A stretch of DNA of 63,549 nucleotides, from positions 1 through 63,549 of the forward strand of contig CAJWNY010000006.1 in the NCBI GenBank assembly GCA_913043815.1, given 5' to 3'. The translations under genes were made by a program, and so were the position numbers. The stretch is from an uncultured Gammaproteobacteria bacterium (GTDB lineage: Bacteria > Pseudomonadota > Gammaproteobacteria > Pseudomonadales > Azotimanducaceae). Under the pieces are notes generated by a model. It saw only the letters and a program-made list of their open reading frames with translations. It had not been told where the DNA came from and searched no databases. Shown here one piece after another: positions 1-63,549 of this stretch; position 1 is the first letter of the stretch; each line of letters starts with the position of its first letter.

Positions 1-1
1 G

Positions 2-22
2 CTTAGGGCTTAGGGCTTAGGG
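2..22. repeat. Three tandem copies of a 7-bp unit at the dcd stop codon
   Basis: Three perfect head-to-tail copies of CTTAGGG lie at the very start of the window. The minus-strand dcd gene ends inside them: its last residues (PKP) and its TAA stop are encoded by the repeat. Such a short tandem array is prone to slippage, and gain or loss of one 7-bp unit would shift the reading frame at the extreme C terminus. The array may continue beyond the window edge, so the copy number is a minimum. Confidence 0.8.
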
Positions 23-573
23 AGTGTTACGCCCGTTTGACCCTGATATTTACCACCGCGATCTTTGTAGGTGGTTTCGCAGCGCTCATCAGACTGAAAG
101 AACAACATTTGCGCCACGCCCTCGTTAGCATAAATTTTTGCAGGCAATGTTGTCGTATTAGAAAACTCCAAAGTCACATGACCTTCCCACTCTGGCTCTA
201 AGGGCGTTACATTGACGATGATTCCACACCGAGCGTAAGTCGACTTACCTAAGCAAATTGTTAGCACATCCTCTGGAATACGGAAATATTCAACAGTACT
301 AGCTAGTGCAAAAGAGTTGGGAGGGATAATGCACACGTCCCCCTCAACATCTACAAAACTGCGTTCATCAAAGTCTTTAGGATCAACAGTGGCAGAATGG
401 ATGTTGGTAAATACCTTGAACTGAGGACCGCAGCGCACATCATAGCCGTAACTAGAAGTGCCATAGGAAATCACTTTGTTACCGTCTCGCGTTCTAACTT
501 GTCCTGCCTCAAATGGTTCGATCATGCCTTTTTTAGCTTGCTCAACAATCCAGCGATCGGCTTTGATACTCAT
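10..573 (-). CDS. dcd: dCTP deaminase
   Basis: Dcd deaminates dCTP to dUTP, feeding dUMP and thymidylate synthesis in the cytoplasm; the enzyme is a homotrimer. The 187-residue length is normal for the gammaproteobacterial enzyme (about 188-193). Recognisable family stretches include GKSTYARCG in the nucleotide-binding region and [14 protein letters not shown], which carries the catalytic glutamate, followed by the C-terminal GGKYQGQTG motif that closes over substrate. It is followed on the same strand, upstream in transcription, by apbC/mrp with a gap of about 75 bases, a pairing common in Pseudomonas-like genomes. The C terminus lies in a tandem 7-bp repeat. The identification is secure. 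Confidence 0.96.
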
Positions 574-647
574 ACTTTACGTCTCTTGATCTGTATTTTT
601 AAAATTTATTTTTTGCATTCTAGCCAGCGGTCGGGGATTGACCGCGA

Positions 648-1661
648 TTAATCGTCAACCATACTAATTGTCGGCGTGCTAGTTTGATTGCCCCATAATC
701 GGGCTGCCATATTACGCGCTGCGTCTCGATAAAGCTCACTAATAGCGGAGTCGGGCTCTGCTTTCACCGTTGGATTGCCACCATCGGCCTGCTGACGAAT
801 AGACATAGCTAGTGGTAACTGCCCCAACAACGGCACGCCTAAATCTTCGGCAACTCGCTTGCCCCCATCTTCGCCAAACAAATGGCTGAGATGGCCGCAG
901 TTATCGCATTGATGAACGCTCATATTCTCCAATATACCCAGCACAGGAATGTCTACCTTAGCGAACATTTCGATGCCTTTAAGGGCATCTAGCAGGGCTA
1001 TATCTTGGGGTGTAGTTACAATTACCGCGCCAGCGACCGGAGCTTTTTGCGACAACGTTAACTGTATATCGCCAGTGCCGGGAGGCATGTCAACAATCAG
1101 ATAGTCTAAGTCGCCCCACAAAGTTTGACCCAAAATCTGTTGCAGTGCACCACTTGCCATAGGCCCACGCCAAACCATTGGGGTTTTATCTGTAATCATA
1201 AAGCTCATAGACATAGCTTTTATACCATGGGCCCGAATGGGATCAAAAAACTTACCATCCTTGATGTCTGGCCGACGACCCTCTGCTACGCCAAGCATCA
1301 TGCCTTGGCTGGGGCCGTAAATGTCTGCGTCCAAGAGCCCAACTTTCGCTCCCTCTGCGTCCAGCGCTAGTGCCAAGTTGACCGCCGTAGTAGATTTGCC
1401 TACACCGCCCTTGCCACTGCTCACCAAGACTACGTTTTTCACCTGACCGAAGCCTCTACCAGGTGTGGCTGAAAAGCCAATATCTAATTCGATATCGTCA
1501 ACACCCAAAAAAGCTGAGAGTTGCTCAGTTAACTTTGCCTGCATGCCCTGGGCGGGATAACCTAAGGTAATCGAAACGTGCTTGCCAGATGACAGTACTC
1601 GGGCACCCAAGGAACCCCAAGTTTGCCTTAAATAGGGGTCTAAAAAATCTTCAACCTTCAT
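648..1661 (-). CDS. apbC: Mrp/ApbC/NBP35-family iron-sulfur carrier ATPase
   Basis: This P-loop ATPase of the Mrp/Nbp35 family binds and transfers Fe-S clusters to apoproteins in the cytosol. The N-terminal 70 residues resemble a MIP18/DUF59-like domain. A deviant Walker A motif, GKGGVGKST, lies at residues 83-91. DADIYGPSQG and the DMPPGTGD switch motif follow, and a CDNC pair near residue 250 is the CxxC that bridges a cluster at the dimer interface. The length of 337 is slightly shorter than the E. coli protein (about 369). It is divergent from metG, a conserved neighbour in gammaproteobacteria. Gene naming varies between apbC and mrp. Confidence 0.95.
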   Translation of the reverse strand: MKVEDFLDPYLRQTWGSLGARVLSSGKHVSITLGYPAQGMQAKLTEQLSAFLGVDDIELDIGFSATPGRGFGQVKNVVLVSSGKGGVGKSTTAVNLALALDAEGAKVGLLDADIYGPSQGMMLGVAEGRRPDIKDGKFFDPIRAHGIKAMSMSFMITDKTPMVWRGPMASGALQQILGQTLWGDLDYLIVDMPPGTGDIQLTLSQKAPVAGAVIVTTPQDIALLDALKGIEMFAKVDIPVLGILENMSVHQCDNCGHLSHLFGEDGGKRVAEDLGVPLLGQLPLAMSIRQQADGGNPTVKAEPDSAISELYRDAARNMAARLWGNQTSTPTISMVDD

Positions 1662-1817
1662 CAGTGTCTAACATCCAAATAAAACAAGGCGAATAGTGTA
1701 AGCCCATTTGCTCTAATTTGGCTTTATTCTTCTTCAAGGCAATGTATATTGCTCCGATCTTAACGCTGTCGATCATTTCCGCGGCGTTCAATGCTTCACG
1801 GTACTCATAGGCCCCAC

Positions 1818-3884
1818 ATGTCACGTAGAATCTTAGTTACCAGCGCCCTGCCAAACGCCAACGGCCCTATACATCTTGGGCACATGCTTGAGCACGTACA
1901 AACAGATATCTGGGTACGCTTCCAACGCATGCGCGGCAATCAAACCATCTATGTGTGCGCGGACGACACCCACGGCACAGCCACCATGATTAAGGCCGAC
2001 GAAGAGTCAGTGACGCCAGAATTACTGGTCGAAAATATACGTCAATTACATATAAAAGATTTTCAGGGCTTTTTAATCAGCCACGACAACTACTACTCTA
2101 CCCACAGTGACGAAAACCAGCATTTCTCGTCACTCATTTATAACCGCCTCCAAGAAAAAGGCCTGATTTTTACCAAAGAAGTTGAGCAGTTATACGATTC
2201 GGAAAAGGGCCTATTTTTAGCCGACCGTTTCGTTGTTGGCGGGTGCCCAAAGTGCAAGGTTGAAGGCCAATACGGTGACAACTGCGAGGCCTGCGGCGCC
2301 ACATATGACGCCACAGACCTTATCGATCCTAAGTCCATTTATTCAGGCGCAACGCCAGAGCTGCGCGCCTCAACCCACTACTTCTTTGACTTAGCCAGCT
2401 ACAGTCAATTCCTTAAAGATTGGACAAGAACGGACGCGGTACAACCTGAAATCGCCAATAAACTCAGCGAATGGTTGGACGATGGTCTGCGCCCTTGGGA
2501 TATCTCAAGAGATGCGCCCTACTTTGGCTTTACTATTCCCGGCACTACAGACAAATATTTTTACGTTTGGATGGATGCGCCCATTGGTTATATGGCCAGC
2601 TTCCAAAACTACTGCAGTGCGCAGAACGACCCAAACCTACAATTCGATGATTTCTGGAATGTAGGTTCCAGCGCAGAGGTACACCACTTTATCGGTAAAG
2701 ATATTGTTAACTTCCATGCGCTATTTTGGCCGGCGGTTTTAGACGGCGCAGGTTTCCGCACACCGACCAAAGTACATACGCATGGATTTGTCACTGTAGA
2801 CGGCACCAAAATGTCTAAGTCTCGGGGTACATTTATTCTCGCTGAAAAATACCTAGAACATTTGAACCCAGAATATCTGCGCTACTACTACGCAGCCAAA
2901 CTGAGCAATTCGGTAGATGACTTAGACATCAACCTAGAGGATTTTGTGCTCCGCGTGAACTCAGATTTGGTCGGTAAAGTCATCAATATCGCCAGCCGTA
3001 CAGCGGGCTTCTTGGTGAAAAACTTCGACGGTATAATGTCCGACGGAATTCACGACAGCGCGTTAATGGCGAAATTCACCGAGCAAGCAGAAAACATTGC
3101 GGCACTTTATGAACGAGGTGAATTCAGCAAGGCAGTGCGTGAAATCACTGGCTTGGCCGATTTAGCCAATCAATACATTGCTCAGCATGAACCTTGGGCT
3201 ATGGTAAAAAATCCGGAGCTGCGCGACAAAGTACAGTTGGTGTGTAGCCAAGCCATTAACATGTTCCGCTTCCTCGCTATTTTCCTCAAGCCGATTTTGC
3301 CGGTGACGGCAGAAAAGGCCGAGGAGTTTCTCGGCGTTGCGCCGCTCGCATGGTCTGACTGCGGGCATTTGCTCAGCGGCCATAAGATAAACAAATTCAA
3401 ACCTATGTTGCAGCGTATTGAAGGCAAAACGGTTGCTCATTTGGTAGACGCATCTGTGGAACCCGCTGAGCAATCTGCTGAAAACAAAACAGCAGAAAAG
3501 AACAAGCAACAAAAAACTTCTAAGCATGCCAAGCAAGAGAACGACACTTCAAACAGTGAATTTATCGATATAGACGACTTCACCAAAGTGAGCTTGAAGG
3601 TAGCGAGAATTATCTCCGCCGAAGCAGTAGAGGGCGCGGATAAATTACTTAAACTCACTTTAAATGTGGGCGACCATGAACGCTTCGTATTCTCAGGCAT
3701 CAAAGAAGCTTATAACCCAGAAGATTTAGTCGGTCGTTTAACCGTCGTGGTTGCCAACCTAGCACCAAGAAAAATGCGCTTTGGCGTTTCCGAAGGCATG
3801 GTCTTAGCAGCCGGTCCTGGCGGAGCTAACTTCTTCCTACTTGCACCTGACAGCGGCGCAGAACCCGGCATGGACGTTAAGTAA
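1818..3884 (+). CDS. metG: Methionyl-tRNA synthetase
   Basis: MetG charges tRNA-Met and initiator tRNA with methionine. Class I signature motifs are present: HLGH-type PIHLGHML near residue 25 and KMSKS in [10 protein letters not shown] near residue 335. A zinc knuckle with CPKC and CEAC lies near residues 145-160. After a lysine/glutamine-rich linker, the last 105 residues form an EMAP/Trbp111-type OB-fold tRNA-binding domain that also mediates dimerisation. I chose ATG 1818 ([17 protein letters not shown]) rather than the in-frame ATG 1791, because the family N terminus begins there; the ribosome-binding site is weak for both. This gives 688 residues, as expected for the long form. Confidence 0.96.
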
Positions 3885-3988
3885 TGCTTAATGCTGAGGC
3901 GTTAACAAGAGCGGAAACGCTTTGCTAGTCGCAGCGACCAGCTACTGTGCGGTATGCCATCGGCTATATGAACTAGGCAGAATAAAAC

Positions 3989-4015
3989 TGTTTGCGTCAA
4001 AAATGTGCGCAAACA
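3989..4015. promoter_or_regulatory. Inverted repeat upstream of the rnf operon
   Basis: TGTTTGCG (3989-3996) and CGCAAACA (4008-4015) form a perfect 8-bp inverted repeat with an 11-base spacer, ending 34 bases before the GTG of rnfA. There is no T-tract, so it is not a typical terminator. Its place between metG and rnfA suits an operator or a 5'-UTR hairpin. An AATAAA-like -10 element lies just before it. The regulatory role is inference only. Confidence 0.4.
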
Positions 4016-4049
4016 CCCAGCAACAGCTCAACACAAGCCGCCTTAACCT

Positions 4050-4628
4050 GTGACTGAACTCGGCCTAATTTTAATCGGCGCACTGTTGGTGAACAATTTT
4101 GTCTTGGCTCAGTTCTTGGGCTTGTGTCCTTTTATGGGCATCACCAAAAGCTACGACACCGCCTTTGCAACAGGTCTAGCCACAACTTTTGTACTTGCTC
4201 TCGCAGCCGTCATCTCGCACCTCATTTACCACGGCATTCTGGTGCCCTTGGACCTAACCTACCTGAATATCATTTTGTTCATCGTGGTCATTGCCGGGCT
4301 GGTACAACTGATCCAAGTTTATCTGCACGCCACCTCCCCAGTATTGCACCAACTGCTGGGTATTTATCTGCCCCTCATCACCAGTAACTGCGCCGTATTA
4401 GGAGTGACCTTACTGGCCATCAATCAAAATTTAACGCTGCTGCAAACACTGACATTCGCCATTGGTGCTGCGGCGGGGTTTACGCTGGTAATGGTGTTAT
4501 TTGGTGCCCTGCGCGAGCAGTTACAACAAGCCAGCCTACCTGAAGCTTTTGCAGGTACGCCCATCGCTCTAATAAGTGCAGGACTCATGAGCCTGGCATT
4601 TATGGGCTTTCAGGGCATTGGTAGCTGA
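4050..4628 (+). CDS. rnfA: Rnf electron transport complex subunit A
   Basis: RnfA is an integral inner-membrane subunit of the Rnf/Rsx complex, which couples electron transfer to ion movement. The 192-residue protein is almost wholly hydrophobic, with about six membrane spans. It carries the family cysteine regions LGLCPFMGI (near residue 27) and ITSNCAVLG (near residue 110), which in characterised complexes hold an intramembrane Fe-S cluster together with RnfE. The start is GTG with a weak ribosome-binding site. Its stop overlaps the rnfB start (TGATG), indicating translational coupling. The operon is rnfABDGE followed by nth. Confidence 0.95.
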   Translation: MTELGLILIGALLVNNFVLAQFLGLCPFMGITKSYDTAFATGLATTFVLALAAVISHLIYHGILVPLDLTYLNIILFIVVIAGLVQLIQVYLHATSPVLHQLLGIYLPLITSNCAVLGVTLLAINQNLTLLQTLTFAIGAAAGFTLVMVLFGALREQLQQASLPEAFAGTPIALISAGLMSLAFMGFQGIGS

Positions 4629-5521
4629 TGTTTGGGCCACTGCTCATCATTTGCGCTTTGCTGGTATTTGCCGCTGGCGTGTTATGGATTCGCGGCAATG
4701 TGGCAAAAGACGAAGACAGTCTTGTTACAATCATTGACGCCCTGCTGCCGCAGACCCAGTGCGCCCAATGCAGTTATCCCGGTTGCCGCCCCTATGCACA
4801 GGCGGTTGCTGACGGTGCGCAAATAGATCTATGCCCGCCCGGCGGGCAAGAATTGGTTATTCAGTTAAGTGCTTTGATGGGGGTGGAAATACCGGCTCAA
4901 ACATTAGCAGAGCCGCTAACCTTGGTTGCTGTCATTGACGAAGCTGAATGTATTGGCTGTACCTTGTGCCTGCCGCCCTGTCCGGTGGATGCCATTATTG
5001 GCGCCCAAGGGTTTATGCACACTGTGCTGAGCAAAGACTGTACCGGCTGCGAACTGTGTATTTCACCCTGCCCAGTGGACTGCATCACCTTAGAACCCGT
5101 CGCCAACCCAACCACAGATTTGACTGACAAGCCATTCGTACTGAAAGGCAAAGGATGCATTAACTGCGGTCAATGCGCGCCAGCCTGCCCCAAAGATCTG
5201 TTACCCGACCAACTGCTAAAACTCGGTAACGGCGGGTTATGGGAACAGGCAGACGAACTGAACCTGCAAGACTGCATTGAATGCAGCTTATGCGACAGAG
5301 TGTGTCCCAGCGAAATCAATTTGGCGCAATTCTTTGCTCACGGCAAAGAGATAGAACAGCAGCGACTTGCAGAAAACGTCGAAAAGGAGCGTATTCAAGA
5401 TCGCTTTGAAAATCATCAGTCGCGGCTGCAAGCTAAACAAGAAGAGGGCGACCAGCGTCGCCAACAGCGCATCAACGAGCGCCTGCAAAGACCTCAGCAG
5501 AGTCGGAGCGGTGATCAGTGA
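4628..5521 (+). CDS. rnfB: RnfB fused to an RnfC-like C-terminal two-cluster ferredoxin domain
   Basis: Residues 1-155 are ordinary RnfB: a membrane anchor (about 2-22), the cluster motif Cys45, Cys48, Cys53, Cys69, and two 4Fe-4S ferredoxin motifs (Cys108/111/114/118 and Cys138/141/144/148). After a short linker the protein continues, where RnfB normally ends, with two more CxxCxxCxxxCP motifs (Cys177-187 and Cys216-226), separated by an LLPDQL...ADELNLQDCIEC stretch, and then a charged helical tail (about 235-290). From memory of E. coli RnfC, this block matches its C-terminal domain, including the tail, not RnfB. No separate rnfC lies in the operon. The protein could carry five clusters. 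The reading frame is clean and overlaps rnfA by one base and rnfD by four. Confidence 0.9.
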   Translation: MFGPLLIICALLVFAAGVLWIRGNVAKDEDSLVTIIDALLPQTQCAQCSYPGCRPYAQAVADGAQIDLCPPGGQELVIQLSALMGVEIPAQTLAEPLTLVAVIDEAECIGCTLCLPPCPVDAIIGAQGFMHTVLSKDCTGCELCISPCPVDCITLEPVANPTTDLTDKPFVLKGKGCINCGQCAPACPKDLLPDQLLKLGNGGLWEQADELNLQDCIECSLCDRVCPSEINLAQFFAHGKEIEQQRLAENVEKERIQDRFENHQSRLQAKQEEGDQRRQQRINERLQRPQQSRSGDQ

Positions 5522-6474
5522 AAGCACGCAAAATCATTAAGACACCCAATGTCATGGCATGGGTTCTCGTTGCACTGCTCCCCGGCTTAGCCGGCATGAC
5601 CTTCTATCTCGGTTTGGGCGTAGTGTGGAATTTATTCTGGTTATCTGCCTTTTGCTTGGCCACCGAGGTGCTCGTTGTCGCCCTTAAAAACGGCAGTCTT
5701 GCCACGGCGAATTTGCGCGCACCCCTACACAACAACCTTGGCGACGGCACAACCTTGCTGGCTGCCTGGCTCATTGCCATTTGCCTTCCGCCCTATGTTT
5801 CCATACAAATTTTAGCAGTCGCGGCGCTCGCCTCCATTGGCCTGGCAAAACACGCTTATGGCGGACTAGGTAACAATATCTTTAATCCAGCCATGGTGGG
5901 CTACGCGGTAATATTACTTTCTTTCCCCCAAGCATTAGCCGCATGGCCGGCACTGGAGGGCGTAGAAAATTTAGGAGCGGACACCCTCAGCGGTGCCACC
6001 TACCTTTCAGAATTTCGCTACCGCGATGCTATGACGGTTGATGAGTTTTTACTCAATAGCCCACAAGTTCTGCATCAACAAATTATCGCCGGACTGTTTT
6101 TACTCGGCGGCTTGGGCCTAATCTATCTCCGGATTATCAGCTGGCGAATTCCTCTGGCACTACTGATTACCGTTGGTCTGCTGGCCAGCGTCACATATGA
6201 CCAAGGCTCCACACAAAGTATGGGCTCTGCGTGGTTTCATTGGACTACTGGCGGCACTATAGCCGCGGCTTTTTTTGTTGCAACGGACCCAGTCACGCAC
6301 CCAAGCCGACACAGTCATCAGGTGATTTTTGCCGTCAGCATAGGCATCCTTCTATTTGTCATACGCACCCAAGGCAACCTACCCGACGGCATCGCTTTCG
6401 CCATTTTGCTCGCCAACTGCGCTACGCCACTACTCAACCGCATCCACAGACAGCGGGAGAGCCGGCATGTTTAA
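5518..6474 (+). CDS. rnfD: Rnf electron transport complex subunit D
   Basis: RnfD is a membrane flavoprotein subunit related to NqrB. The 318-residue sequence has repeated hydrophobic spans and the family block KHAYGGLGNNIFNPAMVGYA near residues 111-130. The covalent-FMN motif S-G-A-T occurs at residues 158-161, so Thr161 is the predicted flavin attachment residue. The start is GTG, overlapping the rnfB stop by four bases, which is the position rnfC would normally precede. It is somewhat shorter than E. coli RsxD (about 350). It is also overlapped at its 3' end by rnfG. Confidence 0.94.
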   Translation: MKARKIIKTPNVMAWVLVALLPGLAGMTFYLGLGVVWNLFWLSAFCLATEVLVVALKNGSLATANLRAPLHNNLGDGTTLLAAWLIAICLPPYVSIQILAVAALASIGLAKHAYGGLGNNIFNPAMVGYAVILLSFPQALAAWPALEGVENLGADTLSGATYLSEFRYRDAMTVDEFLLNSPQVLHQQIIAGLFLLGGLGLIYLRIISWRIPLALLITVGLLASVTYDQGSTQSMGSAWFHWTTGGTIAAAFFVATDPVTHPSRHSHQVIFAVSIGILLFVIRTQGNLPDGIAFAILLANCATPLLNRIHRQRESRHV

Positions 6475-7012
6475 AACGCTGACCGCGCTTACGTTGATCG
6501 GCGCTGCCTGTGGGCTTTTGTTATTTGCCATGAATGGTATAACCCGCGGTGATATTGAAAAAAATAGAACACAAAAAGCCCGAGCAATAATGGCTAAGCT
6601 ACTTAAACAACCGCTGCCTGATAAAATTTTTTGGGTGGACGATATTAGTGGAAGCTGTCAGTTGGGCTATTTCATTAAGCATGCAGAAAACGGCTACTCA
6701 GGACCGATCAATTTTTTTGCCCTGTACCACCCAAACTTACCTGATGATGAAGCACCCCGCGGAAAAACTACCAGGCAAGAACAGCTTAGTTTGCGAGTCA
6801 CGCGTCACCAAGAAACACCAGGCATTGGCGACTTCATTGATCACAAGCGCAACAGCTACCTGCCCGACCTCGACCAGCAATCAATTGCACAATGGCAAAA
6901 TTTGGACAATATTACTGGGGCAACCATTACCCAACGAGCGATTAAAAAGGCGGCGCTAAATATCCAAACCCGGATCCGCTACCACACCGAGAAATATCCC
7001 TGTGTCGAATAA
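6467..7012 (+). CDS. rnfG: Rnf electron transport complex subunit G (flavoprotein)
   Basis: RnfG is a mostly periplasmic flavoprotein subunit anchored by one N-terminal helix (about residues 5-23). It carries the conserved NGYSGPI segment, the HQETPGIGD block near residues 114-122 and the FMN-threonine motif T-G-A-T at residues 150-153, making Thr153 the predicted covalent flavin site. The start ATG at 6467 lies inside the end of rnfD (8-base overlap); it gives a normal membrane-anchored N terminus of a 181-residue protein, whereas a longer upstream reading would be rnfD in another frame. Coupled translation through the operon is likely. Confidence 0.93.
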   Translation: MFKTLTALTLIGAACGLLLFAMNGITRGDIEKNRTQKARAIMAKLLKQPLPDKIFWVDDISGSCQLGYFIKHAENGYSGPINFFALYHPNLPDDEAPRGKTTRQEQLSLRVTRHQETPGIGDFIDHKRNSYLPDLDQQSIAQWQNLDNITGATITQRAIKKAALNIQTRIRYHTEKYPCVE

Positions 7013-7700
7013 CGATTTCAGCCGTGGCGCAATAGAGAATAATCCGGCCTGGGCGCAACTTCTGGGTCTTTGCCCACTGCTGGCTGTAAGTAACAGTATT
7101 GCCAACGCGTTGGGGTTGGCCTTAGCCAGCGGATTTGTTTTGCTCGGCGCCAACACAAGCATCTCACTGCTGCGAAAAATTATTCCTGACGTGGCTCGCC
7201 TACCCTGCTTCGTGCTTATTATTGCCACTTTTACCACGGTAGCGGTGATGGTTTTAGAAGCTTACGCTTTCGATTTATATACCCGCATTGCGCTCTTCAT
7301 TCAAATAATTGTGACTAACTGCATGATTCTGGGCAGGGCCGAGGCCTTTGCTAGCAGACAACCTGTGGGCCGCGCAATAGTCGACGCGCTTGGCACGGCT
7401 ACGGGATTTGCCATTGCGCTCTTGGCTTTAGGCGCAGTAAGAGAGTTGCTGGGTAATGGCACTCTATTTAATGATATGGAGCTATTAGTAGGTAGCTTAG
7501 GCGCTGACTGGCAACTGACAATTTTCACCTCAGCGCCACTGCCTTTGGCAGTCTATCCTCCGGGCGCATTTCTCCTGGCCGGACTTTTATTCGCAGCGGT
7601 TAAAGCGCTAACAGCAACACAAAGTGGTCCCACTGCAAAAAAAGAAGTTGAGAAAGAAACTGGCACAGCCAATGATGCAGTGCGCAGAGCGAACCCGTAA
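7002..7700 (+). CDS. rnfE: Rnf electron transport complex subunit E
   Basis: RnfE is a polytopic inner-membrane partner and distant homologue of RnfA. The pseudosymmetric cysteine regions QLLGLCPLLAV (near residue 21) and VTNCMILGR (near residue 105) match those of RnfA and are thought to share an intramembrane cluster. About six hydrophobic spans are visible, followed by a short charged cytoplasmic tail. It starts with GTG and overlaps rnfG by 11 bases. At 232 residues it is close to the family length. The nth gene follows after 34 bases. Confidence 0.94.
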   Translation: MSNNDFSRGAIENNPAWAQLLGLCPLLAVSNSIANALGLALASGFVLLGANTSISLLRKIIPDVARLPCFVLIIATFTTVAVMVLEAYAFDLYTRIALFIQIIVTNCMILGRAEAFASRQPVGRAIVDALGTATGFAIALLALGAVRELLGNGTLFNDMELLVGSLGADWQLTIFTSAPLPLAVYPPGAFLLAGLLFAAVKALTATQSGPTAKKEVEKETGTANDAVRRANP

Positions 7701-7734
7701 GTTACTATCTACCAATTCTATTTAGAGGTGGTCT

Positions 7735-8370
7735 ATGAACGGTGACAAACGCCATGAAATTTTCACCCGCCTACGCGCCGAAAATCCAAACCCCACCACC
7801 GAGCTTAATTATGACTCGCCCTTTGAATTGCTTATTGCGGTGTTGCTTTCCGCCCAAGCCACTGACGTTGGCGTCAACAAAGCCACAGGGCCACTGTTTG
7901 CTGCGGCCAATACGCCAGAGGCCATTTACAATTTGGGCGTAGACGGGCTGAAGGAATACGTTAAAACCATTGGCTTATTCAACACAAAGGCCTTCAACGC
8001 GCACAAAACCTGCAAAATTTTGATGGACGAGCACAACAGCCAGGTGCCCGAGGATAGAGAGGCATTGGAGGCACTACCCGGTGTTGGCCGCAAGACTGCG
8101 AACGTTGTACTCAATACCGCCTATGGTCACCCAACGATAGCCGTAGATACGCATATTTACCGCGTGTCCAACAGGACCAAAATAGCACCGGGGAAAAATG
8201 TCCGGGAGGTTGAAGACAAGCTGATAAAGTTTGTGCCTGCAGAGTTCAAGGTGGACGTGCACCACTGGCTGATTCTGCATGGACGCTACGTATGTGTGGC
8301 GAGAAAGCCCCGCTGCGGTAGCTGTAGTATTGAAGATTTATGCGAATTTAAAGACAAGGCCGACGACTAA
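7735..8370 (+). CDS. nth: Endonuclease III
   Basis: Nth is the bifunctional DNA glycosylase/AP lyase that removes oxidised pyrimidines in base-excision repair. The helix-hairpin-helix LPGVGRKTANVV carries the catalytic Lys120, and Asp138 lies in VDTHIYRVSNR, at the same numbers as in E. coli. The 4Fe-4S ligands Cys187, Cys194, Cys197 and Cys203 also fall at the E. coli positions. A good ribosome-binding site (AGAGGTGG) precedes the ATG. It closes the rnf operon, an arrangement shared with E. coli and Pseudomonas, and its 3' end lies in a terminator hairpin. Confidence 0.97.
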   Translation: MNGDKRHEIFTRLRAENPNPTTELNYDSPFELLIAVLLSAQATDVGVNKATGPLFAAANTPEAIYNLGVDGLKEYVKTIGLFNTKAFNAHKTCKILMDEHNSQVPEDREALEALPGVGRKTANVVLNTAYGHPTIAVDTHIYRVSNRTKIAPGKNVREVEDKLIKFVPAEFKVDVHHWLILHGRYVCVARKPRCGSCSIEDLCEFKDKADD

Positions 8371-8404
8371 GGTTTTTGTTCACGGCCTTTGTCCGGCTTT
8401 TTTT
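8353..8404 (+). terminator. Intrinsic terminator overlapping the end of nth
   Basis: GACAAGGCCG (8353-8362) pairs with CGGCCTTTGTC (8383-8393) with one bulged base. The loop is about 20 bases, and the stem is followed closely by a seven-T run (8398-8404). The left arm lies inside the nth coding sequence, whose stop is at 8370. It probably ends the rnf-nth transcript and insulates it from convergent murI. Confidence 0.7.
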
Positions 8405-8436
8405 CTCAGTCCAGTTTGCTAGCGGGGCATATCTAT

Positions 8437-9297
8437 TTATAAGTCGACCAGGCTCACATTGCTCAATGGACCGCCAAAGAAATAGCCGCCCACTTTGCGG
8501 AATCGCTCAACGCCATCTGTGGCCAAAAACACTGTCTCGTCATCTGACGACGGGGTATCGCGCAACAATTCCAACTTTAATAAGTCGTGAGACACAGTAG
8601 CGGCCGTTGTTTGCGCCGAATCGACCACCTGCACATCAGCGCCAACTAATGCCTCAATTTGCTGACGAAATAGCGGAAAGTGGGTGCACCCTAACAGCAC
8701 AGTCTTGGGGTGGTTAGAGGTAGAAACCAAGTCATCCACAAATCCACGCAATCCATGCTCTAACGTATGTTGAGTTAACGATGTCGCCTGCTCGTTCACC
8801 CACCCTTGCTCGGCCAACGTCACCCACAGTGGGCAAGCCCGACCATAAATGGTTAGCGATGGATTTTTTTTGAGCAGTGCGCGCTGGTAAGCGCCGCCTA
8901 ATATTGTACTTTCTGTGGCTAAGACCAAAACACCACTGGCGTCAGCCTGCTTTGCTGCGGCCCGAGCACCGGGGTCTACTACGCCGTAAACCGGCAATGG
9001 AGAAAAGTCTTCGGCAAGAATTTTAAGAGCTGAAGCTGAGGCTGTATTGCAGGCAACGACCAAGGCTTTAACGCCCCGCCGCACCAATTCTTTCGAAGCC
9101 TGCCGCGCATAACGCACGACTGTCTCTGGTGATTTGGTGCCATATGGAAGTCGGGCACTGTCGCCCAAGTAGATGAACTGCTCGTTGGGCATGGCCTTAG
9201 CCAAGGCCGACAAGACAGTTAAACCACCCATACCTGAATCGAATACGCCAATAGGCGACTGTCGATCAGGCTGCCTATCCAACTGTTGATCAGACAT
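8437..9297 (-). CDS. murI: Glutamate racemase
   Basis: MurI converts L- to D-glutamate for peptidoglycan synthesis in the cytoplasm. The N-terminal IGVFDSGMGGLTVL motif begins near residue 16, and the two catalytic cysteines sit in VACNTAS (Cys83) and LLGCTHFPL (Cys204). The 286-residue length is within the family range. The first 14 residues are rich in Q/D/R and may be a non-conserved extension. The gene is convergent with nth and lies 23 bases downstream of argG on the same strand, so the two may be cotranscribed. Confidence 0.95.
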   Translation of the reverse strand: MSDQQLDRQPDRQSPIGVFDSGMGGLTVLSALAKAMPNEQFIYLGDSARLPYGTKSPETVVRYARQASKELVRRGVKALVVACNTASASALKILAEDFSPLPVYGVVDPGARAAAKQADASGVLVLATESTILGGAYQRALLKKNPSLTIYGRACPLWVTLAEQGWVNEQATSLTQHTLEHGLRGFVDDLVSTSNHPKTVLLGCTHFPLFRQQIEALVGADVQVVDSAQTTAATVSHDLLKLELLRDTPSSDDETVFLATDGVERFRKVGGYFFGGPLSNVSLVDL

Positions 9298-9320
9298 GAC
9301 TAAATTTGCTGCCTAGCGCG

Positions 9321-10538
9321 CTATGAGTAATCACGACCACGCTTGGCACCTAAGCGTAAGCGCAGTGCATTAAGCTTAATAAAGCCACCAGCATCGACTT
9401 GATCGTAAGCTCCTTGATCGTCCTCAAAAGTAACTACGTCTTCGTCGTACAAACTGTCCGCAGAAGCCCGAGCAACAACAGTGACAGAACCTTTATATAA
9501 TTTCAGCGTAACGGTACCGTTCACTGGGATTTGCGATTCATTAATCAGCGCTTGTAGCACTTTACGCTCTGGTGACCACCAATAACCGTTATAAATCATT
9601 TTAGCGTAGCGCGGCATCAACTCATCTTTGAGATGGCCGACTTCTCGATCAAGGGTAATAGATTCCATGGCTCTGTGACCACGCAACATAATGGTCCCGC
9701 CAGGTGTTTCATAACAACCGCGAGACTTCATGCCGACCATACGATTTTCTACAATATCGGATCGTCCAACGCCGTGGATACCGCCCAAACGATTCAATTC
9801 GCGCAACATTTCCGCTGCTGACAGTGGTTTGCCGTTTAGAGCAACCGGATCACCGAATTTATAGGTAAGCTCTATGATCTCAGCTTTGTCCGGAGCAACC
9901 TCTGACGAAACTGTCCAACGCCACATGTCTTCATCAGCCGGGGTGCTAGGATCTTCTAAGCCGCCGCCTTCATAAGAAATATGCAATAAATTAGCGTCCA
10001 TTGAATAAGGTGACTTAGAGCCACGCTTATAGTCCACAGGAATTTGATGCTTTTCACAGAAATCCATCAGTGATTCACGCGAACTCAAGTCCCACTCGCG
10101 CCATGGCGCAATGACCCTGATATCTGGATCTAACGCGTAGGCGCCCAATTCGAATCGCACTTGGTCGTTACCCTTGCCGGTGGCCCCATGAGAAACGGCG
10201 AATGCACCGGTTTCTTTGGCTATTTCTACCAAACGACGAGCAATGAGCGGCCGCGCAATACTGGTGCCCAGCAGATACTCGCCCTCGTAAACGGTATTGG
10301 CACGAAACATGGGGAAGACGTAGTTGGCGACAAAATCTTCGGTGATGTCTTCGATATAGATTTCTTTCACACCCATGGCTTTGGCTTTTTCACGGGCCGG
10401 TTCTACTTCTTCCCCTTGACCGATATCCGCGGTAAAAGTTACAACCTCAGCATCGTAGGTTTCTTGTAGCCAGCGACAGATAACCGAAGTGTCTAGGCCA
10501 CCAGAATAAGCGAGGACGATTTTGTTTTTGTCTGACAC
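9321..10538 (-). CDS. argG: Argininosuccinate synthase
   Basis: ArgG condenses citrulline and aspartate with ATP in arginine synthesis. The PP-motif [10 protein letters not shown] occurs at residues 10-19, and [15 protein letters not shown] near residue 115 forms the aspartate/citrulline-binding part. The 405-residue length is typical of the short class found in Pseudomonas. A purine-rich ribosome-binding site (AAGGGAAG) precedes the ATG. It is divergent from rnt across about 200 bases. A CATAAT -10-like element lies upstream, but I could not see a convincing ARG box. Confidence 0.97.
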
Positions 10539-10734
10539 GGAACTTCCCTTGAAAATGACCGCGACATATTATGCGATGCCTCATTGGATGACCATATATA
10601 TGCGTTACATCGATTAAGAAAGAAAATCTAGGCTGCTCCGGATAACGCACCTTTTAACGCCCCCTTGGGAAGAGATTACCTATAAAGCAGAAAAATTAAC
10701 CCTCGCCGTTATTGAATTCTGTTATCTTGCCGCA

Positions 10735-11361
10735 ATGGAAATATTTGAACGCTTTCGCGGCTACTTGCCGGTTGTTGTTGATTTAGAAACTGGTGGATTC
10801 AGTAAGGAATCTAACCCGGTACTCGAGATTGCCTGTACGTTTCTCACTATGAACGAAGACGAGTTGTCTGTTAAGCGGCACGCTCGATGGGACGTAAATC
10901 CGTTCCCAAATAGCATTATTGATCCCGCTAGTTTAAAGGTCACAAAAATTGATCTCGATGACCCGGATAGAAATGGTATCGATGAGAAAGATGCGCTGAC
11001 CGAGTTTTTTCGCGAGGTCAGAGAAGAAATGAAAGCATCTGGCTGTCATCGCGCAGTTATGGTGGCCCATAACGCATCATTCGATCAGGGCTTTATAAAT
11101 ATGGCCTGCGAACGCACTAACTTGAAGCGCAACCCTTTTCACCCATTTACTGCACTAGATACCGCGACCCTTGGCGCGCTGGCGTTTGGTCACACTGTAT
11201 TACGTGAGGCATGCCGCCGAGCGGGGATAGATTTCAGCGAAGCCAAGGCACACAACGCCTCCTACGATGCAGAACGCACAGCCTTGCTGTTCTGCCATAT
11301 TGTCAACGCTTGGGATTACCAAACTGCTTGGCTGGATTCAGCCAGGGGTTCAAACGAATAG
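10735..11361 (+). CDS. rnt: Ribonuclease T
   Basis: RNase T is a DEDDh 3'-5' exoribonuclease that trims the 3' ends of tRNAs and other stable RNAs. Exonuclease motif I is VVVDLETGGF (Asp16, Glu18), motif II lies in MVAHNASFDQGF, and motif III is AHNASYDAERTALLF with the final His and Asp. The length of 208 is normal (E. coli 215). It is divergent from argG and convergent with grxD, whose stop lies only 12 bases away. The same neighbourhood is seen in Pseudomonas. Confidence 0.95.
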   Translation: MEIFERFRGYLPVVVDLETGGFSKESNPVLEIACTFLTMNEDELSVKRHARWDVNPFPNSIIDPASLKVTKIDLDDPDRNGIDEKDALTEFFREVREEMKASGCHRAVMVAHNASFDQGFINMACERTNLKRNPFHPFTALDTATLGALAFGHTVLREACRRAGIDFSEAKAHNASYDAERTALLFCHIVNAWDYQTAWLDSARGSNE

Positions 11362-11372
11362 CGAGGTAGCTG

Positions 11373-11717
11373 CTAGTCTGCTTCTGGAGAGGGGTATTTT
11401 GCACTGGTTTCAACCAGCAACGTTTCTAGCTCCCCTGCTTCAAACATTTCAGTAATGATGTCACAACCGCCGACCAATTCTCCATCTACCCAAAGCTGCG
11501 GAAATGTTGGCCAATTAGCGTATCCGGGCAATGCAGATCTAATTTCTGGATTACTCAAAATGTCCACATAGGCAAAGCGCTGACCACAGGCCACCAGGCA
11601 TTCAATCGTTTGTGCAGAAAATCCACACTGAGGTGCTTGAGGAGACCCCTTCATATATAGAATGATCGGGTTTTCAGTAATTTGCTGCTTGATGTTATCC
11701 AAGACTTCTTCTGACAT
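11373..11717 (-). CDS. grxD: Monothiol glutaredoxin, Grx4 family
   Basis: This cytosolic monothiol glutaredoxin binds a glutathione-ligated 2Fe-2S cluster and takes part in cluster delivery, usually with BolA-type partners. The CGFS active site is at residues 31-34. WPTFPQLWVDGELVGG carries the TFP-type cis-proline and glutathione-binding residues, followed by the GGCD motif. At 114 residues it matches the family. A GAGCTC-rich leader contains a purine-rich ribosome-binding site just before the ATG. It is divergent from the PatB-like gene. Confidence 0.96.
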   Translation of the reverse strand: MSEEVLDNIKQQITENPIILYMKGSPQAPQCGFSAQTIECLVACGQRFAYVDILSNPEIRSALPGYANWPTFPQLWVDGELVGGCDIITEMFEAGELETLLVETSAKYPSPEAD

Positions 11718-11968
11718 GTTGAGCTCCTCTCGTTAAAAGGGTGTATTGTAGCGCTTAACGTTTATCTTATTATATGACTTTACTCAGCGTCGCTTAGCAA
11801 TAACCCATCCCATTAATGCGGATAAAATAAAATTTTACAAGTAAGGGCATCGTGACTTGTTCACCGGCTTTAGAGTGGTTTTAAGATAGTCCAAAGGAAA
11901 GGCCCCTAAAAGCAAGCCGTTTGCGACATTTTAACTTTTATCAATTTATTCCAATTAAGGACTGGTAC

Positions 11969-13096
11969 ATGGCTACACCCTTAAATCAATTAATCCAGCG
12001 CCAAGGCACCCAGAGCACCAAATGGGAAAAATATGGCGGCAGGGATATTTTGCCTTTTTGGGTGGCGGACATGGACTTCGCTTCGCCAGATTTTGTTCTG
12101 CAGGCGCTACATCAGCGCTTGGAGCACCCGATTTTAGGCTATAGCCAACAACCAGATTCGCTTACTAAGGCGTTTCAAGGCTGGTTGGTCCACCATTTTA
12201 GCTGGCAGGTGCCGGAAGAGTGGGTCGTTTGGCTGCCTGGGGTTGTACCGGGTCTTAATATGGCCGCGCGCACGCTGGCAAATGATCAGAGCATTATGAT
12301 CCCAACCCCAGTTTACTATCCATTTTTAGAAATTGGCCAAAACGCGGGCGTGGAGCAAATATTAACACCTCTGAAATTGGTCAATGGTCGCTGGGAGATG
12401 GACATCGACTATATGTGTCAACAGCTGGCCAAAAGTACAAAAATGGTCTTTATTGCCAACCCACAAAATCCCACAGGACGCGCATACAGCTTGGCAGAAC
12501 TCTGCGCGTTAGCTGAATTTATTGAAACGAATGATCTGTTGCTGGTGTCTGATGACATTCATTGCAACCTCATCATTGATCCAGCGGCAAAGTACCAACC
12601 CATTGCCCACGTTTTGCCAGAGATTGCCAACCGGACTATTACCCTTTTTGCGGCAACCAAAACTTATAATATTCCCGGCTTAAGTTGCGCCGCGGCTGTG
12701 ATCCCAGATGCGCAGCTAAGGGCGCGATTTCAGGCAACAGAAAAAGGTCTAGTTTCTGGAGTTGGGCCGCTGAACCATATTGCATCAGAAGCTTGCTTTA
12801 ACGACCGCTCAGACTGGGTATCAAATCTGCTCACCCAACTGCGCACCAACTATGAAAGGCTGATCACTGTCGCAGGCCCAAGAATGTCTCTGCTGGAAGC
12901 AACGTATCTAGCTTGGATAGATGTGCGCGATTTAGGCTTAAACGATATAGATGCCCATTTTGAAAGCCACGGACTGGGGATTTCTAATGGCAAGCAATTT
13001 GGTTTGGAAGACCATATCAGGTTCAACTTTGCCTGCCCTGAGGCGATGCTGGATGAGGGCTTAACCAGACTGAGAGAAAGCCTCAGCCACGTCTGA
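11969..13096 (+). CDS. PatB/MalY-family PLP-dependent C-S lyase/aminotransferase
   Basis: This is a fold-type I PLP enzyme of the MalY/PatB group, which cleave cystathionine or cysteine conjugates (beta C-S lyases). Family features are LPFWVADMDF near residue 30, the NPQNPTGRAYS loop, SDDIHCNLI carrying the PLP-binding Asp, and the Schiff-base lysine in AATKTYNIPG. An ATG at 11969 with AAGGA seven bases upstream is the clear start; a longer TTG-initiated frame from 11921 lacks such a site. The resulting 376 residues fit the family. Cystathionine beta-lyase activity is plausible but is not shown by sequence alone. Confidence 0.87.
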   Translation: MATPLNQLIQRQGTQSTKWEKYGGRDILPFWVADMDFASPDFVLQALHQRLEHPILGYSQQPDSLTKAFQGWLVHHFSWQVPEEWVVWLPGVVPGLNMAARTLANDQSIMIPTPVYYPFLEIGQNAGVEQILTPLKLVNGRWEMDIDYMCQQLAKSTKMVFIANPQNPTGRAYSLAELCALAEFIETNDLLLVSDDIHCNLIIDPAAKYQPIAHVLPEIANRTITLFAATKTYNIPGLSCAAAVIPDAQLRARFQATEKGLVSGVGPLNHIASEACFNDRSDWVSNLLTQLRTNYERLITVAGPRMSLLEATYLAWIDVRDLGLNDIDAHFESHGLGISNGKQFGLEDHIRFNFACPEAMLDEGLTRLRESLSHV

Positions 13097-13242
13097 AAAA
13101 AATCAAGCTCGACCCAAGCGAATACTGCACTCTATTTGGCTGAAGCATAGTTGATAACTCTTAGCCTACCTGCAAAGCAATTTTTTACAGCCTCTGTGCT
13201 TTTCTTTACCGATTATCAATAAAATGAACTCGTAGTTGCCCA

Positions 13243-13300
13243 GCGGGGAGTGTTTTAGTAACATCCCGCTTTTATTGGCCGCATTCGTTGCGGCTTTTTT
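13243..13300 (+). terminator. Hairpin plus intrinsic terminator in the patB-argD gap
   Basis: GCCGCA (13278-13283) and TGCGGC (13289-13294) form a perfect stem with a five-base loop, followed by six T's and a second T-run. Just upstream, GCGGG (13243-13247) and CCCGC (13265-13269) bracket an imperfect hairpin. The terminator lies about 180 bases beyond the aminotransferase stop, so it either ends that transcript after a long 3' UTR or terminates a small independent RNA. No convincing protein gene occupies this 360-base gap (13097-13456). Confidence 0.7.
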
Positions 13301-13400
13301 CGTTTTTGCTAAGCCTTGTTTTCCTTTAAAAAGAACAGCGTGCAAAGAACTCGATACGAAGGGCAGACTAAGAGTCTGATAACAATAGTTAGGCCGGTAT

Positions 13401-13429
13401 TTGTTAGTCACCAAGCATTTACATAAATT
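13401..13429 (+). promoter_or_regulatory. Predicted sigma-70 promoter for argD-argF
   Basis: TTGTTA (13401-13406), a 17-base spacer and TAAATT (13424-13429) resemble -35 and -10 elements. The first ATG of argD follows 27 bases later, leaving a short leader with only a weak AGAAG ribosome-binding site. This is a by-eye prediction in a gap where a promoter is expected after the terminator at 13300. Confidence 0.4.
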
Positions 13430-13456
13430 AAGAGTAGCCACTCAGAAGTTGTAGAT

Positions 13457-14617
13457 ATGAACCACGTAATGAACACTTATGGTCGAATGCCCGTACACTT
13501 CGTTAGCGGCAATGGCAGCTATCTGGAAGATACAGAAGGCAAACGCTATCTCGACGGTCTGACAGGTATTGCTGTGTGCGGTTTAGGTCATGCTCACCCA
13601 CACGTAGCCCAAGCTATTGCCAAGCAAGCAAGCACATTGATCCACACCTCAAATTTATATGAAATACCCCTACAAACAGCTTTGGCTGAACGCCTTTGCC
13701 GCAAGTCGGGTATGGATAACGTGTTCTTTTCTAATTCAGGCGCAGAGGCCAATGAAGCTGCCATTAAATTGGCACGACTGAAAGGCAACAACAAGGGCAT
13801 TAAGTCACCGTGCATCGTCGTGGTAGACGGCAGTTTTCATGGTCGCACTATGGCCACGCTAACCGCTACAGGTAACCGCAAAGTACATGCAGGCTTTGAA
13901 CCCCTACTCAGCGGCTTTGTGCGCGCGCCTTTTAATGATATTGGCGCTATTGAAAACATAGCCCGCAACAACCCAAATGTTGTCGGCTTGTTGGTTGAAC
14001 CGATACTCGGCGAAGGCGGCATTCACATCCCCAAAACCGGCTACCTTGGAGCCTTACGAAAAATTTGCGACCAGTACGACTGGCTGATGATGGTAGACGA
14101 AGTGCAAACCGGTAACGCAAGAACCGGCAAATATTTTGCCTTTCAACATGAAGGCATAATGCCCGACGTGATCACCACCGCGAAGGGGCTAGGCAATGGT
14201 ATGCCCATTGGCGCATGCCTGGCTCACGGAGAAGCGGCGTCCCTTTTTGTACCGGGCAATCATGGCTCCACTTTCGGTGGCAATCCGCTGGCCTGTGCTG
14301 CGGCCCATGCAGTGATTGATGTCATTGAGCAAGAAAACTTAGAGGAACGCGCATTATTCCTTGGTGAGCGCATTCAAGCAGGCTTCAGGAAAGTCCTTGA
14401 TGGCAACAACAATGTCAAAGAGATTCGCGGAGCAGGTCTTATGTTAGCAGTGCAACTGAATGATGATGCGCCAAACTTGGTCCATCGCGCTCTAGCAGAC
14501 GGTGTGCTGATCAACGTCACCCAGGGCAATATTGTGCGTTTACTGCCGCCTTTGACAATGACAGACGCTGAGGCAGACGAGTTAGTCGCCAAAGTTGCCG
14601 GCCTAATCAACCCTTAA
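13457..14617 (+). CDS. argD: Acetylornithine aminotransferase
   Basis: ArgD is a class III PLP aminotransferase that forms N-acetylornithine from its semialdehyde in arginine synthesis; family members may also act in lysine synthesis. Visible features are the NSGAEANEAAIKLAR phosphate-binding region near residue 95, the MMVDEVQTGNARTGK block with the PLP-binding Asp, and the Schiff-base lysine in TTAKGLGNGMPIG. The 386-residue length is slightly shorter than E. coli ArgD (406) and matches the ArgD/AstC-like short class. It is followed by argF after 17 bases, so the pair is probably one operon. Confidence 0.94.
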   Translation: MNHVMNTYGRMPVHFVSGNGSYLEDTEGKRYLDGLTGIAVCGLGHAHPHVAQAIAKQASTLIHTSNLYEIPLQTALAERLCRKSGMDNVFFSNSGAEANEAAIKLARLKGNNKGIKSPCIVVVDGSFHGRTMATLTATGNRKVHAGFEPLLSGFVRAPFNDIGAIENIARNNPNVVGLLVEPILGEGGIHIPKTGYLGALRKICDQYDWLMMVDEVQTGNARTGKYFAFQHEGIMPDVITTAKGLGNGMPIGACLAHGEAASLFVPGNHGSTFGGNPLACAAAHAVIDVIEQENLEERALFLGERIQAGFRKVLDGNNNVKEIRGAGLMLAVQLNDDAPNLVHRALADGVLINVTQGNIVRLLPPLTMTDAEADELVAKVAGLINP

Positions 14618-14634
14618 AAATTCGACAGGTACTG

Positions 14635-15558
14635 ATGAGTAATACTCCTATAGCAAAACGGGATTTTTTGTCATTGCTGGATTTCACTAGCGATGAACTT
14701 AAGTATGTGATTAACCGAGCTAAAAATTTCCGCAAAATGCATGCGGCAGGAGAAATCTATCAGCCACTTGTGGGTAAAACCGGTGCGCTGATATTACAGC
14801 TGAGCAGTACACGGACCCGCGTTGCTTTTGAGGCAGGATTTGCGCAGATGGGCGCGCACGCCATTTTCCTCGGCAGTGCAGATACACAGATTGGCCGCGG
14901 CGAACCCATTGAAGATTTGGCAAGAGTGCTGTCAGAGATGGTTGATATTGCCATGATCAGAACACTTGATCAGGAAGCAATGGAGCGCCTAGCTGAGTAC
15001 GCGACCATTCCTGTCATTAACGCCATGAGTTCGCTACTGCACCCATGCCAACTGCTAGCAGACATACAGGCGTTTGAAGAGCATCGGGGATCCATTGAAG
15101 GCAAAACCGTTACTTTCCTAGGCGACGGATACAATATGTGCCATTCCTATATCAACGCGGCCAAGCAATGGGGCTTTAATTTAAGAATTGCGTGCCCGGA
15201 CAGCCACCAGCCCAATGCGGACATTCTTGCCAGCTGTACAACGGCGGAACGAGTACTAGACCTCCGCGAGGCTGTTGAAGGCGCTCACCTTGTCGTCACT
15301 GACGTATGGTCGTCTATGGGTCATGAGGGTCAGGAATCAGGTCGTAGCGCTACCTTTGGTGCTTATCAAGTAGATGAAGCGCTACTGGATATCGCAGACC
15401 CAGAAGTATTGTTTATGCACTGCTTGCCCGCCCACCGGGGCGAAGAAGTCAACGACACTTTGCTAGATGATCCTAGATCAGTGGTCTTTCACGAAGCAGG
15501 CAATCGTCTACACACGCAAAAAGCATTAGTAGAATTCTTGCTGTTAGGCCGTCAATGA
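14635..15558 (+). CDS. argF: Ornithine carbamoyltransferase, anabolic type
   Basis: ArgF transfers carbamoyl phosphate to ornithine to give citrulline. The carbamoyl-phosphate motif STRTRVAF is near residue 58, HPCQLLADIQ near 138, and the ornithine-side HCLPAHRGEEV near 262. The 307-residue size is that of the anabolic enzyme of Pseudomonas-like bacteria. It lies just after argD, while argG is about 4 kb away on the other strand, so late arginine synthesis is clustered here. Confidence 0.96.
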   Translation: MSNTPIAKRDFLSLLDFTSDELKYVINRAKNFRKMHAAGEIYQPLVGKTGALILQLSSTRTRVAFEAGFAQMGAHAIFLGSADTQIGRGEPIEDLARVLSEMVDIAMIRTLDQEAMERLAEYATIPVINAMSSLLHPCQLLADIQAFEEHRGSIEGKTVTFLGDGYNMCHSYINAAKQWGFNLRIACPDSHQPNADILASCTTAERVLDLREAVEGAHLVVTDVWSSMGHEGQESGRSATFGAYQVDEALLDIADPEVLFMHCLPAHRGEEVNDTLLDDPRSVVFHEAGNRLHTQKALVEFLLLGRQ

Positions 15559-15682
15559 AACCCTGGAACAGCACAGCTTATGCCGACCAAACTTGCCTGG
15601 TATTAATTGGCACTTTCTAATGGGCATGCATAACAGCTATTGATTTCAGCACCCTAATACAACTTCCTATTAAGCCTCGCTT

Positions 15683-15709
15683 AAAAGGCTCCTTGTCAAG
15701 AAAGAGCCT
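15683..15709 (-). terminator. Possible terminator at the end of glpK
   Basis: AGGCTC (15686-15691) and GAGCCT (15704-15709) form a 6-bp stem spanning the glpK stop codon. On the minus strand it is followed by only a short T-run (GAGCCTTTTAAG). The signal is weak, so termination may be inefficient. Confidence 0.35.
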
Positions 15710-17192
15710 GCTTCAACGCGTGGTTATAACCCTCTAGGAGTTGCGCTCTAACCGGCTCATTCATCTGCGGCGCAAAGCGTTTATCCAAACGCCAATGGGT
15801 TGCTGCATCTTCCAAATCTTTCAACACCCCACAACCAATAGCCGCAAGAACACCCGCGCCTTTGGCCGTAGTTTCAATATCTGCAGGACGCTCAACGGTC
15901 ACTTGCAAAATATCACTCAGAAATTGGCAGAGTGCCTCATTCACCACCATGCCGCCGTCCACCCGCAGGGTATCTACCGGAGCACCTTCTTCGGCCATTA
16001 AGCTGAGCAGGGTTTCGGTTTGAAAAGCCACGCTTTGCAGAAACGCAGTAATAATATGATCTTTGTCGCTGCTCAATGTTAAGCCGGTGATTAAGCCTCT
16101 AACATCTGGCCGCCATTGCGGCGAACCTAACCCGGTAAATCCAGCCACAACGTAAACACCCTGAGCATCGCCCTCGGTGCGCTCATAAGCAGCCTGAGTG
16201 TCTGAAGCATGCTCAATTAAACCCAGCTGATCACGGAGCCACTTCACCGCCTGCCCCGCTACAAAAATGCTGCCTTCCAAGGCATAACTGGTTTGCCCAT
16301 CAATACGGTAAGCGATGGTGGCCAATAAGTTTTTCTTCGAGTAGCGCACACGCTCGCCTGTGTGGGTCATTACAAAACAACCGGTGCCATACGTGCTTTT
16401 AGACATACCGGGCTTAAAGCACGCCTGTCCTATTAACGCCGCTTGCTGGTCTCCGGCAACCCCCAATATCGGAATTGGCGCACCAAACCACTGCGCATCT
16501 GCAATACCAAATTCTGCAACACTGTCTTGCACCTTGGGCAATATAGCCTGAGGAATTGCAAAATAGTTTGTGAGCTCTACGCTCCACTGATTCGCCGTAA
16601 TATCAAATAACTGGGTTCTGCTGGCATTGGTTGCATCTGTGACATGACTCGCTCCCACGGTCAGCTTCCAAATCAAAAAAGAATCTACCGTACCAAAGCA
16701 TAGTTCACCGGCTTGCGCTTTAGCCTGAGCCCCAGGGACATTGCCCAGCAACCAAGCTAGTTTGGTACTGGAAAAATAGGGATCAATAATGAGTCCAGTG
16801 ATTTGATTAATGGCAGCGCCTAAATCTCGCCCATCAGCGAGTTGCTCGCCAGCCATCTCACTACATCGGTCTGCGCCACGACGGTCCTGCCACACAATAG
16901 CGTTGTATAGGCATTCATCCGACTGTCGATCCCAAAGCAAGGTGGTCTCGCGCTGGTTTGTGATGCCAATGGCCTGTATTTGGCTGGCCCCAATAGATGC
17001 AGATTTTAAGGCGCCTCGACCCACCTGCAAAATAGACTGCCAAATAACATTCGGATCTTGCTCTACCCAACCATCTTGTGGATAAACAGAATCGATAGTC
17101 TGCTGGGCCGAGCCCACCACCTCGCCAGAGCTGTTATAAATTATCGCACGGCTGCTCGAAGTGCCTTGGTCTAAAGCCATCACGTATGTCAT
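15696..17192 (-). CDS. glpK: Glycerol kinase
   Basis: GlpK phosphorylates glycerol to glycerol 3-phosphate in the cytoplasm. The FGGY-family N-terminal motif is ALDQGTSSSRAI, WQDRRGADRC lies near residue 100, and the second ATP-binding part includes STYGTGCFVMTHTG and the C-terminal DGGMVVNEALCQFLSDI. I start at ATG 17192, preceded by GAAAGGA at good spacing, giving 498 residues; a six-codon longer reading is less likely. No glpF, glpD or glpR lies next to it in this window, so it stands alone beside the nrd regulatory region. Confidence 0.96.
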   Translation of the reverse strand: MTYVMALDQGTSSSRAIIYNSSGEVVGSAQQTIDSVYPQDGWVEQDPNVIWQSILQVGRGALKSASIGASQIQAIGITNQRETTLLWDRQSDECLYNAIVWQDRRGADRCSEMAGEQLADGRDLGAAINQITGLIIDPYFSSTKLAWLLGNVPGAQAKAQAGELCFGTVDSFLIWKLTVGASHVTDATNASRTQLFDITANQWSVELTNYFAIPQAILPKVQDSVAEFGIADAQWFGAPIPILGVAGDQQAALIGQACFKPGMSKSTYGTGCFVMTHTGERVRYSKKNLLATIAYRIDGQTSYALEGSIFVAGQAVKWLRDQLGLIEHASDTQAAYERTEGDAQGVYVVAGFTGLGSPQWRPDVRGLITGLTLSSDKDHIITAFLQSVAFQTETLLSLMAEEGAPVDTLRVDGGMVVNEALCQFLSDILQVTVERPADIETTAKGAGVLAAIGCGVLKDLEDAATHWRLDKRFAPQMNEPVRAQLLEGYNHALKQALS

Positions 17193-17619
17193 TGGTCGTT
17201 CCTTTCTCACACCCTTTTATCTTAGCAGCAAGGTTAAAGGCATTGGCTACTATCAGCGCCCAACAACCCTCTCAGGTATTCGACGGGAACGACTTGAGAG
17301 ACGACAGATAGGGCGCTTGACATTGTACTTAGATATTTGGCGCCGCCATTAATGCACCAACAATGCGCTAACAATGAAACCGGTTTGAAAAGGCAAAAAT
17401 GCCTGAAAAATTCCATAACGACTCCATTATTGAGGACCGATCAGTGAAAATTAAGCCGGTGGATAGTATTTTTATCACACTGATTATGCGGTCGATAAGA
17501 GTGCCAATTTAGGGCAAAAAAGGCAAAATTGTCGGTCTTTTATCGCACAAAAAAGGCTTAGTTAAAAAATAACGTACTAGTTTGAGTTCATCACAAGGTT
17601 ACCCCCTAATATACACAGG

Positions 17620-17628
17620 TTATCCACA
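17620..17628 (+). promoter_or_regulatory. Perfect DnaA box upstream of nrdA
   Basis: TTATCCACA matches the DnaA-box consensus exactly. DnaA boxes upstream of nrdAB are established in E. coli, where they tie ribonucleotide reductase expression to replication initiation. It lies 27 bases before the first NrdR-like box. A single box is not an origin, and none of the genes usual near an origin are present. Confidence 0.6.
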
Positions 17629-17654
17629 GACTTTTCCTTGCAAAGATATTATGA

Positions 17655-17701
17655 ACCCATTATCTTGTGTCTTCGTTGTCTTAAAGCTCTATATATGGGA
17701 T
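17655..17701 (+). promoter_or_regulatory. Pair of NrdR-like boxes
   Basis: Two 16-bp sites, 17655-17670 (matching 13 of 16 positions of the ACACWATATATWGTGT-type consensus as I recall it) and 17686-17701 (11 of 16, with a perfect ATATAT core), start exactly 31 bases apart. That is the spacing usual for paired NrdR boxes, where the ATP/dATP-sensing repressor NrdR binds to control ribonucleotide reductase genes. The consensus is remembered, not computed. Confidence 0.55.
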
Positions 17702-17765
17702 TTATAAACTTTGATCGAACCAAATTTTATTCTCGGAATATAGACAGAGGGCCGCGCAAAAAGGC

Positions 17766-17780
17766 AATTCAGCCTGAATT
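17766..17780. promoter_or_regulatory. 15-bp palindrome in the nrdA upstream region
   Basis: AATTCAG and CTGAATT form a perfect 7-bp inverted repeat around a single base. Such a compact palindrome is more like an operator for a dimeric protein than an RNA hairpin. The binding protein is unknown. Confidence 0.35.
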
Positions 17781-18017
17781 TTGGTCCTATATAAGTAGAT
17801 TTTGAGCGTTTTAAAGCTATTAATTCAACATGTTATGAGAGCAACCTAAAAACATGCTGTTTTTGCCCATTTTGACTGCTACGAAACACGAAATTCAAGA
17901 ACCAAAAAGCGTTGAGTCAGCATAAGCTGCCTTATGACAATTTTTTGCTCAAATTTAGGTTGAAGACCAAAAACTGAGGAAAAATACTTGAAAGAGGGTT
18001 GGGACAAGACTAAAAAA

Positions 18018-18050
18018 AGCTAAGCGCTATTGCTATAGATAGCCTTAGCT
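18018..18050 (+). promoter_or_regulatory. Strong hairpin in the nrdA leader
   Basis: AGCTAAG (18018-18024) pairs with CTTAGCT (18044-18050), and after one bulged C, GCTAT (18026-18030) pairs with ATAGC (18039-18043), leaving an eight-base loop. The 12-bp stem lies about 220 bases before the nrdA ATG. There is no T-tract, so it is not an ordinary terminator. A leader RNA structure affecting stability or translation is possible. Confidence 0.5.
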
Positions 18051-18272
18051 AAAAGTGAGGAGAAGCACTGAACAATACCGCTCAGAAAATGAAGTAGTAA
18101 GAAGTAATAAGAGCGGTAGATAGAGAAAACGCAGTTCAAAGCAAAAATGTAGCGAACACAAATAAAGAGCACGTTTTCAATAACTAAAATTCAGCTCTCT
18201 CATAGACGTACGGTGGGAGAAATTTAACTTAGAACGTTGAACACGTAGAGAAAGGGAAAAGGTTTTACACAC

Positions 18273-21230
18273 ATGCAAACAGATACTTCAGCGAGTTCAG
18301 ACTCCGCGCAACCGGCAGTGCAGCCAAACCAACCGCTGTCACCGTCCTTAACCGCAACAGCGCCGGGCCAACTGAAAATTATTAAGCGTAACGGCACGGT
18401 TGTGCCTTACGCTGCAGACAAAATTGCGGTAGCAATGACTAAGGCTTTCTTGGCGGTAGAGGGCGGCACCGCCGCTGCGTCTCCGCGCATTAGGGAAACC
18501 GTAACCGCGCTGACCGAGCAAATGACTGCAACCTTCAAGCGGCGCCTACCTTCTGGTGGCACGTTGCATATCGAAGAGATTCAAGACCAAGTTGAATTAG
18601 CCATGATGCGTGCTGGCGAGCAAAAAATTGCTCGCGCTTATGTTCTTTACAGAGAGCAGCGCTCTCAGGAGCGACAAGCTGAGAACGACCTAAAGGTTCC
18701 ACCACAAGCTGCTGCAATAAACGTTGTGTATGCAGATGGTAGCCGTCATCCATTAGATATAGCGCGCATTCAAACTATTGTTAACGAAGCCTGCGAAAAT
18801 CTCAGTGATGTCAATCCACAGCGCATTATTGATGATGCTATGGCCAACATGTATGACGGCATATCTGTTACCGACGTTGCCACCTCTATATTGATCACAG
18901 CACGTACGTTAGTAGAAGAAGAGCCTAACTATAGCTACGCCAGCGCCCGCTTACTGTTAGACGAACTGCGTACAGAAGCGTTAACGTTTTTGAACGTTAC
19001 CGGTTCAGGTGAAATGCAAACTGCTACCCAAGCACAAATGACAGAATTCTATCCATTAGCACTTAAAAGCTTTATTGACCGTGGCGTAGATTTAGAGCTG
19101 ATCAGCCCAAGACTGCAAACCTACGATTTCGATCTGTTGGGCGCAGCTATTCGTCCAGACCGTGACCACCTGTTTACCTACCTAGGCCTACAAACCCTAT
19201 ACGACCGATACTTCATTCACTGGAATGAAATACGAATTGAGCTGCCTCAAGTATTTTTCATGCGCGTTGCTATGGGCTTGGCTGCGGAAGAAGCAGATGC
19301 TAACGGACGCGCTATCGAGTTCTATAATCTATTAAGCTCATTTGATTACATGAGTTCTACGCCTACATTGTTTAATGCGGGAACACTGCGCCCCCAGTTG
19401 TCTTCTTGTTTCTTAACCACTGTGCCAGATGATCTGCACGGCATTTACGGCGCCATTCAAGACAACGCCATGTTGTCCAAATGGGCTGGCGGCTTAGGTA
19501 ACGACTGGACCTCAGTACGTGCACTGGGTTCTTACATTAAAGGCACCAATGGTAAGTCTCAGGGCGTTGTACCGTTCCTTAAAGTTGTCAACGACACAGC
19601 CGTCGCCGTTAACCAAGGTGGCAAGCGTAAGGGAGCAGTTTGCGCATACCTAGAAAGCTGGCACCTAGATATTGAAGAATTTCTAGAGTTACGTAAAAAT
19701 ACAGGTGACGATCGTCGTCGTACTCACGACATGAATACCGCTAACTGGATTCCTGATCTGTTTATGAAGCGCGTAGCAGAAGAAGGTGACTGGACATTGT
19801 TCTCGCCAGCAGACGCACCAGACCTCCACGACTTATATGGGCGTGCATTTGAAGCGCGTTACTGTGCCTACGAAGAACAAACACGTAACGGCGAAATGAA
19901 ACTGTTCAAGCGCATTAAGGCAGCCGACCTATGGCGCAAAATGCTCTCTATGTTGTTCGAGACAGGACACCCATGGATTACCTTTAAAGACACCTGCAAC
20001 GTTCGTTCGCCTCAACAACATGTAGGCGTAGTGCACTCTTCTAACCTATGCACAGAGATCACTTTGAACACATCAGCGGAAGAAATTGCAGTCTGCAACC
20101 TAGGCTCCATCAATTTGCCACAGCACGTAGAAAACGGCGTGTTGGACATGCAGAAGCTAGAGCAAACTATCCGCACAGCAGTGCGTATGCTAGATAACGT
20201 CATTGACATTAACTACTACTCTGTAGAGCAAGCGCGCACCTCAAACATGCGCCATAGACCAGTAGGTTTGGGCATCATGGGTTTCCAAGATGCGCTATAT
20301 AAACTGGGCATAGCTTATAGCTCACAGCAAGCTGTAGATTTTGCCGACAACTCAATGGAAGCCATCAGCTACTTTGCTATTGACGCATCAAGCAATTTGG
20401 CAGAAGAGCGCGGCGCATACGCTACGTTCGCAGGTTCATTGTGGAGCCGCGGCATCTTGCCAATCGACTCGTTAAAGCTGCTACAGCAAGAGCGCGGCGA
20501 GCAGTACCTAGAAGTAGATATGTCAGCCAAGTTGGACTGGAGTGCCCTACGCGCCAAAGTTCAGTTGAAAGGCATGCGAAACTCTAACGTAATGGCCATT
20601 GCGCCAACGGCGACCATTGCCAACATTACTGGAGTTTCACAGTCTATTGAGCCGACTTACCAAAACCTTTATGTGAAATCTAATTTGTCTGGCGAGTTCA
20701 CAGTTGTTAACCCTTTCATGGTCAGGGATTTAAAAGCCTTAGGCTTATGGGATAAGGTAATGGTCAATGACATTAAGTACTACGACGGTAGCTTGCAGGC
20801 TATTGAGCGCATTCCAACAGAGTTAAAGCAGAAATATGCTACCGCGTTTGAAATAGAACCGCGTTGGTTAGTGGACGCCGCCAGCCGCAGGCAGAAATGG
20901 ATTGACCAGGCTCAGTCACTAAACCTGTACATAGGTAATGCGTCCGGTAAAAAACTGGACATCACTTATAGAATGGCGTGGATCAGAGGTCTTAAGACCA
21001 CTTATTACTTACGAGCATTGAGCGCCACCAGTGCGGAAAAATCCACGCTAGATCGCGGCACGCTAAACGCTGTTTCATCTGCGGCCGCAACGCCGGCGGC
21101 GGCAGCACCGGTACCAGAAGCACAAGCAGTGGCACCTGTAGCATTAGACATGGATTTGGACTTGAGCAACGCAGCGCCTGTTCCATTAGCTTGCTCTCTG
21201 GATGATCCAGATTGCGAAGCTTGCCAATAA
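18273..21230 (+). CDS. nrdA: Ribonucleoside-diphosphate reductase class Ia, alpha subunit
   Basis: NrdA is the catalytic subunit that reduces NDPs to dNDPs. Two N-terminal ATP-cone domains are visible, about residues 34-128 (LKIIKRNGTVVPYAADKI) and 148-240 (INVVYADGSRHPLDIARI), as in Pseudomonas NrdA; the second is more diverged. The catalytic core holds the three key cysteines in SSCFLTT, NLCTEITLN and AVCNLGSIN. An Ala/Pro-rich linker leads to a C-terminal redox tail, CSLDDPDCEACQ. At 985 residues it is longer than the E. coli protein (761) because of the extra cone and tail. nrdB follows after 36 bases with its own ribosome-binding site (AAAGGAGT). Confidence 0.97.
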   Translation: MQTDTSASSDSAQPAVQPNQPLSPSLTATAPGQLKIIKRNGTVVPYAADKIAVAMTKAFLAVEGGTAAASPRIRETVTALTEQMTATFKRRLPSGGTLHIEEIQDQVELAMMRAGEQKIARAYVLYREQRSQERQAENDLKVPPQAAAINVVYADGSRHPLDIARIQTIVNEACENLSDVNPQRIIDDAMANMYDGISVTDVATSILITARTLVEEEPNYSYASARLLLDELRTEALTFLNVTGSGEMQTATQAQMTEFYPLALKSFIDRGVDLELISPRLQTYDFDLLGAAIRPDRDHLFTYLGLQTLYDRYFIHWNEIRIELPQVFFMRVAMGLAAEEADANGRAIEFYNLLSSFDYMSSTPTLFNAGTLRPQLSSCFLTTVPDDLHGIYGAIQDNAMLSKWAGGLGNDWTSVRALGSYIKGTNGKSQGVVPFLKVVNDTAVAVNQGGKRKGAVCAYLESWHLDIEEFLELRKNTGDDRRRTHDMNTANWIPDLFMKRVAEEGDWTLFSPADAPDLHDLYGRAFEARYCAYEEQTRNGEMKLFKRIKAADLWRKMLSMLFETGHPWITFKDTCNVRSPQQHVGVVHSSNLCTEITLNTSAEEIAVCNLGSINLPQHVENGVLDMQKLEQTIRTAVRMLDNVIDINYYSVEQARTSNMRHRPVGLGIMGFQDALYKLGIAYSSQQAVDFADNSMEAISYFAIDASSNLAEERGAYATFAGSLWSRGILPIDSLKLLQQERGEQYLEVDMSAKLDWSALRAKVQLKGMRNSNVMAIAPTATIANITGVSQSIEPTYQNLYVKSNLSGEFTVVNPFMVRDLKALGLWDKVMVNDIKYYDGSLQAIERIPTELKQKYATAFEIEPRWLVDAASRRQKWIDQAQSLNLYIGNASGKKLDITYRMAWIRGLKTTYYLRALSATSAEKSTLDRGTLNAVSSAAATPAAAAPVPEAQAVAPVALDMDLDLSNAAPVPLACSLDDPDCEACQ

Positions 21231-21266
21231 GTTCCTAATAAAAAGAAACATTAAAGGAGTATCGCA

Positions 21267-22559
21267 ATGTTAAGTTGGGATGATTACGAAGAAGCACCAA
21301 GCAATGACCAAGTGGCTATTGCCCAGACAGCGACAGAAAAAGTAGCGGCAGAAGAGCCTGCTGTCGTGCAGGCTACTATGCAAAGCGCAATAGAAATTGC
21401 GGCGCCTCAGTACACTGCACCACCAGTAGTAGTACAACGAGCAGCTCCTTTAGCAGCGCCAATACAACCAGTAGTTGCTGCGCCAGCAGCACCAGTTGTA
21501 GAAGCGCCTGTTGCACAAGCAGACGCGCCAGCAGAAAACGCAGAGCGCGTTACTGTTGACCAAAAAGCAATGATCAACTGCCGCGCTGACCTAAACCAAC
21601 TGGTACCATTCAAATATGAATGGGCATGGCAGAAATACTTAGACGGCTGTGCCAACCACTGGATGCCCCAAGAAGTAAACATGACTGCAGACATCGCACT
21701 GTGGAAATCAGACGAAGGCCTGAGCGACGATGAGCGTACAATCATCAAGCGTAGCCTAGGTTTCTTCTCAACAGCAGATTCATTGGTAGCCAACAATTTG
21801 GTACTGGCCATCTATCGTCTAATCACCAATCCAGAATGCCGACAGTACCTACTGCGCCAAGCGTTTGAAGAAGCTATTCATACACATGCATATCAGTACT
21901 GCATTGAATCGTTGGGCATGGATGAAGGCGAAATTTTCAACATGTATCACGAAGTACCATCGGTAGCGACCAAAGCATCTTGGGCAATCAAGTACACCAA
22001 AGAAATTAACGAGCCGGGCTTCAACACCGGCACATTAGAAACCGATAAAGCACTGCTGAAAAACCTGATCGCTTACTACTGTGTATTAGAAGGAATCTTT
22101 TTCTACTGTGGTTTCACCCAGATACTATCTATGGGTCGCCGCAACAAGATGACAGGCACATCAGAGCAGTTTCAATACATATTGCGCGACGAGTCAATGC
22201 ACGTGAACTTCGGCATCGACGTGATCAACCAGATTAAGCTAGAAAACCCAGAGTTGTGGGATCAAGAAATGCAAGAATCTGCACGCAACATGATCTTGGA
22301 AGGCACAACACACGAAGTAGCCTACGCACGCGACACGATGCCACGTGGTGTATTGGGTATGAACGCTAACATGATGGAAGAGTACTTACAGTTCATTGCT
22401 AATCGACGATTGGCACAAATTGGACTAGCGGAGCAATTCCCAGGTGTGAAAAATCCATTCCCATGGATGTCTGAAATAATGGATTTAAAGAAAGAGAAAA
22501 ACTTTTTTGAAACCCGAGTAACGGATTACCAAACAGGTGGCGCACTGACTTGGGATTAG
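21267..22559 (+). CDS. nrdB: Ribonucleoside-diphosphate reductase class Ia, beta subunit
   Basis: NrdB carries the diiron-tyrosyl radical cofactor used by NrdA. The radical-site helix [16 protein letters not shown] contains Glu, His and the radical Tyr equivalent to E. coli Tyr122, and the second iron half-site occurs in [12 protein letters not shown]. The C terminus (GGALTWD) is the docking tail for NrdA. The first 90 or so residues form an Ala/Pro/Val-rich, low-complexity extension after a conserved MLSWDDYEE start; Pseudomonas NrdB has a comparable, though different, extension. A terminator hairpin follows. Confidence 0.96.
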
Positions 22560-22591
22560 TACTAGGTCAAAAGCGTTAGATTGAGTCCGAC

Positions 22592-23053
22592 TTAATCAAG
22601 CGCAATTAAAAAAGCCCTCAAGGAAATTTCTACGAGGGTTTTTTTTGACCAATTAGCGGCAGCATTTTGGCATCCAACTATCTCGCTATCCGGCAGAACA
22701 GCACTGCGACAGCCACAAATATTAGGAACCCAAATATCAACTATTGCTAGAAGCAGTAGCGCAAACATCGTGAATATAGAGATCGCATTAACGCGATACC
22801 CTTTTGATTGCACTGCGGCTGTAAACAAAAAATAAACGCCAAGCGAACCAATCGCTGCAAAGCCAATAAATCGCCAATTCAGAGCTCTATGCATTTCGCG
22901 TTCAAAACTAAGAAAACATTTAGTCTCGTTATAGTCTTCCATTGGCCCTTGGCACTCTGGATCAGTAACAGCCTTACCGCGGTAAATCTCGCACTCTGCC
23001 AGGCTTGAAAAAGTGAACAGCTCCATGCTGCGCACGCTTTTTTTTGAGACCAC
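22592..23053 (-). CDS. Hypothetical Cys-rich two-span membrane protein
   Basis: I do not recognise this family. The 153-residue frame has an N-terminal hydrophilic part with Cys residues (CEIYRG, PECQGP, TKCFL), two hydrophobic stretches (about residues 62-82 and 90-110) separated by a short loop, and a C-terminal part with CGCRS and VGCQN. The start is uncertain: GTG 23053, or the internal ATG (MELFTF), neither with a clear ribosome-binding site. Its 3' end runs through the nrdB terminator hairpin, which it would have to encode. It may be real, but could also be a chance frame. Confidence 0.45.
   Translation of the reverse strand: MVSKKSVRSMELFTFSSLAECEIYRGKAVTDPECQGPMEDYNETKCFLSFEREMHRALNWRFIGFAAIGSLGVYFLFTAAVQSKGYRVNAISIFTMFALLLLAIVDIWVPNICGCRSAVLPDSEIVGCQNAAANWSKKTLVEISLRAFLIALD
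22615..22646 (+). terminator. Terminator after nrdB
   Basis: CCCTC (22615-22619) pairs with GAGGG (22634-22638), followed by an eight-T run (22639-22646) and preceded by an A-run. The loop is about 14 bases. The flanking A and T runs suggest it can act in both directions. It lies about 55 bases after the nrdB stop. Confidence 0.7.
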
Positions 23054-23230
23054 GCATACTTACGCAACCGTCAACATTTTATTCACAAACGTTGATTGTT
23101 AGCTGATCAGAGGCCATAAAATCATCGGAGCAGCCTTAGCACTTTTATCAATAACCACGAATACCCCACCCTCTTAGGCCCCATTTTGCTACCATTTCCC
23201 TCTTATTAGTCACTTGGTCTAAAGAGATCC

Positions 23231-25576
23231 ATGAGTCGTTATCTCAATAACTTTGCTTTATCCCTTTCGCTATTTTGTATGAGTGCCGCTGCTGTAGACA
23301 AGCAGCCTAATCCTTTGACTGCGGATTCAACCTACAAGGTTGCTGGGCTATCACTACCCGCCGAGATCATTGTGGATGAATGGGGTGTGCCGCACATATA
23401 CGCTAACGATCACTACGATGTATTTTTTACACAGGGCTTTAATGCTGCGCGGGATCGTCTTTGGCAGATAGATACATGGCGTCGTCGCGGTTTGGGTCAG
23501 TTGTCTGAAGTGTTTGGAGCTAATTATGTAGCTCAAGATAAAGCCGCGCGTATGTTTCTTTACCGTAAGGATATGTACAGCGAGTGGCTGGCTTATGGCA
23601 ACGATGCCAAGCGTATTACGGAATCTTTCGTTGCGGGTATAAACGCTTTCGTTAAAGTGGCTCAGCAAAACCCTGATCTGATGCCTCCTGAGTTTACCTT
23701 GTTGGCTTATGTCCCATCTATTTGGCAGCCTGAAGATGTTGTGCGTATTCGCAGCAATGGTTTGTGGCGTAACGTGGTCACTGAGGTTTGGCGCGCTAGG
23801 TTGGCGTGTAAAGATCAATTGGAAGAAGCCGCTCAATGGAAGGTACTGGAGCCGTCTTGGGAGACTAAGGTGCCACATGGTTTAGATCCTTGTGTGATTC
23901 CTGATGATGTTTTGGACAACTACCTGCTGGCGAAAGCACCGGTTAAATTCCCACCTAGCGACAAGCAGCAGACTTTAGCTCAGGCTGTGGTTGATGCGCA
24001 TAGGCTAGATGTGGGTAGTAACAACTGGGTGGTTACTGGCGGCCGCACCACGACCGGCAGACCTATTTTAGCGGACGATCCACACCGCGGTCACGCAGTG
24101 CCTTCGCTACGTTATATCGCGCACCTCAATGGCCCGGGCATTGATGTCATCGGAGCAGGTGAACCTGCATTGCCAGGCATTTCTATTGGTCACAATGAGC
24201 GCATCGCATTTGGTTTGACTATTTTCCCAATCGACCAAGAAGACCTTTACGTTTATCGTAAGGCCAAGAATGGCTATCGATATCAAAACGATATTGAGCC
24301 TTTTACTACAGTTACTGAAGTCATCAAGGTTAAGGGCTCGCCTAGCCAGATTGTGGAGCTGTTGTTCAGTCGTCACGGTCCTATTGTTAGTGAAACCAAA
24401 AAACATGCTTTTGCCGTGCGCGCTGCTTGGTTGGAACCGGGTATGTCTCCCTATTTTGGCAGCATTGAGTATATGCGCGCTAAAAACTTCCGCGAATTTA
24501 TTGCCGCGTTGAATCGCTGGGGTGCGCCATCTGAGAATCAGGTCTACGCAGACACTGATGGTAATATTGGCTACAAGCCTGCAGGCAGATTCCCTAAACG
24601 CGACAATTGGGATGGGTTATTCCCCGTGCCAGGTGACGGCAGCTATGAGTGGGACGGTTACTTCGACATGGATGTGTTGCCTGAGGAATATAACCCTGAG
24701 CGTGGTTTCAGCGGCACGGCTAACGCTATGAGCCTTCCTAACGACTACCCAATTGAAACTTATAAGGTGGGCTTTGAATGGTCTGCGCCTTGGCGCTACC
24801 GCCGTCTGTGGGAAGCACTTGAATCGGATGACAAGCATTCTATGGAAGATTCTTTAGCTCTGCAAAGAGACTATGAATCGGTTTTTGCTCGCTCTGTGCT
24901 TGCGCAAGTTCCCACGCTTTTGTCGCGCAAGGTCGAACAATCACAGCTATTGGCTGGCTGGGATCATAGACTCACCACAGACAGCGCTGCTGCAGCGCTA
25001 TGGAATGTTTGGTATTACCGTCATCTTGGGCCAGCCCTAGGCGGAACGCTATCGAAAAACCCTGGTGCTGCCAGCCCTAGGATAGACACCCAGACTGTGC
25101 TGAAAATGCTGACAACTGAGCAAGGTCAAAAAATTGCTTCCAGCACGTTGGACGCTGCATGGAACGAAACCAAGAACCTTTTGGGCGATCAGCCTAGTGA
25201 TTGGCAGTGGGGAGACTTACACAAAATTAAGTTCTCGCACCCATTACTGTCAATGGCTACGGGGGAACTGAAAGCGCAAATGACCATTCCAGAGTACGCG
25301 CGTGGTGGCAGCGAAAACACCACCAACAATACCGGCTATAATCCAGATAACTTTTTGGTTAAGAGCGGTGCTTCTTTTAGAATGGTAGTAGATGTGGGTA
25401 ATTGGGATGAAGCGAAAATGACCAACGCGCCGGGACAGTCTGGCAACCCGGCTTCGCCCTACTATGACAACATATTGAAGAACTGGGCCACAGACAATCA
25501 TCTGCCTATGGTTTATTCAAGAGCCAGAGTGGAAGCGCACAAGGCGTTTACCATTACCCTTGAACCTGAAAAGTAG
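23231..25576 (+). CDS. Periplasmic penicillin-acylase-family Ntn amidohydrolase
   Basis: This is an N-terminal-nucleophile hydrolase of the penicillin/acyl-homoserine-lactone acylase family, which is made as a precursor, exported and self-cleaved into two chains. A signal peptide covers about residues 1-21 (ending SAAA). The nucleophile is Ser263 in the VGSNNWVV motif, which would become the first residue of the beta chain; the catalytic Asn is probably in GGSENTTNN near residue 700. The 781-residue length is typical. The substrate could be an acylated amino acid, a beta-lactam or an N-acyl homoserine lactone; sequence alone does not decide. It ends convergent with an alpha/beta hydrolase. 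Confidence 0.88.
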   Translation: MSRYLNNFALSLSLFCMSAAAVDKQPNPLTADSTYKVAGLSLPAEIIVDEWGVPHIYANDHYDVFFTQGFNAARDRLWQIDTWRRRGLGQLSEVFGANYVAQDKAARMFLYRKDMYSEWLAYGNDAKRITESFVAGINAFVKVAQQNPDLMPPEFTLLAYVPSIWQPEDVVRIRSNGLWRNVVTEVWRARLACKDQLEEAAQWKVLEPSWETKVPHGLDPCVIPDDVLDNYLLAKAPVKFPPSDKQQTLAQAVVDAHRLDVGSNNWVVTGGRTTTGRPILADDPHRGHAVPSLRYIAHLNGPGIDVIGAGEPALPGISIGHNERIAFGLTIFPIDQEDLYVYRKAKNGYRYQNDIEPFTTVTEVIKVKGSPSQIVELLFSRHGPIVSETKKHAFAVRAAWLEPGMSPYFGSIEYMRAKNFREFIAALNRWGAPSENQVYADTDGNIGYKPAGRFPKRDNWDGLFPVPGDGSYEWDGYFDMDVLPEEYNPERGFSGTANAMSLPNDYPIETYKVGFEWSAPWRYRRLWEALESDDKHSMEDSLALQRDYESVFARSVLAQVPTLLSRKVEQSQLLAGWDHRLTTDSAAAALWNVWYYRHLGPALGGTLSKNPGAASPRIDTQTVLKMLTTEQGQKIASSTLDAAWNETKNLLGDQPSDWQWGDLHKIKFSHPLLSMATGELKAQMTIPEYARGGSENTTNNTGYNPDNFLVKSGASFRMVVDVGNWDEAKMTNAPGQSGNPASPYYDNILKNWATDNHLPMVYSRARVEAHKAFTITLEPEK

Positions 25577-25623
25577 AGACTTAAAAGCTAGAGAGATAAA
25601 TAGGTGGAACAGGACCTGCTGAT

Positions 25624-25777
25624 CTAGTCTTAGCGCCAGTTTTGGCTCCAGATCAAGTCATAGGGAATACTGAAAAGATCAAGAAAACGGGTTCTGGAAC
25701 GGGCGCGAGTATCAGAGCCAGTACTAGTACGAATAACAGTCATAATAATCAAACTCACGTTACGCGCTAAGATCTAG
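25624..25777. repeat. Widely spaced inverted repeat at convergent gene ends
   Basis: CTAGTCTTAGCGC (25624-25636) and GCGCTAAGATCTAG (25764-25777) are complementary apart from one extra base in the right arm, with 127 bases between. A direct GATCTAGTC also occurs at 25621 and 25771. The right arm overlaps the stop codon of the minus-strand hydrolase (25767). This 190-base gap (25577-25766) otherwise holds no recognisable gene. Confidence 0.35.
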
Positions 25778-26663
25778 TCGCTAACTCTGCGCAAATTTCG
25801 CCAAGCGCTTCAACGAACGCTAAGGGCTGATCCAGAAACAAGTGATGCTGGGCATCTGCAATTTCTCGCACCGGGAAATCTTGGGGGATTATTTCCTGCA
25901 TGTAGGACAAGGTCTGTCGAGAAAACAAATTACTCTGCGCACCATAGATCAATGCGAGTGGAATCTTAATGGCCTGAAAGTCCTCTGGCTTGCGTTCCAC
26001 ATCAGTCAGCGTGGTAAGCAGATCTTCGTCAAACTTCCACGCCCAGCCGTCTTCGTCGCGCATCAAAGAATTCTTCGCAATGTACTGCAATATATATTCG
26101 TTCTCACAAGGCTGAGGCGGCTGCAGACGAAAACGCATCAACGCGGACTCGCGGTCCGGGTAGATCTTGCCTGTGGCGCCGCCCATTTTTGGTGGATCTG
26201 GAATGGGTTCGTCCGGATGACGAATACCTGAATCTACCAGCACTAAACCGCCAAATCGCTCTGGATATAAGTTAACGGCCTTCACCGACATATAGCCGCC
26301 AAAACTATGGGCAACGATAAGAGCATTGGTATCAAAACCTGCGTCATCCATTACAGCGACTATTTCTTTGGCGTAGGTTGAGCTGGAATATTCGTACCGA
26401 TAGTCAGAGTCGCCCATTCCGGTAAGGTCCATAGCGGCAACTTCATATCTGTCTAGCAGTTGTGGGGCGATAAAATCCCACCATCTGGAGTGCGCGTTCA
26501 TGCCGTGTATAAGGAGGAGACCTGGCTTACCCGGAGATGGGTAAAACCGGTAAGCAACATCGCACTCTTCTACTTCGACAGTGCGCGACTCGGCTTCAGT
26601 GTCTACTGCCTGCCAAAACCAGTCAGGGATAGTTAGCCCTTCACTTGTATCCCAACGTGCCAT
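25767..26663 (-). CDS. Alpha/beta hydrolase
   Basis: A cytoplasmic alpha/beta hydrolase of unknown substrate. The oxyanion-loop motif LLIHGMNAHSRWWD lies near residue 54, the nucleophile elbow is AHSFGG near residue 119, VLVDSG follows, and the catalytic His is probably in DAQHHLFLDQP near the C terminus. At 298 residues it has a normal cap-domain size. A strong ribosome-binding site (GAGGGGG) precedes the ATG. It lies upstream of, and on the same strand as, the acyl-CoA dehydrogenase genes, so it may share their catabolic role, for example as an ester or thioester hydrolase. That link is inference. Confidence 0.8.
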   Translation of the reverse strand: MARWDTSEGLTIPDWFWQAVDTEAESRTVEVEECDVAYRFYPSPGKPGLLLIHGMNAHSRWWDFIAPQLLDRYEVAAMDLTGMGDSDYRYEYSSSTYAKEIVAVMDDAGFDTNALIVAHSFGGYMSVKAVNLYPERFGGLVLVDSGIRHPDEPIPDPPKMGGATGKIYPDRESALMRFRLQPPQPCENEYILQYIAKNSLMRDEDGWAWKFDEDLLTTLTDVERKPEDFQAIKIPLALIYGAQSNLFSRQTLSYMQEIIPQDFPVREIADAQHHLFLDQPLAFVEALGEICAELATRS

Positions 26664-26839
26664 ATGACCCCCTCACGGTATCTTTTTATCTCTTTTGGTC
26701 TTTTCTTTAATTTTTTTGGATCTTTTTTGGCCATCTTCCGATTTACTCAAAGGCTCTTAGCTAAAGCGGTTTTTAAATCAGGTGAGCAGTCGCTCACCGA
26801 TTTATGCTTTCTTCTAACTAACCTCTAAAAGAGTAAGAG

Positions 26840-27970
26840 TTATAGGCTACCGAAACGCTTCAAATGAAAGTCTACATTGCCAAATAGTGTCTCGATAATA
26901 GTCAAACGCTTGAAGTAATGTCCAATGCTCAGTTCTTCGGTCATGCCCATGCCGCCGTGCAATTGCACTGCGTTTTGGCCAACAAACTTGCCAGACTTAC
27001 CAATTTGAACTTTAAACGCGCTGATCGCTTTTTGGGCTTCAGGGCCATAGCCTTCGTCGATACGCATGCCTGCCATGAACATTAGCGACTTAGATTGCTC
27101 ATGCTCCATGAACATATCAACCATACGGTGCTGTAGCACTTGGAATTTACCAATTGCCTGACCGAACTGCTCGCGCTGCTTGCAGTACTCAACAGTTTCT
27201 TTGTAGAGCTTTTCCATGCAGCCAACTGCTTCTGCGCCAACTGCAAGAATGCCGTCGTCAATTGCGTGCTCTAGTGCAGCAAAACCTTGGCCTATTTCAC
27301 CAACCACGCTGTCTGCTTCGACTTTGACATTATCAAAGGTAATTTCAGAGGCGCGGAACGCGTCTACTGTTGGGTAGTCTCTGCGAGAAAGACCAGCTAT
27401 CTTGGTGTCTACTACAAATAAAGTAATACCATCTTGGTCGCGCTGATCACCAGAGGTGCGAGCACTGACTACAACAAAATCTGCGCTTGGGCCATTAAGT
27501 ACAACTGCTTTGTGACCGTTGATAACAAAGCCATCACCGTCTGCGGTTGCAGTGGTTGTTACATCAGCTAGGTTAAAACGTGCTTGTGGTTCTGCATAGG
27601 CCAACGCGCTTTGCGCACTGCCATCTATAATGCTGGGAAGATACTTAGTTTTAAGCGCTTCGCTGCCACCGTGCTTGATTGCGCCACCGGCTAGAATAAC
27701 GGTACCGAGCATCGGCTCGATCACTAAGCCGTAACCAAATTGCTCCATCATTAACATGCATTCTACTGCACCGCCGCCAAAGCCGCCGTCAGCTTCGCTG
27801 AAACCAACGCCCAACCAACCTAATTCAGCAAAAGTCTGCCAGTTTTGCTCGCTGTAACCTTGCTCAGAGCCAACTGCTTTTTGACGATCGTCAAAGCTGT
27901 AATCGTTCTGAATAAATCGTTCAATGCTTTCTTGTAACAATGTCTGTTCTTCTGTGAAGGAAAAATCCAT
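26840..27970 (-). CDS. Acyl-CoA dehydrogenase, PimD-like small subunit
   Basis: An FAD-dependent acyl-CoA dehydrogenase. The N terminus (MDFSFTEEQTLLQESIERF) and the GGFGGGAVE stretch match the small subunit (PimD) of two-subunit pimeloyl-CoA dehydrogenases and related sterol or aromatic side-chain enzymes. The FAD-binding C-terminal motif QLHGGMGMTEELSIGHYFKR is intact. ATG 27970 follows AGGGG at good spacing, giving 376 residues. It lies next to a second, diverged dehydrogenase gene on the same strand, consistent with a heteromeric enzyme. The substrate is unknown. Confidence 0.85.
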   Translation of the reverse strand: MDFSFTEEQTLLQESIERFIQNDYSFDDRQKAVGSEQGYSEQNWQTFAELGWLGVGFSEADGGFGGGAVECMLMMEQFGYGLVIEPMLGTVILAGGAIKHGGSEALKTKYLPSIIDGSAQSALAYAEPQARFNLADVTTTATADGDGFVINGHKAVVLNGPSADFVVVSARTSGDQRDQDGITLFVVDTKIAGLSRRDYPTVDAFRASEITFDNVKVEADSVVGEIGQGFAALEHAIDDGILAVGAEAVGCMEKLYKETVEYCKQREQFGQAIGKFQVLQHRMVDMFMEHEQSKSLMFMAGMRIDEGYGPEAQKAISAFKVQIGKSGKFVGQNAVQLHGGMGMTEELSIGHYFKRLTIIETLFGNVDFHLKRFGSL

Positions 27971-28167
27971 CAACCTACCCCTTTTGTTTTAGCAAAACTA
28001 TTTTCGTTACGAGCCTAGAAATATTTATTTCTATAACTCCATTTGTCTGAGATCTAAATTTTCTCAATGAGTTCTATTAACTCGCTCTTTACCATCACCG
28101 ACCCATGTATGCGAGAGTCAATGGCCACGTTCTGGAATCATGGTGGTCCTAGACTAAAGATCTAAGA

Positions 28168-29463
28168 TTACCTATTTTCTTCAGAAGTGTCGTTCAATCC
28201 TAATTCAGTGCCGGCCAAAACGTCCCTTAGCTCGAACTCCTCGCGCCCGCCACCTAAACCAACCAACCCTTGTCCAACAAGACTTGAGGCGTTTTGTTCA
28301 AGTAAGTGCGCTTGAGGATAGAGTGGACCCTCGTTATCAAACAAGCGTGCATCAAAATCCGGGAGAGCATAATACCCGAAGCTCGCGATTTGTAGAGCAC
28401 CTAATTTCGCTCTAATTTTGTCCCCGCAGATTTGCAAAATCAGCGGGGACAGTGTTTTTACTCCAGATTCAGCTTGGTTTTGGATTTGGCTTTGGCTTTG
28501 CGCCAGCAGCCGAAGCTCCAAAGCCTGCAACACAGCCAAATCTACACCCAACCCGTTTATGTCTCGACTTAGCTCTTCATCGTCTACGAAACCCTGCTGA
28601 TCTATGTAGCTTTCTATATCAGACAATTGGCGCTGCAAAGCAGGCGCAGTTACCTGAAATTTTGAGGTCACGTCCATAACTACTTGGACTTGGGGCTCTA
28701 AATTGGAGGACTGATGAGCAATACGCTGGATAAAGGCCTGACCAGAAACCGGCAAAATATCTTCTTCGCTCACCACAACATTGGTAAAAACTACTGCACC
28801 AAACTGACTTTGGCTAGCGTTAGAGGGACGTACCTGAACACCGGTCGCGGATAGATCTACAATACATAGACCGTATTCTTTCTCTTCCATGTCAGCGCCC
28901 TGATCGGCTGTTTGATCAAAGCTTTGCTTCGCTCCTCGACCGATATTTCGCGAAAAACCCACTAAAATCCACTGGGCCGCTGCCGCGCCTAAAATCGCGC
29001 GCTTCTCACCGTTCAACTGGTGTTTACCGTTATCTGAGTGCACAAGCGTGGTCGCCATTTGTTGACTCAGGTCCGGCCAATGGGCCTCCTTCCAACCAAA
29101 ACACCAGCCCTGAGTAAGATCTCGGATACCTGGCAAATATTTACTCAGCTGCGCCCGTGCCGCGTAATCAAACAGAAGCGGCCCCACGTGTTCCGTGGCA
29201 AATGTTCGGGTTGCTGGCGCGTTAACCGCCAAGCAGCGACTCTGCCAAATATAGTGCTGCACCATCGACCACTCGGTACCGCCAAATTCTGCTGGCCAAC
29301 CAGGCACACTCCAACCCGCGTCAACCACAGCCTTGTACCAAACATCTGACTGTCCTAAGCCGCGGGCACCAAGCGACTGGCTTTCAGCCGGCCAATACTG
29401 GGCAATAAACTCGTCTACTTGGACGCAAAACGCTTGTTCTTGTTGAGAAAATTGAATCTGCAC
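28168..29463 (-). CDS. Degenerate acyl-CoA dehydrogenase-like (PimC-like large) subunit
   Basis: The 431-residue product keeps the outline of an acyl-CoA dehydrogenase: the N-terminal helical domain with GWSVPGWPAEFGGTEWSMVQ, and a remnant of the middle domain with LNGEKRAILGAAAAQW. Usual binding motifs are changed: the FSEPGAGSD-type block reads GWKEAHWPDLSQQ, and the C-terminal GGTNEIQR-type motif is reduced to GLGGGREEFELRD. The helices near residues 260-340 are Gln-rich and poorly conserved. It probably serves as the large, possibly non-catalytic partner of the neighbouring PimD-like subunit. It starts with GTG and a weak ribosome-binding site. Confidence 0.65.
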   Translation of the reverse strand: MQIQFSQQEQAFCVQVDEFIAQYWPAESQSLGARGLGQSDVWYKAVVDAGWSVPGWPAEFGGTEWSMVQHYIWQSRCLAVNAPATRTFATEHVGPLLFDYAARAQLSKYLPGIRDLTQGWCFGWKEAHWPDLSQQMATTLVHSDNGKHQLNGEKRAILGAAAAQWILVGFSRNIGRGAKQSFDQTADQGADMEEKEYGLCIVDLSATGVQVRPSNASQSQFGAVVFTNVVVSEEDILPVSGQAFIQRIAHQSSNLEPQVQVVMDVTSKFQVTAPALQRQLSDIESYIDQQGFVDDEELSRDINGLGVDLAVLQALELRLLAQSQSQIQNQAESGVKTLSPLILQICGDKIRAKLGALQIASFGYYALPDFDARLFDNEGPLYPQAHLLEQNASSLVGQGLVGLGGGREEFELRDVLAGTELGLNDTSEENR

Positions 29464-29666
29464 CGGTACTTTTTTAACCTCTTTTTACCCTTTATTTAAC
29501 ATTTGGTTCTATTGTTCAACTTCTGATAAACGGAACGCAGGTAAGCATACCGCCAAGCTAAGCATTTGGCTTTCTCCTAAGACGCAAATGGCGAAATCAC
29601 ATAGATAAAACTGTTCAAGATAGGCACCATACCAGACAGGAAAATTCGAATTATAGGGGAGACGAT

Positions 29667-30524
29667 ATGAGTTACAGCACCATTCTTTATGAAGTTGAAG
29701 ACAGCATTCTAACCATTACATTGAATCGGCCAGAGGCTTTGAATGCATTCAACAATGAAATGCTTTTTGAATTAATCGACGCATGCGACCAAGCCGATGC
29801 AGACGACGATGTAAAGGCCATTATTATCACCGGCGCGGGCAGAGGCTTTTGCGCTGGCGCTGATTTATCCGGCGGCGGCAATGCCTTTGACTACGACTCT
29901 AGAGAAGACAAGGAAAGTGGCCTAAGCCGAGATGGCGGTGGTCGTTTAACCCTAAGGCTGTACGAACTTAACAAGCCAATTATTGCCGCCATTAACGGGC
30001 CAGCGGTGGGTGTTGGCGTAACCATGACTTTGCCAATGGACATTCGCTTAGCCTCAACAAGCGCCAAATTCGGTTTTGTATTCGCGCGTCGCGGCATTGT
30101 TCCAGAGGCTTGCTCAAGCTATTTCCTGCCCAGAGTTGTGGGCATCAGCAAAGCTCTAGAGTGGTGTTATTCAGGTAAAGTATTTCCTGCAAGTGAGGCC
30201 ATGGACGGCGGACTGCTGAGAAGCTTGCACGAGCCTGAAGACTTGCTGGTTAAAGCAAGGGAAATTGCCGCAGAGATCAGAGACAACACCTCCGCCGTGT
30301 CCATTACGCTCGTCCGCCACATGATGTGGAAGATGCTAGGCGCAGATCACCCAATGGAAGCACATAAAATTGATTCTCGTGGCATTTATCACCGTGGTAA
30401 GTCGCCAGATTCTAAGGAAGGCGTAGTTTCATTCTTAGAAAAAAGACCGGCAGAATTTCCAGGCAAAGTCTCCACCGACATGCCTGAATTTTTCCCATGG
30501 TGGGAAGGCCGAGAATTTTCTTAA
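29667..30524 (+). CDS. Enoyl-CoA hydratase/isomerase family protein
   Basis: A crotonase-fold enzyme acting on acyl-CoA thioesters. The N-terminal ITLNRPEALNAFN motif, the oxyanion-hole segment GAGRGFCAGADLSGGG and the NGPAVGVGVTMTLPMDIRLAS block are all present. The typical acidic catalytic region reads RRGIVPEACSSYFLPR, which places one Glu where hydratases have one of their two. At 285 residues it is a little longer than average because of a charged insert after the oxyanion hole. AGGGGAG precedes the ATG. It is divergent from the acyl-CoA dehydrogenase pair and would follow it in beta-oxidation. Confidence 0.87.
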   Translation: MSYSTILYEVEDSILTITLNRPEALNAFNNEMLFELIDACDQADADDDVKAIIITGAGRGFCAGADLSGGGNAFDYDSREDKESGLSRDGGGRLTLRLYELNKPIIAAINGPAVGVGVTMTLPMDIRLASTSAKFGFVFARRGIVPEACSSYFLPRVVGISKALEWCYSGKVFPASEAMDGGLLRSLHEPEDLLVKAREIAAEIRDNTSAVSITLVRHMMWKMLGADHPMEAHKIDSRGIYHRGKSPDSKEGVVSFLEKRPAEFPGKVSTDMPEFFPWWEGREFS

Positions 30525-30580
30525 CCCACCCGGAACGCCGTGGCTCTTGACCTAAACTCTCGATCTAGTGCTGCTCTTGG

Positions 30581-30617
30581 TACTAGGCCTTTTATTGCGG
30601 TCGGCTAAGGCCTAGTA
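30581..30617. repeat. Strong 11-bp inverted repeat before the CDGSH gene
   Basis: TACTAGGCCTT (30581-30591) and AAGGCCTAGTA (30607-30617) are perfectly complementary with a 15-base loop, extendable by two more pairs (one G-U). There is no following T-run, so it is not a classical terminator. It lies 57 bases after the enoyl-CoA hydratase stop and 46 bases before the CDGSH start. It may be an RNA-processing or stability element, or a degenerate terminator. Confidence 0.5.
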
Positions 30618-30662
30618 TCCGGTTCATTATCCAATTTATATCTAAAAAAATAAGGAAGGCAT

Positions 30663-30911
30663 GTGAGTAATCCAGTCATAGCACAAAAAGCTCCCTACCC
30701 AGTAGATGTAGTTGAAGGCAAAAAGTACTTTTGGTGCTCTTGTGGAAAAAGCGCGAGACAACCCCTTTGCGATGGTTCGCATGAAGGCACAGATTTCCTC
30801 CCAATGACCTATACGGCAGAAAAAGCTGAAACCATGTTTTTCTGTGGATGTAAGCTGACAAAAGGTGCGCCCCTGTGTGATGGCGCTCACAACGTACTGC
30901 CTCAGGATTAG
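30663..30911 (+). CDS. Double-CDGSH iron-sulfur protein
   Basis: A small 82-residue protein with two tandem CDGSH (mitoNEET-type) 2Fe-2S motifs. The first has ligands Cys25, Cys27, Cys36 and His40 (LCDGSH); the second has Cys61, Cys63, Cys72 and His76 (LCDGAH). The 3Cys-1His ligation gives labile clusters used for redox sensing or cluster transfer. The start is GTG, with AAGGAAGG just upstream. The DUF349 gene begins only seven bases after its stop, so the two are likely cotranscribed. The precise function is unknown. Confidence 0.88.
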   Translation: MSNPVIAQKAPYPVDVVEGKKYFWCSCGKSARQPLCDGSHEGTDFLPMTYTAEKAETMFFCGCKLTKGAPLCDGAHNVLPQD

Positions 30912-30918
30912 TAAGCCC

Positions 30919-33648
30919 ATGTTTAAGCGTCTGTTTAACTTCGATGAAAGGTCAGCTCAAAAATTAGTGAACCAATTGGAATCTAGCGAAGATGTTGGAA
31001 AAGTAGAGATCCTTAGATCTTTAGCAAAGGAACAAGGTTCTAATGTGTTAGTAGATCCGCTTAAAAAAACTGTGGTTAGCATATTACAGTCTTCTTCTGA
31101 CGATGAAGTTAAAAGATCTGCAATGCTGCTAATCGAAGACCATGGCTTATTAGAACCATTTTTGAGCAATGAAGATCTTGCACCTGCGGCTGCAGCGAAG
31201 ATCATTTCATTGGTTGGCAGCGACCATAGCAATCCGCTCATGACAGACCCACGAATAATAAATGCACGTATCGCCAATGCTACCGCTGAGGATGTTGAGA
31301 GCCTACTTGTACACGCAACTTCACTTGATCAGTTATGCCAACTGGCAATGCGCGGCACTGAAACATCTCTACGCAGCATACTGAGTAAACCTCAGATGCG
31401 TAGCGAAGCGGCGTTCACTTTATTGGAGAGGTCTTCTAGAGGTCACGACAAAGCAACTAATCGTTTAGCACGCACTCGGCTAGACACTATTAGAAAAGCA
31501 AAGTCATCTAAGGCTGCAAACATCGAGAATCTTGATGCTGTAGATGACAATATTAAAAAAACATTAAAGATAAAGGCCACAAATTTAGATGCCCTCATCG
31601 TACAGCGGAAAAAACTCAACTTATTGAATGAAAAACGCCGTAATGTCATAAGCGCTATCGCGCAGTCAGCGACTGACTTAAACGCCTTGATAGAAGGCGA
31701 GAGCATATATGCGCTGGCGGCTAACCCGCTTGAGCATATAGATATCTCCGTGCCAGACGCCTCAAGCAACCCTTATCCAGATTTAATTAAACAACTTGAG
31801 CAAGTTGAAGTAGCCGTTAAAGAAGAAAACGCGCTAGAAAATTTGCAGCGACTGATTTCGCAGAGACAAGAAATTTCAGAGGCGTGGACTGTTGCGTCAG
31901 AACAATTCCCACCCAGCCAAAACCAAGAAGATATTTACCGGAGCGCCAGTTCAAAAGTACAACAGCTTGCCAATGCAGCGGAGAGGCTTGGCAAAGTCGC
32001 GCCTAATGCCCTCGCATTGTTTGGGCAATCTGGCGAAAAGAATATTAGGCGCTCACTAGAGGCCATTAGAAAATGGAATTCTCGGGCAGAAAAAACACTG
32101 TCGCAAATAGCATGGCCAAAAGAACTCGCTGAACCGACGATACTCCGAGATTTCGCCGCAGCAATGCAGTCAAACTCTGCCATAGTTACTGATCTATCCA
32201 ATGAGCAAAAAAAGTTGACCTCTGAATTAGCAGCAATGATTAAGAGCATTGGAACGGCGGTTGAGGATGGCCGTCTGAAACCGGCGAGCCAAACCTTGAG
32301 CCAAGCCCGCGCCATTCAAAAACGCGGCATCTCCGGTTTTGAAAAGGAAATAAACGCGCTGAGCGCCCTGGTGGGTGAAATGCGCGATTGGGAAGACTTT
32401 GCTACACACCCTAAGCGCGATCAATTAATTACTGATCTCCAGCACTTGGTCGACAACCCAATGGAGCCGGAAAACCAAGCAGATCGCCTCAAAGATTTAC
32501 GTCGACAATGGAACGCCCTTGGCAACTTGCGCCGAGAAGAAGCTGAACTACAAGCACGCTTCGACACATTGGCTGACCAAGCGTTTGCCGTGTGTAAAGC
32601 ATATTACGCTAAACAAAATACGGTCAAAAAGAACAATCTCAAGAGTCGTAAAGTACTGTGCGCGGAAGTACAAAATTATCTGCAAAGTGCAGATTGGGTA
32701 AATGCCGACATGCAAGCGGTGGAAGGTATAATGCGAACGGCTAGAACGGAATGGCGCACCTATCACCCCTGCGACACCAAAGCCCTAAAACCAGTTGAGA
32801 AAGAATTTGAAGCAGTGCAGGCGCAGCTGTACCAGCACATAAAAAGTGCTAGAGAGAATAACATTGCGGCAAAAGAAGCAATTGTTGCCGACGCTAAGGC
32901 GCTCTTAGAGCTCGAAGATATAGAGGTTCAAACAACCAAAGCCAAAGAATTGCAAACTCGCTGGAAAACTATTGGCGGTACACCTAGAGGTATCGACCAA
33001 CGTTTGTGGAGAGAATTTCGCGCAGCTTGCGATGAAATATTCAAACGTCTAGACACTTCCAAAAATGCAGCGGCATTAGCTAATAAAGAACAGCAAAAGA
33101 TACTCGACAAGGCCATTGCTGCTTTCGATACTAAGCAAGCTGACCAAACTGTATTCAGAGCAGACTTCGAGACCTTAGCAGAACTGGCGGACCAAACCGT
33201 TCTAACAGGCGTACATCTAAAGCAACTGCGAGACTTCCGCAAACTGATGGAAGATCTGCAACAAAATGCCAAACAGGCCAAGGTGACGTCTCGTCTGCAA
33301 CAATGGAAAGACTGGGATATTGCGGTAAGTGAGGGCGAGCAAAACAAAGAACCCATCGTTTCGCCTCACACTGTTTTTATCAGTCGTATTAATGGAGCCT
33401 TAACAGGTGAAGACCTAGAGAGGCTGACGATTGAAGCCGAAATTGCGGCAGAACTACCTAGCCCAGCGAAAGATCAGGCATTGAAAATGACCTTACAAGT
33501 GGAACTCATGAATGCCGGGCGGCGCAATATGCAGTTGATCCAAAACCAAGAATTTATTGACCGTTGGTGTGCAACCGGACCCAAGCTGAAGAAACACAAC
33601 GTTCTGAGAAATCGTTTCTTTAAGGCCTTGGAACACCGGTTAAGTTAA
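30919..33648 (+). CDS. Long DUF349-domain coiled-coil protein
   Basis: A 909-residue, mostly helical cytoplasmic protein with several DUF349-type repeats, recognisable by W-x(3)-G motifs such as RRQWNALGNLRREEAELQ (near residue 530) and RWKTIGGTPRGIDQRLW (near residue 680). The N-terminal part has helical HEAT-like stretches, and much of the rest is predicted coiled coil. I start at ATG 30919 (MFKRLFNF), eight bases after the CDGSH stop; the frame extends further upstream only through the CDGSH gene. DUF349 proteins are common in gammaproteobacteria and lack a settled function. Confidence 0.82.
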   Translation: MFKRLFNFDERSAQKLVNQLESSEDVGKVEILRSLAKEQGSNVLVDPLKKTVVSILQSSSDDEVKRSAMLLIEDHGLLEPFLSNEDLAPAAAAKIISLVGSDHSNPLMTDPRIINARIANATAEDVESLLVHATSLDQLCQLAMRGTETSLRSILSKPQMRSEAAFTLLERSSRGHDKATNRLARTRLDTIRKAKSSKAANIENLDAVDDNIKKTLKIKATNLDALIVQRKKLNLLNEKRRNVISAIAQSATDLNALIEGESIYALAANPLEHIDISVPDASSNPYPDLIKQLEQVEVAVKEENALENLQRLISQRQEISEAWTVASEQFPPSQNQEDIYRSASSKVQQLANAAERLGKVAPNALALFGQSGEKNIRRSLEAIRKWNSRAEKTLSQIAWPKELAEPTILRDFAAAMQSNSAIVTDLSNEQKKLTSELAAMIKSIGTAVEDGRLKPASQTLSQARAIQKRGISGFEKEINALSALVGEMRDWEDFATHPKRDQLITDLQHLVDNPMEPENQADRLKDLRRQWNALGNLRREEAELQARFDTLADQAFAVCKAYYAKQNTVKKNNLKSRKVLCAEVQNYLQSADWVNADMQAVEGIMRTARTEWRTYHPCDTKALKPVEKEFEAVQAQLYQHIKSARENNIAAKEAIVADAKALLELEDIEVQTTKAKELQTRWKTIGGTPRGIDQRLWREFRAACDEIFKRLDTSKNAAALANKEQQKILDKAIAAFDTKQADQTVFRADFETLAELADQTVLTGVHLKQLRDFRKLMEDLQQNAKQAKVTSRLQQWKDWDIAVSEGEQNKEPIVSPHTVFISRINGALTGEDLERLTIEAEIAAELPSPAKDQALKMTLQVELMNAGRRNMQLIQNQEFIDRWCATGPKLKKHNVLRNRFFKALEHRLS

Positions 33649-33734
33649 TGTTCCTTGGGAAATGCAGCATTGAAGAGAAATAGCTGCTGGGCCAGTTATT
33701 GCTTATAGGCTAACTTGAGAAAGCAGAGGATCTC

Positions 33735-35093
33735 TCAAGCTAATTTGATAGGAAAGCAGAGCGAGACCTTTGCCCCGCCCAGTGCGCTGTCACTGATAGA
33801 CAAACTGCCTTCATATAAAATAACCAGTTCTTTCGCAGCAGCCAAGCCAATTCCCTGACCTGATACCTGTGTATCTAAACGTAGACCACGACTAAGCACT
33901 TCTTCGCGCATGGCATCTGGAATACCTGGCCCGTCGTCTTCAATGGTTATGCTAATATTTGCGTCGATAGCCTGAATCATTTGAACTTCACCAACGCTTA
34001 TCACTACTGAATATTTACCGTATTTGCACGCGTTCTCAACAACATTACCCAGTATCTCCAACAAATCTCCCTCGTCGATTCGTAGCTTAGGTTGCGCGTG
34101 TAAGGTCAACAATAAGTCCATCTTCGGGAACGCAACCTCTAAGGTGCTCACCAACTTTCGCGTAACCTGCGCAACATCTATTTGAGTACTCAGCATCACT
34201 GGTGCAGCTAACACTACCCGCGCCAATTGACGACTTACTGTGTCTTGCATTCGATCAATTTGATCCTTAATTAAAGGTTTGTCTATTGTCACCTCTACTA
34301 GTGCATTACGTAAAACGCTCAATGGTGTTTTTAGACTATGAGCTAAGTTATCTAGAGCTTGTCGATATCGAATGCGCTGCTGCTGTTCGTGACTGGCAAA
34401 GCGCTGCAAATTTTCCGCCAATCCAGACAGCTCGATCGGATACTTACTGCTCAGTTCGCTGCGTGTGCCTTGCTCTAGTTCCCGCACTTCTCTTTGCATC
34501 ACCAGCAAAGGCTTCAGCCCCCAACCGAGGGCCAGAAACTGGGCTAAGATAAAAAATAGGGTAGCGCCACCTAGGCCCAGCAGCAGATTTTGCCGAAAAT
34601 CATCTATGGCAGCCAAATACGGTGCTTGGTCAACTATGGCAGTGAAAACTACCTGACTGGGTTCAATGCCATCCCAAATAACTGCGTAACTAAGCTGAAA
34701 CCTTGCCTGGACACCACCAATATTAGAGAAAGAAAAAACACCAGGCGTGAGGTTTGCGAACGACAAATTATTGCTTAACCCAGACGAATCAATAGATTGA
34801 AGTGAAGGCGAGCGCCAGAGAATTTGCTTTGGATCGGCAGTTACAATGGCATAAAGGCCAGATTTTGCTTGGGTAAGGCGAGGATCTGCGAGCGATTGAC
34901 TGAACACCAAACTGGCGCCTTCTTCCTTCGCAATACCCATAAGCGCATAGATCACCAGCCTTAATTGTTGTTCCGCACCTTGAACAATACTGGCGGAATA
35001 AGTTTTATCCAACACCCAACCAGTGGAGGTCAAAACAATCACCAAAATCAGACTAGTGATTGAAATGAGCCGGCGCTGAATTGAGACTGCCAT
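33735..35093 (-). CDS. PhoQ-like sensor histidine kinase
   Basis: An inner-membrane sensor kinase. TM1 covers about residues 8-27 and TM2 about 168-190, bracketing a periplasmic sensor domain of about 140 residues. The H-box reads AHSLKTPLSVL, as in PhoQ rather than in most EnvZ/OmpR kinases; the N-box is GNVVENACKYG, and EDDGPGIPD and GQGIGLAAAKEL form the G boxes. I use ATG 35093 (452 residues); a GTG six codons upstream is an alternative. It is the last gene of a PepSY-regulator-kinase operon. The ligand (divalent cations, peptides or other) cannot be read from sequence. Confidence 0.88.
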   Translation of the reverse strand: MAVSIQRRLISITSLILVIVLTSTGWVLDKTYSASIVQGAEQQLRLVIYALMGIAKEEGASLVFSQSLADPRLTQAKSGLYAIVTADPKQILWRSPSLQSIDSSGLSNNLSFANLTPGVFSFSNIGGVQARFQLSYAVIWDGIEPSQVVFTAIVDQAPYLAAIDDFRQNLLLGLGGATLFFILAQFLALGWGLKPLLVMQREVRELEQGTRSELSSKYPIELSGLAENLQRFASHEQQQRIRYRQALDNLAHSLKTPLSVLRNALVEVTIDKPLIKDQIDRMQDTVSRQLARVVLAAPVMLSTQIDVAQVTRKLVSTLEVAFPKMDLLLTLHAQPKLRIDEGDLLEILGNVVENACKYGKYSVVISVGEVQMIQAIDANISITIEDDGPGIPDAMREEVLSRGLRLDTQVSGQGIGLAAAKELVILYEGSLSISDSALGGAKVSLCFPIKLA

Positions 35094-35143
35094 TAGCGGC
35101 CTAGACTTCACAACCTGAGGTACATAGCAACCAACAGAAACGT

Positions 35144-35818
35144 TTAAGCGTCATTGTTGGCTGCACTAAATCTATAACCTTGACCACGAATGGTTTTGAT
35201 CAAATTAAGTGGCGCGATTTTTTTTCGCAAACGGCCAACAAACACCTCAAGCACATTACTGTCTCGATCAAAATCTTGCTCGTACAAATGTTCGGTAAGC
35301 TCAGTTTTAGAAACAATATGGTCTTGATTGAGCATCAGATATTCCAACACCCTGTATTCGAAAGCCGTTAACTCCATGGTTTTGCCCTGCAGTGTTGCTA
35401 CTTTCCGGCTGATATCTAAACTCAATTCAGCACAGACAATTACTGGTGTCGCATGCCCCGTAGAGCGACGAATCAGAGCGCTAAGTCGCGCAACTAATTC
35501 TTCCATTTGAAAAGGTTTAGTCAAATAGTCGTCGGCACCTGCGTCCAAACCGCCCACTTTATCCTGCCAATGACTTCTGGCTGTTAATACTAGTATGGGG
35601 AAGTCGTGTTTTGCAGCGCGCAAGGATTTAATTAGATCGACACCATCAATTTTTGGCAGACCCAAGTCTATAACGGCAGCATCCACCGGATATTCGCTTC
35701 CGTAGTAAAAGCCTTCTTCGCCATCAACTGCTACATCCACCGCGTAACCCTCGCCTCGAAGATGGGTGGTTAATTGCTCGCGTAGATTGGCTTCATCTTC
35801 TACAACGAGAATGCGCAT
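35144..35818 (-). CDS. PhoP-like OmpR-family response regulator
   Basis: A two-domain regulator. The receiver has the acidic pair in VVEDE, the phosphoacceptor Asp51 in AVIDLGLP, Thr in LVLTARSHWQDKV and Lys in YLTKPF. The C-terminal winged-helix domain contains LTAFEYRVLEYLM and RGQGYRF. The ARxxWQDKVxxLxAGADDYxTKPF stretch is strongly like PhoP. It starts four bases after the PepSY stop and ends about 50 bases before the kinase start, so the three form an operon. I leave the symbol empty because orthology to enteric PhoP is not proven. Confidence 0.9.
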   Translation of the reverse strand: MRILVVEDEANLREQLTTHLRGEGYAVDVAVDGEEGFYYGSEYPVDAAVIDLGLPKIDGVDLIKSLRAAKHDFPILVLTARSHWQDKVGGLDAGADDYLTKPFQMEELVARLSALIRRSTGHATPVIVCAELSLDISRKVATLQGKTMELTAFEYRVLEYLMLNQDHIVSKTELTEHLYEQDFDRDSNVLEVFVGRLRKKIAPLNLIKTIRGQGYRFSAANNDA

Positions 35819-35821
35819 AAT

Positions 35822-36142
35822 TCACCTAGTTTTTTTGACACGGCCACGGCCATCAATCACAACATTCAACACTCGGCCACCATCCACCAGCAGACGAATA
35901 TGGTGCCGCGGAGCGCCTTGCCCATTTTTTGACTGCGCGGAAAGCACACGGCCGCCATTTTCACTGAGCGCGATATTAATGGCTTGTTGCAGAGACAGAC
36001 CTGACGCAATGCGGATTCCGGGTTGGGCTATAACCCCCTGGCGAGATTGATTACTTTCGGCGAAGGAAATGCTTGCAACTATTGCCCAAGGTGCTACGAG
36101 GGTGCCAAGTAGCAACCAATAATTTTTCTTTTTCTTACTCAT
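35822..36142 (-). CDS. PepSY-domain secreted or membrane-anchored small protein
   Basis: A 106-residue protein with a basic N terminus (MSKKKKNYW), one hydrophobic signal or anchor segment (about 8-28) and a PepSY-like domain (SGLSLQQAINIALSENGGRVLSA...). PepSY proteins next to PhoPQ-type systems are common and may modulate the sensor. I start at ATG 36142; the longer frame upstream adds an unlikely second hydrophobic leader. No ribosome-binding site is evident, but a TATATT element lies only about ten bases upstream, so translation could be nearly leaderless. Confidence 0.8.
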   Translation of the reverse strand: MSKKKKNYWLLLGTLVAPWAIVASISFAESNQSRQGVIAQPGIRIASGLSLQQAINIALSENGGRVLSAQSKNGQGAPRHHIRLLVDGGRVLNVVIDGRGRVKKTR

Positions 36143-36357
36143 GGTTGAAATATAGCAGGCCAATTCTCTAATTACCCAGAACAAATCGCAGTTATACACC
36201 GCACTGACAATACTCAACAAGTCCCAGGAAGTAATCACTGAAGCGGCTATTTCAGCAATAATCAATAGGCGAACCACTCGGCACAAATGAGGGTTGTCCC
36301 TAGCGATGATGGGAATAACTTTGACTTTGGTTCGAATTTTCCTGGGTACTGTCGAGG

Positions 36358-36948
36358 CTAGGCTGGATCTACCGCAACTCTTACCCTTAACGATTCACCC
36401 GGATCTTGATCTAAGCGTGTCTTGTAAGTCTGCCCAGCGTAAACATAACTAACGTCATAGCCCAATAACTCTTGCTCTTTTCGCTCATCATAATAAACGT
36501 TGCAGAACTCTTGTTGCCTAAAGGTGACCCGTTGATTTGCGTCATGTTCGCGCTTATGCCGACCAATATCTTTCGCTATGGAGTAACCCAAGATACCGCC
36601 AACAACCGTACCCACACGCTTATTGGACTTCTTGTGGCCTATGGCGTTGCCCAGCGCACCGCCCACTAATGCACCAATAATGACAGGAGTTTTGGAACGT
36701 TGAGCGCTTTCTTGATGAGCGACCCGTTCATGGCGGCAGACCTCTCTGGGATCCTCGTAAACTACCGTTTGATATACTGGTATAGATGAAACAACCCTAG
36801 CTCGCTCGTAACTGGAATCAGCGTAGGCAGAGGTTGAAAAGACGCTCAGGCCAGCAACCAATGCTGCAACTTTTAGCGTGCTAATTGGCAAGGCAAGGGT
36901 AGCGGCCCTGCAGCCTAACGAACCATTAGAAAAATTTTTATAAGTCAT
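36358..36948 (-). CDS. Glycine-zipper (2TM) envelope protein
   Basis: A 196-residue exported protein with an N-terminal signal segment (about residues 18-44, ending SAYADSS) and a glycine-zipper hairpin, GALVGGALGNAIGHKKSN...VGTVVGGILGYSIAKDIG, of the RcpA/Rick_17kDa-like 2TM type. The C-terminal part has FRQQEFCNVYYDERKE and GYDVSYVYAGQTY, typical of this family of outer-membrane-associated proteins. ATG 36948 follows AGGTGAAG and is preferred to a 12-codon longer reading. Its function is unknown; envelope integrity is the usual suggestion. Confidence 0.8.
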   Translation of the reverse strand: MTYKNFSNGSLGCRAATLALPISTLKVAALVAGLSVFSTSAYADSSYERARVVSSIPVYQTVVYEDPREVCRHERVAHQESAQRSKTPVIIGALVGGALGNAIGHKKSNKRVGTVVGGILGYSIAKDIGRHKREHDANQRVTFRQQEFCNVYYDERKEQELLGYDVSYVYAGQTYKTRLDQDPGESLRVRVAVDPA

Positions 36949-37099
36949 CGCTTCACCTATCATTTGATATTCAAGTTGGTACAAGGATAACTGGTGTTAA
37001 CTGAACACTCTCTGAATGAAACGACTGTCGGGCAGAAAATTCTTACAGTAAAAAAATAAGTAAGAACTAGCAACAAATACGACGCGATATGGCCAGATG

Positions 37100-37993
37100 T
37101 TAGCTTAACGAGACAGATTCGACTGTATGGTCTTCGGCTAGCGCAACATTCAGCCCTGGTTGCGGGCTAGGCGACTGCCACTGCCAGCGTGTTAACCGCT
37201 CGTAATGCTCTATGAAGCGCATCAACTGTTCTTGAGACATACGCTGACCCTGGGGCAAGTGAGCCTCTTGTTCCGCACGCCACTGATGTACTTGGTCAAA
37301 ACTTGGCGGTCTGAGTTGCACCCAATAGCCTACGTGCTTCCATAACTTAGAGTAGCTAATTTGGATTTGCTGGTTTACCCAACGCCGCCAGATACCTGCT
37401 TCATCTTCGGCTTTTTCAAGCATATTTACCGCTTTATCTAACCGCTGATTGGGTTGGGGCTGAACACCTAAGCACCAGCCTTCCAGCACCAATACCGAGG
37501 CCTCTACTTGAATAAAGCCCTCGCGGTCATCAATGGCTTTGTTAAAACTTGGCAGACTCATTTTCACAGGCAGCCTTGGTTCACTATTAGCCTGTGATGC
37601 ATTTTTATTCGAGATTTTTTCTAGCGCTTGTTGCAGTAGACCAATGTCATGAGTACCAGGTACACCCCTAGTCTGAAGTAGCGGGTGCACCGTCTCTGCG
37701 AGCAGCATGCGCTGAGCATGGGTAAGATAAAAGTCATCTAGAGAAACCGCTATTGCGCTGATACCTAAATCAGATATTGCAGAGACCAAATACTCAGCAA
37801 GAGTAGATTTACCTGACCCTTGGCTGCCACAAATACCCACCACACTGAGCCTTTTTTCAACAATCATTGGCGCCAACGAGTTACTGATCAGCTGCCAATC
37901 TACAAAACTCACCGGAGTATTTTTGTTGCCACTCTTGTTGGTATCGCTATTGGGCCTTGAGGCCAGTTGCTCATGCAATGTTGTTAAATCCAA
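37100..37993 (-). CDS. D-glycerate 3-kinase (P-loop kinase)
   Basis: A cytoplasmic P-loop kinase of the phosphoribulokinase/uridine-kinase-like group, closest in outline to plant and bacterial D-glycerate 3-kinase. The Walker A motif is GSQGSGKST near residue 56, SLDDFYLTHAQR follows, then TRGVPGTHDIGLLQQ, and VLVLEGWCLGVQPQP carries the Walker B-like acidic part. The C-terminal half is Trp-rich, as in the family. At 297 residues the size fits. The upstream 280 bases are non-coding and shared divergently with the M16 protease gene. Confidence 0.82.
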   Translation of the reverse strand: MDLTTLHEQLASRPNSDTNKSGNKNTPVSFVDWQLISNSLAPMIVEKRLSVVGICGSQGSGKSTLAEYLVSAISDLGISAIAVSLDDFYLTHAQRMLLAETVHPLLQTRGVPGTHDIGLLQQALEKISNKNASQANSEPRLPVKMSLPSFNKAIDDREGFIQVEASVLVLEGWCLGVQPQPNQRLDKAVNMLEKAEDEAGIWRRWVNQQIQISYSKLWKHVGYWVQLRPPSFDQVHQWRAEQEAHLPQGQRMSQEQLMRFIEHYERLTRWQWQSPSPQPGLNVALAEDHTVESVSLS

Positions 37994-38279
37994 AAGTGCT
38001 TCCGCTTTTTACCTACCATTTGTCACCAGCAAAACCCTTGCATCACCGATCAATTCGCCAAGCTGGGCAAAAGAATTCGACTGCGCCGAGTAGGTTGTTG
38101 TCTTTGAAGATCTACCTTTGATCTGCACTCGGCAATAAGCATCTGTTATCTGCCGCACATTCGTTCTTATACGAAACATACACACACGTTACTTTAATCT
38201 TTGCTTGGATCATATGATAAGTCAGAATCAAAGCCCTCAAAGCTAATCCATCACCAGTCACTATTACGGAGTAGGTAAA

Positions 38280-41093
38280 TTGAACACTAAACTGTTTGGT
38301 TTTTGTTGTACGGCGCTCATCATTGGCTCATTGCATGGCTGCGCTGTCTCGGAGCAAGCATCCATAGCTGAAAATGCGGCTAAGCCGATAACGGTGCGCA
38401 AGAGCCCTAACGATGATCGAGATTATCGCTATCTTGTTCTGCCAAATAAAATGCGTGTCTTATTAGTCTCAGATCCAAGTACGGACAAAGCAGCCGCAGC
38501 ACTCTCGGTTTACAGAGGCAGTTTTCACGAGCCAGAGTCACGCCCAGGGCTCGCGCACTTCTTAGAGCACATGCTGTTCATCGGTACAGAAAAATACCCA
38601 GAGGTAGACAGCTTTCAAAACTTCATCACAGGCAATGGCGGTTCTTCAAATGCTTACACCGCCCAAGATCACACCAATTACTTCTTTGATATTCAAACCA
38701 GCGGTTTTAATGAAGGGCTAGACCGCTTCGCGCATTTCTTTATCGACCCGCTGCTTTCGCCAGAATATGTAGAGCGAGAGAAGAATGCGGTGCACTCCGA
38801 ATATCAGATGCAGATTAAAGATGACGGCTGGCGCGGCTACATGGTCAGCAAACGGGCCCTAAACCCTGAGCACCCAGGACATAGATTTACCATAGGCTCT
38901 TTGGAAACATTAAAAGGCGACGTGGGCAGCGACCTAATGACCTTCTTCGCAGAAAATTACTCCGCCGACCAAATGGGACTTGTCATTTTGGCTAATCAGT
39001 CGTTGGACACGTTAGAGGCACTGGTGACCCCCTTATTCAACCAAGTGAGGAATACCAACATAGGTCCAAGCTACCCAGACCAAGCGCTTTTCACCAAGGC
39101 TCAACTGCCTGCTGTATTAACATCAGTATCGTTGAAAGAAAAATATCAAGTCACCTATAACTTCCCTATGCCAAATACTCGAGAAGTTTATAAAACTAAG
39201 CCGGAACAATACATTAGTAACCTGCTAGGGCACGAAGGCCAAGGCAGCTTACATAGCGTTTTAAACGAGCGTGGTTGGATTGAAAGTTTAGGTGCTGGCA
39301 CCCAGAGTTTTGACCGCCAGAACAGCCTACTTTCAATCAGCCTTGAACTAACTGAAGAAGGCCGCTCACACATACCAAAAATAACAGATCTGCTATTCCA
39401 GTACATTAATTTACTAAAAGCCGATGCTCCGACCGAGCGGATTTACCTAGAACAAGCCAAGGTTGCAGAACTGGGTTTCCGCTTCCAAGAAAAGGGTTCA
39501 ACTGTGGGCTTTGTTTACCAGATGGCGCCCCGCTTAGATGAATATCCGGCTGAAGACTTGCTTGTAGCACCCTACTTAATGGAAGGCTTCGACGCCGAAC
39601 TGATCAACAAGTCTTTGAGCTTTCTACGCAAAGACAATGTGTTTATGGAAATTTCTGCACCAGATCTAAAAACAAATCAGGTAGAGCCTTGGTTTAATGT
39701 GCCTTACTCATTAACTGTGGGCGAGATTGAAACAGTAGGTTTCAAGGGCGCTAGTTTAAACTTGCCGCCGGCCAACCCTTACTTGCCAAACAATCTAAGC
39801 CTACTGGATGAGAACAGTGAAACCATTAGCCAAGTAACGGACCGACCAGACCTGCAAGTCTGGTTAGATACAGACGTAACCTTTGGCACGCCACGGGCAA
39901 ACACAAGCATATTGCTGCTGACCGACGGCGGCCTAAGCGACTTAAAAGATAGAGCCTACGCAGAGTTATATCGTCGACTTGTTAACGACACTTTGAGCAC
40001 TACGGTTTATCCCGCCTATCTCGCAGGCTTAGGGTATGGCATTAGCACCAATGAATCAGGCTTCAGCATTTCGCTTAACGGTTATCAAGACAAGCAAATG
40101 CAATTGTTAGCTACAGTAATTGACCATCTGCTTAATGCCGAGTTAACGGAGGAGCGTTTTGCCACATTTAAGACTGGGTTGACTAAGGATTGGCAGAATG
40201 CGGCCAAGGATAAACCCTATACGCAAACACTTGGCGCCCTGGACACCCTGTTGGTTTCATCCAGTTGGTCAACTGTGGCATTGGCCGATACCTTGGCACC
40301 CCTTAACCTAAATGAATTGAACAAGTGGCGAGAGATCAAACTCGCCAAAATTGGAGTCATTGCAGCACTCCACGGCAATGTATCGGCAAAAGACGCTCAA
40401 GCGCTAGAAGATTTGCTAGCGCAAAAACTGCCTATGACAGCTATTGTAAAAAAGAAGTCATCAGTCGCAGACATCACCGAGCAGCTGCTATTAAACGTCA
40501 ATGTTGATCATAACGACGCCGCCCTTCTACTTTATGTTCAGGACCCCGACAATAGCTTTGCCAGCCGAGCCAAGAGTAGTCTAGCGGGCCAAATTCTTCG
40601 TTCAGCGTATTTCTCCAGCCTGCGCACAGACCAACAACTAGGCTATGTAGTAAGCGCCGGAGTACGTAAATTTAATACACGCAGCGGCAATCTTTTTCTT
40701 GTGCAGTCGCCGAAAGCCGGCGTCGAGGATCTAGAGCAAGCAACGCTAACGTTTATGCAAAACTACATCGACAGTTGGCAGGATCTCAGTGATGCGGAAT
40801 TTGCCCAGCAAAAATCTGGTTTGATCAGTCGTCTCACAGAATCTGACAAAAACTTGGGACAGCGTAGTCAAAAATACTGGCAGAATTTAAACGATGAAAA
40901 CTACAACTTCGACTCCAACGAGCAGATAGCTGCTGAAGTTGAAAAAATCGGCAGAGCAGAAATGGGCAGATTTATGCAAGATATTCTCAAGCGACTTAAG
41001 AGCAGGCGCATACTCATCTTTAGCCCTGGCAAATTTAAACAAGTGCCAAGCGAAGGACGCTTATTGGAAGACTCGCTAGCTTTTAAAAAATAA
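38280..41093 (+). CDS. M16-family (pitrilysin/insulinase) zinc metalloprotease lipoprotein
   Basis: A large envelope metalloprotease like protease III (pitrilysin). It starts with TTG, preceded by GGAGTAGG. The lipobox LHGC at residues 18-21 makes Cys21 the predicted acylation site. The inverted zinc motif HFLEH is at 93-97 and the distal Glu is Glu174 in AVHSEYQMQ. The following inactive-repeat regions end with a GQRSQKYWQNL helix. The 937-residue length is close to E. coli PtrA (962), but the lipid anchor is different. It probably degrades peptides in the periplasm. Confidence 0.9.
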   Translation: MNTKLFGFCCTALIIGSLHGCAVSEQASIAENAAKPITVRKSPNDDRDYRYLVLPNKMRVLLVSDPSTDKAAAALSVYRGSFHEPESRPGLAHFLEHMLFIGTEKYPEVDSFQNFITGNGGSSNAYTAQDHTNYFFDIQTSGFNEGLDRFAHFFIDPLLSPEYVEREKNAVHSEYQMQIKDDGWRGYMVSKRALNPEHPGHRFTIGSLETLKGDVGSDLMTFFAENYSADQMGLVILANQSLDTLEALVTPLFNQVRNTNIGPSYPDQALFTKAQLPAVLTSVSLKEKYQVTYNFPMPNTREVYKTKPEQYISNLLGHEGQGSLHSVLNERGWIESLGAGTQSFDRQNSLLSISLELTEEGRSHIPKITDLLFQYINLLKADAPTERIYLEQAKVAELGFRFQEKGSTVGFVYQMAPRLDEYPAEDLLVAPYLMEGFDAELINKSLSFLRKDNVFMEISAPDLKTNQVEPWFNVPYSLTVGEIETVGFKGASLNLPPANPYLPNNLSLLDENSETISQVTDRPDLQVWLDTDVTFGTPRANTSILLLTDGGLSDLKDRAYAELYRRLVNDTLSTTVYPAYLAGLGYGISTNESGFSISLNGYQDKQMQLLATVIDHLLNAELTEERFATFKTGLTKDWQNAAKDKPYTQTLGALDTLLVSSSWSTVALADTLAPLNLNELNKWREIKLAKIGVIAALHGNVSAKDAQALEDLLAQKLPMTAIVKKKSSVADITEQLLLNVNVDHNDAALLLYVQDPDNSFASRAKSSLAGQILRSAYFSSLRTDQQLGYVVSAGVRKFNTRSGNLFLVQSPKAGVEDLEQATLTFMQNYIDSWQDLSDAEFAQQKSGLISRLTESDKNLGQRSQKYWQNLNDENYNFDSNEQIAAEVEKIGRAEMGRFMQDILKRLKSRRILIFSPGKFKQVPSEGRLLEDSLAFKK

Positions 41094-41267
41094 TCCGCCT
41101 TATAGCCCTCCTTAGTGCGATTTTCCCCACCAAGGAGCGGCGCACATAATCCACTGAGCAGTCGCTATCGACGGCTCCGCAGGCCTCTCCACAGACGCCA
41201 CTACGAACTTCCCTATAGAACGACTTGTTCTTCGGACTAACACAGTGATTTTAACGGCTAACGCCGC

Positions 41268-43346
41268 CTACAGCATATTGCTGGGCAAATCTAATCGGAA
41301 AGGCGGCAACGACTCTATCAGCGCGCGACCGTAGCGTTGAGTGACAATACGTTTGTCGAGCATCGTTATTGTGCCGAAATCTTTTTCGTGACGAATTAGA
41401 CGTCCACACGCCTGGACCAATTTCAACGCCGCATCAGGAACTGAAATTTCGTAAAAAGCGTTGCGTCCACGCGCTTCTGCCCACTCTGCAATGGCTTGGT
41501 CGATGGGATCATCTGGCACCGCAAAGGGTAGCTTTACGATAATCACATGGCGGCAATATGCGCCGGGCAAATCTAGCCCTTCAGAGAAACTAGCCAAACC
41601 AAACAGATAAGAGCCCTCTTTGGCATCAATACGCCGTTTATGTTCCACGATCAGCGCCTGCTTGCTGCCATCACCTTGCACCAACAAACCATCAGAGAGC
41701 TTGTCAGGTAACGCCTTTACAACCGCATTCAACTGCCGCCAGGAAGTGAACAACACCAATGCCGACTCTTCTCTTTTCAGCAGTCCAGGCAACAGCTCCG
41801 TAATTTCTGCACTATGGGCTTCAAAATCTCGCGGATCAGATTGCATACTGGGCACGTGAAAAGTAGCGATCTCGGGGTAGTTAAACGGACTAGCGATCAC
41901 CAATGTTGGCACTTCGACAGGCAAACCTACCCGCTCTATAAAACGGTCAAATCTACCTAACGCGGTGATTGTGGCGGATGTACAAACAGCCCCATAGCAG
42001 CGCTGCCAAAGTACTTCTTGTAGAATATATCCAGGCTCAATGGGCGCGCTGACCATTTCTATATCGTAAGAATTTCTATTTAGCCATCTCGCATAGCGCC
42101 GCTGTTGCTTAGACCCGCTAGCATAGTCTTCTAACAAGGCCTTAGTTGCCAGGGCTCTGCTTTGCAACTGGCCAACAGGTAGCAACCAGTCTTCAGCCTC
42201 AAAGGCTTTTTCCCAATCAAGGTTACCGGCAACAGCTTCCTGCAAAAGGTCGTGAACCCCCTCTAAATCATCACAGAGTTTGTGCATAGACGGCAGGGTG
42301 GCCAGCGAAAGGTCCATTAAGGTTTCGGGCACCTCTCCTAGAGGAAACCGGTAAATTTCACGGTCTTCATCCTTGGTCTCGAAGGGCATTATGTTTAGAC
42401 CCGCAGACAAAGCCTCAAACATGGATTGCAGCGCTATAGTTTCTCCAGCAACGCTCGTGGCTAGGGTGAGTAAATTATGTGGACGAGCAAAACGTTGAGT
42501 CAGCGAACTGAGAATATTATTGACATTGTCTAACCACTGATGAGTACTGTTAATACGTGCGCTGGTAGAAAAATGATTTTGCGTTTTGTCTGCTATGTGA
42601 TGGGCTTCATCAAGCACATAAATACAGTCCTCAGGATCTGGCAAAACAGCGCCGCCACCTAAGGCTAAATCCGAAAGTACCAAATCATGATTGGCTACAA
42701 TCACGTCCGAGCCTTCCAAATTGCCTCGAGCACGGAAAAATGGACACTGTTTGAAAAACGAACAACGGTTATTACTACAGCCGCGGTGGTCCGTGGTCAC
42801 AGTAGACCAAGCCCCATCAGCCATAGATTCCGGCCAACTATCAAACTCGCCGTCCCAAGCCCCTTGGCCATAGCGGCTGAGCATTTCCTGGTAAAGTACC
42901 GTGTGATCTTCATCAGACACATCAAAGATCGGGATGGCCTGTTGTTCTTGATATTTCAAGTGATCATCAAGGCGCTTGAGGCATACGTAGCGACCACGCC
43001 CCTTCGCCAAGGTGAGGGTAAAAGACAGGCCCGCCCTTTCTTTAATATCTGGTAGATCTTGCAGCACCACTTGTTCTTGCAATGCTACGGTAGCAGTGCT
43101 GAGAACCACGGTTTTACCCAAGCTTTGGGCCACTGGAATAGCAGCTAAACAATAAGCCGCTGTCTTACCGGTGCCGGTACCTGCTTCCACCACAGCTACT
43201 CGGTCGCCATCGCCCGCTAGGGTGCGAGCGATCTGCGCAATCATCTCTCGTTGCCCACGGCGCGGCTTGAAATCTCGAGATTCCAACCAAGTGCGGTAAG
43301 CAGTTTGGATTGCGTCTTTAACGTTGTCGGTAAGGGCTGAGGGCAT
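41268..43346 (-). CDS. DinG-family iron-sulfur DNA helicase
   Basis: A superfamily 2 helicase of the DinG/XPD type, probably 5'-3'. Walker A is EAGTGTGKT at residues 54-62, and the DEAH box is in YVLDEAHHIA. Cysteines in GRYVCLKRL, GCSNNRCSFFKQCPFF form the 4Fe-4S cluster domain. C-terminal helicase motifs include LFTSWRQLNAVV, the SFSEGLDLPGA motif and QACGRLIRHEKD. I start at ATG 43346 (MPSALTDNVK), giving 692 residues like E. coli DinG (716). A longer frame to 43475 adds 43 unlike-family residues. DinG and its paralogue YoaA are both possible names. Confidence 0.9.
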   Translation of the reverse strand: MPSALTDNVKDAIQTAYRTWLESRDFKPRRGQREMIAQIARTLAGDGDRVAVVEAGTGTGKTAAYCLAAIPVAQSLGKTVVLSTATVALQEQVVLQDLPDIKERAGLSFTLTLAKGRGRYVCLKRLDDHLKYQEQQAIPIFDVSDEDHTVLYQEMLSRYGQGAWDGEFDSWPESMADGAWSTVTTDHRGCSNNRCSFFKQCPFFRARGNLEGSDVIVANHDLVLSDLALGGGAVLPDPEDCIYVLDEAHHIADKTQNHFSTSARINSTHQWLDNVNNILSSLTQRFARPHNLLTLATSVAGETIALQSMFEALSAGLNIMPFETKDEDREIYRFPLGEVPETLMDLSLATLPSMHKLCDDLEGVHDLLQEAVAGNLDWEKAFEAEDWLLPVGQLQSRALATKALLEDYASGSKQQRRYARWLNRNSYDIEMVSAPIEPGYILQEVLWQRCYGAVCTSATITALGRFDRFIERVGLPVEVPTLVIASPFNYPEIATFHVPSMQSDPRDFEAHSAEITELLPGLLKREESALVLFTSWRQLNAVVKALPDKLSDGLLVQGDGSKQALIVEHKRRIDAKEGSYLFGLASFSEGLDLPGAYCRHVIIVKLPFAVPDDPIDQAIAEWAEARGRNAFYEISVPDAALKLVQACGRLIRHEKDFGTITMLDKRIVTQRYGRALIESLPPFRLDLPSNML

Positions 43347-43497
43347 AAGCGGACTTTGCGGGAAAGCACTGCGTAATCCAAGCAGATAGGTAAGATATTT
43401 CCGCGCGCAGCGAGTTGTAAAGTCCACCCTTCGTGAGATTGAATAGTCCATACGAGTGTGAGAACGTGCGGCCATAGAAAAAACGCAACATCAGAAA

Positions 43498-44706
43498 ATG
43501 AAAAAAATGAAAAAACAACACGTCACCGCAGCAGCACAAAAGCAAGATAGCCGGTCGAGCCGTTTAAACATTGCTACAAAGTTGGCGTTTATCCTTGGAC
43601 TAGGCGGCATATTACTTTCCGCTCAAGCTGACCCCAGACTTACGACGCCTCCTGGCTTCACTATTACTAAACTACCGTTTTCAGTACCTAAAGCACGCCA
43701 ACTTGCCCTAACCGAAAACGGCACGCTTATTGTCGGTTCACGCAAATCTGGCAACGTCTATGCGGTACCCAACGCCTTAACCGCCGCTAACCCAAAGGTG
43801 ATCACTCTATTTAACGACCTTAATGAACCCAGTGGTCTAGCCTTGGCTAATGGCGACTTGTACATTGCCGCGGTATCTAAAGTACTTCGGGTAAATGACA
43901 TTGAAAACCACCTAAAGGCTAATCCAAAATTTGACCTGGTGACGGATACGCTGCCGAAAAAAGCCCACCACGGTTGGAAATATATAAAGTTTGGCGACGA
44001 CGGCATGCTTTATGTGCCCGTTGGTGCGCCATGCAATATTTGCCTTTCTAAAGATAAGCGTTTTGCCACGATGCTACGTATGGACCCGACAACTGGGGCC
44101 ATCGAGATTATCGCGAAGGGTTTGAGAAACGTTGTAGGCTTTGCATGGCATCCTGAGAGCAAAGACTTATGGGTAAGTAATAATGGTCGAGATATTTTGG
44201 GCGACGACATTCCTGCGGATGAGTTAAATGTCATTCCAGCAAAAAACACCAATGCACTGCACTTTGGCTACCCATTCGTCCACTCAAATAACGCCAGTGA
44301 CTCGCCGGGTATAATTAAGGACCCAGAGTTCGGCGATCATGAAGACGCAGCCAAATATGACTTTCAGCCTGCCGCTGTGCGCATCCAAGCGCATTCTGCC
44401 CCTATTGGGATGACATTTTATACGGGTACGCAGTTTCCAGCCCAGTACAAAAATGCGCTTTTTGTCGCTGAACGTGGTTCTTGGAATAGAAGTTCCAAGG
44501 TGGGATATCAATTAACGGTTATGACTTTAGATGCGTCAGGCGACCCAGTGTACGAGCCTTTTATCTATGGCTGGTTGGAGGATGAAACGGCTTGGGGTAG
44601 ACCCAACGACGTGCTGCAAACTAAAGAAGGTCACCTGCTGATCTCAGACGACGAGGCAGGCGCCGTCTACTTAGTAAGTTACAGCCAAGCATTGGCAGCA
44701 AACTAA
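43498..44706 (+). CDS. Periplasmic PQQ-type sugar dehydrogenase-like beta-propeller
   Basis: An exported six-bladed propeller of the soluble aldose/L-sorbosone dehydrogenase-like group. The N terminus is Lys-rich with a signal segment around residues 25-45 (ending SAQAD). Family blocks are PSGLALANGDLYIA, GLRNVVGFAWHPES, LWVSNNGRD, and VAERGSWNRS near residue 320. Cys residues near GAPCNICLS could form a disulfide. It could oxidise a sugar with PQQ, but many homologues are uncharacterised and some bind no PQQ. It is divergent from the DinG gene. Confidence 0.8.
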   Translation: MKKMKKQHVTAAAQKQDSRSSRLNIATKLAFILGLGGILLSAQADPRLTTPPGFTITKLPFSVPKARQLALTENGTLIVGSRKSGNVYAVPNALTAANPKVITLFNDLNEPSGLALANGDLYIAAVSKVLRVNDIENHLKANPKFDLVTDTLPKKAHHGWKYIKFGDDGMLYVPVGAPCNICLSKDKRFATMLRMDPTTGAIEIIAKGLRNVVGFAWHPESKDLWVSNNGRDILGDDIPADELNVIPAKNTNALHFGYPFVHSNNASDSPGIIKDPEFGDHEDAAKYDFQPAAVRIQAHSAPIGMTFYTGTQFPAQYKNALFVAERGSWNRSSKVGYQLTVMTLDASGDPVYEPFIYGWLEDETAWGRPNDVLQTKEGHLLISDDEAGAVYLVSYSQALAAN

Positions 44707-44767
44707 CACTGGTAACTAATTGCGGCCCAGGCTATTAGATAATTTTTCAGCCCGCCGGACCCTATCT

Positions 44768-46438
44768 CTAGCCCCGAATATCGACTTCAACTTTTTGCTT
44801 TGGCATGAGAGATATTTCCATAGGCGCAAAGTGCTCCATATCTACATCAATGAGATAGGGGCCATTGGTCTCCATGGCCAAATTCATTGCCTGTGCAAAC
44901 GCTTCGACACTGGCGACACGCTGTCCGGGTACGCCCATACTTTGAGCCATCTGCGCGAAGGCCACTTTACCTAGATCTGTTTCATTTACGCGACCAAAAC
45001 GATTTTGCTGCAACCAGCGCAAGATTCCATATCCTGAATCGTTAAATACGCAAATAATCAGCGGCACCTTATATTGAGCGCAAGTGGCCAGTTCAGTGGC
45101 ATGAAACATGAAGCCACCGTCGCCGTGGATAACCATAGTTTTACGCTTGCTGGCTATGGCAGCACCAACACTCATAGGAAAACCAGGACCAATTGCTCCA
45201 GAAGTCGGGTTTATCGAGGTGCGAGGCTCAAGGATGGGAAACTGCTGATTACCCCAATTGTAGGCGGAAATTGTTTGGTCGCGGACAAACACGCTGTCTC
45301 TAGGTAATTTTTCACGAATACAATCCATCACTAAGGGCCAATCATCGCCTAAGCGAGCACGCATAGCATTACGCACTCCATCTCTAGATTCCCAGAGTTT
45401 GGCATTGAATTGACCGTCGTTCGTTAATATCTCTTTACTATCGGCATTGATTTCTTGCAGCGCCAATTTGGCATCTGCGATAACGCTAATATGCGCCTTG
45501 TGCGTACGTCCTATCATGTTGCCATCAATATCAATGTGAACCAAATTTCCTGGCGGAGTTTGACTGGCGAATTGACCGTCTACGCCCACCGCGAACTTAG
45601 TTCCGATAGCCAAGGTTAAATCCGCATCTTGAATAGCGTTATAAATGCCAGCGGAATTGTAGTAATTGCCCATGCACAAAGGATGATCTTCAGGAATGAC
45701 ACCGCGCCCGTCTACAGTAGTTAACACCGGAGCGTCTAGCAGTTCAGCCAAAGCCAAAAGCTCTTTATGGGCATTTGCGGAAATCACACCGCCGCCTGCC
45801 ACAATAATGCGCTTGGAAGATTTACCCAAGGCACTAACAACATTACTTATGCTATTTTCATCTGGCGCAAAGGCCTCGTTGCTTGGCAAAGATACCTGTA
45901 TCCGATGAGCGTCGGCATACTGGATATCAATGGGTATTTCAATAGCCCCTGGCGCGCCTCTACCGGTGAACATGTCGTTTATGACGGCACTAAAGGCGCT
46001 GCCTAATTGATTTATATGACGGGGGCTTTCCACTCTGCGGCAGACAGAAGCCAGCATGGGTACCTGATTTTCTGCCTCATGAACGTAACTAAGACCACGG
46101 CCATAAAAGGCGGTTTCTGCCTGGCCTGTAATAACCAAGACTCTTGAAGATCCATACTGTGCTTCATAAAGTCCCGTAACGGTGTTTGAGGTGCCGGGGC
46201 CTGTAGAAGCAATCATTACCCCGAGTTTACCGCTTGCACGGGCATAACCATCTGCCGCATGCGTTCCGGCTTGTTCGTGGCGCACATCAATAATTTTAGT
46301 CGTACCAAGGCGATTTATAGCATCCAATATAGGCATGTTATGAATACTGACAATCGCAAAGACGTGCTCAACGTTGAGTTGAGCTAACGCGTCAGCGATT
46401 AAATCTGCGCCGGTAAAATCTGACGTTCGGCTGGACAT
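44768..46438 (-). CDS. ThDP-dependent enzyme of the acetolactate synthase/decarboxylase superfamily
   Basis: A three-domain ThDP enzyme. The catalytic Glu55 is in DVRHEQAGTHAADGYA. The cofactor motif is GDGGFMFHATELATC followed by NDSGYG. The middle domain carries APVLTTVDGRGVIPEDHP. I start at ATG 46438, preceded by AGGAG, giving 556 residues; the upstream frame lacks a start context. It is not clearly IlvB; related enzymes decarboxylate 2-oxo acids or act on oxalyl-, sulfo- or glyoxylate-type substrates. Downstream genes on the same strand (FAH family, Zn dehydrogenase) suggest a catabolic role. The substrate is unknown. Confidence 0.85.
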   Translation of the reverse strand: MSSRTSDFTGADLIADALAQLNVEHVFAIVSIHNMPILDAINRLGTTKIIDVRHEQAGTHAADGYARASGKLGVMIASTGPGTSNTVTGLYEAQYGSSRVLVITGQAETAFYGRGLSYVHEAENQVPMLASVCRRVESPRHINQLGSAFSAVINDMFTGRGAPGAIEIPIDIQYADAHRIQVSLPSNEAFAPDENSISNVVSALGKSSKRIIVAGGGVISANAHKELLALAELLDAPVLTTVDGRGVIPEDHPLCMGNYYNSAGIYNAIQDADLTLAIGTKFAVGVDGQFASQTPPGNLVHIDIDGNMIGRTHKAHISVIADAKLALQEINADSKEILTNDGQFNAKLWESRDGVRNAMRARLGDDWPLVMDCIREKLPRDSVFVRDQTISAYNWGNQQFPILEPRTSINPTSGAIGPGFPMSVGAAIASKRKTMVIHGDGGFMFHATELATCAQYKVPLIICVFNDSGYGILRWLQQNRFGRVNETDLGKVAFAQMAQSMGVPGQRVASVEAFAQAMNLAMETNGPYLIDVDMEHFAPMEISLMPKQKVEVDIRG

Positions 46439-46799
46439 GGACACTCCTAAATCGATAAAAATTGTAGAGGCCAACAAGGCGCTAAACCTTCTAAACCCTC
46501 CCCGTGCGAGAGATAGAACTATTAGGCGACAAGCGCGGACTGTCAAGCAGGAGCAATAAGAGAGCCTTATTCCACCTCGCGCTTCGATTAGGCCACTTGG
46601 AGAGAGGTTGCGGGAAGAGTTAAGAAGAAAATTAATTGTCCTGCCAAGATAAGCATAAAAGGCGCTTTAAAGCTGCAACGAAAATCTGTAACCAATTGAG
46701 TGTTTAATCGTTAGAGCTATTACAGTGCACTATCCTTAAAAAAATATTTGCGCGCTGACCCAAAACGAATCTTATCATCGCATGCTTCGCCAAACACGT

Positions 46800-47081
46800 T
46801 TAGGAGTGAGCGGCATTACCTTGAGCATCTTTAAGCACGGCTCTACAGGGCAAGGTACCAAGGTGAACTATATCTTTGGCTAGATAAATTGCTTTAACGC
46901 CAGGGCTTATCAAGGCGTCGGCAATATCTAGTTCAGTGATATAGCCGTGCGCATAAGAGGACCTTAAAACCCTAAGGTAAAGTTTATTGGCGCGATTGAT
47001 ATCATCCGTATATTCACCCTGACCTGTAATCAATCTTGGGTCTTCAGAACGAGGGACACTTTAACCTACACCAAACTTCAC
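46800..47081 (-). pseudogene. N-terminal fragment of a molybdenum-hydroxylase (CoxL-like) large subunit
   Basis: The frame from 47081 reads VKFGVG, then an in-frame TAA (47061-47063), then SVPRSEDPRLITGQGEYTD..., then the VRSxYAHG-like region of xanthine dehydrogenase/CO-dehydrogenase large subunits. The intact family motif has a residue at that stop, so CAA to TAA is the simplest change. After GNAAHS at 46803 the frame stops, although these proteins are normally about 700-800 residues. In another frame, 26 or so further codons follow before a stop, not recognisably of this family. The gene is a decayed remnant. Confidence 0.85.
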
Positions 47082-47109
47082 CGGCTATTCACACCCGTAT
47101 ACATTGGTA

Positions 47110-47967
47110 CTAATTTTCACCCACAACTGGATTGCGCAAAATGCCAATGGGTTTTACTTCTACTTCAATTTGGTCGCCGTCGTCCATAAACACTGGCGGC
47201 TTACGCGCAGCGCCAACACCCCCTGGAGTGCCGGTAACAATGACATCGCCTGGTTCAAGATCAATAAAGGTTGAACAATATTCTATGAGTTCACCGAAAC
47301 CATGAACCAACATATTGGCTTGAGCGTGTTGCATTACTTCACCATTCAGACGGGTGGTGATTTCCATTTGAGACAGATCGCCAATCTCGTCCATGGTCAT
47401 CATCCAAGGACCAAAACCGCCTGTGTTAGAAAAGTTTTTACCCGGGGTAAATTGGCTGGTTTGACGTTGGTATTCGCGCACGCTGCCGTCATTATAAATA
47501 CCAAAGCCGGCAACATGGGAAAGAGCATTTGAGCGATTGATGCGACGACCGGCCTTACCAATAATCATGGCAATCTCACCTTCAAAATCTAAGGTGGCGG
47601 ATTCGATTGGCCTAACCATAGGCTGCAAGTGACCCATTTGGGCCGCCGCAAAACGAACAAAGACTGTAGGAAAACCCTCACCGCCACGGCCAGTTTCTTC
47701 CTGATGCTCTTTATAATTTAATCCTACGCAAAGAATTTTTGCAGGATCAGTTATCGTCGGCGCGTATTCCAGACCTTCCAGCGGCAGGTCGGTTTGGTCG
47801 CCACAAGATGCCGGCAAGGTCTCAAGAGCCTGAGCTGCAATGGCTTGTCGAAGAGTTGGGTACTCAGCTTTTGCGCCAACATCAACAACACCTTCGATAC
47901 CTGCTTCGTCAACCACCACATAGCCATAGGTAGAGCGACCATTACGAACAAATGAAAGCCAACGCAT
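47110..47967 (-). CDS. Fumarylacetoacetate hydrolase-family protein
   Basis: A FAH-fold hydrolase or decarboxylase. Metal-binding acidic residues lie in ATLDFEGEIAMI (two Glu) and YNDGSVREYQ (Asp). The catalytic region includes CVGLNYKEHQEE and the C-terminal GDVIVTGTPGGVGAARKPP. AAGGAGAAG precedes the ATG. The 285-residue length fits the 2-hydroxyhepta-2,4-diene-dioate isomerase/acylpyruvase-like group. It is 65 bases downstream of the Zn alcohol dehydrogenase, on the same strand. It probably cleaves a C-C bond in a ring- or keto-acid catabolic route; the substrate is unknown. Confidence 0.88.
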   Translation of the reverse strand: MRWLSFVRNGRSTYGYVVVDEAGIEGVVDVGAKAEYPTLRQAIAAQALETLPASCGDQTDLPLEGLEYAPTITDPAKILCVGLNYKEHQEETGRGGEGFPTVFVRFAAAQMGHLQPMVRPIESATLDFEGEIAMIIGKAGRRINRSNALSHVAGFGIYNDGSVREYQRQTSQFTPGKNFSNTGGFGPWMMTMDEIGDLSQMEITTRLNGEVMQHAQANMLVHGFGELIEYCSTFIDLEPGDVIVTGTPGGVGAARKPPVFMDDGDQIEVEVKPIGILRNPVVGEN

Positions 47968-48032
47968 AACTTCTCCTTAACGATCTCTTTCTTTGAATTC
48001 TCGGTTAGATTTCTCGACGACAGACCTACTAC

Positions 48033-49115
48033 CTAGTCGAACATAATTACGCTACGCGCAATTTCACCGGTCTTAAGTGCTTCCATACCTTCATTGATAT
48101 CGGTTAACGCAATACGGTTTGAAATAAGGTCGTCTAGGTGCAATTTGCCTTGCAGGTAAAAGTCGATGAATCTTGGCATATCAACACGGAAACGATTAGA
48201 GCCCATAAACGAGCCTTGGATTTTTTTCTCTGACAAGAAATCTACGCCGTGCAGAGAAACCATCTGACCAGGTGGGATCATCCCAATTATAGTAGCTGTA
48301 CCACCAGCACGGAGCATTTGGAAAGCTTGTTCTGCTGTTGATTTGAGGCCAATGGCTTCAAAAGAGTAGTGTACACCGCCGCCGGTCATCTCAATTACTT
48401 TACCTACCGCCTCGCCATCGCTGGCATCTATAACGTCGGTAGCGCCAAATTTACGGGCTAGCTCTAACTTAGAGGGCACCATATCTACCGCGATAATTCT
48501 TGCAGCACCGGCCAATGCAGCACCGTTAATCGCAGACAAACCAATACCACCGCAACCAATAACAGCAACAATGCTGCCTGGCTCTACTTTAGCTGTATGA
48601 ATAACCGCGCCAATACCAGTAGTTACACCACAGCCAATTAAAGCAGCTCGGTCCATTGGCATGTCTTCACGAACTTTTACCAAGGCATGTTCGTGAACCA
48701 ACATCATCTCAGCGAAAGAACCTAGTTGGGCAAATTGAGTTAACGGCTGGTCGTTGTGACTCAAGCGAGGTTCTTCTTCATTGGTTCTATTAGTTTCTGG
48801 CTCTTTGCATAAGGACATATGCCCAGTTAAGCACTGTTCGCAGTGACCACAAAATACAGAAAGACAGGTAATAACATGATCGCCTGGCTTAACGTAGTGA
48901 ACATCACTCCCTACTTGTTCAACCACGCCAGCACTCTCGTGACCCAGTACCATGGGCACCTGGCCAGGATAACTACCATTCCAAAAGTGCAAGTCACTAT
49001 GACAAATACCCGCGGCCTTTGTGCGAATAAGTACTTCTCTAGGACCAGGCTTAGAAACAGAAATCTCTTCGATTTCCATTGGTTTGTTCACTTCACGAAA
49101 AACTGCAGCTTTCAT
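48033..49115 (-). CDS. Zinc-dependent medium-chain alcohol dehydrogenase
   Basis: An MDR-family NAD(P)-dependent dehydrogenase. Catalytic zinc ligands are in AAGICHSDLHFW and VLGHESAGVVE, and the structural zinc has the four-Cys lobe FCGHCEQCLTGHMSLC. The nucleotide-binding motif is VIGCGGIGLSAING near residue 190. The 360-residue length is typical; GAGGGGAAG precedes the ATG. It resembles class III-like dehydrogenases that act on hydroxyl or aldehyde groups. With the FAH protein it may form a small catabolic operon. Confidence 0.9.
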   Translation of the reverse strand: MKAAVFREVNKPMEIEEISVSKPGPREVLIRTKAAGICHSDLHFWNGSYPGQVPMVLGHESAGVVEQVGSDVHYVKPGDHVITCLSVFCGHCEQCLTGHMSLCKEPETNRTNEEEPRLSHNDQPLTQFAQLGSFAEMMLVHEHALVKVREDMPMDRAALIGCGVTTGIGAVIHTAKVEPGSIVAVIGCGGIGLSAINGAALAGAARIIAVDMVPSKLELARKFGATDVIDASDGEAVGKVIEMTGGGVHYSFEAIGLKSTAEQAFQMLRAGGTATIIGMIPPGQMVSLHGVDFLSEKKIQGSFMGSNRFRVDMPRFIDFYLQGKLHLDDLISNRIALTDINEGMEALKTGEIARSVIMFD

Positions 49116-49240
49116 GGCACTTCCCCTCTCACTAGTAATGCATTTATAAATGGGTGAAGTGTGCCATAGGCGTCTCTATCCGGCAAAATAAACAGTCTTT
49201 AATGTGCAGAAAAAGTGCAAATAAATAGTCCTATATGGAC

Positions 49241-50266
49241 CTATAAAGAAGCGAGATTTTTACTAACAATCGCTTGGGCCGCGGCAATGGCTGCTACTAA
49301 CCCCCTTGCGTCCGCTTTACCATCTCCGGCGATATCAAATGCCGTGCCGTGGTCTACCGATGTGCGCACAAAGGGTATGCCCAATGTCGCGGTAGTGGAC
49401 TCATGGAAGTTATGCACCTTAATCGCAATGTGGCCTTGGTCGTGATACAGCGCGAGCACCACATCAAATTCGCCATCAATGGCACGGTTAAATATTGAAT
49501 CCGCTGGCAATGGGCCTGAGACAGTAAAGCCTTCACCCTGGGCCTGCACCACCGCCGGTGCAATAGCGTCAATTTCTTCGCGTCCCAATAGTCCGCCTTC
49601 GCCACCATGAGGGTTCAATGCCGCCACAGCTATACGGGGCTGGGGCAGACCCCATGCGGATAAGGTCTCGTGAATCAACTCTAACTTCGTAAAGACGGTG
49701 TCTTGCGTAACGTACTGCGCCGCCTTAATCAGTGATTTGTGGGTGGAAAGGTGAACCACCTTGAGTCCGGGCGTCATGAGCATGGTTGCGGTCCGTTCTA
49801 CTCCCGCTAGCCGGGCCAATATTTCTTGATGCCCAATATCGTTCACATACCCCGCTGCGTGAATGGCTTCCTTGTTAATTGGTGCGGTGACCATTGCTGC
49901 TACCTGCCCTGCAATACAGGCCTTAGCCGCATATTCCACAGCCGCAACAGCAGCCTCACCGCAGGCCGCCTGAACTTGACCTAAGGCAAAGTCTTGCGGA
50001 CATGCCTGACCTAAATCCAGCATATTCAGGCCGTCCCCCATATCTGCGAGATCGCTGACCATGTGTATTTTCGGCAGTGTCACGTTGAGCATTGCTGCCG
50101 CCATTTCTAGCGACCACAAGCTACCAATGAGTAACCAAGGGTGAAGCGGCTGGGGGTGTAATAGCAGTGTTTTGACAACCACTTCTGGGCCAATACCTGC
50201 GGGATCACCAAGGGTAATAGCAATCGCTTTTAGTGCTTTGTTTTGACCGGCGGATTGAGGCTGCAT
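49241..50266 (-). CDS. pdxA: 4-hydroxythreonine-4-phosphate dehydrogenase
   Basis: PdxA catalyses the NAD-dependent oxidation of 4-phosphohydroxythreonine in pyridoxal 5'-phosphate synthesis. The N-terminal AITLGDPAGIGPEVVVK is diagnostic, and metal-binding histidines appear in VVHLSTHKSL, LNPHGGEGG and LYHDQGHIAIK. I suggest ATG 50266 (MQPQSAG), which places the motif near residue 14 as in the family; ATG 50299 is also possible, and neither has a strong ribosome-binding site. This gives about 341 residues. It is divergent from a small zinc-ribbon gene. Confidence 0.9.
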   Translation of the reverse strand: MQPQSAGQNKALKAIAITLGDPAGIGPEVVVKTLLLHPQPLHPWLLIGSLWSLEMAAAMLNVTLPKIHMVSDLADMGDGLNMLDLGQACPQDFALGQVQAACGEAAVAAVEYAAKACIAGQVAAMVTAPINKEAIHAAGYVNDIGHQEILARLAGVERTATMLMTPGLKVVHLSTHKSLIKAAQYVTQDTVFTKLELIHETLSAWGLPQPRIAVAALNPHGGEGGLLGREEIDAIAPAVVQAQGEGFTVSGPLPADSIFNRAIDGEFDVVLALYHDQGHIAIKVHNFHESTTATLGIPFVRTSVDHGTAFDIAGDGKADARGLVAAIAAAQAIVSKNLASL

Positions 50267-50513
50267 GGCATTAACTTGACTTAATGGGGACGGGCGCATG
50301 ATACCGCGATGGCGAAAAGAATAAGTAACAATCTCTACCTTTAAAATGATCTCGTTTGCCAACCAAGGTGGCAGCTAGTTAAACAAAAGGGACAATAGGT
50401 AACGCAAGGCGTTGACCACCTGAGTTCACAAAAGTGCAAAATTCGCTTGCCAATTAATACTGTATATTTGTACAGTAAATAGCCTTTTCACCGACTCAAA
50501 AAAGGCTAAAGAC

Positions 50514-50750
50514 ATGCAGACCCTCAGCGACCTTATACACAGTTTTCACCTGCACGCTATATGTGAAGAGTGTCAACGCAACACTCAGCTAGACATTAAT
50601 GCTTTGATCAAAAAACTTGGCGGGCAAACAAAGGTTAAACAGTTGCGCTCAAAACTTCGCTGCTCGGTATGCAAAGTGCGCACTGAGGACATACGAGTGG
50701 TTTATGTGGGACCTATAAACAAACGCGCTATTTTTCAGTATCGACGTTAA
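50514..50750 (+). CDS. Small zinc-ribbon protein of unknown function
   Basis: I do not recognise a named family. The 78-residue protein has two CxxC pairs (Cys17/Cys20 in ICEEC and Cys50/Cys53 in RCSVC) 30 residues apart, the spacing of a zinc ribbon, and a basic C terminus. GGCTAAAG precedes the ATG. The pI looks high, which suits nucleic-acid or membrane binding. It is divergent from pdxA and convergent with ribBX. Confidence 0.7.
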   Translation: MQTLSDLIHSFHLHAICEECQRNTQLDINALIKKLGGQTKVKQLRSKLRCSVCKVRTEDIRVVYVGPINKRAIFQYRR

Positions 50751-50810
50751 AGGAGTTAGTGCCACAGTGAAACTACGGCAAGACGAGAATTATCTCATGT
50801 GAATACTGTG

Positions 50811-51905
50811 CTAAAGCATCTCCGTAGATTCTAGCGTTAAACCAAACCCTTCAACGCCCACATAATCTACATCCCTGCCGGTTATTAACCTAATTTTGCT
50901 AACGTCTAGGTCGCGCAATATTTGCGCACCAACACCCACCTCCAGCCATTCGCTACGGCGCTCTTCTTCCTTGCTTTGAGACGCAAAGTTTTCATGAGGC
51001 ACACCTACAAAGCCAGTACGCAGATAAATCAAAACGCCGCCTTCCAGGGCATCTATTCTGTTCAAAGCTGAATTCAGGATATTGGTCGAATGACCACCAC
51101 CCTGGGTACCAAAAATATCTTCAACAACCTTCTCTCTATGAATGCGCACAGGCACCGCATCCATAGCATTAATATCTCCAAACACAATAGCTAAGTGCTC
51201 TGCGTCTTCAAACTTGGTTCTGTAGGCATAAGCTTTCGCTTCGCCAATATTGGTCTTTACTGAAAACTCGTGACTCCGCTCCACCAGTTGCTCACGTTGT
51301 TGTCGATAAGCGATCAAATCAGCAATGGTGATGATTTTGAGGTTATGTTTAGCGGAAAACTCCAGCAACTGAGGCATACGCTGCACTGTGCCATCGTCGT
51401 TAACCAGTTCGGCGAGCAAACCCACCGCCGGTAACCCTGCCAACGTGGCTAAATCTGTACCCGCTTCAGTATGTCCCGAGCGCACCAATACGCCTCCCTG
51501 ACGAGCGACCAAAGGAAAAATATGGCCGGGACGAACAAAGTCGTCTGGACCTACATTGCTGTTAGTTAAAGCTTGAGTCGTAGCCGCGCGTTCTTCCGCA
51601 GAAATACCGGTGGTCAGTCCTTGCTTGTAATCTATGGAAACAGTGAAAGCTGTGCTCATTGGCGCATCATTCCGCCCCACCATAGGATCAAGGTGTAAAC
51701 GCGTAGCTTGCTCTTGTAAAATAGGTGTACACAAGATCCCGCTGGTATGACGAATCATAAAGGCTACCGCGCTGGCCGTAGCTTTACTTGCGGCCATAAT
51801 CAAATCGCCTTCATTCTCACGATCATCGTCGTCCACAACCACCACCATCTCTCCTTGGCGGATAGCAGCTAGAGCGTCTTCTATGGAATCAAATTCGGTA
51901 TTCAT
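50811..51905 (-). CDS. ribB: RibBX-type 3,4-dihydroxy-2-butanone-4-phosphate synthase
   Basis: The N-terminal half (about 1-200) is RibB, which makes the four-carbon unit of riboflavin: VVVDDDDRENEGDLIMAAS and RSGHTEAGTDLATLAGL are intact. The C-terminal half resembles GTP cyclohydrolase II but lacks the zinc-binding C-x2-G-D-x8-C-x-C block; DIFGTQGGGHSTNILNSAL lies there instead. This is the known RibBX arrangement, in which the second domain has lost cyclohydrolase activity. ATG 51905 (MNTEFDSIEDAL) is preferred over the upstream M, giving 364 residues. Extra RibB supply to the cell is one suggested role. Confidence 0.88.
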   Translation of the reverse strand: MNTEFDSIEDALAAIRQGEMVVVVDDDDRENEGDLIMAASKATASAVAFMIRHTSGILCTPILQEQATRLHLDPMVGRNDAPMSTAFTVSIDYKQGLTTGISAEERAATTQALTNSNVGPDDFVRPGHIFPLVARQGGVLVRSGHTEAGTDLATLAGLPAVGLLAELVNDDGTVQRMPQLLEFSAKHNLKIITIADLIAYRQQREQLVERSHEFSVKTNIGEAKAYAYRTKFEDAEHLAIVFGDINAMDAVPVRIHREKVVEDIFGTQGGGHSTNILNSALNRIDALEGGVLIYLRTGFVGVPHENFASQSKEEERRSEWLEVGVGAQILRDLDVSKIRLITGRDVDYVGVEGFGLTLESTEML

Positions 51906-52164
51906 AGTGCGTATTACTTTGCAATAAATTAGGGTTAGAGCGTACCACATGCACAGAGAAGCCAACAATTGATGGCGGCAAAAGCTCGCAGATGTCGAAG
52001 GTATTTTCAGTTAACGTTTGATCAAAAAAAATGCCACTATCACGAAGCTACAATGGCAATACAGCGCCGTTAATGGCCCCCAAACGCCGTCCAATTTGGC
52101 AATCTGATTAGTACCAAGGGCCACCCAGTACACCGACCGCCAAATAATAGCGCGCACCTAACAT

Positions 52165-53358
52165 TCAGAGCGCTTCGTCTTGGCGCAATTGTTCGACCTG
52201 CTCAGGGGTCAGTTGCAAAAACTGCCCCAATACAGAAGCGGTATTTTCGCCTAGGTTTGGAACACCTGTCAGCTTTGGGGGCGTTTGACCCTGAAATCTT
52301 AAAGGTGTGTGAAAAGACAAAGCTGCCTGTTCGGCGCCCTCATCAGACCAACTCAAAGTCCCGCGCTCATGCAAATGAATATCGTTAACCACATCGTCCA
52401 GATTTTGGACTGGCGCACATATCATGCCGTGATCCAGAGCTATGGCAAAAATCTCCGCTTTGCTCAGAGTGAGGGTCCAAGACTCCACAAGTTCGTCAAG
52501 TTCTTCCATATTCTTGGCACGCGCGCTTCTATCGCCAAAACGTTCATCTTGAGCGAGTTTAGGTTGTCCCATTGCATCACAAAGTTTACGCCAATGACTT
52601 TCACGCAAACAAATCATCGCAACGTAACCATCCTTTGCTGCGTATATATTGTAAGGAGCCACAGCCAGACCTGAATGACGATTACCAGTACGTGGACCTT
52701 GCTTGCCCTCTTGAAAAAAGTTGCCCAACTGCGTGTTTAGCGTGGGAAATACACAGTCCTGCATAGATATGTCTAATACAGCACCCACACCGGTTTGCTC
52801 GCGCTGATAAAGCGCCGAGGCAATGCCTGAATACAAATGTACGCCCCCTAAAAAATCACAAAATGCTGCACCCGCCTTCATGGGTGGTCCACCCTCCTCG
52901 CCAGTCACACTCATAATTCCGGTCATCGCCTGCAAGGTGATATCCATACCAAGGTAGTCTGAGTTCGGCCCCGTGCCTCCATAGCCTGTGCTGGCCGCGT
53001 ATATCAGGCGAGGATTGATTTGTCGCAGCACATCACTCCCCAGACCATAACCCGCCAAAGTCCCGGGTGAAAAATTCTCCACAAGCACGTCTACATGCGA
53101 GACCAATTCTTTAAGAAGGCGCTGGCCTTCAACGCTTTTAATATTCAGCGTGATGCTCTCTTTGCCATTGTTTAGCAAAGTAAACGGAAAGCTATAAGGT
53201 CCTTTCTTGCTACGGCCGCGCAGAGTTTCACCTTTGGGAGATTCAACCTTAATCACACGTGCACCAGCCTGCGCCAGCAAAAACCCGCAATATGGCCCGT
53301 TATAAACCTGACCAAAATCTAAAACCGTAATACCCGCCAACGGTGTCGCAATAGACAT
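52165..53358 (-). CDS. Class III (CaiB/BaiF-type) CoA-transferase
   Basis: A family III CoA-transferase that moves CoA between carboxylic acids via an aspartyl-CoA thioester. The N terminus reads LAGITVLDFGQVYNGPYCGFLLAQAG, followed by RVIKVESPKGETLR. The catalytic Asp is probably Asp139 in YLGMDITLQAMTG. The length of 397 is typical. AAGGGAGTGAG precedes the ATG. The substrate is unknown. It lies upstream, on the same strand, of the ribBX gene, about 195 bases away from it, in a mixed catabolic neighbourhood. Confidence 0.9.
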   Translation of the reverse strand: MSIATPLAGITVLDFGQVYNGPYCGFLLAQAGARVIKVESPKGETLRGRSKKGPYSFPFTLLNNGKESITLNIKSVEGQRLLKELVSHVDVLVENFSPGTLAGYGLGSDVLRQINPRLIYAASTGYGGTGPNSDYLGMDITLQAMTGIMSVTGEEGGPPMKAGAAFCDFLGGVHLYSGIASALYQREQTGVGAVLDISMQDCVFPTLNTQLGNFFQEGKQGPRTGNRHSGLAVAPYNIYAAKDGYVAMICLRESHWRKLCDAMGQPKLAQDERFGDRSARAKNMEELDELVESWTLTLSKAEIFAIALDHGMICAPVQNLDDVVNDIHLHERGTLSWSDEGAEQAALSFHTPLRFQGQTPPKLTGVPNLGENTASVLGQFLQLTPEQVEQLRQDEAL

Positions 53359-53473
53359 AACTCACTCCCTTTTTAATACACTGGAGGTTAGCAAACTGCA
53401 AAGACTATGGATCTGCAATAAACGCCAGCGTTCAACATATGCCTGCACGCTACTCTCCATAACTTACGCATTT

Positions 53474-53959
53474 TCAATGCATTTGTTTGACGCGATAACT
53501 CCCGCCCCCTTTAACGCGCATAATAAAGCCACCAATCATGCCCTGTTTAATATGTGCTTTCTCGCCGACTTTGAAGGACACCAAATGGCTCTTTTGTATT
53601 TGCCATATCTGGCCGTTATCGAGCGCAACGTGAACCTTTTGCTGGCTCTTTTTGATCTCCGTAATAATGCCTGAATATTCAGCAGCAGTCCCTACGGGCC
53701 GAGAGAAGAAAGACGGTTTTGTGCCGGCCAATTTCGCCACCTCCAGTTGCACAACCGGAACACTGGGCTTAACCAGCAATTCATTGGTTAACGCTTGGCT
53801 TGGAGTGGGCTGACTGCTCTGCAGCTTCGCTTGGCCATCGTAACAATCAAGGCGCTCGAGGGCTGATTCAACTTGCGCGCACTTGCTCGTATCGTGTGCA
53901 TAACTGTTAGTACTGAAAATGAAAAAAAGCATCAGCGCCGACGTAATTAGTGATCTCAT
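53474..53959 (-). CDS. Small secreted protein of unknown function
   Basis: A 161-residue protein with a signal peptide (MRSLITSALMLFFIFSTNSYA, cleavage near residue 21) followed by KCAQVESALERLDCYDG, a short CxnC-YD motif seen in several uncharacterised periplasmic proteins. A later stretch, EYSGIITEIKKSQQKVHVALD, looks beta-rich. I prefer the second ATG (53959), which has a GAGAG ribosome-binding site at good spacing. No function can be given. Confidence 0.7.
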   Translation of the reverse strand: MRSLITSALMLFFIFSTNSYAHDTSKCAQVESALERLDCYDGQAKLQSSQPTPSQALTNELLVKPSVPVVQLEVAKLAGTKPSFFSRPVGTAAEYSGIITEIKKSQQKVHVALDNGQIWQIQKSHLVSFKVGEKAHIKQGMIGGFIMRVKGGGSYRVKQMH

Positions 53960-54063
53960 AAACATTCTCTCATTTAGATTTAATCGCCAAAGAGTAAATC
54001 AGTTAAACGGATCTAATTGCATAAAAATCAACACGAATCCGGACGTATATTTTTTACCCAGAC

Positions 54064-54089
54064 AAAAAAAGGCCCCGAAATACGGGGCC
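54064..54089 (-). terminator. Terminator after the TonB-dependent receptor gene
   Basis: GGCCCCG (54071-54077) and CGGGGCC (54083-54089) pair perfectly around a five-base loop. On the minus strand the stem is followed by seven T's. It lies just beyond the receptor stop codon (54116) and is the clearest terminator in the window. Confidence 0.85.
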
Positions 54090-54115
54090 CCTTTTATGCT
54101 TTGGGCTACCCCAAT

Positions 54116-57061
54116 TTACATACTAGCACCCACTCTAAAGTACCAAACACGGCCTCTAAAATCGTGAGTTACAGGGTCGTAACTTGTGTTGTTAGGCACC
54201 CAAGGTGCCTCCTCATCCAACAAGTTCTTCGCCCCAATTGTTACTGAACTAGAACTCAAGAATGCAACCTCGGGAAGTGTGTAGGTGTACTGAGCATCTA
54301 CCGTTACCCAACTGTCAATATTTGAGTTGTAGTACTTAGCGGATGTTGCATCATCAAGGAAAATTTTGATGGTATTCCTCCAAAAACCTGAAGCTGGCTC
54401 ATCAGCAAGAGTCGCCTCATAACCGTCGATATAACGAACAACCGCGTATGCGCGATGATTGTTATTACTCCAGTTCAATGTCCCGTTAATCTTCCACTCA
54501 GGAAGAGCACGCCTCGGCATCACTGGGTTCTTAACGTTGTATTGGCCAACGGAGTCTTTCTGACCCGCTACCTTATACTCTTGCGCCCATGCTGCTGCTA
54601 TGCCCGCCTTCCAAGCACCCATTGAGTTATCAAATGAGTAGCTTGCTTGCAGATCTAAACCGCTTATCGAAGCGGAGTTCTGATTTACAAAATCAGGTAA
54701 GACGCGAAGGATTGCACCAGATCCAGTTCGCAGAACTTGCGAACGATTACCAACGCCTGCAGCAATTGCTTGTGTCACAGTCTGGCCACCATCAATAGCG
54801 GCATTCAGCGCTGTGTTATCAGCAGCAACAATGGACAGATAACTTTCTCTAGAAAGAATATCTTCGTACTCATAGTTATAGTAATCCGCATCAATCTGTA
54901 AACCTTCAAGTGTTCCTTCTGGAACCCATGAGAAACCGACATTCCACATTTCAGCAGACTCAGGCTTCAACTGATCATTACCGACCGTTAAGGAAGGTTT
55001 GTACGCAGATGAACCATTATAGTCAGTCATATTATGGACGGTTGTCACCGTGCCGAACAACTGCTGAATGGAACCTACACGATAAGATGAACCAGCTGAT
55101 GCTCTCGCTGTGATCGTATCGGTCGCACGCCACATAACAGTGATCTTAGGGTCTGTTGTGTCTACACCAAGCTCGTCAAAGTCTTCGTAGCGTATTGCTA
55201 CATTCACATCAATGGATTCACCAATAGGCAGACCAATTTCTGCAAATACCGCAGTGTTAGTTAGTTCACCTGTCCAGTCTGTTGCACCATAGACGAAGTC
55301 TAGGTTACCTGAGTTCATCGTTGCATCAAAAAGAGTACGACCATAATCAACACGTCTCTGAAAACCCAAAGCCAATCCAACAGGACCAGAATCTAAGTTC
55401 GCTATGGTGCCTGCTAATACTGCATCAATAACATCTTGCTCGAAATGCGTGTCAGAGGTTACGCGGCCTAACAGGTAATCGTAAAGCTCTGCAGGGTTGA
55501 CCAATGTCTGATCCGTCTGGCGCGAGCCATCTGGATTCACAAATGAGTTACCAAACGGGTTGAAGTAGTAGCAACTTCCCGCGCCAAAATCGCCACCAGA
55601 TGACGCATAAGCTGCGTTGCCGCTGCCCGCAGTGCCGTTAAACGGGTCACAGTTGGGGCCGCCCACACCATTTATAGCTAACTCCATTTCTACAGACTGA
55701 GTGTCCTGAAGCTCAGTTCTCTGTTGATTAAAAACAGACCGTGAGTACGAAACATCTAGATTCCACTCTTCACCACCAAACTCTAACTCGATGTTAGAAC
55801 CAACTTGCAGACGATCCATAGAACGATCAACTTGCGAATAAGTGCTTAAAGGGCGCTCGCTGGTTCCCATATCATAGATGGTTCGCCCAGCCATTCGTGT
55901 TCCGTTTCTCAACGGCTGAGGAACGATACCTCTGTTCGACGCGTCTTCAATCAAACCTAAATGGTGAGTTGGAATAGTCAAAGAAACAGCATTTGGGTTT
56001 AAAGAGTTGTACCGGAAGAACTCAGATCCGTTAGAACCAGCTTCAAAATATAATTCCACTTTATCTGTTAGATCATAGTGGCCAGTCATGAACATTTGAC
56101 GGGAAGATTCACTACCTTGTAGGGGAAAGAAAGGCCCAAAGTCATAAGCGCATAAAACGCCATTCGCGTACAGGCCCGATCCGCCTTTAGCATCTAAGGC
56201 GTCGGCAGCTTCACAACTTGGGTCAGCATTACCGAAACTAGTACCTGCTGCATTGCGAGGAAACTTTCCATCCTCTACTGCTTGTCCAGGATTTAGACCG
56301 TTAGCTGCCCAAACAGGCGCCTCAGTGCTATACATACGGCCAGGTTGCCCCGTACTAGATACAGTCGAACCACCATGGCGAGAATACATATCGCCAACCG
56401 TTACCATGCCGCGCGACATAGACCCTGCTGAGAACACAACACCGCCTCTATCGCCCTGAGCACCAAAAATCATCTGAACGTTATTAGTATCGCCCTTATT
56501 AACCTCTTCTATCGTCGTGTATTCGTATTGAACATCGAATCCTTCAAAATTTTTCTTCGTAATGAAGTTAACTACACCTGCAATAGCATCCGAGCCATAT
56601 AGCGCTGAAGCACCATCCTTTACTACTTCCATACGTTCTAAAGCAATAGTAGGCACCAGACCCTGAATATTTACAGCCGCGTTGGAGTTACCATCATAGA
56701 ATGTAGCCACATTACGTTTGCCATTAACCAAGACCAATGTTGAAGCCATACCAAGATTACGCAAGTTAACGGTCATTTGACCTAGGCCGGCTGCACCGTT
56801 AAATGTTGCCGAGCGCGTTTCACTACCCGACTGCCAAGGCATTGTATTAATAATCTCAGCCATACCCTGAGCACCTAAGTCCTCGATATCTGCTGATGTC
56901 ATCACAGATAGTGGCGATGGAGAATCTTCAGAAGATCGCTTCAGATAGGAGCCGGTAACAATGACCTCTTCTATCGCTGCATCACTCTCTTCCGCAATCG
57001 CAAATTGCAAACTTCCGACAATAAGCGCGGCACCTCCCAATAGAGGAATAATTTTTTTCAT
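54116..57061 (-). CDS. TonB-dependent outer-membrane receptor
   Basis: A 981-residue outer-membrane receptor. A signal peptide covers about residues 1-23, followed by the TonB-box-like IEEVIVTGSYL. The plug domain (about 45-170) has SPLSVMTSADIEDLGAQG, LRNLGMASTLVLVNGKR and VEVVKDGASALYGSDAIAGV. The rest is a beta-barrel of Tyr/Asp/Asn-rich strands. It is of the large type found in marine gammaproteobacteria that use sugars, lipids or complex organics; the ligand is unknown. AGAGAGAG precedes the ATG. No FecR or sigma factor lies beside it. Confidence 0.93.
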   Translation of the reverse strand: MKKIIPLLGGAALIVGSLQFAIAEESDAAIEEVIVTGSYLKRSSEDSPSPLSVMTSADIEDLGAQGMAEIINTMPWQSGSETRSATFNGAAGLGQMTVNLRNLGMASTLVLVNGKRNVATFYDGNSNAAVNIQGLVPTIALERMEVVKDGASALYGSDAIAGVVNFITKKNFEGFDVQYEYTTIEEVNKGDTNNVQMIFGAQGDRGGVVFSAGSMSRGMVTVGDMYSRHGGSTVSSTGQPGRMYSTEAPVWAANGLNPGQAVEDGKFPRNAAGTSFGNADPSCEAADALDAKGGSGLYANGVLCAYDFGPFFPLQGSESSRQMFMTGHYDLTDKVELYFEAGSNGSEFFRYNSLNPNAVSLTIPTHHLGLIEDASNRGIVPQPLRNGTRMAGRTIYDMGTSERPLSTYSQVDRSMDRLQVGSNIELEFGGEEWNLDVSYSRSVFNQQRTELQDTQSVEMELAINGVGGPNCDPFNGTAGSGNAAYASSGGDFGAGSCYYFNPFGNSFVNPDGSRQTDQTLVNPAELYDYLLGRVTSDTHFEQDVIDAVLAGTIANLDSGPVGLALGFQRRVDYGRTLFDATMNSGNLDFVYGATDWTGELTNTAVFAEIGLPIGESIDVNVAIRYEDFDELGVDTTDPKITVMWRATDTITARASAGSSYRVGSIQQLFGTVTTVHNMTDYNGSSAYKPSLTVGNDQLKPESAEMWNVGFSWVPEGTLEGLQIDADYYNYEYEDILSRESYLSIVAADNTALNAAIDGGQTVTQAIAAGVGNRSQVLRTGSGAILRVLPDFVNQNSASISGLDLQASYSFDNSMGAWKAGIAAAWAQEYKVAGQKDSVGQYNVKNPVMPRRALPEWKINGTLNWSNNNHRAYAVVRYIDGYEATLADEPASGFWRNTIKIFLDDATSAKYYNSNIDSWVTVDAQYTYTLPEVAFLSSSSVTIGAKNLLDEEAPWVPNNTSYDPVTHDFRGRVWYFRVGASM

Positions 57062-57270
57062 TGGATCTCTCTCTTATTTTTTATATTTCGGCGCCCATAA
57101 AAAAGTAATGAGAAACTCGAAGAGAAAGAGAAGTGAAAAAGCGGCCGAAGTACTGCACCCCGCCGCCACGCTTATACCGAACCTCTCCACAACTTCAACC
57201 ACCCATTCCTAGAGCACGACTAAGGTTAACTAAGCAATTAACACTCGCGTACTTTTATGGCCATCACATA

Positions 57271-57290
57271 GGTTTAGCCCTCACTAAACC
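57271..57290. promoter_or_regulatory. 7-bp inverted repeat in the receptor-regulator gap
   Basis: GGTTTAG (57271-57277) and CTAAACC (57284-57290) are perfectly complementary with a six-base spacer. It lies about 210 bases upstream of the receptor ATG in the 57062-57475 gap, which otherwise holds only the MerR-type promoter at its right end and an imperfect repeat near 57328-57351. It could be an operator for the receptor gene. No protein is known. Confidence 0.35.
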
Positions 57291-57437
57291 TCGTTGGAAA
57301 CCTTGATTTAAAACTGTTCAGTTGTCAAACCCTCCCAAGGGGCTTTGATATTGTATATTTTTGGTAGTTTTATTTTTGAATTCAATGCGCGCACTAGAGT
57401 TCGTTTAAGCCATTGTCGAAAAAATTTTATTTAGCTA

Positions 57438-57469
57438 TTGACCTTAGACGCCACTCTAGGGTTTATAGT
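57438..57469 (+). promoter_or_regulatory. MerR-type promoter with a 20-bp spacer for the zntR-like/permease operon
   Basis: A -35 element TTGACC (57438-57443) and a -10 element TATAGT (57464-57469) are separated by exactly 20 bases, longer than the usual 17, as at MerR-family promoters that need DNA untwisting. Within the spacer, ACCTTAGA and TCTAGGGT form a near-perfect dyad about the centre. The layout matches the E. coli zntA promoter in spacing. The predicted start of transcription (about 57476) falls on the first in-frame ATG of the regulator gene. The regulator very likely controls its own operon through this site. Confidence 0.8.
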
Positions 57470-57490
57470 TAACGTATGAAATCCCAAGCA

Positions 57491-57898
57491 ATGTTAAAAA
57501 TCGGTGAGCTTGCCGCACTTGCCAGCGTCTCAAGAGACACACTGCGTTTTTATGAGAAACAGGGGTTAATTACACCGGGTAAGCGAAATAATGTCGGTTA
57601 TCGTCTCTACTCCGAGACAGACGTGAATAGAGTCAGCTTTATTATTAGCGCCAAAGAAGTGGGTTTTACGCTCAACGAGATTCACCAATTATTAGAACTT
57701 GAAGTCACAAAAGACGAAAAGTCCTGTCAAGACATCAAACAGTTTGTGGACGCCAAGATCAGCATAGTCAACGAACGGCTAGAAGACATTAAACGCATCA
57801 AAAAATCTCTGCAAACACTCAGCAATGCATGCTGCGGCGGAGATGAACCAGCCACCCAATGCACTATTCTCGAAGCCTTAAGCGAGCAAACGAACTAG
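57491..57898 (+). CDS. ZntR-like MerR-family metal-responsive regulator
   Basis: A MerR-family activator. The N-terminal winged helix (MLKIGELAALASVSRDTLRFY) is followed by a dimerisation helix and a metal loop. Counting from ATG 57491 puts the metal-binding cysteines at 79, 114, 115 and 124, the same numbers as E. coli ZntR (Cys79, Cys114, Cys115, Cys124). The fifth ZntR ligand, His119, is replaced by Glu119 in CCGGDEPATQC. An ATG at 57476 gives five extra residues but would make the transcript leaderless. The gene is followed by the permease after ten bases. Confidence 0.9.
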   Translation: MLKIGELAALASVSRDTLRFYEKQGLITPGKRNNVGYRLYSETDVNRVSFIISAKEVGFTLNEIHQLLELEVTKDEKSCQDIKQFVDAKISIVNERLEDIKRIKKSLQTLSNACCGGDEPATQCTILEALSEQTN

Positions 57899-57908
57899 GA
57901 CTTTAGGT

Positions 57909-58967
57909 ATGTTACTTATCGAAAACTTTATAGATCTATTCGTTGAATCTGCGCCATGGCTAACGTTGGGCTTATTTGTCGCCGGCATCATGAAAGTATT
58001 TGTGCCTAGCCAACTGATGGCCAAGCACTTAGGCGAACCTGGACTGGTGTCTACTGTAAAAGCCGCGTTGTTTGGCGCGCCGCTGCCCTTGTGCTCCTGC
58101 GGCGTTATCCCAGCTGCTTTGGGCTTGCGCCGCAGCGGTGCTTCGAAAGCGGCGACCACTTCATTCCTGATCTCAACACCGGAGACTGGCGTTGATTCCA
58201 TCTCTATTTCCTACGCAATGTTGGGGCCCTTTATGGCCATTATCCGCCCAGTCGCCGCCATTACCAGCGCCATAGTGGCCGGCCTATTGGTAGGTAAGGA
58301 CTACCCGCCAGTGAGCGCAACCCCAGCTAATTCGCTAAGCGCCGATGAGGAAGATTCCTGCTGCGCCAGCAAAGCTCAACCAGCCGAAGAAAGCCTTATT
58401 AACAAACTCAAAGCAGGCTTGCGCTTTACTTTTGTCGACCTTGTTCGCGATATCGCACTGTGGTTACTCATCGGTTTGACCTTTGCTGCGCTCATTAAAA
58501 CTTATGTCCCCAATGAATTTTTAATCCAATGGGGCGATGGCTTTTTAGCATTTGTCGTAATGGCTATGGTCGGCGTGCCTATGTATGTCTGCGCTACTGC
58601 GTCTACTCCAATCGCGGCAGGACTTTTGTTTTCTGGGGTTTCCCCTGGGGCCGCGTTGGTATTTATGTTGGTTGGTCCGGCAACTAATATCGCAACCGTC
58701 GCCTTAGTAAAAAAGGAATTAGGCACCCGAGCAATTACCGCCTACCTTTCAAGCGTTGTGGGTGTTAGCTTTGCTTTTGGCTATCTCACCAACTACTTAG
58801 TCGACCTGTGGGAAATGGACTTTCTGGCTCAGGCCGAACAAGCACATAATATGGTAAATACACCAGCGGCCTATGCATCAAGTCTGCTCTTGGCGTGTCT
58901 GATGACTTATGTTTTAGCAGGCAAGGTGCGCAAGGCATTCAATCAACAAAGCCCACTAGCCTCTTAA
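57909..58967 (+). CDS. Metal-efflux permease of the SO_0444/ArsP-like family
   Basis: A polytopic inner-membrane permease of 352 residues with about eight to ten spans. Conserved Cys-containing motifs appear in GAPLPLCSCGVIPA near residue 60 and in VPMYVCATASTPIAAG. A cytosolic loop contains a Cys pair (EEDSCCASK near residue 150). The family, often called SO_0444 Cu/Zn efflux transporters and related to ArsP, exports toxic metals or organometals. Its coupling to a ZntR-like regulator supports zinc or a similar divalent metal as substrate; that is inference. Confidence 0.85.
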   Translation: MLLIENFIDLFVESAPWLTLGLFVAGIMKVFVPSQLMAKHLGEPGLVSTVKAALFGAPLPLCSCGVIPAALGLRRSGASKAATTSFLISTPETGVDSISISYAMLGPFMAIIRPVAAITSAIVAGLLVGKDYPPVSATPANSLSADEEDSCCASKAQPAEESLINKLKAGLRFTFVDLVRDIALWLLIGLTFAALIKTYVPNEFLIQWGDGFLAFVVMAMVGVPMYVCATASTPIAAGLLFSGVSPGAALVFMLVGPATNIATVALVKKELGTRAITAYLSSVVGVSFAFGYLTNYLVDLWEMDFLAQAEQAHNMVNTPAAYASSLLLACLMTYVLAGKVRKAFNQQSPLAS

Positions 58968-59021
58968 GCGGGACAGAAAAGGCGGCGGCGCTTTTAGCTT
59001 TGATTGATGAAGAAATTAAAG

Positions 59022-59098
59022 TGGTGCACCCGGTAGGACTCGAACCTACAACCCCCAGGTTCGAAGCCTGGTATTCTATCCAGTTGAACTACGGGTGC
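59022..59098 (-). tRNA. tRNA-Arg (anticodon TCG)
   Basis: A 77-base cloverleaf read on the minus strand. The acceptor stem is GCACCCG/CGGGTGC with discriminator A and an encoded CCA. The D-arm is GTTC/GAAT, the anticodon stem CCAGG/CCTGG with loop CTTCGAA, so the anticodon is TCG (reads CGA, Arg). The T-arm is GTAGG-TTCGAGT-CCTAC. Arg-TCG is less common in gammaproteobacteria than Arg-ACG. It lies between the permease and a D-aminoacylase-like gene. Confidence 0.95.
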
Positions 59099-59245
59099 TT
59101 GGTCGCATGTTGCCCTAGCACCACACGCTTATCAAGAGCCCTACACTGAAATAGGCTGAAAAATGGATTACGACGCATAGCTGCATAATATGGCTAATGT
59201 AAGAGGACAAACCTCACTGTTTTGACCATGTAACCCTTATCGACT

Positions 59246-60937
59246 TTAACTTCTGAGCAAGCGACCAGGAACTGCGCCAGTGTGCTCGTTATTGGCCAGC
59301 ATAATTTCCCCGTTCACCACCGTGTGCATTATGCCGTCAGCCGTTTGCTTTAAGCGTCTCGCCCCAGAAGGTAAATCGTGAACCACTTCAGGCATTCTTG
59401 CACCTACGGTTTTTGGGTCAAAAACAACCAAGTCCGCTGCCATACCTTCGCGCACCAAGCCGCGGTCATGTAAACCCCACATTGTTGCCGTGTTATAGGT
59501 GATTTGTTTAATCGCCTCTTCCAGCGTCAACGCCTGCTTCTCTCTCACCCAGTAACTGAGCAAATGTGTCTGCAATGACGAGTCCATAATCTGCGATACG
59601 TGGGCACCTGAATCTGAAAATGTCACAACTGAACGCGGGTGCTTCATCATTTCCAACACATGGTCTTGATTTTCGTTGGCAATGGGCTGCCTAAAGAACA
59701 TATGGAAATCTCGCTCCAAGGACATATCAATCATTAACTCAACGGGATGCTTGTCTTGCTCCCGGGCCAGCTGGGCCATTGAGGGCTTGTCGTAAACCAT
59801 GTCGTCCATAGGGTAAATAAAGTCCCACTCAGGAGGTCGCGCCTCAGCGCCGACAACCCGGGGCCCCGTGTATTCGCGACTGGCAACTTCTATCAGCTTA
59901 GCCTTAATCACTGGATCACGGAGCTTAATCGCCTGTTCCGCCAACGGAAGTTGCCGAAACTCTGACCAATACTCCCAGTTATCGAAGGGCGTGTTCGATT
60001 GAAAAGACAACAAACTCGAAAGTGCGCGACTATGCACTTGTGCATACATGCGTCCACCCGCTCGAGCTGTTTCATCTAGCAGATCAAAATACGGACGCCA
60101 AAGATCTGGCGCGGCACGAACACTGAACATACCCCAAGTTTGTGGCACACCAGATTCCACCGCCAAATTCATAAGGCGCTGGTGATACTCTCTAATCCGA
60201 TCCGGATCTCGCCCGGGCGCTTCGCCAGCAATTTCAAATAATCCTTTACCGGTTTCACCTACCGCATTAACGATGGCTCGAACTTCGTCCCAATGTGCCA
60301 CCCTACTGGCTACCGGCAGGTCATCGGCGGTTAGGTGATTAAACGTTCGAGACGTAGAAAAGCCAATTGCCCCAGCGCCCATAGCTTCTTTGACAATGTG
60401 CTGCATTTTACGCACTTCGTCTTCACTGGCTTGATCAACAAACGCTCGCTCTCCCATTACATAAGTCCGAATAGCTGAATGGCCAATATAACCCGCATAG
60501 TTAATGCCCTTGGGTAAGTCGTCTATGGCGTCTAAAAACTGCGGAAAGGTTTCCCAACTCCAATCAATGCCTTCAAGCATGGCGTCGCGAGAGAGATCTT
60601 CCGCGCGCTCCAAGTTTTTAAACACCAGATCGGCGTCCTCTTGCTTACAGGGTGCAAGGGTAAATCCGCAGTTGCCCATAACCACACTGGTGACACCGTG
60701 ATAAGAGGAGCAAGAGCCGATAGGATCCCAAAAAACCTGGGCGTCCATATGGGTATGACCATCTACAAAGCCAGGCGAAACAATATGGCCTTCCGCATCG
60801 ACAGTTTGTTTTGCCTTACTATTGAGTCGACCAATGGCAGCAATTTTGCCCTCCACTATGCCCACATCCGCGCGATAACCGGGGTTACCAGAGCCGTCAA
60901 TTACAGTGCCGTTTTTAACCAATAGATCGAAAGTCAT
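59246..60937 (-). CDS. N-acyl-D-amino-acid deacylase/amidohydrolase-3 family protein
   Basis: A metal-dependent amidohydrolase like D-aminoacylase. The first metal motif is in GFVDGHTHMDAQ near residue 57, and DSGAHVSQIM is the late Asp-containing motif. Other family blocks are GYIGHSAIRTYVMGER and GAIGFSTSRTF. GGGAGA precedes the ATG. The 563-residue length is above the roughly 480 of D-aminoacylase, mostly from an extended middle region. It could hydrolyse an N-acyl amino acid, a cyclic amide or related substrate. It is divergent from an alpha/beta hydrolase. Confidence 0.85.
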   Translation of the reverse strand: MTFDLLVKNGTVIDGSGNPGYRADVGIVEGKIAAIGRLNSKAKQTVDAEGHIVSPGFVDGHTHMDAQVFWDPIGSCSSYHGVTSVVMGNCGFTLAPCKQEDADLVFKNLERAEDLSRDAMLEGIDWSWETFPQFLDAIDDLPKGINYAGYIGHSAIRTYVMGERAFVDQASEDEVRKMQHIVKEAMGAGAIGFSTSRTFNHLTADDLPVASRVAHWDEVRAIVNAVGETGKGLFEIAGEAPGRDPDRIREYHQRLMNLAVESGVPQTWGMFSVRAAPDLWRPYFDLLDETARAGGRMYAQVHSRALSSLLSFQSNTPFDNWEYWSEFRQLPLAEQAIKLRDPVIKAKLIEVASREYTGPRVVGAEARPPEWDFIYPMDDMVYDKPSMAQLAREQDKHPVELMIDMSLERDFHMFFRQPIANENQDHVLEMMKHPRSVVTFSDSGAHVSQIMDSSLQTHLLSYWVREKQALTLEEAIKQITYNTATMWGLHDRGLVREGMAADLVVFDPKTVGARMPEVVHDLPSGARRLKQTADGIMHTVVNGEIMLANNEHTGAVPGRLLRS

Positions 60938-61029
60938 ATGTTCTCCCTAACGCCTTTATCCCCAGCGTCTAATATCATTGCTTTTTTGCATGGTAGCATG
61001 AGGTTTTAACCTTCATAGCCCTATATTCA

Positions 61030-61839
61030 ATGCCCCACTCTGCACACGAAAGCCAAACGGCACACCAACTTGCCTACACCGTCCACCCCGGCAATGGTCC
61101 TTACCTAATGCTCCTACACGGATTCATATCTTCTAGCGCCCAGTGGTTAGATAACCTGCAAGCACTAGGACAAGTATGCCAGCCTGTAACAGTTGACCTG
61201 TGGGGACATGGCAGCTCGCCCGCTCCGGAGGATTTGCGGTACTACAGCCCTGCCTCTTATGGACTTCAATTTGAAGAAATACGCAAAGCCTTAGGCGTGG
61301 AAAAATGGCTCGTCTGTGGATATTCGTTAGGCGCCGGCCTAACCATTCGCTATGCCTATGACTATCCAGATCATGTTATTGGTCATATTTTTACCAACTC
61401 TAATTCAGCGCTTGCGGACCCGGCACAAATACTCGATTGGAAAGCCACTGCGTCAAAGGCCAGCGAAAAAATTAGGCTGGGCGGCCTTGCGGCCATAGAA
61501 AAAATTCCCGTCCACCCGCGCCGAGCTAAAACGCTACCCGCCCATATATATGAAGCATTAATGAAAGACGCCAGTAAATTTTCGCCCATTGGCATAGCAA
61601 ATACTCTACTGGCCACTAATCCAAACACCTGCATCAGAGACATTGCACCATACAACCCTCGCCCAGTATTGTTATGCGCTGGGGATAAAGAGCGCCGATT
61701 CAAGAATAATAAACTGTGGGCTCTGGAACACATGGCCAGCCTAAAATGCGTCAGTTTTGATGCAGGTCATGGGGTTAATATGGAGGCGTCAGAGGGTTTT
61801 AATAAGGCCGTAATGCAATTCATACAATCACTCGTTTGA
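61030..61839 (+). CDS. Alpha/beta hydrolase
   Basis: A 269-residue soluble hydrolase. The oxyanion motif is LLHGFISSSAQWLDN near residue 28, the nucleophile elbow GYSLGAG near residue 97, an acidic residue lies in LLCAGDKERRF and the His in FDAGHGVNMEAS. There is no signal peptide. The ATG has a weak ribosome-binding site. It lies 68 bases upstream of the CitE-like gene on the same strand and so may share a transcript. The substrate is unknown. Confidence 0.82.
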   Translation: MPHSAHESQTAHQLAYTVHPGNGPYLMLLHGFISSSAQWLDNLQALGQVCQPVTVDLWGHGSSPAPEDLRYYSPASYGLQFEEIRKALGVEKWLVCGYSLGAGLTIRYAYDYPDHVIGHIFTNSNSALADPAQILDWKATASKASEKIRLGGLAAIEKIPVHPRRAKTLPAHIYEALMKDASKFSPIGIANTLLATNPNTCIRDIAPYNPRPVLLCAGDKERRFKNNKLWALEHMASLKCVSFDAGHGVNMEASEGFNKAVMQFIQSLV

Positions 61840-61907
61840 AGCCCAGTTCAAGTAAACTCACTGCTTAGGGTAAAACGTATAGCCGTAAGAAAAGACAAAG
61901 GAGCATT

Positions 61908-62819
61908 ATGCATCTTCAACCCAAACGACCTCGCCGCTGTGTTCTCTCAGTGCCAGGCAGTTCAGAAAAAATGATGACTAAAGCTGCGGCAACTAAAGTA
62001 GATCAGATTCTGCTTGATTTAGAGGACGCCGTTGCACCCAACGCCAAAGCCGCCGCCCGAGGGCAAGTTGTAAACGCTCTTAATACTTTTGATTGGCAGG
62101 CCAAGGTACTCTGCGTACGAATTAACGACGTACAAACGCAATGGTGTCATGACGACGTCATTGAAATAGTCACCGGTGCCGGTGCGCGCATAGACACCAT
62201 TATGCTGACCAAAACCAAATGCGCTGGAGACGTGAAATTCCTCCATCTATTACTCGATCAACTAGAACTAAAACTGGGCCTGAGCAAGCGTATTGGCATT
62301 GAATGCCTCATAGAGGATGTTGAGGGCCTAATGAATGTTGAAGAAATTGCAGCAAGCTCAAACCGGTTGGAGGCCATGACGTTTGGAATGGGGGATTACT
62401 CCGCCAGCCAACAAATGCACCTAGAATCCGTAGGCAGCACCGGTGACTACCCACCAGATATCTGGCACTACCCAAGATATAAAATGACCATTGCCTGCAG
62501 AGCCTTTGGCTTGGAATCAATAGATGGTCCCTATGCGGACTTTAAAGATTTAGACACACTAGCCAATGAAAGTAAGTACGCACTTACGCTTGGAATGTCA
62601 GGAAAGTGGGCAATTCACCCTAGCCAAATTGCAATTGCGCAACAAACATTTTCTCCAGACAGTGACACCTTGACCAGAGCTCGTAAGCACAAGGCTGCAT
62701 ACGAGCAAGCATTAAGAGACGGTTTGGGGGCAATTCGTGTAGATGGGGTAATGGTAGACGCAGCGAGTATTCGAATGTTGCAGAACACCTTGGATCGGGC
62801 TGAACTAATGGGGCTTTAA
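61908..62819 (+). CDS. CitE/malyl-CoA lyase-like HpcH/HpaI aldolase
   Basis: A TIM-barrel C-C lyase of the citrate lyase beta/malyl-CoA lyase group. Key residues are in LLDLEDAVAP, the Glu in GIECLIEDVEGL and the Asp in GMGDYSAS, which bind the metal and acyl-CoA. CVLSVPGSSEKMM near residue 12 is the family N terminus. At 303 residues it fits the stand-alone Mcl-like or CitE-like enzymes rather than the ACP-bound citrate lyase subunit. CAAAGGAG precedes the ATG. It may cleave a malyl- or methylmalyl-CoA-like substrate. Confidence 0.85.
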   Translation: MHLQPKRPRRCVLSVPGSSEKMMTKAAATKVDQILLDLEDAVAPNAKAAARGQVVNALNTFDWQAKVLCVRINDVQTQWCHDDVIEIVTGAGARIDTIMLTKTKCAGDVKFLHLLLDQLELKLGLSKRIGIECLIEDVEGLMNVEEIAASSNRLEAMTFGMGDYSASQQMHLESVGSTGDYPPDIWHYPRYKMTIACRAFGLESIDGPYADFKDLDTLANESKYALTLGMSGKWAIHPSQIAIAQQTFSPDSDTLTRARKHKAAYEQALRDGLGAIRVDGVMVDAASIRMLQNTLDRAELMGL

Positions 62820-62877
62820 GCGCGCACAAATGAGCCAGCACAAGTGTGCACGCAGAAATACACGCCTAAAAAACACT

Positions 62878-63428
62878 ATGAACAAAATAGCACCACTGAA
62901 ATTCGATAACCTGACTCCGGATATTTGCCCGTATAAGCTCTGCGCCGAGCATTTGCCTCATGGATAAAGGCCAGTATTTCAGGCCAATGAAAGAGCGAAA
63001 ATCCTCATCGTGGGGCAAGCACTAGGCACTGCAGTGCATGAAACCGGCATTATCTTCAACGACCCTAGCGGCAAACGCTCGCACGACTGGCTCGACATAA
63101 CCACTTAGGTCTTTTATGCCAAAGAATTGGACGATAATGTGCCCGTGGGGTTTTGCCAGCCCGGCCGGGGCAAACGGGTGACTTGCCACCCAGCCCCGAG
63201 TGCGCTGTAATGTGGAGAGCTGAATTGCTATCTCACTTAACCAATATAGAATTCACTGTAGTCATTGGCCGCTATGCCATAGATTGGCAGCTTAAACCTA
63301 AGTCTTCCATGAACTTACAAAAAATAGTCGCGGACTAGAGAGAGTATTTACCCAACTTTTTGCCGCTCCCTCACCCCAGCCCGAGCAACACAATATGTCT
63401 AAAAAACAACCGATGGGTGGAGGCATAA
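62878..63428 (+). pseudogene. Decayed uracil-DNA-glycosylase-family gene
   Basis: Reading from ATG 62878 gives a recognisable family protein broken by a TAA (62965), a TAG (63106), a one-base frameshift near 63172 and, in the new frame, a TAG (63336) where the intact family has Trp. The fragments carry AKILIVGQALGT, IIFNDPSGKR, QPGRGK, TGDLPPSPEC, EFTVVIGRYAIDW and LPLPHPSPSN, in the order and spacing of the small UDG-like family (GQAPG and HPSP motifs). The last codon is followed by TAA at 63426. The remaining 120 bases of the window hold nothing I can identify. Confidence 0.88.
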
Positions 63429-63549
63429 ATTATTCCAACGCTGCTCAGTCGCGTTGCAAAAATTCTGAGCAGCTAAAGCCAAACTTATTTAGTTTACGTA
63501 ACCCTAGTTCTACAAATATCCATGCATCGAAAACTTCCAACCCTGATAA

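Follow-up and report, generated by a model that had tools for sequence, protein, structure and literature searches.

ORF 4628–5521 of the window (the whole 63,549-nucleotide stretch of DNA that we analyzed) encodes an RnfB that continues in the same frame into the C-terminal end of RnfC, with its dicluster ferredoxin domain and helix. We are highly confident that the operon around it specifies an Rnf complex whose RnfC survives only as this domain and helix, attached behind RnfB. Rnf is described as a ferredoxin:NAD+ pump.

The fused protein joins RnfB to the ferredoxin end of RnfC

The fused ORF divides into the following parts.

4628..5521, + strand: rnfB::rnfC' fusion, 297 aa (family and Pfam profile searches)
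4628..5098, + strand: RnfB part, residues 1–157 (TIGR01944 match, residues 11–164)
5099..5146, + strand: linker, residues 158–173, variable in length and sequence (alignment A2)
5147..5326, + strand: RnfC-type dicluster ferredoxin domain, residues 174–233 (PRK05035, TIGR01945, 8ahx_C)
5327..5518, + strand: RnfC-type C-terminal charged helix, residues 234–297 (PRK05035 match reaches residue 288)

The first part has the layout of RnfB. Behind a hydrophobic N-terminal helix lie an FeS domain (C45/48/53/69) and a dicluster ferredoxin domain (C108/111/114/118 and C138/141/144/148), both recognized by Pfam, and the match to the NCBIfam RnfB model TIGR01944 scored 186.4 bits against a cut-off of 68.7. 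The second ferredoxin domain carries C177/180/183/187 and C216/219/222/226. An earlier note, made from the sequence of the window, had pointed out extra cysteine motifs at residues 177–187 and 216–226, and both the positions and the motifs were correct.

We then assigned the tail by profile and structure searches. Residues 174–288 aligned with positions 366–480 of the 556-position RsxC profile PRK05035 (96.1 bits, E = 1.8e-27), a score that lies under the whole-protein cut-off of 345, as expected, because only part of the protein is matched. Residues 175–241 aligned with positions 363–429 of 435 in the RnfC profile TIGR01945. Among PDB chains, RnfC matched the tail best (8ahx_C, E = 7.4e-12; 7zc6_C, 3.8e-10; 9eri_C, 4.7e-10), with other dicluster ferredoxins ranking after it, and the phmmer match to 8ahx_C extended to about residue 269. 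A profile built from 38 fusions found 8ahx_B (RnfB) as its best PDB chain, while its last part reached 8ahx_C (RnfC). The NCBIfam and PDB searches thus assign the tail to RnfC and not to RnfB, as the earlier note had recognized.

The remaining domains of RnfC are gone. A Pfam scan of the fusion found FeS (PF04060) and Fer4_21, that is, FeS and 4Fe-4S domains only. Both the RnfC_N barrel-sandwich domain and the Complex1_51K FMN domain were absent from it, and the same scan found both in a full-length RnfC control (L009). Of RnfC, the fusion therefore retains the C-terminal dicluster ferredoxin domain and the helix. Annotation pipelines may well label such ORFs plain RnfB and so hide the missing dehydrogenase.

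An AlphaFold2 model of the fusion, calculated from an 8-row alignment (A3: the window, L031, L032, and the RnfB of L033, L034, L038, L041, and L043), was of low confidence (mean pLDDT, 51.4; pTM, 0.25) and was not used as evidence. It also has a helix at residues 3–39.

The window encodes the other Rnf subunits and no separate rnfC

The gene order on the + strand is metG-rnfA-[rnfB::rnfC']-rnfD-rnfG-rnfE-nth, with the following genes around the fusion.

1791..3884, + strand: upstream neighbor, an ORF that we take from its sequence to be metG (used as a BLAST reference)
4050..4628, + strand: rnfA, GTG start (TIGR01943, 245.8 bits; cut-off, 229.3)
5518..6474, + strand: rnfD, GTG start (TIGR01946, 245.5 bits; cut-off, 207.05)
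6467..7012, + strand: rnfG, divergent (TIGR01947, 61.3 bits, under the cut-off of 102; FMN_bind PF04205 present)
7002..7700, + strand: rnfE, GTG start (PRK12405, 251.3 bits, cut-off 184; TIGR01948, at the cut-off of 213.4)
7735..8370, + strand: rnf neighbor, an ORF presumed from its sequence to be nth, endonuclease III (used as a BLAST reference)

RnfA, RnfB, RnfD, RnfE, and the divergent RnfG are thus encoded together. The fusion overlaps rnfA by 1 base and rnfD by 4 bases, and the reading of the locus as lacking rnfC between rnfB and rnfD was confirmed. The cofactor residues of the membrane core are all in place in the window: both [2Fe-2S] cysteines of RnfA (FLGLCP and TSNCAV) and of RnfE (LGLCP and VTNCM), and the threonines of the FMN motifs of RnfD (SGAT) and RnfG (TGAT). 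An NqrF with an FAD/NADH domain, which would mark the operon as Na+-NQR, was absent from the ORFs of positions 4050–7700.

Conventional Rnf complexes, such as A. vinelandii Rnf1 (PDB 8ahx), have RnfC as a protein of its own and their genes in the usual order, rnfABCDGE. They share with the window the RnfA, RnfB, RnfD, RnfG, and RnfE homologues, their order, and the core cofactor residues. In contrast to them, the window's fusion has neither RnfC_N nor the FMN/NADH domain, and what remains of RnfC, the ferredoxin domain and helix, belongs to the RnfB polypeptide.

Full-length RnfC was not detected in the genome or the genus

A separate, full-length RnfC with its FMN/NADH-binding domain would speak against a reduced complex, and we looked for one throughout the genome (2,851,459 bases in 133 contigs, 89.96% complete). 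The fusion ORF was the only match to TIGR01945 at E ≤ 1e-3 in this assembly, and at the same threshold the search with this model found no RnfC/NuoF-type FMN domain elsewhere in the genome. NuoF-like matches are present in some of the other genomes examined.

We extended the search to 40 genomes of the genus (this one, 36 congeners, and three more). None of the 40 had an RnfC over the cut-off, whereas 20 of 21 sampled genomes from other families of the order did. A match to the RnfC tail was found in 27 of the 40 and, as reading of the ORFs showed, always inside a fused ORF; the other 13 had none. Some of those 13 genomes are incomplete or have RnfD pieces at contig ends. RnfD exceeded its cut-off in 24 of the 40 genomes, all 24 of them among the 27 with the fusion.

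These counts also bear on whether the fusion is an artefact of assembly, binning, or a frameshift at the junction near 5099–5146. The assembly is a draft (133 contigs), and the earlier note had named an error near 5110–5160 as a danger to its own reading. Recurrence refutes this: an uninterrupted fused ORF is present in 27 genomes of the genus and in 15 beyond it, among them other assemblies such as L031 (K189A clade MAG QXZU01000203.1) and L032, both 89% identical to it, so we give an artefact practically no credence.

SoxR is a known target of Rsx in E. coli, and we considered it as a general electron acceptor. It exceeded the TIGR01950 cut-off of 116.9 in only 9 of the 40 genus genomes and scored 53.6 bits in this one, so this candidate was not supported.

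Loss of the NADH module from RnfC would matter less if the module were supplied in trans, with a separate FNR-type flavoprotein, no relative of RnfC or NuoF, docking on the fused clusters and NAD(P)H still being used. Such an arrangement would parallel the recruitment of NqrF at the origin of NQR, as proposed in PMC4014512, and in several genus genomes ORFs other than NqrF match part of the NqrF model at its reductase end. The lack of an RnfC/NuoF-type FMN domain here at E ≤ 1e-3 with TIGR01945 counts against it, as does the tight packing of the operon: in 21 loci with full gene order (described below), the largest gap between rnfA and rnfE was 45 bases, so no additional gene lies there. We regard supply in trans as improbable.

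Both halves of the fusion are conserved

In an alignment of 38 fusions, of which 24 come from the genus and 14 from elsewhere, every sequence has cysteine at all 20 cluster positions and at C152. In G1094, which lies outside this alignment, the five motifs were visible by eye.

We estimated dN/dS between the window and L031, L032, and L076. For the RnfC-type ferredoxin domain the ratios were 0.017, 0.042, and 0.030, and the RnfB part had 0.057, 0.056, and 0.036. The linker and the C-terminal helix could be estimated in two pairs only, at 0.79 and 0.19 for the former and 0.114 and 0.059 for the latter. All of these ratios are rough because several dS values are near saturation. As judged from these ratios, purifying selection acts on both halves of the fusion in the genus.

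For the membrane core, we built a concatenated alignment with 31 fused rows, leaving out 7 further fused rows that were too short. Wherever the gene was present, the core cofactor residues were retained in 29 of the 31: the RnfD threonine in 31/31, the first RnfA cysteine in 29/31, the second in 30/31, and the RnfG threonine and the two RnfE cysteines in all 26 rows with data. The exceptions were G650, in which the first RnfA cysteine is histidine, and G175, in which the RnfA slot is filled by its RnfE.

The fusion recurs outside the genus, in places without an intact core

We surveyed 390 genomes of the order (with alignment A1), 369 of the class, and 398 of the phylum (the last with alignment A2); these samples overlap. 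ORFs with both halves were found outside the genus in at least eight genomes of the order (G276, G386, G256 (same family as the window), G291, G393, G340, G205, and G175), in at least six of the class (G515, G517, G637, G559, G534, and G650; E ≤ 1e-63), and in at least one of the phylum (G1094; E ≤ 1e-66). The counts are minima: that for the order covers the matches listed, and the strict limits of 1e-63 and 1e-66 may miss weaker fusions. The earlier note had suggested looking for the same fusion in related genomes, and it is thus present in at least 15 genomes outside the genus in addition to the 27 within it. RnfC was over the cut-off in none of 15 outside genomes with the fusion. The last match listed in the class survey, G560, spans RnfB only.

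We then compared gene order at 41 fused loci, 26 from the genus and 15 from outside it, having left out the duplicates L057 and L085 as well as L029. The full order metG-rnfA-fusion-rnfD-rnfG-rnfE-nth was found at 21 loci (15/26 in the genus and 6/15 outside). Eleven of the 41 loci, 2 of them outside the genus, end at a contig or retrieved-region end, and at two genus loci (L082 and L084) only a nearby nth is missing.

Seven of the 15 outside loci (G515, G291, G256, G534, G650, G175, and G1094) deviate from the operon. G515 has the fusion alone between metG and nth, without its N-terminal membrane helix, and no RnfD match was found anywhere in this genome, which is rated 100% complete. In G291, rnfA and the fusion are followed by other ORFs (carboxylesterase-like by eye), and an NqrB-like match was found but no Rnf-type RnfD. 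The rnfD gene lies on another contig in G256, in which transposase-like ORFs stand beside the fusion, and likewise on another contig in G534. In G650, 2.8 kb of unrelated ORFs separate the fusion from rnfD, and BLAST found no rnfG or rnfE between rnfD and nth. G175 has no rnfG match between rnfD and rnfE, its first RnfE cysteine is serine, and the second is not at the aligned place, though a cysteine is nearby. At the G1094 locus the two core-like ORFs are divergent: the RnfD-like one has no [ST]GAT, and the RnfA-like one is a weak match that lacks the usual CP motif; neither RnfG nor RnfE was matched there. A divergent RnfG can be overlooked by BLAST with the window's proteins.

Five outside genomes (G515, G291, G1094, G175, and G650) thus keep the fusion with a core that is degraded or missing. 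Retention of the fusion therefore does not depend on pumping, and in some lineages the fused polyferredoxin is useful by itself. These genomes favor a reading in which the fusion would serve as a polyferredoxin wire, passing electrons between two soluble partners over five predicted [4Fe-4S] clusters, with the membrane subunits as an anchor or relic and no pumping along the U-shaped path. G515, with its helixless fusion in the order metG-[B::C']-nth, fits this, and orphan-looking RnfB-like proteins do exist elsewhere. Those from Snodgrassella, Burkholderiales, and other MAGs have the RnfB clusters, and several have a C-terminal R...RL helix like that of RnfC (by eye); the seven that we read (L034, L037 to L039, and L041 to L043) differ from the fusion in lacking both a second dicluster ferredoxin domain and a membrane helix. 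Against a wire, the genus core keeps both its cofactor residues and its place in the operon. Fifteen of 26 genus loci have the full order, the remaining ones end at a contig or retrieved-region end or miss only a nearby nth, and in the genus every RnfD over the cut-off (24 of 40 genomes) is accompanied by the fusion. The nearest RnfB and RnfC clusters of solved complexes, moreover, are 25 Å or more than 30 Å apart (PMC11889175 and PMC9588780). For the window we consider a wire unlikely, while giving it real weight.

The same deviating loci could be taken as signs of decay, with the complex losing its function and the fusion a passing stage. The window's divergent RnfG (61 bits against a cut-off of 102) would fit, as would the five genomes with a missing or degraded core, the transposase-like ORFs in G256, and the displaced rnfD genes of G256 and G534. 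The purifying selection on both halves, the cysteines invariant in 38 of 38 fusions, and the presence of the fusion in 27 of 40 genus genomes all argue the other way, and decay is in our judgment very improbable.

The fusion probably arose more than once

To place the fusions on a phylogeny, we built a core tree from RnfA, the RnfB part, RnfD, RnfG, and RnfE (57 rows, 31 of them fused), excluding the tail. A single clade of fused rows was rejected with an AU p of 1.2e-62, and again with a p of 1.0e-69 when the two longest-branch rows were removed (55 rows, 30 fused), in a test that formally assumes a group chosen in advance of the tree. The fused label required a minimum of five changes on the core tree, four of them forced by well-supported branches; these changes may mix gains, losses, and transfers, and some could be regains. 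Because the fused rows do not form one clade, these trees suggest that the fusion probably had more than one origin.

The clearest case is family f15, where three fused species are surrounded by others of the family that have RnfB and RnfC as separate proteins. On the core tree, the fork uniting these fusions had support of 100/100. On the RnfB tree (71 rows) and the tail tree (72 rows), both of which have few columns and many unresolved forks, its SH-aLRT values were 96 and 92, the latter under the level that we starred. Fusions in family f1 belong to genera g1 and g27/g29. The f15 fused tails are 69 to 73% identical to the RnfC tail of L020, an f15 species with a full-length RnfC.

Several genomes carry forms that look intermediate. 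In genus g24 of the window's family (G296, G369, G195, and G143), RnfB is separate from a short RnfC with open frames of 356 to 387 codons, which retains the GMGGAG motif and the ferredoxin domain; L103, the one g24 sequence tested with Pfam, has Complex1_51K and no RnfC_N. G419 (g31), of the same family, has RnfB joined in one frame to a short RnfC, again with Complex1_51K and without RnfC_N, and G155 of f15 keeps Complex1_51K and has no Pfam match to RnfC_N. A plausible route is that RnfC_N was lost first, fusion followed, and the FMN domain was lost last. The earlier note had favored a single in-frame deletion running from the tail of rnfB into rnfC. This stands as one possible route, but the intermediates in the same family suggest a stepwise one there.

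The N-terminal arm of RnfD was considered as a sign of co-evolution. RnfC encloses this arm in the C. tetanomorphum complex (PMC9588780). By eye, an [SA]PH motif in the arm was present in about half of the rows with a separate RnfC and in no fused rows of the set first compared. The comparison is confounded by phylogeny, however: the arms of f15 are alike in fused and separate species, the f1 genera g23 and g25 have no [SA]PH motif despite a separate RnfC, and the arm of G1094 keeps SPH despite the fusion. We therefore rejected it as a test.

A proposed route for electrons without NAD(H)

The NADH-handling part has been lost, so a complex with a working core must trade electrons with a different partner. 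This was also the view of the earlier note, which described an Rnf complex without its NAD(H) module that would need another electron partner. The absence of the module held up, and the core residues of the window are intact; the claim about the partner needs a working core, and in the five outside genomes the core is missing or degraded.

In solved Rnf complexes, the two clusters of the RnfC ferredoxin domain connect the RnfD riboflavin with the FMN that RnfC carries (PMC12174285, PMC11889175, and PMC9588780). That the domain and helix have been kept beside an intact core suggests that the bridge to RnfD is still used and now ends at the protein surface. From the composition of the complex we infer both the partner and the pumping. 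The fused domain, with its two predicted [4Fe-4S] clusters, would still sit by the RnfD riboflavin, and its outer cluster would be offered to a soluble one-electron carrier (ferredoxin or flavodoxin) at the site of the former FMN domain. Single electrons would then pass between two carriers along a U-shaped path, RnfC'-RnfD-RnfG-RnfA/E-RnfB, and their transfer would be coupled to Na+ or H+ without hydride chemistry. NADH oxidation would be left to Na+-NQR, whose NqrF was over the cut-off in 29 of the 40 genus genomes, including this one, where it lies on another contig (G000:C7). An NAD(H)-free Rnf pump of this kind, in which the fused clusters would link RnfD to a putative one-electron carrier, has in our estimation close to an even chance of being right, mechanism included. 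Tethering of the two ends could short-circuit the complex.

More tentatively, we suggest an Rnf-type ion pump without hydride chemistry that would act as a carrier-to-carrier oxidoreductase for single electrons (for example, flavodoxin or ferredoxin to ferredoxin), driven by or driving the ion gradient across the membrane, and that would have evolved more than once through fusion of the RnfC ferredoxin domain to RnfB and loss of the NADH module. It is possible, though we would not yet lean on it.

Relation to known systems

Another Rnf reported to do without NAD(P) is that of Methanosarcina acetivorans; unlike the complex of the window, it has a separate RnfC with two cluster motifs and works with a cytochrome c (PMC4023990). 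Na+-NQR offers a second likeness. According to the proposal in PMC4014512, its origin involved the disappearance of RnfB, the loss of all cofactors from NqrA (the homologue of RnfC), and the recruitment of NqrF, so that, as in the proposed complex, an Rnf-derived core receives its electrons elsewhere (see also PMC12174285). The two differ in what was kept: NqrA retains its fold and loses the clusters and FMN, whereas the fusion of the window loses the FMN domain and keeps the clusters and RnfB.

In the literature searched, mostly open-access papers judged mainly by title and abstract, we found no RnfB::RnfC' fusion and no Rnf without an NADH module, and the titles and abstracts on the K189A clade likewise mentioned neither. 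The papers found there on an absent RnfC concern Fusobacterium, to go by their titles.

In a marine group, and apparently several times in its wider relatives, Rnf has lost its NADH part and kept a small iron-sulfur wire. If it is indeed recurrent and conserved, an Rnf free of the NAD(H) module would show that the path from RnfB through RnfA/E and RnfG to RnfD is usable apart from NAD, and it would provide a natural reduced system for asking which step powers ion transport. One family and its surroundings hold three forms: an RnfC that lacks the N-terminal domain, an RnfB::RnfC that still has the FMN domain, and an RnfB::RnfC' reduced to the clusters. RnfB::RnfC' without the pump occurs elsewhere. 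Together, these four forms make it possible to study stage by stage how a respiratory complex loses a catalytic module.

Variant RnfC and Rnf loci

Shortened and fused forms of RnfC were found within the window's own family, and altered loci were found in three genomes outside the window's genus that carry the RnfB::RnfC fusion (G515, G1094, and G650).

L103, L104, L105, and L106 (e.g., L103:4028-5098): short RnfC ORFs of genus g24, FMN motif present
L107:3901-5394: RnfB::RnfC ORF that keeps the FMN domain of RnfC, in G419, a genome in one contig
L110:5534-8430: degraded Rnf-like cluster of G1094
L073:4882-5799: fusion ORF of G515 without a membrane helix, flanked by metG and nth

The N-terminal domain RnfC_N was not found in the L103 protein, the one short RnfC ORF tested. 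The short RnfC of genus g24 is intermediate in form between full RnfC and the fusion.

The G1094 cluster comprises a weak RnfA-like ORF, the fusion, a 166-amino-acid ORF for which an NCBIfam search gave no match, and an RnfD-like ORF from which the FMN motif is absent. The fusion and rnfD of G650 (L072:2000-4600) are set apart by unrelated ORFs spanning about 2.8 kb, and the stretch from rnfD to nth gave no match to rnfG or rnfE. RnfD had no match anywhere in the G515 genome. The G515 fusion is a predicted stand-alone polyferredoxin adjoining the endonuclease III gene.

Separately, orphan-looking RnfB-like proteins occur in Snodgrassella, Burkholderiales, and other MAGs (L034, L037, L038, L039, L041, L042, and L043), several of them ending in a helix like the RnfC C terminus.

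Other matches in the window's genome

The window ORF at 57494-57835 matched the SoxR model (TIGR01950) weakly, at 53.6 bits against a cutoff of 116.9, and is probably another MerR-type regulator rather than SoxR. On a different contig of the same genome, NqrF and an NqrB-like match lie close together (G000:C7:10181-14407, within L111), and their proximity suggests that this organism has an nqr operon.
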